Assembly (NCBI GenBank): GCA_024278935.1
Contig: JAJRSF010000019.1
Location: 1 to 39,110 of the forward strand
Length of the DNA: 39,110 nucleotides
Direction: 5' to 3'
Origin: Candidatus Zixiibacteriota bacterium
Lineage (GTDB): Bacteria > Zixibacteria > MSB-5A5 > GN15 > FEB-12
Under the pieces are notes generated by a model that was not told the origin of the DNA, did no database searches, and saw only the letters and a list, made by a program, of their open reading frames with translations. This document shows positions 1 to 39,110 of the stretch, one piece after another; positions within the stretch are counted from its first letter, which is position 1; each line of letters starts with the position of its first letter. The translations under genes were made by a program, and so were the position numbers.

Positions 1-1
1 G

Positions 2-646
2 ACATCTATAGAATATAAAACGGCTGCATCATTTGAACCTACAAAAGTCACCCTCGGCGAAATCGCCATCGTGCCACATAGGTGTAATAATTGTGGGGAA
101 GACTTACCGCCCGAAAAATCGCTCGTTTATATTTGTCAGAATTGTCAGGTTATCACTGACCTTGAACCGGGCGTGGAAATTGATACGATTCAACAGGTCA
201 TCCATGAACAAAACAGTCAAAACATCTTTGTACCTTTCTGGGCTTTCACAATGAAAGGGGTCGATGTGAAAACGCTCAAATCTGTCTTTGGTGGAATTTA
301 TAATTCAGATAGAGTTGTAGTCCCGGCTTTTCAAGTGCAGAACTACAATGCCCTTTTTAAACTGACCAAAAGAATGTCGGCTGCCTATCCACAATTTAAG
401 CTCGAAACAATCACAAAACTGAACTCTACCTACGCTCCCTTAAATCTTCCTTTAAACGAAGCTTTATCACTGACAGAACTCTTTATTAAAACAGACCGCT
501 TTAAAAAGAACATCAGCAGCAAAAAACAAGATTTCAACTTTCAACTAGATCAAGTCAGCCTCTTTTACGCACCATTTCATTTGGAAAGCTACTTCTATGT
601 CGACTCAGTATTACAAGCAGTCACATTCGAAAATAGTTTAATCTAA
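2..646 (+). CDS. Zinc-ribbon protein, 3' part of a gene cut by the window edge
   Basis: The reading frame is open from the first bases of the window, so the true start lies upstream. The GTG at 71 is in frame but falls inside continuous coding sequence, just before the zinc ribbon, and I do not take it as the start. The visible part begins with a short linker, then a CxxC(G) ... CxxC pair (residues about 27-47 of the visible part, HRCNNCGEDL and YICQNCQV) that should bind one zinc. About 150 residues follow with motifs such as VPFWAF and VVVPAFQV, which I associate with uncharacterised bacterial zinc-ribbon proteins of unknown role. No membrane segment is visible. It ends with TAA at 644-646. 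The next gene is 297 bases downstream and probably not co-transcribed. Function is unknown. Confidence 0.75.
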   Translation, partial: TSIEYKTAASFEPTKVTLGEIAIVPHRCNNCGEDLPPEKSLVYICQNCQVITDLEPGVEIDTIQQVIHEQNSQNIFVPFWAFTMKGVDVKTLKSVFGGIYNSDRVVVPAFQVQNYNALFKLTKRMSAAYPQFKLETITKLNSTYAPLNLPLNEALSLTELFIKTDRFKKNISSKKQDFNFQLDQVSLFYAPFHLESYFYVDSVLQAVTFENSLI

Positions 647-864
647 TCTTACTTAATTCCAATCAATTCTTCTGCTTATTTTATGCTAATTTTTGGAACT
701 ATTTCTCTCTAAATAAGTAGAAATTTAGACATCTGAAACCCGCCTTTATTTCACTTGCGATTGGTAGTGCAATTACCTATTTTCGTGAGTGTAAATGAGA
801 ATCTTAAGAATGAAAAATTTAAATTTTGAATTGACCGTATTTATTTTCTAACTACTTCAAGAAG

Positions 865-906
865 TCATACTGAGCAGCTTGCAAGCTGTTTGCTTGTCGA
901 AGTATG
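865..906. repeat. Nested palindromic intergenic repeat
   Basis: An outer pair CATACT (866-871) / AGTATG (901-906) encloses a perfect palindrome CAGCTTGCAAGCTG (875-888). The flanks resemble the widespread dispersed repeat CTTCGACAAGCTCAGTATGAC read on the other strand. It is the only notable element in the 647-943 gap. It could form a hairpin upstream of the propeller gene, but there is no T-run to make it a terminator. Confidence 0.55.
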
Positions 907-943
907 TTCATTTACAATACGGTTATTTTATATGGAGTGAAGA

Positions 944-3598
944 GTGTACAAATTAAAAAAACAATTGTTACTCATTTTAATCGTGTCTTTATGCCTTCCG
1001 GTCTTTTCGTTTGCTGATATACCGGAATTTTTTGATCAACCCGATTCTGGCTATACCAGCAATGTCGTGATTGATATTATCAACCATGATGGTGCTATCT
1101 GGTTTGCTACCGATGAAGGCTTAAACTATTCTTTTGATGGAGGACTAACCTGGTTGTTATACGATAACACAAACGGATTAGTCAGTTCATCTATCTCTGC
1201 TTTTTATTCGATGCCGAGTTTCAATGGGCAACGGATTTGGGCAGCAACAAATCATGATGAAAATATTGTCGGGCTTAACATAAGCATCTCCGATGGTGTC
1301 TCTTATTCCGATGATAACGGACAGACTTGGAACCAGGTCGATTTTGAAACTGCTCCAAATGACATCCCATATATATGGGGCGGAGACAGAACAATTTTTG
1401 ATATTACCGGTCACTACGATGAGACCAATCCAACATTCGATAACTGGGTCTTTTTCACTGCCTTTGCAGGTGGTTTAATTGCGTCCAGTGATGGGGGAGA
1501 CAATTGGAAACGGATTTTCCCATCTCCTTTAGACTCACTTCAGTTTTATATACCTGATATCGAACCATCTTTTAGAAACAGGTATTTCTCTTGTGCCATA
1601 GATACTTCACATGGTGATACTATCTTTACATGGTCAGGTACAGCAAGTGGAATGTTTCAATATATCTTTGCCGAACCTAAAGATAAACCGTTTACAAAAA
1701 ATGTCACAGATATTGTACTATGTGATTCTTGTGGTGCTGGTGATTCAAGTTATGTCTATTATGGTGGGCTTGAAGGCTTCACTCGCGGCAATCAATTTAC
1801 AGGGACTGCCTTCAGTAAGTTTGAATCCGACGGGCTGCTTGGTGGTTCTGTTACCGCATTGCTAGATTTTGGCGGTAAACTTTTTATCGGTACTGAAGTA
1901 AGTGCCGATGACAACACATCTACCGGACTTACTGTTTCAACCGATTTTGGTGAAAATTTTACTTCTATTTATAACGACCCTGCCTTTGTTGGTGCTGAAC
2001 ATCGGATCTCAGATTTTGCTGTGATGCGTGACCGTATCTATATTGCTGCCGAAGAAAGTGGACTATATGTTTCAAGCGATACCGGTAATAGCTGGAGCCA
2101 AATTATTGTTGATGCTGCCGACCCAAATCCTGCGACAAACCTTCGTAATATTGTATATGCTCTCGACGTTGTTGATGATACCCTAAACCTTGGTACTGAC
2201 TCAGGTTTAGTACAATTGTTTTTAGACCCGGCAGGTGCTATAGACTCTATTCGGAATTTTGTCTTTGATTCTGATACTTTATACACTACTAAAATAATAG
2301 AACTACAGACACAAACTTTATCTAATGGCGACAATGTTCTCTGGACTTCTAACAAACCAATAGACTCACTTGTTGGAATCTCACTCCCAATGTTAGCTCA
2401 TTCTCTAGATGGTGGGCGTACATTTGAAATACCATACTTACATAACATATTTATTAACGACATCGGTTTCTTAGGTGATACTACTATTATCGTTGGCTCA
2501 GGTGCTTTCTTTTCCACAGGCAACGCTGTCCCATCTAGCTCGTTTCATATCTACGAAAGTATTATTACCGCAATCGAACCTAATGCTGAGGATACAACAG
2601 TAATAGATACAACCTTCGTTGTACTCGACTCACTTAATTCAGACCTGTTATCTACTATTAAAATAAACGGTGACACTATCGTTGTTGGTGGAGACAATGG
2701 CTACGCTATCTCGCTTGATAGAGGTATTAATTTCAAAATCACCAGAGTGAATACTGAAGACCTAGCCGCCGATGCTGTCTTAAACTTTACATCAACTATT
2801 ATCGGAATCGAAGGTGACTGGATTCCTGCCCTTGGTGTTCAATATAAAACAGATGACCCGTTCGCTCGGGTATGGGCATCAACTCGCCCGACCTTTGGCG
2901 GTCTCCCTGGAATTTCAATCGGTGTTGCCGCTTCGGTTGTTGATACCTCAGGTGAGATAATTAGGTATGAACGACTATGGGGAAATGTCTACGATGACTT
3001 CGCATGGAACTTTGCCTTTGCCGCAGACACAGTTTTTGCCGCAACAAACAATGGCTTAATCTACGCCCATTCTGATTCCCTCACCGATCCACTTACATCG
3101 GAAGGCTACGATTGGACAACCGTTGTACTTGAAGACTCACTCGGTGCTCCGCTTCTACTTGAAGGTACCGCTGTCTATGCTGTCGAAGTCGATGATAACT
3201 ATATATGGGTTGGCACAGGCGATAGAACTATCAGACTTGAGCGTTCAAATCCTCAGCAGATTTCTAAAGTCTTTTATGTCTCAGACCCTGCCGACGAAGT
3301 ATATGCCTTTCCGGTTCCGTTCTCACATGTAAATTCTAGTGCTGTTGATTTCCATTTTGTCGTAAAAGAAGAAACCGAAATAACAATTGAAATTTACGAC
3401 TTTGCTATGCATCTCGTTCGAAGAGTTGTCAACAATGTGACTTTCGCACCGGGCATCTATCCTACCTCTGGAACCAACAGGTTTACATGGGATGGTCTCA
3501 ATGGAAAAGGCGACGAAGTTGCCGTTGGTATGTATTACTTTAAAATAATCTATGGAACCGGTGATGTGCACTGGGAAAAAATTGCGGTTATTCCGTAA
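944..3598 (+). CDS. Secreted beta-propeller protein with C-terminal FlgD-like Ig domain
   Basis: 884 residues. A signal peptide is clear (MYKLKKQLLLILIVSLCLP then VFSFA|D), so the product is exported. The start is GTG at 944, preceded by GGAG at 934-937. Most of the protein is made of repeats of the type 'SDGGxxW', 'SFDGGLTWLLYD' and 'SSDTGNSWSQI'. These are BNR/sortilin-like or two-component-propeller-like blades and suggest one or two propellers over residues 40-770. The last 100 residues (about 785-884, with TFAPGIYPTSGTNRFTWDG and VAVGMYYFKI) match the FlgD Ig-like fold often found at the C-terminus of secreted proteins in FCB-group bacteria. The two following genes encode PorV-like barrels 17 and 9 bases apart, so the three form one operon. 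The ligand is unknown, and a surface or secreted role is inferred. Confidence 0.8.
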   Translation: MYKLKKQLLLILIVSLCLPVFSFADIPEFFDQPDSGYTSNVVIDIINHDGAIWFATDEGLNYSFDGGLTWLLYDNTNGLVSSSISAFYSMPSFNGQRIWAATNHDENIVGLNISISDGVSYSDDNGQTWNQVDFETAPNDIPYIWGGDRTIFDITGHYDETNPTFDNWVFFTAFAGGLIASSDGGDNWKRIFPSPLDSLQFYIPDIEPSFRNRYFSCAIDTSHGDTIFTWSGTASGMFQYIFAEPKDKPFTKNVTDIVLCDSCGAGDSSYVYYGGLEGFTRGNQFTGTAFSKFESDGLLGGSVTALLDFGGKLFIGTEVSADDNTSTGLTVSTDFGENFTSIYNDPAFVGAEHRISDFAVMRDRIYIAAEESGLYVSSDTGNSWSQIIVDAADPNPATNLRNIVYALDVVDDTLNLGTDSGLVQLFLDPAGAIDSIRNFVFDSDTLYTTKIIELQTQTLSNGDNVLWTSNKPIDSLVGISLPMLAHSLDGGRTFEIPYLHNIFINDIGFLGDTTIIVGSGAFFSTGNAVPSSSFHIYESIITAIEPNAEDTTVIDTTFVVLDSLNSDLLSTIKINGDTIVVGGDNGYAISLDRGINFKITRVNTEDLAADAVLNFTSTIIGIEGDWIPALGVQYKTDDPFARVWASTRPTFGGLPGISIGVAASVVDTSGEIIRYERLWGNVYDDFAWNFAFAADTVFAATNNGLIYAHSDSLTDPLTSEGYDWTTVVLEDSLGAPLLLEGTAVYAVEVDDNYIWVGTGDRTIRLERSNPQQISKVFYVSDPADEVYAFPVPFSHVNSSAVDFHFVVKEETEITIEIYDFAMHLVRRVVNNVTFAPGIYPTSGTNRFTWDGLNGKGDEVAVGMYYFKIIYGTGDVHWEKIAVIP

Positions 3599-3615
3599 CG
3601 AAAGAGAGATATTCT

Positions 3616-4602
3616 ATGAAGAAAATATTTTTACTATTATTTCTGACTCTACTTTGCCTGTCATCATCTCTCTTTGCCGATGATGGTGATGCCGGTTATG
3701 CAGGAAGTTTTTTACAAGTTCCGATTGGTGCCAGACCGACAGCAATGGGGTCGGCATATATTTCTTTATCAAATGATGCCTCGGGAGCTTTCTATAACGT
3801 CGCTGGCATGTCATCACTCAGAAGGTCTGTGATTGCAACATCGTATCGTTCAATGGGTCTCGACAGATCTTTAGGTTACGTAAGCTTTGTGCTACCAGCC
3901 CAGGGAAATGCAGTCATCGGTCTCAGTTGGCTTAATGCCGGCTCTGGCTCGGTTGTCGCAAGAAACACTGATGGTGATCCGTTAGGCTTTGACCTTTCAC
4001 AATCAGATAATCAAATCGCTATTATTTTCTCCAAACGATTTGAAAGATATTTGTCTTTTGGGTTCAAAGGTTCATACTTACATTCACAGTTTGCTGAAAT
4101 GACAGCTTTCTCAGTAGGTATCGACTTAGGTGTGACTCTGTATCTCAGCCAGCTTTTCTCAAGAGAAACAAGAGACCTTATGGCTATTCAGGATATCAGA
4201 GCAGGACTTATTGTTCGAAATTTAGAAGCAGTTTATAAGTGGAACAATGATGACTATCTGGAAGCACATGGTTCGTCCACAGCAGGTGGCTCTGACCATA
4301 TTGATAAAGTACCGGTAGAAATCGGTATCGGTGCCTCGGCAAGATTTCTAAATCGAAAATTATTACTCGCATCTGATCTTGTAAAAAATATCGAACAGAG
4401 TTTCGTCGCACATCTTGGTGCTGAATATTACTTAAACGAAAAATTTGCACTCCGTACAGGTTATACTGATAATAGTATGACGGCAGGGTTTGGGTATCTT
4501 TTCAAGCTTGATAACCTTGGACTCGCTTTTGATTATGCATTTTCTACCGATAAGGTAGATGAAGGTTCTGAACATATTTTTTCATTCGACTTATTATTTT
4601 AA
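3616..4602 (+). CDS. PorV/PorQ-family outer-membrane beta-barrel protein (first of two)
   Basis: 328 residues with a clear signal peptide (MKKIFLLLFLTLLCLSSSLF-ADDGDAGYAG). The mature N-terminus has the family hallmark FLQVPIGARPTAMGSAYISL...DASGAFYNVAGM. In PorV/UPF0164-type proteins this stretch precedes a FadL-like 14-strand barrel. The rest alternates short hydrophobic strands and turns and ends in an aromatic residue (SFDLLF), as outer-membrane barrels do. PorV proteins in Bacteroidota shuttle type IX secretion substrates, but no other T9SS component is in this window, so that role is not established here. It lies directly between the secreted propeller gene and a second, diverged PorV-like gene, which makes a cargo/barrel partnership plausible. 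Confidence 0.8.
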   Translation: MKKIFLLLFLTLLCLSSSLFADDGDAGYAGSFLQVPIGARPTAMGSAYISLSNDASGAFYNVAGMSSLRRSVIATSYRSMGLDRSLGYVSFVLPAQGNAVIGLSWLNAGSGSVVARNTDGDPLGFDLSQSDNQIAIIFSKRFERYLSFGFKGSYLHSQFAEMTAFSVGIDLGVTLYLSQLFSRETRDLMAIQDIRAGLIVRNLEAVYKWNNDDYLEAHGSSTAGGSDHIDKVPVEIGIGASARFLNRKLLLASDLVKNIEQSFVAHLGAEYYLNEKFALRTGYTDNSMTAGFGYLFKLDNLGLAFDYAFSTDKVDEGSEHIFSFDLLF

Positions 4603-4611
4603 AGGAATAAT

Positions 4612-5505
4612 ATGAAAAAAATTAACATCTTACTTTTACTCTTATCTCTTTGCCTTGTCGAACAAGCTGCATCGCAAGATGGTTTAGCTCTGCTCAAAAC
4701 AGGACATGGTGCCAGAGAATCCGGATTAGGTGAGGCTGTTGTTTCTATTGCTGACAATGTCAATGGTGCTAATTATAATCCGGCTGTCATAACGTCAGTG
4801 AAACAATTTACCGCATCGTTTGGGCATACTCAGTATTGGGAAAATATAAACCTAGAATCAGCTTTTTTTGCATCACCTCTTTCTTCAAAAATAAATCTCC
4901 ACGGTGGTATAAGGTTTGCCGCAGTTGATGATATCGAAAAGAGAGACAACCCGACTGCTGATCCCGATGCTCTATTTGAATTCCATGATGTCTCTTTAAA
5001 AACAGGTTTTACATATTTGAAAAATGAAAAACTCTCCTTTGGTTTTGCCTTCGGATGGTTCTTTGAAAAAAATGAAATCTGGTCAGGCTCTGCTTTTAAT
5101 GTCGACTTAGGAATGCATTACCAAACATCAGAAAATATACAACTCGGAGCAGCTGTGACAAACCTCGGCTCATCGTTTCAACTTACTGCCGATGGCAGAG
5201 AAAACTCAAACGAAATTTCACTGCCAACAAAGTATTCTGTCGGAGCCAATTATTACTATGGAAAATATTTGGGTGCGATAGATTTTGCTATTGTTGATGA
5301 TGAATTTAAACTGCACCTTGGAACAGAAGCTGACGTGCATGAACTCTTGAAAGTTCGAGCTGGCTACATGTTCAATTACGATACAAAAGATTTTTCTGCC
5401 GGAGCAACATTTATTAAAAGAAATATAAAAATAGATTATGCATTTGTGCCGTACTCTAATGATTTAGGTACAACACATCTGTTTAATTTTACATTTAGCA
5501 TATAA
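4612..5505 (+). CDS. PorV/PorQ-family outer-membrane beta-barrel protein (second of two)
   Basis: 297 residues. Signal peptide MKKINILLLLLSLCLVEQAA-SQ, then the family signature GLALLKTGHGARESGLGEAV...NVNGANYNPAVI. This aligns with the ARPTAMGSAY...GAFYNVAG block of the upstream neighbour, so the two are diverged paralogues. The C-terminus ends in TTHLFNFTFSI, a typical final beta strand. AAAGGAATAAT precedes the ATG at 4612 and the gap to the previous gene is only 9 bases, so they should be co-transcribed. The protein is shorter than its neighbour. PorQ-like is a reasonable label, but an exact subfamily cannot be fixed by eye. Confidence 0.75.
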   Translation: MKKINILLLLLSLCLVEQAASQDGLALLKTGHGARESGLGEAVVSIADNVNGANYNPAVITSVKQFTASFGHTQYWENINLESAFFASPLSSKINLHGGIRFAAVDDIEKRDNPTADPDALFEFHDVSLKTGFTYLKNEKLSFGFAFGWFFEKNEIWSGSAFNVDLGMHYQTSENIQLGAAVTNLGSSFQLTADGRENSNEISLPTKYSVGANYYYGKYLGAIDFAIVDDEFKLHLGTEADVHELLKVRAGYMFNYDTKDFSAGATFIKRNIKIDYAFVPYSNDLGTTHLFNFTFSI

Positions 5506-5531
5506 AAAATACTGAGGAGTATTACAAAATT

Positions 5532-6649
5532 ATGGCAAAATACAAAATCGCCTGGCTACCCGGCGACGGTGTCGGCAACGAAGTTATGGAAGCTGCAAAA
5601 ATTGTTCTTGATAAACTTGAACTTGATGCTGAGTATATCCATGGCGATATCGGATGGGAATTCTGGAAAGCGGAAGCAAACCCTCTGCCGGATAGAACTA
5701 TCGACCTAATGAAAAATACCGACTGTGCTCTTTTTGGAGCAATCACTTCACTTCCAAAAGAAGAAGCAGAAAACGAACTTATCCCTGAACTACAAGGCAA
5801 AGGGCATGTCTATTCATCTCCAATCGTTCGCATGAGACAAGAGTTTAATCTCGCCACCAACTTACGCCCATGTAAAGCGTATGTGGGTAACCCACTCAAC
5901 TACAGAGATGATATTGACATCGTTGTCTTCAGAGAAAACACCGAAGGTCTTTACGTAGGTTTAGAATTCCATCCCCTTCCACAAAGCTTGCGTGACTCAA
6001 TCAAAGCAAACAGTAAAAAATTAGATCGTTTTGATAAAGTAGCCAATGAAGATATCGCAATCTCGATGCGTGTATTCTCTCGTGAAGGCTGTCGTTCTAT
6101 CGTGACTGCTGCTTTTGAATATGCTAAAAAAACTGGTCGTACTTCAGTGACTATAGTTGAAAAACCAAATGTCATCAGAGAAACCTCAGGACTCATGGTA
6201 CGTACCGCGCGAGAAGTTGCCAAAAATTATCCAGATATCGAACTCTGGGAAACAAACATCGATGCTATGTGTATGTGGCTTGTCAAAAATCCACAGAACT
6301 ATTCAGTCATCGCAACATCAAATATGTTTGGTGATATTGTCTCCGACCTATGTGCCCAACTTATCGGTGGCTTAGGCTTTGCTTCCTCTGGAAACATTGG
6401 CGAAAATATGCCGTCTTCGAACCTACCCATGGTTCCGCACCAAAGTATGCCGGCATGTATAAAGTAAACCCAATTGCCATGCTTTTAACTGTCAAGATGA
6501 TGCTTGACTGGCTTAGCGAAACTGACATGGCTGCAAAACTTGAAAAAGCTATCTCTGAAGTTATTTCTGAAGAGAAAGTCCGCACTTACGACATGGGTGG
6601 TTCCAACACAACCCTTGAAATCGGTGAAGCTGTCGCAGCAAAACTATAA
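5532..6649 (+). CDS. Isocitrate/3-isopropylmalate-type dehydrogenase, interrupted by a one-base deletion
   Basis: NAD(P)-dependent beta-decarboxylating dehydrogenase, about 372 residues once one base is restored. The N-terminus has the nucleotide-fold signature KIAWLPGDGVGNEVMEAA. Substrate binding is served by SPIVRMRQEFNLATNLRPC, the catalytic Lys by IVEKPNVIRETSG, and metal-binding Asp residues by NMFGDIVSD. The frame from 5532 reads to GGLGFASSGNIGEN and then goes out of frame, stopping at 6467. The correct continuation (YAVFEPTHGSAPKYAG, then KVNPIAMLL) is in the next frame and ends at 6649. One base is missing near 6403-6409 (GAAAATATGCC, expected GAAAAnTATGCC). Whether the substrate is isocitrate, isopropylmalate or homoisocitrate cannot be decided here. 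The deletion is either a sequence error or a true lesion. GAGGAG at 5514-5519 serves as ribosome site. Confidence 0.8.
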
Positions 6650-6673
6650 ACTTTTATAAAATTGAATAATTTC

Positions 6674-6707
6674 AAACAGGCTGTATGTATATATAGCCTG
6701 TTTTTTT
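6674..6707 (+). terminator. Rho-independent terminator after the dehydrogenase gene
   Basis: AAACAGGCT (6674-6682) pairs perfectly with AGCCTGTTT (6695-6703), leaving a 12-base A/T loop followed by a T-run to 6707. It lies 25 bases after the dehydrogenase stop. Confidence 0.85.
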
Positions 6708-6788
6708 ATTATCAACGTTTCAAATTGAAATAATAATAAATCAGCATATCTAAATCCAACATTATCAAAACAATAATGTCTAAACTAG

Positions 6789-6815
6789 TCAATTAATTAG
6801 TACTTGTTCCGATAA
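6789..6815 (+). promoter_or_regulatory. Possible sigma-28 (FliA-type) promoter of the chemoreceptor gene
   Basis: CCGATAA at 6809-6815 equals the core of the FliA -10 element. TCAA at 6789-6792 sits 16 bases upstream, the consensus distance between TAAA and CCGATAA, with one mismatch to TAAA. Chemoreceptors are classic sigma-28 targets. The match is short and untested. Confidence 0.35.
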
Positions 6816-6848
6816 AATAAAAAAACAACATGGGAAAAAAGGTAAAAA

Positions 6849-8921
6849 ATGCAACTATCTATTAAGAAAAAAGTAATTCTGTTTATTGTCGTTTCGCTTA
6901 TTTTGGTACTTGGTGCAATCTCATATATTAATTATCAATCTCAAAAAACATCTCTTGAAAATATGTATAATTCCAATGCCGCGACAATACAATTTGCTCT
7001 ATCAAAAAATATTGAAACGATTATGAGGAGCGGCGAGAACGAAGAGATCCAACCTCTCATCGAACTGTTCTTAGAAAAAGAACTCGTTCAGGAAATCTCA
7101 ATAATCAACGCAGAAAAAATTATTGCTCGCACTACAAACAATAATCTTTTAAACAAACTGTCATCTGACCTGGAATGGACCAAAGTGTTTAACACCGGCA
7201 AAGAACTCAGAGTTAATAAAGAGATCAATAACATCCCAATGCTAATTACCTATAAACCGTATCTCAACGTTGGAAGCTGTACCGAATGCCACGATGAGGA
7301 CTCTGAAAATAATCTTGGCGGTCTGAAAATCGTTAAATCCGAACAGAGTATGATTGACTCAATTAACGCAAGTTCACGAAATATTATATTACTTGGACTC
7401 TTTGGTGCATTACTCATTATTGGTGGCATGATTCTATTTTTAAATAAAAATATATTTAGACCTATTTCAGAGCTACAAGAAAAAATGACAAAAGCAGCAT
7501 CAGGTGAAGTTGATCAAATTATCGAAGTCAAATCTGACGACGAAATCGGTAAATTATTACAATCGATTAAACAGCTTATTGAATATATCAAAGAGCTTTC
7601 AAGAGTTTCGCAAGATATCACCAAAGGAAATCTACTGGTTTCGATAGAGCCAAAATCTGAAAAGGATGTCTTAGGCCATTCGTTTAAGACTATGATTTTC
7701 AACTTAAACGAAATTGTACGGAAAATCGCTGATAATACGTTCCAACTCGCATCGGAAACGGCCAAGATTACTACAGCCGCCGAACAATCATCAGTGGGTA
7801 CCAGAAAGCAGAACACGCATTTCAATGAGATAGAATCTGCTGTTGAAATGATGAATGCAACTATCACGGAATCAACTATGAACACCAGCGATGCTACCGA
7901 GTTAGCAAAGTCAGCATCAGGTTTTGCCACAGACGGAAAACAGATAGTAGAACAAACAATTGAAGGCATGCACAAAATAGCAAAATCAGTACAAGAGTCA
8001 TCTAATAATATTAGTAGCTTGGCAACATCAGCGGAACAAATCGGCGAGATAATTAATGTCATCGATGATATTGCTGACCAGACAAATCTTCTTGCCTTAA
8101 ATGCTGCCATCGAGGCTGCCAGAGCTGGAGAACAGGGGAGAGGTTTTGCGGTTGTCGCAGATGAAGTTCGTAAACTTGCCGAACGTACCGGTAAAGCTAC
8201 CGGAGAAATTTCTGGAATGATAAATGAAATTCAGGATAAAACTTCTACGACTGTTAAAGTTATGAAAGTTGGTATTGAAGAAGTTAATCAGGGAACATCG
8301 CTTGCCGATAAAGCAGGTGAAAGTTTAACGAAAATTGAAGACATAACCAACCAAGTGATGCTTAAGATTGAACAAGTTTCATCTGCCTCAAACGGACATG
8401 CAAAATTAGTTGAAGATATCGGCAAGAGTGCAGAGCTTATAGCGAATTTATCAAAGACTAATTTAGTTGCAGTTGACAACTCCGTTTATTCAGCCGAACT
8501 GTTAAACGAACAAGCAGGAACTATGAAAGAGATTGTAAAACAGTTCGAAATAAAAGGCGGTGGACTTTCTATGTTTAAGATTGCACAAAATGACCATGCT
8601 TTTGATATGAGTAAGTTGAAAAATATAATTGACGGAAGGCATGATGCAAACACTTGGGTTTTCACGACAAATCATGAATGTGCTTTTGGAAAGTGGTATT
8701 ACGGAAATGGTCAAAAGAAATATACGGAGTTAGATAAATTCAAAGATGTCGAAGCTCCTCATTATGACGTACATACTTATGCCAATCAAGCGGTTCAGGC
8801 GTATAATAATAGTGATTTCAAAAAAGCAAATGACTTATACAAAAAAGCAGAACTGGCATCTCATATTGTTATCTCTAGTTGTGATTCAGCCTATAACGAA
8901 GCAGTCACTCTCTCAGTTTAA
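6849..8921 (+). CDS. Methyl-accepting chemotaxis protein with periplasmic CxxCH haem motif and C-terminal CZB domain
   Basis: 690 residues. A transmembrane helix at about 8-27 and another at about 178-198 bracket a periplasmic sensor region. The sensor contains C144-T-E-C147-H148 in the context [12 protein letters not shown]...LGGLKIV, a covalent c-type haem site. Similar SCxxCH...LGxL segments are known from periplasmic sensors of histidine kinases and chemoreceptors. HAMP-like sequence follows ([11 protein letters not shown]), then the chemoreceptor signalling hairpin ([20 protein letters not shown] and [18 protein letters not shown]). The last 110 residues form a CZB domain: H609-x-C611[10 protein letters not shown] and HYDVH supply conserved His/Cys zinc ligands. 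The expected role is redox, NO or oxygen taxis with a cytoplasmic zinc or oxidant input. It stands alone between two terminators with no che genes nearby. AAGG before the ATG supports the start. Confidence 0.9.
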
Positions 8922-8939
8922 ACATATTTCTATATATTT

Positions 8940-8973
8940 AAAAAGGCAGATATTATTATGTATCTGCCTTTTT
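8940..8973. terminator. Bidirectional terminator between the chemoreceptor gene and rdgB
   Basis: AAAAAGGCAGATA (8940-8952) and TATCTGCCTTTTT (8961-8973) form a perfect 13-bp stem with an 8-base loop, flanked by A-run and T-run. It can end transcription of both convergent genes and touches the rdgB stop codon (8972-8974). Confidence 0.85.
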
Positions 8974-9574
8974 ATACGTTTTTATTTAATCTATTAATAA
9001 GTAAAGTTCGAACTTCCTGCAGAGCCAATCCTCTATGAGATACAACATTTTTTTCATCAATCGTCATTTCAGAAAAGAGCTTCTGCGACTGTGGGTGATA
9101 AAATACCGGGTCATACCCAAATCCTTTTGTCTCACCCAAACTCTCGGCTATAAAGCCCTCAGCTACACCATCGACTGTCTCAACAGAGTTCTCATCCCAA
9201 CAGATAGTCATGACACATCGAAACCGTGCTGTTCGTTTTTCTTGAGGGACATCTGTTAATTCAGTTATCAACTTTTTATTATTATCTTCGTAAGTAACAT
9301 CTTCACCAGCATATCGAGATGAGTAAACACCAGGAGCGCCATCAAGAGCATCAACCTCAAGTCCGGTGTCATCGGCTAAAGCGGGAAGACCGGTAAAGTC
9401 AAATATTGCTTTTGCTTTTAAAAGAGAATTTTCCTCAAGGGTTGTGCCTGTTTCTTCGACATCAGGAAACTCTAAAAAATCATCACAGGTCATGATTGTT
9501 ATAGGTAGGTCATCGAGAAGATTACGCATCTCTTTAATTTTGTCTTGATTATTTGTCGCTAAAACCAACTGCAT
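8972..9574 (-). CDS. rdgB: XTP/dITP diphosphatase (RdgB/HAM1 family)
   Basis: 200 residues, the usual length for this family. It hydrolyses non-canonical purine triphosphates (XTP, dITP, ITP) to the monophosphate, which keeps them out of DNA and RNA. It starts LVLATNNQDKIKEMRNLL (family SGNxxKxxEi motif) and has ENSLLKAKAI, the LADDTGLEVDALDGAPGVYS block holding the catalytic Asp pair, and the closing SHRGLALQEV. A weak GGA ribosome site precedes the ATG. A possible promoter, TAGCAA...AATATA on the plus strand at 9612-9641, reads on the minus strand as TTGCTA-18 bases-TATATT. It could give the gene its own transcript although it follows the murI group. Confidence 0.95.
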   Translation of the reverse strand: MQLVLATNNQDKIKEMRNLLDDLPITIMTCDDFLEFPDVEETGTTLEENSLLKAKAIFDFTGLPALADDTGLEVDALDGAPGVYSSRYAGEDVTYEDNNKKLITELTDVPQEKRTARFRCVMTICWDENSVETVDGVAEGFIAESLGETKGFGYDPVFYHPQSQKLFSEMTIDEKNVVSHRGLALQEVRTLLINRLNKNV

Positions 9575-9694
9575 AATATATTTCCAATTTTCAAGTTCTA
9601 ATTATTTATAAAATATAGTCGCAACCTTATCACAATAGCAATCTCATCTTTTTCCATACGTGCATGTCCTACACGGAACAGGCAGGCTAGTTCT

Positions 9695-10102
9695 CTACGA
9701 AAGGAACCTATCTTTTAACTCTGCCGTCGGAACCATGCAGCTATCTTGCTTACCGAATATTTTATACCGTGAATTTGCAATCCTATCATACACAAAATCT
9801 CTCAATACAATTGGAATAATAATAAAAATATAAAACAGTTTCCAAATACTTCCCAACTCTTTTAAAATATGTAACCCTGCTGATGATTTCAAGAAATAGA
9901 TATTATCTATGATGAGTACAAAAGATTCTAAGTCATCTAATGGAAGGTTGTGTTGTCTGAGTAATTTTTGTCCTGCTGTTGATTGTATAGAAGCAAATCT
10001 AAACTTGGCATGCTTATCTTTCTTGATAATAAACTTAACAAGCTTATTACAGAGATTACAAACCCCATCAAATAGTATTATCTGTTTATTATCAATCATC
10101 AT
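9695..10102 (-). CDS. DCC-family thiol-disulfide oxidoreductase-like protein (DUF393)
   Basis: 135 residues. The N-terminus IILFDGVCNLCNKLVKFIIKKD carries the DxxCxxC (DGVCNLC) signature that names the DCC family, with FRFASIQSTAGQKLL and the later LRDFVYDRIANSRYKIFGK also typical. Members are predicted thioredoxin-fold proteins of unsettled function. A hydrophobic stretch near residue 90-105 (WKLFYIFIIIPIVLRDF) is normal for the family. It lies 25 bases after murI on the same strand with no good ribosome site visible. A second in-frame ATG sits one codon later, so the exact start is uncertain by one residue. Confidence 0.85.
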   Translation of the reverse strand: MMIDNKQIILFDGVCNLCNKLVKFIIKKDKHAKFRFASIQSTAGQKLLRQHNLPLDDLESFVLIIDNIYFLKSSAGLHILKELGSIWKLFYIFIIIPIVLRDFVYDRIANSRYKIFGKQDSCMVPTAELKDRFLS

Positions 10103-10127
10103 TCGGTAAGCTCAGCAACGCAGAGTT

Positions 10128-10967
10128 CTAATACTTACTAATATCAACTCGAGCAATATTGTTAATCTCTCGTCCCATAAATCGTGATGCCACCGATGAA
10201 AACTTCTCGGGTACATCGGAGACAAAATATTTTAAATCACCTTCCGGTGATGGAACCTGCGAGCCGTTCGGATGGATAAGTTCTGTGGTCGTAATTCTTC
10301 TGAATGATTCGTTGGCACTCTCTTCGCCCGAATCAATCAACCGCACCGAATCACCCATAATGTCGGTGATGACATTTCGTAAAAGAGGGTAGTGGGTGCA
10401 TCCTAAAACCAAAGTGTCGATACCAACATCTTTCATCGTCTGCAAATAATCACGAGCAATCAAATAAGTTGCTTCCTTGTCGATATACCCTTCTTCAACA
10501 AGCGGCACAAACAACGGACATGCGAGCGAAAACACTTTGAGCTTTGGATCAATCGCATGCATATAACTTGCATAGGCGTTGGAATTTATCGTCGCGTTGG
10601 TTCCGATAACTCCGATCTTTCCATTTTGCGTTTGTTTGACTGCAGCTTTAGCACCCGGTTCAATCACGCCGATAATTTCTATATCATAGTCCTTGCAAAT
10701 GTCGGGAAGAGCAGTCGATGATGCAGTGTTGCAGGCACAAATTATAAATTTGACCTTCTGCTCATTCAAAAAAGCAATATCTTGCTTGGTAAACTGTGTG
10801 ATAATTTCTTTTGACCGACCACCATACGGGGTTCGTCCAACATCACCAAAATAAACAAAATTTTCAAATGGTAACAGTTCTAAAATTTCTTTGAGCACAG
10901 TCAACCCCCCAACACCGGAATCAAAAATTCCTATCGGGGCAGTTCTATCAGTCGTGGTTGTATTCAT
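10128..10967 (-). CDS. murI: Glutamate racemase
   Basis: 279 residues, normal length. It interconverts L- and D-glutamate for peptidoglycan. All hallmarks are visible: IGIFDSGVGGLTVLKEI at the N-terminus, YFGDVGRTPYGGRS, the first catalytic Cys in ACNTAS, and the second in VLGCTHYPLL. It follows the amidase gene by 6 bases and so shares its transcript. The grouping with a cell-wall amidase makes this a small peptidoglycan cluster. Confidence 0.95.
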   Translation of the reverse strand: MNTTTTDRTAPIGIFDSGVGGLTVLKEILELLPFENFVYFGDVGRTPYGGRSKEIITQFTKQDIAFLNEQKVKFIICACNTASSTALPDICKDYDIEIIGVIEPGAKAAVKQTQNGKIGVIGTNATINSNAYASYMHAIDPKLKVFSLACPLFVPLVEEGYIDKEATYLIARDYLQTMKDVGIDTLVLGCTHYPLLRNVITDIMGDSVRLIDSGEESANESFRRITTTELIHPNGSQVPSPEGDLKYFVSDVPEKFSSVASRFMGREINNIARVDISKY

Positions 10968-10973
10968 AATAGT

Positions 10974-12458
10974 CTAGTTGCTTTCATACTTGGACTTGAA
11001 TCTTTTAATAGAATTGTAGACAGCTTTGGCAACTGACTTCTGATATTTTTTAGTCTTAAGAAGTTTCTCTTCCTGCTTGTTTGTAATAAACCCAACTTCT
11101 AAAAGTACCGATGGTGCATACACTTTATTTAACACAAAAAATCCTGCCTGATCAACACCCCGTGATGGAATCTTCAGTTGTTTCCGAAACTCTCTGTCAA
11201 CCATAATCGCAAAGTCATGCGATTCCATCTGGAATTCAGTCATAATCATTTCATTGATGATACCTAATATCGGGTCGTTGTAGTCTACCATAGGTGCTTC
11301 ATCTATAGTACTCTCAGGTGCTTGGTCTCGGAGGAACACAGAGTTTTCAAATTGAGCTACCGACCGTGCCGAATCATTTCTTGCTTGAGCCAAGAAGAAA
11401 ACGTTCCACCCTCGTACATGTTTTTTCGGCGATGCGTTAGCATGGATCGAAATAAATAAGTCGCATGAAGATTCATTGGCTATTTTTGCTCGTTCTTCAA
11501 GCGTCATTGTTTTATCTCTATCACGTGTCATAATAACTTTGAACTGTTTATCTTTGCGAATCATCTTGGCAAGTTCTTTTGCTATGCCGAGCGAGACATC
11601 TTTTTCCCGCAAGTTTTTCTGTCCAATCGCACCATAATCTCTACCGCCATGCCCGGCGTCAATAACGATAACATCAATCTTTGTGTCAGGTCCTATTGTC
11701 GGATGAGTGTCAATCGGGTCCATCTCAAAATCGGTATCTGAAATCGAAATTTGTATCCGAGGCGGATTGCTCTGGAACTTATGATGCCACTTATCGACTT
11801 TTCTTTTCAGACGAATAGATACCTGCCCGGTAGTGTTTTGCTGATGAGTTTTCAACTTATACATCAACCTAGAATTCATCCGTGACTGAATCTGCGAACG
11901 GTTCATTATACCATCTCGGATCGAAATATTTATCCAGTTCCCCTCGGTGACAAAAACATCATATGCCAACGCAGATGTCAGAAAAACTTCTATGAGCAAA
12001 CCATTTGCTTTTTTAGAACAACTAATATCGGTCACATTAAAATATTCCGAATTGATTCGAATCGTCTTCGACTCGGAATCCCAGATAACTTTTTGTAAAA
12101 TAACTTCATCCCAATACCGAATAAAAGTTTCAGTCGGAACAAACAGTTTACCTTTTTTATACAAAGCAGGATAAGTCATATTAAACAGAGAATCATTCCG
12201 TTCTATATATGGCGAACCGATGACGAACGAAAAATGATTGGTGTCTTCGACAAACTCGATTGTATGCCCGAGTATTTTCCAGTCAAGAGTCCCACCGACC
12301 AATTCAACAATTTCAGAAAACGAAACATAATGAATATCATTTTTTTTGAATGCCTCAACTTTTTCCTCAGCTCCGGAAATCAAAAGTTTGACATCCGATG
12401 CACTTGAAAAAGAGGGCAGTACAGATAATATAAAAGCAATAATTAAAAATTTACGCAT
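10974..12458 (-). CDS. Periplasmic N-acetylmuramoyl-L-alanine amidase (AmiC type) with AMIN-like domain
   Basis: 494 residues. A signal peptide (MRKFLIIAFILSVLPSFSSA) is followed by a copper-amine-oxidase-N-like region (about 25-115, with FVPTETFIRYW) and an AMIN-like beta domain (about 140-240). The Amidase_3 catalytic domain (about 262-490) has zinc ligands in DAGHGGRD, LREKD and ISIHANA and the catalytic Glu in VLLEVGFITN. It cleaves the amide bond between muramic acid and the stem peptide during cell separation. The AMIN region would target it to the septum or the wall. It starts 5 bases after the smpB stop and is probably translated from the same message. Confidence 0.92.
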   Translation of the reverse strand: MRKFLIIAFILSVLPSFSSASDVKLLISGAEEKVEAFKKNDIHYVSFSEIVELVGGTLDWKILGHTIEFVEDTNHFSFVIGSPYIERNDSLFNMTYPALYKKGKLFVPTETFIRYWDEVILQKVIWDSESKTIRINSEYFNVTDISCSKKANGLLIEVFLTSALAYDVFVTEGNWINISIRDGIMNRSQIQSRMNSRLMYKLKTHQQNTTGQVSIRLKRKVDKWHHKFQSNPPRIQISISDTDFEMDPIDTHPTIGPDTKIDVIVIDAGHGGRDYGAIGQKNLREKDVSLGIAKELAKMIRKDKQFKVIMTRDRDKTMTLEERAKIANESSCDLFISIHANASPKKHVRGWNVFFLAQARNDSARSVAQFENSVFLRDQAPESTIDEAPMVDYNDPILGIINEMIMTEFQMESHDFAIMVDREFRKQLKIPSRGVDQAGFFVLNKVYAPSVLLEVGFITNKQEEKLLKTKKYQKSVAKAVYNSIKRFKSKYESN

Positions 12459-12463
12459 ATAAA

Positions 12464-12928
12464 CTACATATCTTTCTTAATGGCAGACTGCATTTTTCGA
12501 GCAGCATCAGCTTTGGCAATAACCTCACGCTTGTCATACTTTCTACGTCCGATAGCCAGCGAGAGTTCGATTTTAAACACTTTTCCTTTTAAATAAATCG
12601 AAAGTGGTATCAAAGTCATCCCTTTTTGCTCAGTTTTTGCCTTGAGCTTCCGAATCTCACGTTTGTGAAGTAAAAGTCTTCTGACCCGTAAAGGATTATG
12701 ATTATTTTCCGCAGACATCTTATATGGTGAAATATGCAGATTTTTCAGCAAAACTTCGCCATCGCTGATCTCAGCATATGCATCAGAAATATTCACCTTG
12801 CCATCCCTCAGCGATTTAACCTCACTTCCGAGCAAAGATATACCTGCTTCAAGCGTTGCAGTTATCTCATAGTCATGCCAGGCTTTACGATTGCGGACTA
12901 TTATTTTATTTCCTTTTGACTGATTCAT
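12464..12928 (-). CDS. smpB: SsrA-binding protein SmpB
   Basis: 154 residues. It partners tmRNA in rescue of stalled ribosomes. Recognisable blocks are NRKAWHDYEI, EAGISLLGSEVKSLR, ISDAYAEISDGEVLLKNLHI, the basic RRLLLHKREI, and the C-terminal IGRRKYDKRE plus Lys-rich tail. No Shine-Dalgarno sequence precedes the ATG at 12928. A promoter-like pair ends 6 bases upstream, which suggests a leaderless message. The tmRNA gene itself was not found in the window. Confidence 0.95.
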   Translation of the reverse strand: MNQSKGNKIIVRNRKAWHDYEITATLEAGISLLGSEVKSLRDGKVNISDAYAEISDGEVLLKNLHISPYKMSAENNHNPLRVRRLLLHKREIRKLKAKTEQKGMTLIPLSIYLKGKVFKIELSLAIGRRKYDKREVIAKADAARKMQSAIKKDM

Positions 12929-12934
12929 ACCGAC

Positions 12935-12963
12935 AGGATAGGATTTTTCACTGATTTTAGCAA
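12935..12963 (-). promoter_or_regulatory. Promoter of the smpB-amidase-murI group, leaderless geometry
   Basis: On the minus strand TTGCTA (12963-12958), a 17-base spacer and TATCCT (12940-12935) match the sigma-70 consensus at 4/6 in each box. Six bases separate the -10 box from the smpB ATG, so the expected +1 is the A of the start codon. Confidence 0.45.
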
Positions 12964-13099
12964 TTAAAAAGAGCCAAAATAGAGCTAAATCGTTATTAAA
13001 TATAAATTTAATTTTATATTAAAAGTTCTGTTCCTACTGTCGATACTATCTTTAGAAGTATGAATATGTAAGTGGGCTACTTTTCGTTAGGAATTTAAT

Positions 13100-13498
13100 A
13101 TGCAAGAAAATGATACAGATAAAAAACGGATTTTGATTATTGACGATGATGAGATGATTACTACTTTGATTCATCAAATTTTATCAAAAGAAGGACATTT
13201 AGTCTCTGTCGCTAACAATGGTATCGATGGTGTGAAAATGGCATCAGAGGTGAAACCGCATCTGATATTTATGGACATTACTATGCCCGGACAAGATGGT
13301 TACGATACAACTGAACAGATAAAGAACAATCCGGAATTAAGTGAAATCCCGATTGTCTTCCTAAGTGGTCAAGCAGCAGGTGAAGATAAAGGAAGAGTTT
13401 TTGCCAAAGGTGGTTCGTCATTTATTCGGAAACCATTTGCCAATCAACAATTAGTAAGTATGGTAGCTCTGATTTTAGATACAATGCAGGTAGATTAA
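13100..13498 (+). CDS. Stand-alone response-regulator receiver protein (first)
   Basis: 132 residues, a single receiver domain with no output domain, like CheY/Spo0F-type proteins. Acidic pocket IIDDDEM, phospho-acceptor Asp in LIFMDITMPGQDGYD, switch Thr/Ser position in VFLSGQ, and conserved Lys in FIRKPF. TAGGAATTTAAT gives the ribosome site. A kinase partner is not present nearby. The next gene is a paralogue 63 bases downstream, so the pair probably arose by duplication and could form a phosphate sink or relay. Confidence 0.9.
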   Translation: MQENDTDKKRILIIDDDEMITTLIHQILSKEGHLVSVANNGIDGVKMASEVKPHLIFMDITMPGQDGYDTTEQIKNNPELSEIPIVFLSGQAAGEDKGRVFAKGGSSFIRKPFANQQLVSMVALILDTMQVD

Positions 13499-13561
13499 AG
13501 GTTTTTCACATACAACCCGATACTTTATGTAACGAGCACAAATTGAAAGAAATAATTCTGT

Positions 13562-13963
13562 ATGTCTTACAAACTTGATTTAAATACAGCAAAAGTTCTC
13601 ATCGTTGACGATGAAGAAGAAATTACAGAAATCGTTGAGACTTTTCTCACCGAACATGGCTTTCAAGTTCTGACAGAAAACAATCCTGGTGTTGCTGTTG
13701 AAAAAGCCAAGAATTATAAACCTGATGTAATTTTATTAGATATCATGATGCCCGGTATGGACGGTTATACCATTTGTCAGAATCTGAAAGAAATACCTGA
13801 TTTTTATGATGTACCGGTTATCTTCTTAACCGGGAAAGATAAAGCCGACGATATGGGTCGTTCGTTTAAATCCGGCGGTGATATGTTTATTAAAAAACCT
13901 TTCTCCTGCGAAAGGTTACTTGAGATCGTCAATATAGTGCTGATGTCTACCGGAAAATTTTAA
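13562..13963 (+). CDS. Stand-alone response-regulator receiver protein (second)
   Basis: 133 residues, receiver domain only: VLIVDDEEEI (acidic pocket), VILLDIMMPGMDGYT (phospho-Asp), VIFLTGKDKADD (switch Thr) and MFIKKPFSC (Lys). The shared 'GRxFKSGGDMFIKKPF' against 'GRVFAKGGSSFIRKPF' in its neighbour shows close paralogy. No strong Shine-Dalgarno sequence precedes the ATG (GAAAGAAATAATTCTGT). The next gene is a PHA-granule regulator, but a strong terminator lies between them, so co-regulation is not implied. Confidence 0.9.
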   Translation: MSYKLDLNTAKVLIVDDEEEITEIVETFLTEHGFQVLTENNPGVAVEKAKNYKPDVILLDIMMPGMDGYTICQNLKEIPDFYDVPVIFLTGKDKADDMGRSFKSGGDMFIKKPFSCERLLEIVNIVLMSTGKF

Positions 13964-13982
13964 GATATATCGAATGAGTAAG

Positions 13983-14005
13983 ACAGCCCCATGGCTGTTT
14001 TTTTT
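13983..14005 (+). terminator. Rho-independent terminator after the receiver pair
   Basis: ACAGCC (13983-13988), loop CCAT, GGCTGT (13993-13998) and a run of eight T. It ends two bases before the -35 box of the next gene. Confidence 0.85.
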
Positions 14006-14006
14006 A

Positions 14007-14035
14007 TTGACTTTTATTGTGCGATGCACTATAAT
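14007..14035 (+). promoter_or_regulatory. Strong sigma-70-type promoter producing a leaderless message
   Basis: TTGACT (14007-14012), 17-base spacer, perfect TATAAT (14030-14035). Five bases separate the -10 box from the ATG at 14041, so +1 should fall on or next to the start codon. There is no room for a ribosome site. Confidence 0.75.
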
Positions 14036-14040
14036 ATAAT

Positions 14041-14628
14041 ATGAGACTGATAAAACGATACAAAAATAGACGGCTCTATGATATTGAAAAGAGCAGAACC
14101 ATTACCCAAGTCGATTTAGGTATGATGGTCAAACAGGGTATCGAAGTACAAGTTCTCGACACATCGACAGGCGATGATATTACTACCGAAGTACTTGGAC
14201 GGATACTGGTGACAGAATCAACCTCTTGGCAAGATGATTCAGATTCAAAGAATTTATTTAAAAAATTAATCTCTTTAGGAGGAGATAAATCTATGTCAGT
14301 ATTAAAAAACACAGTATTAGCCTCCATCGGTGCATTCCATGTAACCAAAGCGAAGGCTGAAAAAATTATTGATGATCTGATTAAACGTGGTGATCTAGAC
14401 AAATCGGATCGTAAAAAAGCAATTATGGAAATGCTTGAAAAAGCTGAAAAATCAACAGCTGATATCAGGGATAAGATTTCCAAAGGTGCCGACAAAACAC
14501 AAAAAGAAATCGCCTCAGTTGTCAAAAAACTTAATCTCGCCAAAGAAACCGATCTTCAGAAGATTGAGAAAAAAGTTGACAAACTAACCAAACTTATGAA
14601 AAGCATCGAAAAGAACCTCGACGCATAA
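14041..14628 (+). CDS. PhaR-type (PHB_acc_N) DNA-binding domain fused to a phasin-like coiled coil
   Basis: 195 residues. Residues 1-60 (RLIKRYKNRRLYDIEKSRTI, then VQVLDTSTGDDITTEVLGRIL) match the polyhydroxyalkanoate synthesis regulator PhaR N-terminal domain, which binds DNA and PHA. After a short linker, residues about 85-195 are helical and rich in Lys, Ala and Glu (AFHVTKAKAEKIIDDLIKRG; later DLQKIEKKVDKLTKLMKSIE). They resemble the phasin/PhaF granule-associated coiled coil. In most bacteria these activities are on separate proteins. Family homology begins at the first residues, so the ATG at 14041 must be right even though it lacks a leader. No PHA synthase is in the window, and a granule-linked regulator role is inferred. 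Confidence 0.8.
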   Translation: MRLIKRYKNRRLYDIEKSRTITQVDLGMMVKQGIEVQVLDTSTGDDITTEVLGRILVTESTSWQDDSDSKNLFKKLISLGGDKSMSVLKNTVLASIGAFHVTKAKAEKIIDDLIKRGDLDKSDRKKAIMEMLEKAEKSTADIRDKISKGADKTQKEIASVVKKLNLAKETDLQKIEKKVDKLTKLMKSIEKNLDA

Positions 14629-14673
14629 TTGTAATTTATTTTTAACTAATTGTAAATTCTTATCAGTAAACCA

Positions 14674-14837
14674 TCCCTGGCTTGACCAGGGACCCAGTAA
14701 AATTAGTGGGTTTCTATTTCAATTAGTTTTGTAGGTCAGGTCTTTTAAGAGACCTGACTTTTCTATATATAATATAAATTCGTAGGTCGGGTTCCGTTGG
14801 TTGGAAATCGTCAGATTTCATAATCGAGAAACCCGAC
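14674..14837. repeat. Cluster of three dispersed palindromic repeats
   Basis: The 345-base gap 14629-14973 holds no gene. It contains TCCCTGG-CTTGA-CCAGGGA (14674-14692), then a GTAGGTCAGGTC repeat with GTCAGGTC (14735-14742) pairing with GACCTGAC (14751-14758). A relative follows with GTCGGGTT (14786-14793) pairing with AACCCGAC (14830-14837). The middle element is followed by T-rich sequence and may also terminate the phaR-phasin message. Relatives occur near 20.2, 25.2, 26.1 and 31.3 kb. Confidence 0.7.
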
Positions 14838-14871
14838 AATTTCAAGATATTATTACAATTATATTCCACAT

Positions 14872-14901
14872 AAAAAAACGGCAAACTAGTTAAAGTCTGC
14901 C
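14872..14901 (-). terminator. Terminator of the DUF1858 membrane-protein gene
   Basis: On the minus strand GGCAGACT (14901-14894) pairs with AGTTTGCC (14887-14880) with one mismatch, followed by a run of seven T (14878-14872). It lies about 70 bases past the stop at 14974. Confidence 0.75.
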
Positions 14902-14918
14902 ATTTTTCTCATGTCGTG

Positions 14919-14959
14919 CGTAGTTGCTTCAGTGATGCTTCGTAGTTGCTTCAGTGATG
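14919..14959. repeat. Two-copy 22-base tandem repeat
   Basis: CGTAGTTGCTTCAGTGATG occurs at 14919-14937 and again at 14941-14959, a period of 22 bases. It sits between the terminator and the stop codon of the minus-strand gene. Confidence 0.8.
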
Positions 14960-14973
14960 TCTAATTTATTTTC

Positions 14974-15951
14974 TTACCCGATTGCTTCGTGTAACTCTTT
15001 CAAAAATTGTTGTGTATCTACATTGTGAATCCGACAAGCCATGTCAACTGACTCATAAGTCTGACCCGGGCAATCAAAACAGCCACCACCAAAATACTTT
15101 TGAAATACATCAGTAGACTTGGGAAAGTTTGCGATTACTTCACCGATGAGAGTATTCTCATCAACTGATGATGCATCCCCAATAGAGTCTGTCATATTGT
15201 CAAAGTCAGGCTTTGTCGTAAACCCATTTCCTTGTAATGCCGTCTCAATTTTTAAAATCATACCATCAAGATCAAGCGAATGATTGGCGGCTGCCATACC
15301 AATCGTGATACCCATCTGACGAACCTTGTCAATATGTCCGGGCATCTGTAGCGACAACAATCCGCTATCGATTAGTACCTGCTGTAGCGATGGAAGCCTG
15401 TCAATTAAGTCCGACACTTTTGTATCTGGTGTCACCGACATATTCGGCATGGTGGACTCATCAACAACAAACGAATGCTGGTTTGAAACTATTGGCTTTG
15501 CAGTTGGCAGAGGTTGTGATGGTTCTTTTTGTTCTGGCGTTACAGTGTCAACTTTTTTAGGGGAGAGGGTCAGCCAAACATTGATAATAAACATAAAGAT
15601 TGAAATTGCTTGGAGGGTAGCAAAGATTATAAACAGGATCATATAAATATCTTCACCGGTAGCTACTTGCATTCCTCGAAAAGCAACCATACCGACCAAA
15701 GAAATATTACCAAGGTAAAAATGAATTGCAACCCATGACTCAAACCTGAGATCAACGCCATTAAAACGAGGTAGGATAAAATAGCCGATTCCAAAAATAA
15801 TCATCGACATAAAACCAAGTAGATTAAAATGAGTATGTGCAAAAACGCCAAAGTACCCAATATCAGCAATGCCATTGAGGATGCCGAAAATGACAGCCAG
15901 TCCTAAATATATCAACGAAGCAAAAACAAAATTTTTCATATAAAAAGTCAT
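14974..15951 (-). CDS. Haem-copper-oxidase-like four-helix membrane domain fused to two DUF1858-like domains
   Basis: 325 residues. Residues 1-130 hold four predicted transmembrane helices. The second carries FAHTHFNLLGFMSMIIFG and ends in FILPRF, as in helix II of cbb3/NorB-type subunit I where His binds haem. Only four helices are present, so this is not a full oxidase. After a Pro-rich linker, residues about 175-245 (TKVSDLIDRLPSLQQVL...) and about 265-325 (IGEVIANFPKSTDVFQKYFG then GCFDCPG) are two DUF1858-like helical domains. The second keeps the CxxCPG motif typical of this family. DUF1858 modules often occur with hemerythrin, RIC/ScdA or NO-related proteins. AGGAG at 15958-15962 supports the ATG at 15951. 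An FNR/DNR-like site upstream suggests control by low oxygen or NO. Function is inferred. Confidence 0.8.
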   Translation of the reverse strand: MTFYMKNFVFASLIYLGLAVIFGILNGIADIGYFGVFAHTHFNLLGFMSMIIFGIGYFILPRFNGVDLRFESWVAIHFYLGNISLVGMVAFRGMQVATGEDIYMILFIIFATLQAISIFMFIINVWLTLSPKKVDTVTPEQKEPSQPLPTAKPIVSNQHSFVVDESTMPNMSVTPDTKVSDLIDRLPSLQQVLIDSGLLSLQMPGHIDKVRQMGITIGMAAANHSLDLDGMILKIETALQGNGFTTKPDFDNMTDSIGDASSVDENTLIGEVIANFPKSTDVFQKYFGGGCFDCPGQTYESVDMACRIHNVDTQQFLKELHEAIG

Positions 15952-16007
15952 ACATAACTCCTATCTTAAAGTTATCCATATAAACGGAATATAGGCTAAT
16001 AATGTCT

Positions 16008-16021
16008 TTGATTTAGGTCAA
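16008..16021 (-). promoter_or_regulatory. FNR/DNR-type operator upstream of the DUF1858 membrane-protein gene
   Basis: On the plus strand TTGAT-TTAG-GTCAA, on the minus strand TTGAC-CTAA-ATCAA. This matches the Crp/Fnr-superfamily half sites TTGAT-N4-(A/G)TCAA. A +1 at the class II distance (-41.5) would be near 15973, with TTTATA (minus strand, 15984-15979) at the -10 position. A better-looking TATATT lies a little nearer (15993-15988). Confidence 0.5.
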
Positions 16022-16034
16022 GAAATAGGAAGTA

Positions 16035-18046
<2,012 letters not shown>

Positions 18047-18052
18047 AATGAT

Positions 18053-18082
18053 AAAGTAACAATCTTGTATATGTTATGTCAA
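18053..18082 (-). promoter_or_regulatory. ligA promoter with leaderless geometry
   Basis: On the minus strand a perfect TTGACA (18082-18077), an 18-base spacer and TACTTT (18058-18053, 3/6), then six bases to the ligA ATG. No Shine-Dalgarno sequence precedes the ATG. Confidence 0.45.
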
Positions 18083-18104
18083 CTAGTGAGTTTTATTTGT
18101 GAAA

Positions 18105-18635
18105 CTAATCGAGGTATGAATCCGCGCGTCGTTGCGTTCTACGAAAACGTTTGATATGCTGACCGCCGGCATCTTCGTCATACGATGTTACCCATACTGC
18201 CGTAAGCAAATGCTCTTGGTCTGTCTCGGCAATAACAGATTCAGAGAGAATGAAATACATTGGTTCTGGGTTTTCTTTAAATTCAATTTTCAAAATCTGA
18301 GAATCAGCATCGGTTTTAATTTCACAACTAGGAAGTTGCTCTCGGAAATTCAACCAACGCAGATCGGCTACTTCAGCATTTTTGGGAGCAGTTAAATTGT
18401 CATCAATTACCCAATGACGTTTTGCTTTATTGACCTCTATAAAAATAAGCTGACCCATACGGTCTAAATCAAAAAGGACAATTTCATTTTCCAAATAGTT
18501 GAAGAAATGTTTTTTCTCTGTGAACAATCCAATCTGCACAAAGAGTGACTCTTCATCTAATTGATAAAAACCCCGCCCGGTTTTTGTTGGACCGGTCGGG
18601 GCAGCTATACGTAATTGTATTTTATTCGGTGACAT
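18105..18635 (-). CDS. Conserved hypothetical protein downstream of cpoB
   Basis: 176 residues, not recognised. It has no signal peptide or membrane helix. The sequence looks like an all-beta or alpha/beta cytoplasmic protein (LRIAAPTGPTKTGRGFYQLD near the start; VLFDLDRMGQLIFIEVN in the middle; MYFILSESVIAETDQ later) with a basic C-terminal tail (RFRRTQRRADSYLD). Its ATG overlaps the cpoB stop by one base (TAATG), which indicates translational coupling and places it in the pal-cpoB operon. The next gene, ligA, has its own promoter. A role linked to the envelope operon is inferred from position only. Confidence 0.7.
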   Translation of the reverse strand: MSPNKIQLRIAAPTGPTKTGRGFYQLDEESLFVQIGLFTEKKHFFNYLENEIVLFDLDRMGQLIFIEVNKAKRHWVIDDNLTAPKNAEVADLRWLNFREQLPSCEIKTDADSQILKIEFKENPEPMYFILSESVIAETDQEHLLTAVWVTSYDEDAGGQHIKRFRRTQRRADSYLD

Positions 18636-19435
18636 TATAAATCTTTAATCAAATCTTTCGCTTGAGAACCTTCAAGAGTCTCAGGGTATTCATCAATCAG
18701 CTTTTGAAATAATTTCTTGGCTTCTTTGTTTTTCCCAAGTTCCTGTTTACATCGAGCAAGTTTATATAATGCTCTGCTTGCGTTGACCGTTTCCTTGAAA
18801 TTCTTAAGCAAATAATCAAACTTGTCGGCAGCATCAACATATTTCCCCAAGGCGTAATTACATTCACCTATCCAGTAATGGGCATTTTCTACCGATGCAT
18901 GGTCAGGACATGATTCAATAAACGTATTAAAACTTGCGATTGCTTCATCATATTTTTCGCCAGAACGGAAAAGCACAAACGAATCATCATACAAGTTACC
19001 GCAATCAACCGAAGGTTTTTGAACAACTTCGACAGGAGCAGTTGCATTGTTAGTTTCAACCGGTTGGTTCGTAACAGTAGTTTGACCAACAGAGCCTAGA
19101 ATAACTCTCTTAGAATGAACCTGCGTATTGATAAGTTGCACAATACGAAGAAGCTCGTTGTAGTTTTCTAAAAGGGCATCCATTTGTTCTTGTAGTTGAT
19201 CGGTAGAACCAGACATCTCGTTGCGAAGCTTTTTCGATGCATCCGTACTTTCAGAAATCAACTGTTCCATCTTATCAATTTTGTTGCCGGACTCTGCAAC
19301 AACAGTTTTCATCTCTCTATGTTCTGCTTTCAATTCGTCAATATGACGAGATGTAACACAACCTGAGAATGAAGTAGCTATAAATATAACCGCCATCAAA
19401 GAGATGGCGGTTATAAGTGAATTTTGTTTGATCAT
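18635..19435 (-). CDS. CpoB/YbgF-like TPR lipoprotein of the Tol-Pal system
   Basis: 266 residues. The signal peptide ends in a lipobox-like SFSGC (Cys about residue 26), so it is probably lipid-anchored, unlike the soluble E. coli CpoB. Residues about 30-110 are a coiled coil (HREMKTVVAESGNKIDKMEQ and RNEMSGSTDQLQEQMDALL). After a Pro/Thr/Asn-rich linker, residues about 145-266 hold three TPR-like repeats (YDEAIASFNTFIESCPDHAS, YVDAADKFDYLLKNF and NKEAKKLFQKLIDEYPET) of the YbgF type. In E. coli CpoB links peptidoglycan synthesis to Tol-driven outer-membrane constriction. The gene follows pal by 18 bases. Confidence 0.88.
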   Translation of the reverse strand: MIKQNSLITAISLMAVIFIATSFSGCVTSRHIDELKAEHREMKTVVAESGNKIDKMEQLISESTDASKKLRNEMSGSTDQLQEQMDALLENYNELLRIVQLINTQVHSKRVILGSVGQTTVTNQPVETNNATAPVEVVQKPSVDCGNLYDDSFVLFRSGEKYDEAIASFNTFIESCPDHASVENAHYWIGECNYALGKYVDAADKFDYLLKNFKETVNASRALYKLARCKQELGKNKEAKKLFQKLIDEYPETLEGSQAKDLIKDL

Positions 19436-19453
19436 AAGTATTTTCCTTATGAT

Positions 19454-19972
19454 TTATTGTGAGACGATACGGAATTCAGCGCGACGGTTTTTAGACCAGG
19501 CTGCTTCATTATGACCGTTATCGTTTGGACGTTCTTTACCGTATGAAATAATAGACAAACGGTTGGCATTGATACCAAGACCTGTTAAATAATCCATAAC
19601 AGCTTTAGCACGTTTTTCACCCAGCGACAAGTTGTACTCAACTGTACCACGTTCATCACAATGCCCTTCAATTTTCATGATGGCATCAGGGAACTCATTT
19701 AACAAAGCATAGTTAACATCTAAAGCAACTTTGCCGTCTGTGCGAAGTGAATGTTTGTCTAAATCAAAATAAACTGTTTGGAACTGTTCAATAGTCACTT
19801 TTGGTGGTGGAGGAGGAGGTGGTGGAGGTGGTGGCGGTGGAGGTGGAGGGGTGGTATCTACGACAACTGGTACTTCTTCAACGATTGGTGGTTTGTCAGG
19901 TCCGCAAGAGGTCAATAACATAATAGAAAGCAATGTTACTGCTGTTACGGTTAAAAATCCAAATCTTTTCAT
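19454..19972 (-). CDS. pal: Peptidoglycan-associated lipoprotein Pal with a 16-proline tether
   Basis: 172 residues. The signal peptide ends at lipobox LLTSC (Cys about 23). A linker contains 16 consecutive prolines (codons at 19803-19850, mixed CCA/CCT/CCG). The OmpA-like domain follows (FDLDKHSLR, KIEGHCDERGTVEYNLSLGE, KRAKAVMDYL, GYGKERP-type ISYGKERPN and NRRAEFRIV), with the Asp/Arg residues that bind diaminopimelate. It anchors the outer membrane to peptidoglycan and is released or relocated by TolB. AGGGGA before the ATG is the ribosome site. Such a proline run should need elongation factor P for translation. Confidence 0.95.
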   Translation of the reverse strand: MKRFGFLTVTAVTLLSIMLLTSCGPDKPPIVEEVPVVVDTTPPPPPPPPPPPPPPPPKVTIEQFQTVYFDLDKHSLRTDGKVALDVNYALLNEFPDAIMKIEGHCDERGTVEYNLSLGEKRAKAVMDYLTGLGINANRLSIISYGKERPNDNGHNEAAWSKNRRAEFRIVSQ

Positions 19973-20030
19973 TTTATCTTCCCCTATACAAAGGAGTTAA
20001 AAGTTATATTATATTTGCGTTCGTGTGCCT

Positions 20031-20059
20031 AATCTACACTATACGCGGATAATCGTCAA
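20031..20059 (-). promoter_or_regulatory. Promoter of the pal-cpoB operon
   Basis: On the minus strand TTGACG (20059-20054, 5/6), a 17-base spacer and TAGATT (20036-20031, 4/6). Expected +1 is near 20024, giving a 5' leader of about 50 bases before pal. Confidence 0.55.
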
Positions 20060-20148
20060 TATAAAAAAGGCATTATTTCAACTGTTTCTGTACTTTATAC
20101 AAGCTTTATTATTCTTGGATGAATAAAAACTAATCTTACCTCAAAAAA

Positions 20149-20313
20149 GTAGGTCAGAATCCAACGAGCTTTAAAGCTCTTTAGTGGTTCTGACATTGAC
20201 AAATCGTAGGTCAGGTCTTTCACACTCAATGGGTGTCCGAGACCTGACAAATTCAATCCTTTAAAACAACCGAATCCCCACACCTCCTTTCCGTGCTTGG
20301 CACGTTGAATCCA
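20149..20313. repeat. Palindromic repeats between pal and the next gene upstream
   Basis: The gap 19973-20348 holds the pal promoter and repeats but no credible gene. A GTAGGTCAGAA element (20149 on) closes with TTCTGAC (to 20194). A full GTAGGTCAGGTC element follows, GTCAGGTC (20210-20217) pairing with GACCTGAC (20241-20248), with an inner ACAC...GTGT stem. A CGTGC-TTG-GCACG hairpin lies near 20292. The second element is nearly the same, in opposite orientation, as the one at 31257-31296. Confidence 0.65.
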
Positions 20314-20348
20314 GAACAGAAACAGGTAAGACAAATTTAGAGTACACT

Positions 20349-21212
20349 TTATTTTTCCACCTTTTTTTCAAGCATCAGTTCATCTTGAATCTTTTTTGCA
20401 AACTTTGCAGCACGAGAATTTGGATTATCTATAATTACTTGATTGAGAACTGCTTCTTTTTCACTCTTATCTAAATAATATATAATTCCATTTAGCCATC
20501 CTATAGCAGAACCAGAGTTTGGAAATCGTTCAAGTTTTTGTTTAGTCAATTCCATGCCCTCAAGTGTTCCAAGATTTGTCTTAGCTAAGTGGAAACATGT
20601 TTCACCATATACTGTATTAGGGAATCTATCAAGAATCTCTTGAAACTTATTTCCTGCTGGGACCCTATCGCTGTTGCTCCATAATGAACAACCTGCGACT
20701 AGAAGATCAAAAACTTCTTTTTCATCACCTGATGGTTCAATAACATTAAATGATAAAATATTAGACGTGATACCTTCAAAAGTTCCCTCTATAGTGTAGC
20801 TACCAACTGGAATCTGAGGAAAGTACATGCCTAAAATCGTAAAGTCAAGATCACCTTGTGAGACCCCATATAGATAATTTAATCCAAAACTATTATATTG
20901 TTTTTCGCCGGGTTCCAATAAGTAATAACCAACACCATCATAAGCAATGTTCCATTGCGGACCAGTATAATCCAATAATTCACCTGATTCATTTATAATT
21001 TTCAGAGTAAGCCCTCCATGTTCTGGAGCGGAAATCCCATCAGTATTTAGAGGACTTGTTGAAATATTTGTTAGAGATGCGTCTAACCATATAGTTTCAT
21101 TTAATAGATAATTTTGTTTTTCTAATGAAAGATCAAGACTAAATTGTTGAGCTTTCGTAACAGTTGATTGGATAATGATTAGTAATATTAAATAAACAAG
21201 ATATTTTTTCAT
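20349..21212 (-). CDS. Secreted protein of unknown function with C-terminal TPR-like repeats
   Basis: About 287 residues from the ATG at 21212. This start is chosen over an in-frame ATG 19 codons upstream because GGAGAGGAG sits directly before it and a signal peptide (MKKYLVYLILLIIIQSTVTKA-QQ) begins there. Residues about 25-160 look like a beta-sandwich (LSLEKQNYLLNETIWLDASL and VGSYTIEGTFEGITSNILSF), like the domain found before protease-like or 'BsuPI/intracellular proteinase inhibitor' sequences. The C-terminal half has TPR-like segments (AGNKFQEILDRFPNTVYGE, ELTKQKLERFPNSGSAIGW and KEAVLNQVIIDNPNSRAAKF). It sits inside the Tol-Pal cluster between tolB and pal, with its own possible promoter. 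It is not a standard Tol component. Confidence 0.75.
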   Translation of the reverse strand: MKKYLVYLILLIIIQSTVTKAQQFSLDLSLEKQNYLLNETIWLDASLTNISTSPLNTDGISAPEHGGLTLKIINESGELLDYTGPQWNIAYDGVGYYLLEPGEKQYNSFGLNYLYGVSQGDLDFTILGMYFPQIPVGSYTIEGTFEGITSNILSFNVIEPSGDEKEVFDLLVAGCSLWSNSDRVPAGNKFQEILDRFPNTVYGETCFHLAKTNLGTLEGMELTKQKLERFPNSGSAIGWLNGIIYYLDKSEKEAVLNQVIIDNPNSRAAKFAKKIQDELMLEKKVEK

Positions 21213-21239
21213 TGCTCCTCTCCGTATATAACTTTTCCT

Positions 21240-21269
21240 TATAGACGAAAAAAATAACGAATTTGTCAA
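21240..21269 (-). promoter_or_regulatory. Possible promoter of the TPR-like secreted-protein gene
   Basis: On the minus strand a perfect TTGACA (21269-21264), an 18-base spacer and a weak TCTATA (21245-21240). It would give this gene a transcript separate from tolB. Confidence 0.35.
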
Positions 21270-21343
21270 ATAAATATTACTTTTTAAAAGGGACGCTATG
21301 CAGACTCGACTATCTAAGATATCTGTATCTCAATAATCAACTC

Positions 21344-22645
21344 CTACTTCATCGGTCCCCAATTTGGGTTAGTCGTTTTCCCATTTCGGGTAATCCTGCG
21401 TTGATTTCGCCCTGTTATATCCATCGTGTAAATATCTCCCGAACTCAAACGTGTCGAACTAAAAATTATATGTTTCCCATCAGGGGAAAAATGAGGGTTT
21501 TCATTCATACCAACTTCAGTCAAGACTTTATACTGTGTCCCCGATGTGTCAATCGATGCCAAGTCAAAGCGACCTGCTTTGGTACGGCTTACAAATGTAA
21601 TCCTGTCACCTCGTGCTGACCAAATTGGCGAATCATTATACCTGCTTTGATAAGTCAATCGATGCAAATTCAACCCATCGGAATCCATAATATATAGTTG
21701 CGGTGAACCGGAGCGATCTGACGAAAAGGCAATCATCTGTCCATCAGGCGACCATGTCGGAGCAGAATCTATCGAACGGTGTTTTGTCAGACGTTTGATA
21801 ATATTACCTTTGATATCTAAAACATAAATTTCCGAGTTGCCATCTTTTGAAAGTACACAGGCTATTTTATCACCATCGGGGGAAATAGATGGTGCCGCGA
21901 CGATTCCTTTAAACTCTGCTACCTTAGTCATCTTTTTTGAATTTACATTTACTTTAAAAAGTTTTGGGTCATCTTCTAAAAACGATGTGAAAAATACTTC
22001 GTTAGATGTCGGAGAATAACAAGGGGAGAGGTTTAATACACCTGTGTTGGTCAATTGTATTTCCGAAGCACCGTCGTAATCAGCGATAAAAATTTCTTTA
22101 CCGTCACCAATTTTTTTTACATATACAATCTTTGTTAGAAAGATTCCATCTTCACCGGTAAGACTCTTTACAATTTGATTGGCAATTTCATGACCTAACA
22201 CACGCCAGTTAGACTTTTTTCGGACAAGGACATCTTTGGTAATCATCTGCTGACGGATAGCATCGTACAGTTTCCATCTGACCCGAATTTTATTGGCAGG
22301 GAACTCCGCCTCAAGTTTCACCAAATAATCAGCACCTAGTCTTTGCCAACCTAAAATGTCTAATTCTTTCATTTCATACATTTTCATATAAAAAGAGTCA
22401 ATCCCTACAAACTGGAAATCAGCATGGAAATCTATATCGTTCTGCACAATGCGAGTTACATAATTCATAAGAGTGGAATCATCACGGGTGATATATTGAT
22501 TTCCGATATATTTCATCTCGTCAACACCTACAGGAGTCGGTTCTACTTCAATATTTCCAACTGTCCAACCTAATTCATAGTCAGCTCTGTCTTGAGCAAT
22601 AGCAATCAATGGCAAGAGTAAAAATACTACTAAATATTTATTCAC
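21344..22645 (-). CDS. tolB: Tol-Pal system beta-propeller protein TolB
   Basis: 433 residues, normal for TolB. A signal peptide (MNKYLVVFLLLPLIAIA-QD) is followed by the N-terminal alpha/beta domain (about 20-165, with FVGIDSF, WQRLGADYLVKLEAE and GHEIANQIVKSLTGEDGIF). The C-terminal six-bladed propeller is marked by repeats such as PSISPDGDKIACV, PTWSPDGQMIAFSSDRSGSP, QLYIMDSDGLNLHRLT, PHFSPDGKHIIFSS and NPNWGP. It acts in the periplasm between Pal and the TolA-like protein. It follows the TonB/TolA-like gene by 11 bases. Confidence 0.95.
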   Translation of the reverse strand: MNKYLVVFLLLPLIAIAQDRADYELGWTVGNIEVEPTPVGVDEMKYIGNQYITRDDSTLMNYVTRIVQNDIDFHADFQFVGIDSFYMKMYEMKELDILGWQRLGADYLVKLEAEFPANKIRVRWKLYDAIRQQMITKDVLVRKKSNWRVLGHEIANQIVKSLTGEDGIFLTKIVYVKKIGDGKEIFIADYDGASEIQLTNTGVLNLSPCYSPTSNEVFFTSFLEDDPKLFKVNVNSKKMTKVAEFKGIVAAPSISPDGDKIACVLSKDGNSEIYVLDIKGNIIKRLTKHRSIDSAPTWSPDGQMIAFSSDRSGSPQLYIMDSDGLNLHRLTYQSRYNDSPIWSARGDRITFVSRTKAGRFDLASIDTSGTQYKVLTEVGMNENPHFSPDGKHIIFSSTRLSSGDIYTMDITGRNQRRITRNGKTTNPNWGPMK

Positions 22646-22656
22646 ATAAACCTCGT

Positions 22657-23376
22657 TTAATATTCTATTGTTACAGTTATACCAATATATCCATCTCTAA
22701 ATTCTTTAGGTAAAGGCGGGAAAGAACCTATTCTCTCAAAAACAGCAAGACAATCTCTGTCCACATTTGCAATACCAGATGATTCTACTATTTCATATTT
22801 AATAATCTTACCTGACTCAATTACTTCAAAAAATATTTTTAGCGTTACGGTACCTTGAATAGAAACAGTTTTACGGAAATTTCTTATATATTTATTACTT
22901 GCTAAAGTAAACCAGTACGGATAATCAAACGAAGCATTGTCTACCGAAGCACCGGCAAATGGGGAACCTGATGTCGTCTCAACTTCTTTCCCTTTGTTTG
23001 TACCTGTTTTTGCTTCATTTGGAGGAGTCTTGGTTTTGTTGGTCTGTTTACGAGTGTTTTTCTTTTTATCTTTTTTTGGTTTAGGCTTATCTTTTTTCTT
23101 CGGCTTTGGTTTGTCTATTACAACAGGCTTATCTATCGAAGTTGGGTCGTCTATCGGAATATCAAACAGTTCGTCATCTGGTATCGCATCAGGAATAATA
23201 ATATCTTCAATCGGTGCAGGGCTACTTGCAAATGTCTCTGGTGCTGCCACTGCATTTATTTTTATAACCTGTGAAAAATCAAACGGCTTTTTCTGAATTG
23301 TAAATGGTGCCGAAAACAGAACTGCTGATATTATCAGAAGATGCAAAACAGCAGAAATTATAATTCCTCGTTTCAT
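22657..23376 (-). CDS. TonB/TolA-like energy-transducer protein
   Basis: 239 residues. One N-terminal membrane anchor (IIISAVLHLLIISAVLFSAPF) with the conserved His-containing SxxxH-type helix precedes a long Pro/Lys periplasmic spacer (about 75-130, with KPKPKKKDKPKPKKDKKK). A TonB/TolA-type C-terminal domain follows (TVTLKIFFEVIESGKIIKYE, then VESSGIANVDRDCLAVFERI and FPPLPKEF). In this operon it occupies the TolA position, coupling TolQR to TolB/Pal. By sequence the C-terminal domain reads as TonB-like, so both labels are defensible. Confidence 0.88.
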   Translation of the reverse strand: MKRGIIISAVLHLLIISAVLFSAPFTIQKKPFDFSQVIKINAVAAPETFASSPAPIEDIIIPDAIPDDELFDIPIDDPTSIDKPVVIDKPKPKKKDKPKPKKDKKKNTRKQTNKTKTPPNEAKTGTNKGKEVETTSGSPFAGASVDNASFDYPYWFTLASNKYIRNFRKTVSIQGTVTLKIFFEVIESGKIIKYEIVESSGIANVDRDCLAVFERIGSFPPLPKEFRDGYIGITVTIEY

Positions 23377-23387
23377 ACCAAGTCCTG

Positions 23388-23813
23388 CTAATTTTTCGCT
23401 TTTTCATTGTGGGTTGTGACTAAACCAATATCGGTAATCCCAATATCTTTCAACTGACTTATTAAATCAATCGCTTGACCGTAGTAGACCATTGAATCAG
23501 CCCGAAGATAAACCGTACTCGTATTTTTCTTCTCGATAGCATCCTGCATTTTAGTTTTGAAATCTTCAAGACGTGACCATGTGTCGTTAATATAAATTCC
23601 ACCCTTGTCATCAAGCGTCACTACGATCCCCTCAGCTTGATCGGTAACCACCGCAGCTTTTGTCTGCGGAAGCTTCACTTCGATACCTGATTGCAGAAGT
23701 GGAGCTGAAATCATAAAAATTATCAGAAGCACCAATACAACATCAACCAAGTTTGCAATATTGATTTCAGAAAGAGCAGCATATTCTTTTTTTCTTAAAC
23801 GAGTCCGACGCAT
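23388..23813 (-). CDS. tolR: TolR/ExbD-family proton-channel subunit
   Basis: 141 residues. It starts with a basic stretch (MRRTRLRKKEYAALSEINIA), then one transmembrane helix with the essential Asp in NLVDVVLVLLIIFMISAPLL. The periplasmic domain is typical (VKLPQTKAAV, GIVVTLDDKGGIYINDT, KNTSTVYLRADSMVYYGQAI, DIGITDIGLVT). It forms the stator with TolQ and uses the proton gradient. Only one base separates it from tolQ upstream, so the two are tightly coupled. Confidence 0.92.
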   Translation of the reverse strand: MRRTRLRKKEYAALSEINIANLVDVVLVLLIIFMISAPLLQSGIEVKLPQTKAAVVTDQAEGIVVTLDDKGGIYINDTWSRLEDFKTKMQDAIEKKNTSTVYLRADSMVYYGQAIDLISQLKDIGITDIGLVTTHNEKAKN

Positions 23814-23814
23814 C

Positions 23815-24429
23815 TTATCTGTTTTCCTTTTTCGCTTTTGCGATAAACTCTAAGATGAAATTGTTTGAGAACTCATTCATATTTTTCACTTTATTCGATG
23901 CCCAGTTAAAGGCAATCACCGCAGGAATCGCAGCCGACAAACCAACGATTGTCGCAAGCAATGCTTCGGCGATTCCGGGAGCAACCACCGCAAGTGAGGC
24001 AGAGCCACGCTCGCCAATCGCCCAGAACGCATCCATAATTCCAACCACAGTACCGAGCAACCCGATAAATGGTGCCGAATTTGCCGTGGATGCCAAAAAT
24101 ATCACTCGCTCTTCAAGAACCGAAATTTCTTCCGAGAGCGAACGTTCCATCGCCATCTCGACCAATTCATAATCTTCTTCAGTGATCGAACGCGAACTTG
24201 TCTGCATCGCACCGCCTTGGTTGGCGAGTTCTTTCAGCTCCAAAAGTTCGTTGTAACCGGCAAGATAGATTTTTGACATTGGCGACTTCGCCGATGATTT
24301 CGCCTGACCGAGCGAGTCGGCGATTTTGTCTGAACGGGCAAACTGCCGTTCAAACTTTCGGTTGTCAGCGTCAACTTCTTTGTATTGTTTCCACTTTACA
24401 AAAATTATGACCCACGAGAAAAAGGACAT
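23815..24429 (-). CDS. tolQ: TolQ/ExbB-family proton-channel subunit, 5' end abnormal
   Basis: 204 residues from the first usable ATG (24429). Recognisable blocks are SWVIIFVKWKQYKE at the end of helix 1, the cytoplasmic loop (MERSLSEEISVLEERVIFLA), and helices 2 and 3 (TANSAPFIGLLGTVVGIMDA, EALLATIVGLSAAIPAVIAF). From this ATG the first helix is cut in half. The same frame continues upstream, without any ATG, GTG or TTG, through ILILLLLVV and FSGALWQILSDTSTFG. This is the N-terminus expected for TolQ. A TAA at 24525-24523 then intervenes, two codons after an ATG at 24531. Either codon 3 is mutated or misread, or an unusual start (for example ATT at 24519) is used. No Shine-Dalgarno sequence precedes any candidate. 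Confidence 0.88.
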   Translation of the reverse strand: MSFFSWVIIFVKWKQYKEVDADNRKFERQFARSDKIADSLGQAKSSAKSPMSKIYLAGYNELLELKELANQGGAMQTSSRSITEEDYELVEMAMERSLSEEISVLEERVIFLASTANSAPFIGLLGTVVGIMDAFWAIGERGSASLAVVAPGIAEALLATIVGLSAAIPAVIAFNWASNKVKNMNEFSNNFILEFIAKAKKENR

Positions 24430-24735
24430 AACTACTAATAGGAGTAAGATTAAAATGCCGAATGTCGATGTGTCGCTGAGTATTTGCCATAGGGCGCCGG
24501 AAAAAATTGATGCGATAATTGGTTATGTCATAATATATATACACTTTATTAGTTAAAATGTTGCTATCGTTTTAGTTATATTCTTACAATTATTGAACTG
24601 TTTCGATTCAATAAAAGTTGAGAATATCTTTCTATATTTGCAGGGTAATGTAGGATTGTTCAATGATAGGGTCAACAAAAACTCAATTATTTGCTAAAAC
24701 AGATAGTTCGTGTTAATCTTTCATCAAATAATTTC

Positions 24736-24764
24736 TTGACTTATGTCAAATTATTGTCCTTAAT
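24736..24764 (+). promoter_or_regulatory. Promoter overlapped by an FNR/CRP-type palindrome upstream of a small lipoprotein gene
   Basis: TTGACT (24736-24741), 17-base spacer and CTTAAT (24759-24764) form a possible sigma-70 promoter. The -35 box is part of a perfect inverted repeat TTGAC-TTAT-GTCAA (24736-24749), with the half-site spacing of Crp/Fnr-family operators. If it activates at -41.5 the +1 would be near 24784. If the marked -10 is used, the site covers the -35 box and would more likely repress. The rest of the 24532-24806 gap is A/T-rich with nothing else recognised. Confidence 0.5.
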
Positions 24765-24806
24765 GGGGCGGAATGTAAGAGGAGAAAAATTAACTAGGAG
24801 TAACAA

Positions 24807-25031
24807 ATGAAAAAATTATTAATTCTCACAGCGGTTTCACTGATGACATTTTCTTTGATGGTTGGATGTGGCGATAAAGCTGACGAGGCAACCGACAAGG
24901 TTCCTGTTGAAACTAAAGCTGCCGACATGGCCGATTCAACTCGCATGGATGAGATGGTTGACTCTGCTTCACAGATGATGGATTCCACAATGGCTGATTC
25001 TGTTGACGCACACGCAGGTCACGATCACTAA
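24807..25031 (+). CDS. Small lipoprotein with His-rich C-terminus
   Basis: 74 residues. The signal peptide MKKLLILTAVSLMTFSLMVG ends in lipobox LMVGC (Cys 21). The mature part is acidic and Met/Asp/Ser-rich (DSTRMDEMVDSASQMMDS) and ends HAGHDH, a likely metal-binding tail. TAGGAGTAACAA gives an excellent ribosome site. It is monocistronic, with a palindromic operator upstream and a perfect-stem terminator downstream. The Met- and His-rich composition suggests periplasmic copper, zinc or nickel handling, but this is inferred. It belongs to no family I recognise. Confidence 0.75.
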   Translation: MKKLLILTAVSLMTFSLMVGCGDKADEATDKVPVETKAADMADSTRMDEMVDSASQMMDSTMADSVDAHAGHDH

Positions 25032-25097
25032 AATTTAGAGTTATAAAGTAATTTTGATGTAGGGAATTGTTCTTACCAAATTAAGAAATAACTTGTA

Positions 25098-25129
25098 GGG
25101 AACAGCTAAGTCTGTTCCCTTTCTTTTTT
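25098..25129 (+). terminator. Rho-independent terminator after the small lipoprotein gene
   Basis: GGGAACAG (25098-25105) pairs perfectly with CTGTTCCC (25112-25119) across a 6-base loop, followed by a T-rich tract to 25129. Confidence 0.8.
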
Positions 25130-25183
25130 GCATGCTGTTCCTACTCACTGCAGGATGTTCGGCATGACTTATTATATTGTCTT

Positions 25184-25348
25184 CCCAGCGAAGGCTGGGA
25201 TCCAGTCTTGTAGGTCAGGTCTTCCCGAGACCTGACAGTACCGCTGTTGTTAGCAGTGACTTTATAAAAATTTGTACCGTACAACAATCTTTGCCTCAAA
25301 TAGAACTGCCATCTCGTTTCTGCACTGGACTCCGTGTCAAGCACGGAG
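25184..25348. repeat. Palindromic repeats downstream of the STGPK-family gene
   Basis: In the gap 25032-25438 lie CCCAGC-GAAG-GCTGGG (25184-25199), then a GTAGGTCAGGTC element with GTCAGGTC (25214-25221) pairing with GACCTGAC (25229-25236), and CTCCGTG-TCAAG-CACGGAG (25330-25348). GTAGGGAA-type sequence recurs near 25060, 25096 and 25371. No gene is credible in this stretch. Confidence 0.65.
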
Positions 25349-25438
25349 AGGAGTTCAGATGATTTGTTTTGTAGGGAATTGGCCTGCCTGTACCTAAAAG
25401 AAAGGTTGAGGCAGGACTCAACCCTACGAGAGAGTGCA

Positions 25439-26062
25439 TCAATTTTGCTTAAGCAAACTTTTACGTTTCTCTTTTTCTTTACGTGCCTCAAGCAACTCTT
25501 CACGTTCTTTGAGCTGATAGAACAGACGGTAGCATCGTGTCATCTGCCTATCCAAACGAAGCTCGTAGCGAAGTATCAGTTTTGCGAAATCATCATTGGC
25601 GATAGAGTGCATCCCAATCCGATTTGCGACATACTCATCTTTTTTGATTTCAGCAATGTCGTCAGACCCGATTGTATCGGAAACGATTGTATCGGAAACG
25701 ATTTCTCGCAGAAGTTCTTTGTATCGCCAGTTATCGGTTATCGAATTTAACTGATGGTTGATATGTGCTGTTTCGGCAGCAATCACCCGACGCCCCCGCC
25801 AGTAACAGATCGCTATCTTCTGCACTAAGTAATCTTGCGAAAGAGTGGTCGGGTCAAGCTCGTACCTGAGCGACTCAAGCAGCAACTCAAACTCAACCCT
25901 GTCTTCTTTGAGATGCACCGAATTCAGTATCAACTTGTCGGTGTACAACCCACTTCTTGTGCTATTTTGTGATGATGCGAACTTACCTTGCGATGATTTT
26001 GGACCAGTCGATTTCTTCGCATTTTCTTGATTCGCTTTTAACTGTTTTTCCGATACCGCCAT
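25439..26062 (-). CDS. Uncharacterised 'STGPK' family protein flanked by repeats
   Basis: About 207 residues from the ATG at 26062. This is preferred to the ATG seven codons upstream because GAGGAG lies 6 bases before it. The upstream one sits at the edge of a palindromic repeat. The N-terminus (QLKANQENAKKSTGPKSSQG, then ASSQNSTRSGLYTDK) matches a widespread, usually multi-copy family of unknown function whose members share a 'NARKSTGPKTxxGKxxSSxNA' start. The middle is helical (YLVQKIAICYWRGRRVIAAE), and the C-terminus is a charged helix (ELLEARKEKEKRKSLLKQ). A 15-base tandem repeat inside the gene (25669-25698) encodes VSDTI twice. No catalytic motif is visible. Repeats on both sides hint at mobility, which is inference. 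Confidence 0.7.
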   Translation of the reverse strand: MAVSEKQLKANQENAKKSTGPKSSQGKFASSQNSTRSGLYTDKLILNSVHLKEDRVEFELLLESLRYELDPTTLSQDYLVQKIAICYWRGRRVIAAETAHINHQLNSITDNWRYKELLREIVSDTIVSDTIGSDDIAEIKKDEYVANRIGMHSIANDDFAKLILRYELRLDRQMTRCYRLFYQLKEREELLEARKEKEKRKSLLKQN

Positions 26063-26083
26063 TTTCTTCTCCTCATTTGTCAT

Positions 26084-26154
26084 CCTTGCGAAGGCAAGGA
26101 ACCAGTCTTTTTACAATAAGTCACTCAATAACCCCTTCCCGTGCTTGACACGGG
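26084..26154. repeat. Palindromic repeats at the upstream edge of the STGPK gene
   Basis: CCTTGC-GAAG-GCAAGG (26084-26099) and CCCGTG-CTTGA-CACGGG (26138-26154), each followed by a variant of AACCAGTC or GATCCA. They belong to the CTTGA/GAAG-loop family also seen at 14674, 25184, 25330 and 31327. Confidence 0.65.
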
Positions 26155-26448
26155 ATCCATATAATCGTCCCCAAACCATCCCCGACTCCGATCCAGCAAC
26201 CAACATTGTTGTTTAAAAAAGGGGAGATATAACTTTTTAATGAGAACTTGTAGAGAAAATGAATATTATACTGACACACCCTGTCAGTCTCCATTATTAT
26301 ATTGAATTTAAGGGAAAAAACAAACTTGTAGAAAAAATGGATACAAAGCAAATTTATCTTTTTAATTGACAATGAGTTCCAATTTATTGATTTTAAAATA
26401 TGCAAGAATTTATAAAACCGGAGAGTGGTCAATCCAGCTTAAAATAAG
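26155..26448. other. A/T-rich regulatory gap before the defence-like island, with direct and inverted repeats
   Basis: No gene is visible. Two near-identical 21-base copies beginning AACTTGTAGA occur at 26245-26265 and 26323-26343 (two mismatches), 78 bases apart. Between them lies the inverted repeat CTGACA-CACCC-TGTCAG (26271-26287). TTGACA at 26367-26372 is a possible -35 box, but no convincing -10 at 16-18 bases follows. These repeats are candidate operators for the methyltransferase operon. Confidence 0.45.
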
Positions 26449-27714
26449 ATGATTGAGATAAAAAATAATAAAAAGATTGATTTAGAATCAATTCCAATCG
26501 ACCCTTTTTGGAATATTGGTGATGAAAAAGAACTTAGAATACATCGTATTCATGCTTATCCAGCAAAGTTTCCATCATTCATAACTACAAAAGCGTTGAA
26601 ATATGCACAAGATGAAGGTGTAAAACCAAATCGCATCGCAGATATATTTTGTGGGTGCGGTACCGTAGCCTTTGAAGCAAAACGTAATAATATCCCATTT
26701 TGGGGTTGTGATATAAATCCAGTTGCAACTTTAATAGCCAAAGCGAAAAGTAATAATTATCAAACTTGGCGTTTGCTTCTCTATTTTGAGCAAATTATTG
26801 AAGCTTTCCAAAATTCGAAAAAATCACAGTATTGTTATGGTGAATCAAACGAAAGAATAAAGTATTGGTATTCAAAAAAACAATTCAATGATTTGTCACG
26901 TTTGAAAGAAGCAATTGAGGATACAATTCCTAATGGAAGTAAATATAATACATTCTTTCTTTGTGCTTACTCCAATATTCTTAAACCAACATCAAGATGG
27001 TTAACAAAATCAATTAAACCTCAAGTTGACCCAAATAAGCATCCGGCAAAAGTCATTGATAGATTTAAGGAACAATGCTATTTTTCTATTACATCTAATG
27101 AAGAGAGCGATGCTGTTCATGCTTCAGGAGTAAAAATTGTAAAAGCAAATATTCTTTCTTCAAAATTGAAAATGCCAAAAGTTGATATGATAATTACCAG
27201 TCCTCCATATGTTACATCTTATGAATATGCTGATTTGCACCAACTCTCATTGCTTTGGCTTGGATTTGTAGATGACTTCAGGGTGCAAAGAACAGGCTCA
27301 ATTGGAAGCTTATATCATGATTCAGATTTTGAAAAAAATAAAAAAAGATTAAATAACATAGGTAACAAAATTTTAAATGAACTGCTTGAAGCTCATCCAT
27401 CAAAAGCTAAATCTGTTGCAAAATATTATGTTGATATGCAAAATGTATCTAAAACGTGCTACAAAATGCTTAACAAAAATGGAATGTCTCTATTCGTAAT
27501 AGGAAATACTGAATTTGCTGGAGTTCGTATAGATAATGCTGGTCATCTTGTTGAATCATTATTTGATGCTGGTTTTAAAAAAGTAAATGTTACCAAAAGA
27601 AAAATAAGTAAGAAAATTCTAACTCCATATCGTGATAATAATGGTCGATTTACTACTGATTCACAAGGGCGTAAAATTTACAGCGAAGAATTTATAGTTA
27701 TTGGGAGAAAATAA
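26449..27714 (+). CDS. DNA methyltransferase (N4-cytosine or N6-adenine type) of a restriction-like island
   Basis: 421 residues. The N-terminal motif RIHRIHAYPAKFPSFIT is typical of a group of DNA methylases. The AdoMet-binding motif I is DIFCGCGTVAFEA (about 64-76) and the catalytic motif IV is IITSPPYV (about 247-254, TSPPY). Motif I comes before motif IV. The end is Lys/Arg-rich. TSPPY is most often seen in N4-cytosine enzymes but does not settle base specificity. No strong ribosome site precedes the ATG. The next gene, a Z1-domain ATPase, starts 59 bases later, so this is the modification part of a probable restriction or other defence system. The island is A/T-richer by eye than the neighbouring housekeeping genes. 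Confidence 0.88.
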   Translation: MIEIKNNKKIDLESIPIDPFWNIGDEKELRIHRIHAYPAKFPSFITTKALKYAQDEGVKPNRIADIFCGCGTVAFEAKRNNIPFWGCDINPVATLIAKAKSNNYQTWRLLLYFEQIIEAFQNSKKSQYCYGESNERIKYWYSKKQFNDLSRLKEAIEDTIPNGSKYNTFFLCAYSNILKPTSRWLTKSIKPQVDPNKHPAKVIDRFKEQCYFSITSNEESDAVHASGVKIVKANILSSKLKMPKVDMIITSPPYVTSYEYADLHQLSLLWLGFVDDFRVQRTGSIGSLYHDSDFEKNKKRLNNIGNKILNELLEAHPSKAKSVAKYYVDMQNVSKTCYKMLNKNGMSLFVIGNTEFAGVRIDNAGHLVESLFDAGFKKVNVTKRKISKKILTPYRDNNGRFTTDSQGRKIYSEEFIVIGRK

Positions 27715-27773
27715 TAATAACTTAAATATACTTAGGGAAGTACTCGAAAAGGGAATAAACTAGGAGAATTAAT

Positions 27774-29624
27774 ATGTTTGATATTAAGAAACTAACAAAA
27801 AATACAATTTCGCAATATCGTTATAACCGCCAACTTGATCGAATGCGTTTAGATAACAAATCAATTGATAGTATCGAAAAAGCTGTTGAGGAATCAGTTG
27901 CTAATATTAAAAATGGAAATAAATCATTTGTTATTTATGGCGAGCCTCAAAGTGGCAAGACCGAAATGATGATTACTATGACTGCAAGACTTTTAGATGA
28001 AGGGTTTAAAATGGTCATAGTATTACTCAATGATAGTGTACAACTTTTAAATCAAAATCTTGAACGATTTAGCAGGTCTGGTATTGATCCTGCTCCAAAG
28101 AATTTTTCCGAAATACTTGACCCAGTTGTAAAAATTGGCACTTCAGAATGGATAATTTTTTGCAAAAAGAATTCAAAAGATTTAACTAAATTACTTCAAA
28201 AAATAGATGGAATAAAAAATAAAGTTATTATAGATGATGAAGCTGACTATGCTTCACCTAATGCAAAAGTCAACAAAGGAGAAAAAACTAAAATAAATGC
28301 ATTGATTGAGAAACTTATAAATTCTAATGGTATTTATATTGGTGTGACTGCAACGCCTGCAAGACTTGATCTTAATAACACATTTATGAATGAAAATGAA
28401 CGATGGATTGACTTTCCACCACATCCACGATACAGTGGTCAAAAGTTTTTTTTCCCTACATCAATAGACAATGAACCGTTACTCTTTGATTTAGTATTAC
28501 TACCAAATCAGTATGATGATCCTAAGTATTTACGTAAAGCAATTTTCCGTTTCTTAATTAAAGTGAGTTATCTAAACATGTTCGTTCATCCGAGTAGAGA
28601 AAAGAATTATAGTATTCTCATTCATACAAGCGGTAAGAGAGCTGACCACACAAATGACTTTAAAGAAGTAGTTCATATCTTTAATGTTTTAAAAAATGAT
28701 AGTGCCAAAAAATATGCAACTTACTATAAGAAAATATGGGAAATAGCTAAAGAATTATACCCTAATGCAGAAGATAAAATAATGCAATATATTTATAGCA
28801 ATATCAATAGAAATACAATTATTGTGATGAATAGTAACACAGATAAAAGCGTTGTAGATTATACAAATGCTACAGATCCTTCAACTTTATTTACGGTAGC
28901 TATAGGAGGCAATATTGTGTCTCGAGGTGTAACATTCGACAACCTTATTTCTATGTTTTTTACTAGGGACGTAAAACATAAAATTCAACAAGATACGTAT
29001 ATCCAACGTGCTAGAATGTTTGGTTCTAGAGGTGACTATCTTCCTTATATGGAGCTACATATTCCTGAAAATTTATATCTAGATTGGCATAAGTGTTTTA
29101 TCTTTCACCGCCTATCTTTAGAGGCTATAAGAGCTGGGAATGGTACACCGGTATGGTTGGAAGATAAACGGGTAAAATCTGTAGCGTCTAGTAGTATAGA
29201 TAAGATAACTGTTGCAATTGATAGTGGTGAGATGAGTTTTGAAATATTTGATTATACTGATGATGTAGAAAATATCATTTCTAGTAATGTAGATTCTATA
29301 ACAAAACTTGAAAATCTAATGAAAACACTGGATGGGCAAAAACTTCCAAACTATCTTCAGCAGTTTATTGAACACTTTAGCCCAAATGGAAAAAATTCTC
29401 TTGTTGTCCATAGTACAGGTTCAATTACAAACTGGAAAGATGCTGATCAGGAACGCATTGCACGCCCAAAACAGTTTCTTGGAACTCTTGATTTAAAATT
29501 AAAAAAATATCCAAATGCTCTTCATCATATTAAGATATTCAAAAATGCAAATGATAAAGCTCGTGTGTTTTATAAGTATGTTGGAAACATAAGATTTATA
29601 AAAAATTTTAAAAAGAAAAGTTAA
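27774..29624 (+). CDS. Z1-domain superfamily-2 ATPase
   Basis: 616 residues. A full helicase-like motif set is visible: Walker A GEPQSGKTEM (about 56-65), Walker B VIIDDEADYA (about 150-159), motif III VTATPAR (about 191-197), then the Z1 region with GGNIVSRGVTFDNL (about 379-392) and YIQRARMFGSRGD (about 410-422) as motifs V and VI. The Z1 domain (Pfam PF10593) is known from restriction-type gene clusters with methylases, nucleases or MORC-like ATPases. The protein probably couples ATP hydrolysis to DNA recognition or translocation. AGGAG precedes the ATG. Its stop overlaps the next start by one base. No nuclease domain is visible in the last 150 residues. Confidence 0.88.
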   Translation: MFDIKKLTKNTISQYRYNRQLDRMRLDNKSIDSIEKAVEESVANIKNGNKSFVIYGEPQSGKTEMMITMTARLLDEGFKMVIVLLNDSVQLLNQNLERFSRSGIDPAPKNFSEILDPVVKIGTSEWIIFCKKNSKDLTKLLQKIDGIKNKVIIDDEADYASPNAKVNKGEKTKINALIEKLINSNGIYIGVTATPARLDLNNTFMNENERWIDFPPHPRYSGQKFFFPTSIDNEPLLFDLVLLPNQYDDPKYLRKAIFRFLIKVSYLNMFVHPSREKNYSILIHTSGKRADHTNDFKEVVHIFNVLKNDSAKKYATYYKKIWEIAKELYPNAEDKIMQYIYSNINRNTIIVMNSNTDKSVVDYTNATDPSTLFTVAIGGNIVSRGVTFDNLISMFFTRDVKHKIQQDTYIQRARMFGSRGDYLPYMELHIPENLYLDWHKCFIFHRLSLEAIRAGNGTPVWLEDKRVKSVASSSIDKITVAIDSGEMSFEIFDYTDDVENIISSNVDSITKLENLMKTLDGQKLPNYLQQFIEHFSPNGKNSLVVHSTGSITNWKDADQERIARPKQFLGTLDLKLKKYPNALHHIKIFKNANDKARVFYKYVGNIRFIKNFKKKS

Positions 29625-30064
29625 TGATTAAAGAATTTAGTTTTTATCATGGTGTAGTATTTTCATCACTTTTTCATTATTGTGATAAGCCTTTTACAAT
29701 AGTGCAATATCCATCTTCAGATAATGCATCATATATTGTTAATAACAATGTAGGTGTCTATATTAAGTACTCCACAAAACGTCTGTCTCCTTGGCATTTT
29801 TCATTTCAAAATTTACACTTATCAGAAATGCAAAAAATGAATAGCATGTGTAATAGGTTAATTCTAATACTTGTCTGTCGTGATGATGGAATTGTAGGAT
29901 TGTCTTCCGAGGAATTTCAGCAGATTGTAAATAGTACAAATAATGGTACAGAATGGATAAGTATCAATAGAGGTCTAAGGGAGAAATATAGTGTAAAAGG
30001 TTCTGCAGGAAAGTTAATCTACAAAATTAGCAAAACTGATTTTTGTGATAAAATCCTTTGTTGA
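29624..30064 (+). CDS. Small protein coupled to the Z1 ATPase; candidate effector
   Basis: 146 residues, not recognised. The ATG overlaps the Z1 stop codon (TAATG), so translation is coupled and the product is probably made in fixed ratio with the ATPase. Conserved-looking features are FYHGVVFSSLFHY, NVGVYIKYSTKRLSPWHFSF, a strong central strand LILILVCRDDGIVGL, and a C-terminal EWISINRGLREKYSV with VKGSAGKL. The order helix-strand-strand-strand-helix-strand, with Lys in VYIKYS, recalls a degenerate PD-(D/E)XK nuclease core. The acidic residue expected two places before the Lys is a Tyr, so this is only a suggestion. It could equally be a DNA-binding or regulatory subunit. Confidence 0.7.
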   Translation: MIKEFSFYHGVVFSSLFHYCDKPFTIVQYPSSDNASYIVNNNVGVYIKYSTKRLSPWHFSFQNLHLSEMQKMNSMCNRLILILVCRDDGIVGLSSEEFQQIVNSTNNGTEWISINRGLREKYSVKGSAGKLIYKISKTDFCDKILC

Positions 30065-30540
30065 ATAGTGTGCGGCAGACGCCCTCGTCTGCCCCTAGTT
30101 CCATCCGGCAAAAGCCCTACAAACCCTCACTACATTCATATCACTCACTATGCATGAGACGCTAATTTTAGATAAGAGTTTTGTGTATGTACAAAATCGC
30201 TACAAAAAATATTTGTGGAAATGGCTTAAGCCATTTTTTTTACCGAAGCCATTTCGTCGTAACAGGTTGTCCCCTTGACAGTTAATCACGGTATTAATGA
30301 AACAGGCATAGCCTGTAGGTTCCCTTTATATGCGGAACGAACCCATTTTGAATTCTACATTAGATAAATTTCATTTACAGTACGTCTATATATTAAAAGC
30401 CGATCGATCTATTCAAAAGATATCTTTGAGTTTTACAAAACCGCTCATAAAAACCCCTCATAACAGAACCATAAATTAGGCTAACAATGCGGCCGATGGA
30501 AACAGTATGCAAGTTGCATAAAGGTCTTTAAGGAGGAAAC
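30065..30540. other. 476-base non-coding gap after the island, with hairpins
   Basis: No credible gene. It contains GGCAGACG-CCCT-CGTCTGCC (30074-30093), a terminator (annotated separately) and ACAGGC-ATA-GCCTGT (30302-30316). A strong AAGGAGG ribosome site immediately precedes the next gene. The GGCAGACG hairpin, 10 bases after the last island gene, lacks a T-run. Confidence 0.55.
30219..30241 (+). terminator. Possible terminator of the defence-like operon
   Basis: The perfect palindrome AAATGGCTTAAGCCATTT (30219-30236) can fold as a 7-bp stem with a TTAA loop and runs into eight or more T. It lies about 155 bases after the last island gene. Confidence 0.55.
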
Positions 30541-31230
30541 ATGAGGAAATTTTTAGTAATCATCAGTCTGCTGATTCTCTTGTCAAGCTCAGCATTTGCT
30601 CAAGTCGATTCAGCAAGAACTCTGTCTGTAGTTGGGTTTGCATCTGCTCAAATAACACCAGATATGATAGTTTGGAAATTGACTATAAATGCGAGACATA
30701 AAAACCAAGCAATGCTTCGGGATTATGTCGATGAGGTTCTTACACAAGTTATGATTGCTGTTGATAGTTTAGGTATTGACCATAATTATATTGAATACGA
30801 TAGAGTTTCAATCAGTATGAGATATGAACAGAATAGAAGTGGTACGTCTGAAAAGGTCGCATATTATGAATTTAATCAACCTGTTATAATATTACAGAAA
30901 GATATTTCTGAGTATGAAATGTACTGGGATAAGTTAACAGCCATAAAAGGTGTTACTGTGACCCAGCAATTCAAGACCTCACAATTGGAAGAGACAAAAC
31001 GTCAGTTACGAATTGATGCACTGGTTTCGGCAAAACAAAAGGCTCTTGATTTGTCAGGTGTACTAGGTGGAACAGTTAACAAAGCAATAACTGTCAGTGA
31101 ATTTCAACCCGGTCGGACACTAAGACAAATTGAATATGAATCGGAAGCATTATTTACTGAAGTTAGTTTTTCTAAACCGAAGAAAATAGAAGTTACTGCT
31201 CGCATCTATGTTGTATTTCAACTTGAATGA
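30541..31230 (+). CDS. SIMPL-domain (DUF541) secreted protein
   Basis: 229 residues with a clear signal peptide (MRKFLVIISLLILLSSSAFA-QV). The mature protein begins TLSVVGFASAQITPDMIVWK, the usual start of DUF541/SIMPL proteins (OMP26/YggE type). It ends with the repeat-like PKKIEVTARIYVVFQL strand. LRIDALVSAKQKALDLSGVL is the conserved 'A...AKxKAxxLAxxLG' helix. Such proteins are periplasmic or outer-membrane-associated and linked to stress or assembly, with no defined biochemical activity. AAGGAGGAAAC precedes the ATG. It is monocistronic between repeat-rich gaps. Confidence 0.88.
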   Translation: MRKFLVIISLLILLSSSAFAQVDSARTLSVVGFASAQITPDMIVWKLTINARHKNQAMLRDYVDEVLTQVMIAVDSLGIDHNYIEYDRVSISMRYEQNRSGTSEKVAYYEFNQPVIILQKDISEYEMYWDKLTAIKGVTVTQQFKTSQLEETKRQLRIDALVSAKQKALDLSGVLGGTVNKAITVSEFQPGRTLRQIEYESEALFTEVSFSKPKKIEVTARIYVVFQLE

Positions 31231-31256
31231 AAATGATATTAAGATGCAAATAAAAA

Positions 31257-31345
31257 GTCAGGTCTCGGGGCACTCAATGAGTGTGTAAGACCTGACTTAC
31301 AATTATATTAAAACAACAATGTTGGATTCCCAATCAAGTTGGGAA
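31257..31345. repeat. Two palindromic repeats between convergent genes
   Basis: GTCAGGTC (31257-31264) pairs with GACCTGAC (31289-31296) with an inner CACTCA/TGAGTG stem. This is the 20.2-kb repeat in reverse orientation. TTCCCAA-TCAAG-TTGGGAA (31327-31345) belongs to the second family. They fill the gap between the SIMPL gene and the convergent barrel gene and may serve as terminators. Confidence 0.65.
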
Positions 31346-31387
31346 TGACATTAGGGCAGTCTTTGACAAGTTTGTAAAAGTAGCTTG

Positions 31388-32518
31388 CTACTTAGACTCT
31401 ATCATTTCGACATTGGCTCGAGGGACAATCGCTTTTTCGCCATCTTCAAATTCAACTTCCAAGATACGAGCTTTCGATTCTGATTCCAGCACATGAAGCG
31501 GTGATGGAAGACCTGTCACATTGCCGAGTCTTCCGAAATACGGATGACGGATAACACGGATAGGAGAACCAACTTTGATACCGGTGATTTCAGATTTACC
31601 GTCGCCAGCATCTGTAATAGAAAGTTCTTCTTTCGGGATAATAATTTCAGGACGAATCACACCGGCACGAATTTGTGTAGCACCATTCATACAAGCTTGT
31701 TTCCCTGCGTTCGCTTTGAGCAGATCAAAAGTACCGTGTGCCATTGCGATTTCGCCGAATCCTTCAGTCACAACCAAAGTCGTGACGATATCTTCGTTAC
31801 CAGTGATAGCAACACCGATGTCGTAGCCTAAGATGTCACGTAAATCCTGATCATCAAATCCACCAACAACGATTCCATGGACACCGATTTTGCAAGCTTT
31901 GTCCATCGCTTTCGCAGTTACAAGAGAACCACCAACAACAACTTTGCCTTTCATATCGTCAGTAATTAAATCGTCGGATAAAATTGTCAAATTATCTGGA
32001 GTCGCAATAACGATTTCACCTGAGGTTTCACCGCCGATACCAAAAATACCTTGAACAAAGGCAGCGTAAGTGTCAATGACAACGCCTTCGTTTTCGATGA
32101 CTTCGGTGACTTCACCAGTGATATATGCTTTGACTTCAACAGGGATAGGCATACCACGTTGGAGAACCTGTCCTGTGATTGTCGAAATTGATTCCAAAGT
32201 TCCTGTGATTGTAGCTTTACAATCTGCGTTGAACCATTTGATGAAACCTTTTTTGAATGCGATAGCTTCGCCTTCTTTGATTTCGTCGCCTTCTTTTTTA
32301 ATCATCACTTCTGCTAAATCTTCAGGGGGAAGGGAAAGTTTGTTGGCAACATTTAAAGGAACAACATTACCAGGAAGATGTGTTCTGGCAACGATGTCTT
32401 GCGGGGTGACTTTGTCTCCGACTTTCACTAAGACATCACCTTTTAAAGGAAGGATACGATCTTTTTTAATTAAAATCTTATCGGTCACTTTCAGACCCGG
32501 GGTATATGCGTGAGCCAT
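31388..32518 (-). CDS. Barrel-type protein with KOW-like C-terminus, partner of the MutL-like ATPase
   Basis: 376 residues, function unknown, no signal peptide or membrane helix. The N-terminal 130 residues look like a sandwich-barrel hybrid (LPLKGDVLVKVGDKVTPQDI, then VARTHLPGN and KKEGDEIKEGEAIAFKKG), like biotinyl-lipoyl-type hairpins. The middle (about 130-260) has Gly-rich alpha/beta segments (GKVVVGGSLVTAKAMDKACK, then GVHGIVVGGFD). The end (IKVGSPIRVIRHPYFGRLGN then LEVEFEDGEKAIVPRANVEMIE) resembles a KOW/SH3-like module. AAAGG precedes the ATG. It is the last gene of the operon with the MutL-like ATPase, 18 bases after the middle gene. I recognise no established family name with confidence. 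Confidence 0.75.
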   Translation of the reverse strand: MAHAYTPGLKVTDKILIKKDRILPLKGDVLVKVGDKVTPQDIVARTHLPGNVVPLNVANKLSLPPEDLAEVMIKKEGDEIKEGEAIAFKKGFIKWFNADCKATITGTLESISTITGQVLQRGMPIPVEVKAYITGEVTEVIENEGVVIDTYAAFVQGIFGIGGETSGEIVIATPDNLTILSDDLITDDMKGKVVVGGSLVTAKAMDKACKIGVHGIVVGGFDDQDLRDILGYDIGVAITGNEDIVTTLVVTEGFGEIAMAHGTFDLLKANAGKQACMNGATQIRAGVIRPEIIIPKEELSITDAGDGKSEITGIKVGSPIRVIRHPYFGRLGNVTGLPSPLHVLESESKARILEVEFEDGEKAIVPRANVEMIESK

Positions 32519-32536
32519 GTGTAAACCTTTCTATAT

Positions 32537-33304
32537 CTAACTATTTTTTTTTCGTCTTTTTCTCATCAGGACAATAAATAAAACAACTCCTAATGAGACA
32601 TATATTGCGACATTAGAACTATCATCGTCTGAGTCGCTGTAAATATTTTTACTTGTGTCAATATCAGCAACTTTAAACTGTTGCTTAGGAAGTTTTGATT
32701 TTATGTCTTCGGAACTTAACGATGCGACAACATTGTTGAAGAGATCAACATCCTTCTCGAATTCATCGCCAATACCATAACAGTAAAATGTTGCGAGACC
32801 AAAATCATAAAACTTCATTAAAATAAGTGAATTTTTTATCGACTGTTCGTTTTGAACAATCTTATTATAAATTGAAACAGTCTTAGTTGCTTTGTCATAA
32901 CTCGGTGCATCTGATTCCATGTCTGCTTTAAAATTAGCGACCGGGAAGTACTTGACATCATTGCCAAAATCTTCGGCTAAATCTTTCAAGGTAGAATCTA
33001 TTTGCTTGTCGGTGTATTTTCCACCGAGGTCAAGCGAAATGATGAAGTATGAACCGAGATAAAATTTATCAGATTCAGTTGCGGCAAAAACAGCATCGTA
33101 GTCATAAATCGGACGACCTGCTCTTTTTGAAGCAAGGTATGCATCAAATTCTACAAATGGGATTTGTTTCCAGTCAGACGGATAGTCAATTGAAAAATTC
33201 CCTTTGAGGCTCACATAACTATTGGTAGTTGATGAGTCTGTCTGGGCGAAAGAAAATCCGCTTAGAATAACGAGAGCTAAAAGAACTAAGAGTAACTTTT
33301 TCAT
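32537..33304 (-). CDS. Exported protein with C-terminal membrane anchor, middle gene of the MutL-like operon
   Basis: About 255 residues from the ATG at 33304. An in-frame ATG ten codons earlier lies inside the MutL-like gene, but the signal peptide (MKKLLLVLLALVILSGFSFA-QT) starts at 33304. One base separates it from the upstream stop. The periplasmic domain starts SYVSLKGNFSIDYPSDWKQI, a PsbP/DUF1795-like beta start, and continues with mixed alpha/beta sequence. A final helix (VAIYVSLGVVLFIVLM) and RKRRKK tail anchor the C-terminus with the basic end in the cytoplasm. No catalytic motif is visible. Tight coupling to the ATPase suggests that it is a membrane partner. Confidence 0.75.
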   Translation of the reverse strand: MKKLLLVLLALVILSGFSFAQTDSSTTNSYVSLKGNFSIDYPSDWKQIPFVEFDAYLASKRAGRPIYDYDAVFAATESDKFYLGSYFIISLDLGGKYTDKQIDSTLKDLAEDFGNDVKYFPVANFKADMESDAPSYDKATKTVSIYNKIVQNEQSIKNSLILMKFYDFGLATFYCYGIGDEFEKDVDLFNNVVASLSSEDIKSKLPKQQFKVADIDTSKNIYSDSDDDSSNVAIYVSLGVVLFIVLMRKRRKKNS

Positions 33305-33305
33305 T

Positions 33306-35156
33306 TTAGAATTTACCTGCTGGGTAGATATCAAGTTCAGTCATCCATTCTTTGAGATACTTAACTCTGTCATCTTCTGAGAGAGTTGATAAATCAAATG
33401 GACGTCCTCGACCATCTAAGATTATACCAACAACACCACCATGAAGTTCTTTTGTCAATGGTTGCCCTTTACCGGCACCAATGTCGAAGTTCTTTTCAGG
33501 TTCAAATGTTGCTTTGGCCATTTGAGGGAGTCCGTTTTCTTGGAGACCAAGCTCGAACTTTTTCATCTCAAGATGATTTAAAGTCCCGGAGACAGTCCCG
33601 GTAGGAAGTTCAATAGTGTACTTCATCAATGGTCCACCTTTTTTAGGTACGCCAACCGGAGCAACACAAGTACCAAGATGAATCAGACAATCTTTTTCAA
33701 ATACTTCGGTTGCTGCTTTTGGTTGTACTTCAGTGAGTACACCAAGTTGTGGCATCATAAAGATAGAATCAACTGCCAAACGGGTGAGACCTTCAGGTGA
33801 GAAAGCGTCAATCATCATAAGGGCAGATTGCTGACGGCGAGGAGCATGCGATAGCACACCACCGGAACCGATAAGCATATCGAGGGTCATCATGTTTACA
33901 ATTGATGAACCGGATGAAGACTGTTCGAACGCATCAGCGATAGTTCTCTGTTGCTGGACACCTTTTAAAACAGTCGCAAAACTTTTGTGTTGTATGTGAG
34001 CAAGACGAAGAGCTTCTTTAGCAATCGCTTGTTCAAAGATAAGTTCTTCCATCGATTGTGGAATCGTCGTAGGTCGAATCATTTTGTTTTTGACACGGTT
34101 CCGAAGATCACGCTCATCCATTTTGAATGGAACCCAACGCATTACTTTCGGAAGGGTTGCTTCTGCGAATACATTTGAAATAGAGTATGACATTCCTAAG
34201 TTGGCAGATACGGTTCTGTTAAAGACCGCTTCTTTACCATCAGGACGGAAGACTGAGAATACGTCGGTAGTCGCACCACCAATATCAACACCTAAGGCTT
34301 CGATGCCGTATTGTTCAGCGATAGTTTGGATAATAAGTCCAACCGCACCCGGAGTTGGCATGATAGGAGCATCGGACCAATCCATAAGTTTTTTATAACC
34401 CGGAGCCTGTGCCATCACATGTTCCATAAACAGTTCATGGATCTCTTCACGGGCAGGGAGTAAGTTCTCGCGTTCTAAAACAGGACGGAGATTGTCGACA
34501 ACTTTTAAATCAACTTTGTCGCCTAATGTTTCTTCAACATTTTTAGCGGCATTTTTGTTGCCTGCATAAATAACAGGGAGTTTGTAGCTGGAACCTAAAC
34601 GAGGTCTAGGGTCAGCAGCAGAGATAAGTTCAGCAATTTCAACAACGTGAGTTGTTGTCCCACCGTCGATACCACCAGAGAGTAAAATCATATCCGGTCT
34701 GAGTTGACGAATACGTTCGATCTGTTGATGAGGGAGGCGCTTGTCGTTGGATGCGATAACATCCATAACAATCGCACCTGCACCAAGTGCGGCACGTTCT
34801 GCTGATTCGGCTGTCATGGATCTTACAACCCCGGCAACCATCATTTGTAAACCACCACCTGCTGATGATGTTGAGATAAATACATCGGTTCCTTCTTTGC
34901 CGTTAGCCGGAGAAATAAATTTTCCGTTATCGTCAAGAAGTTTTCGTCCTGAAAGTTCTTCCAGTTCAGCAACGGCGTTTAGCACACCCATGGTAACATC
35001 TTCAAAGGGAGCTTCAACAGTTGTGGGAGCTTCCCCACGAGTAGTCAGACGATATTCACCATTCGTGAATTCAATCAGAATCGCTTTTGTTGTTGTCGAA
35101 CCGCAGTCGGTCGCAACAATGATTTTAATGTCGTCCGAATTTTCAAATTTAGCCAT
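33306..35156 (-). CDS. MutL/GlmL-family ASKHA ATPase (glutamate-mutase chaperone-like)
   Basis: 616 residues. Actin-like ATPase motifs are clear: phosphate-1 VATDCGSTTTKAILIEF (about 14-30), phosphate-2 LGVDIGGATTDVFSV (mid-protein) and an adenosine-type GSGGVLSHAP. LLSGGIDGGTTTHV and ISTSSAGGGLQMMVAGVV are characteristic of the MutL (PF13941) family. The founding members, GlmL/MutL of clostridia, accompany B12-dependent glutamate mutase, probably as reactivating chaperone. No mutase gene is present here. It is first in an operon with two unknown genes and faces a divergent membrane-protein operon, so it may serve another complex. AGGTG 8-9 bases before the ATG is the ribosome site. Confidence 0.85.
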   Translation of the reverse strand: MAKFENSDDIKIIVATDCGSTTTKAILIEFTNGEYRLTTRGEAPTTVEAPFEDVTMGVLNAVAELEELSGRKLLDDNGKFISPANGKEGTDVFISTSSAGGGLQMMVAGVVRSMTAESAERAALGAGAIVMDVIASNDKRLPHQQIERIRQLRPDMILLSGGIDGGTTTHVVEIAELISAADPRPRLGSSYKLPVIYAGNKNAAKNVEETLGDKVDLKVVDNLRPVLERENLLPAREEIHELFMEHVMAQAPGYKKLMDWSDAPIMPTPGAVGLIIQTIAEQYGIEALGVDIGGATTDVFSVFRPDGKEAVFNRTVSANLGMSYSISNVFAEATLPKVMRWVPFKMDERDLRNRVKNKMIRPTTIPQSMEELIFEQAIAKEALRLAHIQHKSFATVLKGVQQQRTIADAFEQSSSGSSIVNMMTLDMLIGSGGVLSHAPRRQQSALMMIDAFSPEGLTRLAVDSIFMMPQLGVLTEVQPKAATEVFEKDCLIHLGTCVAPVGVPKKGGPLMKYTIELPTGTVSGTLNHLEMKKFELGLQENGLPQMAKATFEPEKNFDIGAGKGQPLTKELHGGVVGIILDGRGRPFDLSTLSEDDRVKYLKEWMTELDIYPAGKF

Positions 35157-35203
35157 TTAAAAACACCTATATATGTTAAAAATTCTTTTGTTTGTAACTC
35201 TAG

Positions 35204-35253
35204 TTATCTCACCGTGAGATAAACTTTTACGCAGAGATTCTGCTACGCAGAAT
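35204..35253. promoter_or_regulatory. Two adjacent inverted repeats upstream of the MutL-like gene
   Basis: TTATCTCAC-C-GTGAGATAA (35204-35222, perfect 9-bp arms) is followed by ATTCTGC-TAC-GCAGAAT (35237-35253, perfect 7-bp arms). They lie 48-97 bases before the ATG at 35156. A perfect TATAAT on the minus strand at 35288-35283, without a clear -35, would place both in the 5' leader as hairpins. Otherwise they are operators. Confidence 0.55.
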
Positions 35254-35387
35254 ACCCACAAGATTGCCAGTATACTATAAAGATTATACATTGTAAAGCC
35301 GATTTTTCGTCGCTTTATCGAATCTTTCGCTATCTTGACGTGCGAAATAGTCTGACTGTAAAAAGATATTTTATAGATATTTCACCA

Positions 35388-35431
35388 AATTCCAACTTTC
35401 CTAGTCTGTCAAGCTCTAAGCTGTTGGAATT
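35388..35431. other. Long inverted repeat in the divergent intergenic region
   Basis: AATTCCAAC (35388-35396) and GTTGGAATT (35423-35431) are perfect 9-base arms separated by 26 bases. The 433-base gap 35157-35589 otherwise contains the paired palindromes near 35.2 kb, the promoter at 35528, and A/T-rich sequence with no gene. TTGACT (35465-35470) followed closely by TATAAC is a second, badly spaced promoter candidate. Confidence 0.45.
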
Positions 35432-35527
35432 AAAGGGTATAAAACATAAATATATATTTTTCGCTTGACTTCAATCTTATCCTCTTATAACTTGGCAACT
35501 GATTATTTAAAAATAATTTAATATTAT

Positions 35528-35556
35528 TTGACACTTTGGTAACAGAATCGTTTATT
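35528..35556 (+). promoter_or_regulatory. Promoter of the four-gene membrane operon
   Basis: A perfect TTGACA (35528-35533), 17-base spacer and TTTATT (35551-35556, 4/6). Expected +1 is near 35563, about 27 bases before the first start codon. Confidence 0.6.
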
Positions 35557-35589
35557 TGTGTACGGTTTTTTTACTAACGAAGAGAAGGA

Positions 35590-36855
35590 ATGATTACGTT
35601 GAATCAGATTCACAGCAAAAATGTTTCAGTATTATTATCTGTAATATTCATATTATTCTTTTCGTTAAATCTGTCGGCAAGACAATCAGCCGAAAACACA
35701 GAACAAAAACTTATCGACTCTGTCCAAGCAATGGTGGCAAACGCTGTCGTGTTGCCTTCTCGCCCTGCAATTGTTTCTTCGTTATCCGCCAAAGATAATC
35801 CAAGCGACAAAGGTGGAGCTATTGAAATTGATTGGAAATTATCTCCAGATGACAAAGAACTGAAATCATATATTATCTCTCGATCAGAATCATTAGACGG
35901 ACAATTTAGTAAAGTTGGTGAAGCTGTCCGAGGTCATACATCATATACAGATAACAAAACTACCGATGGTGTCAATTATTACTATAGTATAGTTGGTTTA
36001 AAAACTTATGTAGATGCTAATGGAAACGATGCGATTGTAAGTTCACTTCCTACAGCAACCGGCCCGATTGTTTCATCGGCACAATGGTTTCGGAGTGAGC
36101 GAGCATGGTGTCTCTTTTTTGTTCTGCTTATAAGTGGTGCAATAATGTTTTACATTAATAGAGCAAAATCAGGTGCTGATATTTACATTCGTAAAATTGC
36201 TGGTATCGATGCTGTTGAAGAAGCTGTCGGTCGTGCGACTGAGATGGGAAGTAAGATATTCTTTATCCCTGGTATTCAGGATATGAACGATGTACAGACT
36301 ATCGCAGGTATTGCTATTTTAGGACGAGTCGGCGAGATTGCCGCTCAATATGAAACATGGCTTGAAGTGCCTGTCTCAAAATCTCTTGTGATGGTAACAG
36401 CACGGGAAACTTTGAAAGAGGCATATACAAAAGTTGGTCGTCCTGATGCTTTTAATCAGGATCAGGTTCACTATCTGACTGATGATCAGTTTGGCTATGC
36501 GGCCGCTATCGACGGTATGGTTGTTCGTGAAAAACCTGCCACGATTTTCTATATGGGTGCTCTCTTTGCGGAATCACTTATTTTGGCTGAAACAGGTAAT
36601 GCTGCCGGTGCGATTCAAATTGCCGGTACCGCGATGCCATCACAGCTTCCGTTTTTTGTAGCATCATGTGATTACACACTTTTGGGTGAAGAGCTTTTTG
36701 CTGCTTCTGCTTATCTTTCAAAAGAACCTCGTCAGTTAGGTTCTCTCAAAGGTCAGGATTTTGGAAAATTAATATTTATGGCAGCTATTGTTATTGGTGT
36801 GCTGATAGAAACTTTTACAGATATTAATGTAAGTCAATATTTTCAGGTTAAATAA
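35590..36855 (+). CDS. DUF6754-like membrane protein with N-terminal Fn3-like domain
   Basis: 421 residues from the ATG at 35590. AAGGA abuts that ATG with no spacing, so the in-frame TTG at 35599 (NQIHSKNVSV...) is a serious alternative start. A signal or anchor helix (VLLSVIFILFFSLNLSA) precedes a periplasmic Fn3-like domain (about 55-160, IEIDWKLSPDDKELKSYIIS then GVNYYYSIVG). A membrane helix follows at about 175-193. A large cytoplasmic alpha/beta region contains EEAVGRATEMGSKIFFIPGI, VQTIAGIAILGRVGEIAAQY, FGYAAAIDGMVVREKPATIF, GNAAGAIQIAGTAMPSQLPF and CDYTLLGEELFAASAYLS. I associate this block with DUF6754 proteins of unknown function. A last helix lies near the C-terminus. The gene heads a four-gene operon. 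Confidence 0.72.
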   Translation: MITLNQIHSKNVSVLLSVIFILFFSLNLSARQSAENTEQKLIDSVQAMVANAVVLPSRPAIVSSLSAKDNPSDKGGAIEIDWKLSPDDKELKSYIISRSESLDGQFSKVGEAVRGHTSYTDNKTTDGVNYYYSIVGLKTYVDANGNDAIVSSLPTATGPIVSSAQWFRSERAWCLFFVLLISGAIMFYINRAKSGADIYIRKIAGIDAVEEAVGRATEMGSKIFFIPGIQDMNDVQTIAGIAILGRVGEIAAQYETWLEVPVSKSLVMVTARETLKEAYTKVGRPDAFNQDQVHYLTDDQFGYAAAIDGMVVREKPATIFYMGALFAESLILAETGNAAGAIQIAGTAMPSQLPFFVASCDYTLLGEELFAASAYLSKEPRQLGSLKGQDFGKLIFMAAIVIGVLIETFTDINVSQYFQVK

Positions 36856-36877
36856 AGTAAGGGATTAAAGAAGAAAA

Positions 36878-37546
36878 ATGCGTCGCGAAATACCACTACT
36901 TATAACAACCATAGCCGGTTTAGTCTTTGCTATCTCATATTTTATTCCGCATTGGCCGTTTGGTGAAGCTGAATCAATCTTTGGTGACTGGATTGCTATT
37001 GTACAGGCGTTTGCTATTTGGCTTGGTGCTTTAAACCTTATGAAAGTATCGATTGAAAAAATTTACAGAAAAAAAGAAGACGCCATGTATGCGTCGATTA
37101 TTATAGTCTGTCTGCTCGGAACTCTTGCTGTTGGATTCTATGACGGCTTTACCGGCGGACCTCAATCTTCATTTAGAGATACAGGCACATCATTTGATTG
37201 GCTGTATCGTTTTATTTATACACCACTTACATCAACAATGTTTGCCATGTTGGCATTTTTTGTCGCATCGGCTTCTTATAGAGCATTCAGAGCAAGAAGC
37301 TTTGAAGCTACTTTACTTCTTATAGCAGGGTTCTTTGTTATGGGTGGTCGAGTTCCTCTTTTTGACTTGGCACTTAAACCATTTACCGATGTCCCTTATT
37401 TCTCAGAATTTGCGGGATGGATTATGGCGTATCCACTCACAGCCGGAATGACTGCTATTATGATTGGTATCGCATTAGGTATTATGTCGAGTTCACTTCG
37501 GATTATTTTAGGTATTGAACGGTCACATATCGGAGGGGGAGCTTAA
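36878..37546 (+). CDS. Polytopic membrane protein of the DUF6754-like operon (second gene)
   Basis: 222 residues with about six predicted transmembrane helices (for example LLITTIAGLVFAISYFI, AIVQAFAIWLGALNLM, ASIIIVCLLGTLAVGF, TMFAMLAFFVASASYRAF, ATLLLIAGFFVMGG and MTAIMIGIALGIM). A conserved-looking loop RDTGTSFDWLYRFIYTPL lies between helices 3 and 4. No channel or enzyme motif is recognised. It starts 22 bases after the previous gene and ends two bases before the next, inside the same operon. Confidence 0.75.
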   Translation: MRREIPLLITTIAGLVFAISYFIPHWPFGEAESIFGDWIAIVQAFAIWLGALNLMKVSIEKIYRKKEDAMYASIIIVCLLGTLAVGFYDGFTGGPQSSFRDTGTSFDWLYRFIYTPLTSTMFAMLAFFVASASYRAFRARSFEATLLLIAGFFVMGGRVPLFDLALKPFTDVPYFSEFAGWIMAYPLTAGMTAIMIGIALGIMSSSLRIILGIERSHIGGGA

Positions 37547-37548
37547 TC

Positions 37549-38451
37549 ATGGTAAGTCAAATTGCAACAATCTTAATGATCATAGTTGGTCTTTCTCTGC
37601 TCTATGTTTTGTACCGAACTATCAAAGGTCATCCTATTGAAAGACGAGTCGTCTTTTTATATATCGCATTAGCTATTTCATTACCATTATTGATGCAGAA
37701 AACAGCACCGGTTCCGGTGACTGAAGATGTCCAGAAATTAGTGAATGCACTTGATGCACTTCCTCCGGGTTCAAAAATCTTAGCAACTTTTGACTATGAC
37801 CCAGCCTCGGCTCCTGAATTACAACCGATGGGTACTGCTTTTATGAAATATGCTTTTAAGCATGATTTCAAAGTTATCGTGATGGGACTTTGGCCTCAGG
37901 GACCTCAACAGGCAAATCAGGCTATTGAAGAAGCGATGCTGGACAAGACTATCGCAGCCAAAAATTTAGTATATGGTGTTGACTATGTAAACCTTGGCTA
38001 TCAGGCAGGTGCCGAATTTGTTATCCAATCTATGGGTACTGAGTTTAAACGTATGTTCCCGCTTGATGATCGCCATATCGCCTATGACTCACTTCCGATT
38101 ATGAACGACATTACTAACTTTTCTAATATAGATTTTATCTTCAATCTTTCTGCCGGGAAACCGGGAACGGTTGAATGGATTCAGATTGCTGTTGACCGTT
38201 TTGGCGCCACATGTGGTGCGGGCAATACAGCAGTGCAGGCTCCGCAAGTGTATCCGTATCTTCGGTCTGGTCAGTTGACAGGACTCTTAGGTGGTATGAG
38301 TGGTGGAGCAGAATTTGAGAAAGCTATCGATGAAAAAGGTCAGGCGAGTACGTTTATATTTGCCCAGATGATCTCGCATGCGATGGTGATTGCCTTTATT
38401 ATTATGGGAAATATCGCTTTCTTTATAACTCGTAAGAAAAAGAAAGCATAG
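37549..38451 (+). CDS. Membrane-anchored alpha/beta protein of the DUF6754-like operon (third gene)
   Basis: 300 residues. Two N-terminal helices (ATILMIIVGLSLLYVLY and FLYIALAISLPLL) and one C-terminal helix (AMVIAFIIMGNIAFFI with a KKKK tail) flank a soluble region of about 200 residues. It contains ILATFDYDPASAPELQPMGT, FKVIVMGLWPQGPQQANQAI, GVDYVNLGYQAGAEFVIQSM, DFIFNLSAGKPGTVEWIQIA and a Gly-rich GLLGGMSGGAEFE. The pattern suggests a Rossmann-like or periplasmic-binding-like fold, but no family is recognised. GGAGGGGGAG at the end of the preceding gene is its ribosome site, so the two are coupled. Confidence 0.75.
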   Translation: MVSQIATILMIIVGLSLLYVLYRTIKGHPIERRVVFLYIALAISLPLLMQKTAPVPVTEDVQKLVNALDALPPGSKILATFDYDPASAPELQPMGTAFMKYAFKHDFKVIVMGLWPQGPQQANQAIEEAMLDKTIAAKNLVYGVDYVNLGYQAGAEFVIQSMGTEFKRMFPLDDRHIAYDSLPIMNDITNFSNIDFIFNLSAGKPGTVEWIQIAVDRFGATCGAGNTAVQAPQVYPYLRSGQLTGLLGGMSGGAEFEKAIDEKGQASTFIFAQMISHAMVIAFIIMGNIAFFITRKKKKA

Positions 38452-38460
38452 AGGAATAGC

Positions 38461-39110
38461 ATGGAACTTATAGGTATTTGGGTTGCAGCCCTACTTACAT
38501 TAGGAATCTTTTCATTCTTGTATAAAGATAATCCGGTGTACAAAATTTGTGAATCAATCTTTATCGGTGTCTCTGCCGGGTATTGGGCGATTGCGAATTT
38601 CTTTGATGCTCTGCATAAAAAATTCTGGGTAGGTGTTTTTCCTACCGATGGTGGCGAGCCTAATTATTTCTTATGGTTTGGTGCCTTGCTTGGTGTTCTT
38701 ATGTTGCTCCGTTTGAGTTCTAAAATTGGTTGGATAGCACGTTGGCCGCTTGCATTTATTGTTGGTGCAACTGCCGGTTTATATATGATGATTTATTTTG
38801 TATCGAATGCGATGAATCAGGTTGCATCTACTATGAGAAATGTCATTGTGACAAACCCGGAGACTCAGCTTATTATTTGGGGGGAAACGATTGGTTCTAT
38901 TCTCATTGTGATTGGTGTTGTTTCGGGACTGGTTTATTTCTTCTTCTCAAAAGAACATAAAGGTGTCTTTGGTCACACAGAAAAAGTTGGTATATGGTTT
39001 TTAATGATTACCTTTGGTGCTCACTTTGGGTATACCGTCATGAGTCGTATGTCTTTGTTGATCGGACGAATTGATTTTCTGTTTAGAGACTGGCTCCATC
39101 TGTTAAATTA
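38461..39110 (+). CDS. Polytopic membrane protein of the DUF6754-like operon (fourth gene), cut by the window edge
   Basis: The frame is open from ATG 38461 to the last base, giving 216 complete codons with no stop in the window. The protein begins MELIGIWVAALLTLGIFSFL and has about six hydrophobic helices (FLWFGALLGVLMLLRL, WPLAFIVGATAGLYMMIYFV, IWGETIGSILIVIGVVSGLV, IWFLMITFGAHFGYTVM). GAGGAATAGC precedes the ATG, and only 9 bases separate it from the third gene. The last visible residues are DWLHLLN followed by TA, so the stop may be the next base or the gene may continue. Function is unknown. It probably forms a membrane complex with the three preceding proteins. Confidence 0.7.
   Translation, partial: MELIGIWVAALLTLGIFSFLYKDNPVYKICESIFIGVSAGYWAIANFFDALHKKFWVGVFPTDGGEPNYFLWFGALLGVLMLLRLSSKIGWIARWPLAFIVGATAGLYMMIYFVSNAMNQVASTMRNVIVTNPETQLIIWGETIGSILIVIGVVSGLVYFFFSKEHKGVFGHTEKVGIWFLMITFGAHFGYTVMSRMSLLIGRIDFLFRDWLHLLN

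Follow-up and report, generated by a model that had tools for sequence, protein, structure and literature searches.

The gene at positions 14974 to 15951 (minus strand) of a 39,110-nucleotide stretch of Candidatus Zixiibacteriota DNA, hereafter the window, encodes a 325-amino-acid protein in which a four-transmembrane (4-TM) domain resembling part of haem-copper oxidase subunit I is fused to two DUF1858 domains. The gene lies behind a palindrome of the FNR/DNR/HcpR type that is conserved in most related loci. The explanation that we favour, tentatively and as somewhat short of evenly probable when taken as a whole, is a membrane haem protein induced by low oxygen or nitric oxide (NO), whose thiol module would stand in for Hcp and RIC.

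The gene was delineated from the list of open reading frames (ORFs), Pfam matches and relatives, and its source genome is 3.4 Mb in size and 95% complete. Two named proteins match the product at 61-77% identity, both from Candidatus Zixiibacteriota. The ATG start codon aligns across the fused relatives, and a likely ribosome-binding site, AGGAGTT, can be read from the sequence at 15956-15962 (minus strand). According to the ORF list and the locus table, the C-terminal frame of ligA (16035-17645) lies next upstream in the same orientation, and of 24 tabulated carrier loci 20 have ligA in this place. In the window, ligA is divided between two minus-strand frames (17687-18046 and 16035-17645; region 16035-18046), which reflects either an assembly frameshift or a broken gene. 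Downstream of the fused gene, a 195-amino-acid ORF occupies the opposite strand (14041-14628). Rfam gave no match anywhere in the window.

Likeness of the membrane domain to oxidase subunit I

Judging from profile comparisons and a predicted model, the four-helix membrane domain (residues 1-135; 15547-15951, minus strand) is genuinely homologous to haem-copper oxidase subunit I, but only to part of it, and corresponds to helices IX-XI of CcoN. The AlphaFold models, built from three alignment rows, have mean pLDDT values of 62.4 and 69.9, which is low-to-moderate confidence, and the latter places four helices at approximately residues 3-29, 35-64, 72-98 and 101-129, the same number as in a preliminary description of this DNA. 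The match to Pfam COX1 (PF00115) falls at profile positions 315-396, which are the late helices, and scores 17.8 bits for the whole protein and 19.8 bits for the domain, below the cut-off of 34.8. A 20-row profile of the membrane domain finds CcoN chains among PDB entries (E 2.4e-5 to 8.6e-4) and aligns AHTHFNLLGF on GHVHxGALGW; the HxH motif and the Y/P/R and HFW landmarks of CcoN are in register.

We compared a 27-row extended profile with five CcoN proteins, using 150 hydropathy-preserving shuffles of each as controls. CcoN residues 290-450 (unit 3) gave 37.5, 38.8, 42.8, 37.5 and 37.5 bits, scores that no shuffle reached for any of the five, and on this basis the late-helix match is secure. 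The match to helices I-IV (unit 1, residues 0-170) is suggestive, at 6.8, 5.4, 16.4, 4.5 and 9.1 bits with 0, 3, 0, 5 and 0 shuffles per 150 reaching these values, and that to the middle region (residues 150-310) is weak (5.1, 5.2, 4.3, 1.5 and 4.6 bits; 2, 0, 2, 18 and 5 shuffles per 150). The quinol-type NO reductase (qNOR) of the same genome scores 13.8 bits against the membrane profile, with 0 of 150 shuffles reaching this score. Two other members of the group align best with the first COX1 unit (the L018 protein at 51-145 and a Mesorhizobium protein at 5-151), and the remaining members align to approximately 307-402 of the COX1 profile. Haem-copper oxidases have three-fold pseudo-symmetry. 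The late-helix and helix I-IV matches, together with the placement of the L018 and Mesorhizobium proteins on the first COX1 unit, suggest that the membrane domain resembles one four-helix repeat.

The preliminary description recognized HTHFNLLGF (residues 39-47) as the haem-ligand helix of a cbb3/NorB-type subunit I. The cbb3 homology and the retained ligand His bear this out, but the helix is X rather than II; we rejected helix II as the best-matching helix because helix X scores far higher. A better fit to a non-haem family lacking this His, which had been named as the contrary outcome, was not found. By the same evidence the window protein is not itself a haem-copper oxidase. A full subunit I spans the membrane about 12 times and draws its His ligands from helices II, VI, VII and X, whereas this protein has four predicted helices, no Cu ligands and, of the ligand-bearing regions, just the HxH region of helix X. 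Foldseek searches with the AlphaFold models, which are weak, produced no match at E<=0.001, and 6xkw_n and 8smr_E appear only among the weak matches of the full-length model. Among the 50 matches listed by VIA, most are soluble four-helix bundles with Z up to 14.6, which is about chance level for helical bundles. The Priestia relative matches DUF2871 (PF11070) weakly (E 0.0039), whereas the window protein has no match to this family.

H41 and G46 are invariant in all 27 relatives of our conservation set (20 Zixibacteria, two Thermus, one Priestia, one Mesorhizobium, two Rhizobium and one Maritalea), and the position of H77 is His in 24 and Gln in three. H39 is kept in 19/19 fused forms, in 7/7 distant relatives and in one of the six short Zixibacteria forms, as counted from alignment and tree rows. 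The codons of H39-T40-H41 are at 15829-15837 (minus strand). In the HxH motif of oxidases the first His binds the high-spin haem and the second the low-spin haem, and H41 sits at the low-spin ligand position of helix X. In full oxidases, helices II and X supply both ligands of the low-spin haem. The predicted helix limits put H77 at the beginning of helix 3, on the membrane face opposite H41, so one chain would offer a single ligand at the level of H41. On this predicted helix geometry we rejected a haem shared by H41 and H77 within a single chain; H41 of another copy would be needed to provide the second axial ligand. Both ends of the protein should be cytoplasmic, judging from K6, from R62 and R69 in loop 2, and from the two Lys residues after helix 4.

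The domain could instead be a haem-free anchor of oxidase descent, in which case H41 would play a structural part and the protein would tether the DUF1858 thiol domains to the membrane. The loss of H39 in five of the six short forms and the absence of a full ligand set within one chain would both fit such an anchor, and the haem of the favoured reading is itself a prediction. However, H41 is invariant in all 27 relatives, which include very distant ones and some without DUF1858, and we regard the anchor as rather unlikely. The haem is nevertheless the weakest link of the explanation that we favour.

Tandem DUF1858 domains and the distribution of the fusion

The first DUF1858 domain (15259-15432, minus strand; 29.7-30.2 bits) is separated from the membrane helices by a linker, falls within residues 165-250, is degenerate and lacks Cys. 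Taken alone it scores 30.2 bits, just below the PF08984 cut-off of 32.2; its H206 and H224 are invariant in the aligned fused rows. The second domain (residues 264-316; 15004-15162, minus strand; 43.2-43.7 bits) exceeds the same cut-off, at 43.7 bits, and also that of TIGR03980, the hybrid-cluster-protein-associated redox disulfide domain (60.6 bits; cut-off 44.95). It contains C291-x-x-C294-P-G and a third Cys, C306, and these three Cys and H309 are invariant in 10/10 aligned fused rows. The tandem arrangement and the CxxCPG motif given in the preliminary description are therefore both present, with the first domain the weaker match. Proteins with DUF1858 or TIGR03980 domains are usually small and soluble. 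The window protein shares their CxxC in its second domain, but differs in having a tandem, with a first copy that lacks Cys, on a membrane unit.

No other DUF1858 or ScdA_N match occurs in the genome. The N-terminal ScdA_N domain of RIC/ScdA/YtfE proteins is related to them, but ScdA_N scores only 22.9-27.7 bits here (cut-off 32.5) and the window protein, unlike RIC, has no Pfam match to a hemerythrin-like di-iron domain; RIC membership was rejected on these two grounds.

A pair of one degenerate and one intact DUF1858 domain would also fit an NO or O2 sensor, in which a ligand on the H41 haem would cause a change of shape that switches the cytoplasmic DUF1858 thiols, which in turn act on a partner. 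The retention of HxH in 19/19 fused forms and the DNR-type regulator described below point in the same direction. However, no output domain or partner gene was identified, and the invariant position is that of the low-spin rather than the high-spin ligand, which argues for a six-coordinate haem and against a sensor. We consider the sensor improbable. The preliminary description had proposed that a signal or ligand might be passed to the soluble domains. Since the haem-ligand position is predicted to be near the outer face and the DUF1858 domains are expected inside, a direct hand-over would be geometrically awkward.

A search with the full protein gave matches in 33 of 61 relatives, many of them through DUF1858 alone. 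The membrane profile matched 30 of the 132 genomes of the phylum that were scanned. The small membrane unit is present in 25 of these, all in one family (f1), and the other five have open frames of 434-724 amino acids, four of which are of CcoN size. The two-domain fusion occurs at 19 loci (L001-L012, L015, L022, L060, L064, L065, L072 and L075) and short or one-domain forms at six, counts from which we omitted G001, where the DUF1858 part alone is present after a run of N. The same fusion, which the preliminary description suggested seeking in relatives, was thus found and is confined to one Zixibacteria family. In a tree of the 4-TM domain the fused forms cluster, requiring 2 changes versus a shuffled mean of 10.3. 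Beside the short forms we found no separate DUF1858 gene, the only such domain being the one fused in L018. This locus encodes a membrane unit with a single DUF1858 domain, a possible intermediate.

Outside the phylum, 25 plasmid records match at E<=0.01, 21 of them from Thermus, and a search from the Priestia protein retrieved 67 records, mostly from Rhizobium. The Thermus plasmids encode a 4-TM protein of 125 amino acids, labelled hypothetical, whose ORF overlaps nsrT, the cupin gene (L054:11968-12345). The ORF follows Rrf2, DUF542 and cupin genes and lies opposite norC-norB and nirS, and T. parvatiensis keeps the Rrf2-DUF542-cupin-4TM row. Rhizobial and related plasmids (L093-L096) carry unnamed stand-alone relatives of 125-136 amino acids that keep the invariant His, one of them directly after a cupin gene. 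Unlike those of Thermus, the stand-alone proteins of rhizobia, Maritalea and Priestia adjoin unrelated genes.

The Thermus nsrRST cluster resembles the fusion in that a 4-TM unit is near an ScdA-domain protein, together with an Rrf2 regulator and a cupin and opposite norCB, but these are separate genes. In the passages that describe this cluster, NsrS (ScdA domain) and NsrT (cupin) are presented alongside NsrR and are proposed to act in Fe-S repair, and the 4-TM ORF is not mentioned in that account (PMC5748679). DrpB of Thermus, with one DUF1858 and two DUF2249 domains, is another case of DUF1858 in a nitrate-respiration protein, although the passages on DrpB mention no membrane unit (PMC6282519). 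Among the results of literature searches on four-helix or one-third oxidases, DUF1858 and DUF2871, we recognized no description of a protein such as that encoded in the window.

The upstream box and its candidate regulator

Pattern searching and conservation identify the palindrome TTGAT-TTAG-GTCAA (TTGATTTAGGTCAA; TTGACCTAAATCAA when read on the gene strand) at 16008-16021, and it lies 57-70 bases upstream of the ATG, as the preliminary description had placed it. The palindrome occurs at 66 sites genome-wide, versus 11 for the reversed control. Within the window there are two pattern sites versus a mean of 0.44 expected, and 9 of 100 shuffles reach two. Because this count is unexceptional, the case for the box is built on conservation. 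Of the 19 fused loci, 15 have retained a match to TTGAY-N4-RTCAA at positions -70 to -78 relative to the aligned ATG (positions for L060 and L012 are tabulated from an earlier TTG), and none of the six short forms has one. Four boxed fused loci have no ligA upstream (L005, L011, L015 and L075). The four boxless fused loci all belong to one genus, g30 (G032, G075, G076 and G077). In a boxless locus of this genus (L007:1410-1503), TATATAAT occurs downstream of the expected place of the box, and perhaps represents a switch to constitutive expression.

We inspected eight further boxed regions of the genome, picked mostly by similarity to the core. In these regions, boxes are found ahead of an Fe-S/FAD oxidoreductase with cytochrome b (two boxes), of Mrp-Nfu Fe-S carriers and of two multihaem cytochromes c. 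Another box is intergenic with no obvious target (L051), one has no ORF of at least 110 amino acids close by (L043), and two fall inside ORFs (L052 and L053). A second FNR/DNR-type palindrome in the window (24736-24749) precedes a plus-strand ORF (24807-25031) of 74 amino acids whose N-terminus resembles that of a lipoprotein.

The genome encodes one HTH_Crp_2 protein, of 225 amino acids, whose single Cys is not N-terminal. Its best PDB relative is DNR of Pseudomonas (3dkw, E 1.1e-28), with FNR-type entries near 1e-7. DNR senses NO. A classic [4Fe-4S] FNR was rejected, as the regulator lacks the cluster cysteines. Of the FNR/DNR-type control first proposed, the DNR-like regulator and the conserved box remain, but not a classic FNR; the lack of any FNR/DNR homologue, which had been raised as an objection, does not apply to this genome.

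At a threshold of E<=1e-20, close homologues of the regulator are present in 12 of 15 boxed carriers and in none of four boxless carriers. The three boxed carriers without one (G005, G073 and G074) are 85, 70 and 78% complete, respectively. Among genomes that are at least 90% complete, a homologue is found in 9/9 boxed and 0/3 boxless carriers (Fisher p = 1/220, where the one genus amounts to one loss event); box and regulator are lost together in this genus. Relatives of the regulator with approximately 37% identity are located within approximately 3 kb of hcp in four genomes (G019, G026, G034 and G043), which places the regulator in an HcpR/DNR-like group. Rodionov et al. listed HcpR sites TTGACnnnnGTCAA in two cyanobacteria (PMC1274295), and the NnrR regulon of Bradyrhizobium includes a DUF1858 gene (PMC6710368).

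Association with NO reductase and a proposed function

The genome carries caa3 and cbb3 oxidases, named from their gene neighbours, and a 745-amino-acid qNOR. The qNOR gene is directly behind a gene for an Rrf2-family regulator (L047:3628-6331). Among the 37 genomes of family f1 in the set of relatives, with G001 counted as fused and relatedness uncorrected, qNOR is present in 9 of 14 fused carriers versus 3 of 23 others (p 0.003), or in 8 of 14 fused carriers when the weak match in G007 is left out (p 0.008). Strict dependence on NO reductase was rejected, as 5 of the 14 fused carriers lack qNOR. Hcp occurs in 0/14 fused carriers versus 6/23 others (p 0.065), and neither Hcp nor RIC was found in the genome of the window.

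The association with qNOR, the presence of caa3, cbb3 and qNOR together in this genome, and the Thermus member that adjoins norCB raise the possibility of a subunit with an accessory or assembly role. Helix contacts like those within oxidases would dock the 4-TM unit on a full oxidase or NO reductase, whose metal centres the DUF1858 domains would help to mature or protect. However, the carriers without qNOR do not fit this role, the gene is beside ligA (20/24 loci) and not in an oxidase or NO reductase operon, and stand-alone relatives occur in other contexts. We consider such a subunit unlikely.

In the explanation that we favour, a DNR/HcpR-class regulator would turn the gene on under low oxygen or NO. 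The four-helix part, in which His41 probably binds a predicted low-spin haem b, would represent one of the repeats that make up the haem-copper oxidase fold. The two DUF1858 domains would be in the cytoplasm, the second serving as a CxxC + C thiol centre. The result would be a membrane-held, redox- or NO-responsive thiol module that may protect iron enzymes or help to restore them, replacing Hcp and RIC.

A more specific form of this idea, which we hold to be doubtful, is that a free-standing single oxidase repeat forms a homo-oligomer in which His41 residues from adjacent copies coordinate a low-spin haem, and in Zixibacteria acts as a DUF1858-linked membrane switch controlled by NO or low oxygen. 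Such a His41-His41 haem would mimic the contributions of helices II and X. If true, the protein would serve as a present-day model of the unit that gave rise to the oxidases, or else be a reduced descendant of them. Small four-helix relatives of oxidase subunit I are present, unnamed, in rhizobia, Bacillales, Thermus and Zixibacteria, and the fusion ties this unit to the DUF1858/RIC domains of nitrosative stress, whose chemistry is poorly understood. If one of these relatives binds haem as an oligomer, the view that haem-copper oxidases consist of repeated four-helix units would become testable in a protein of 125 residues.
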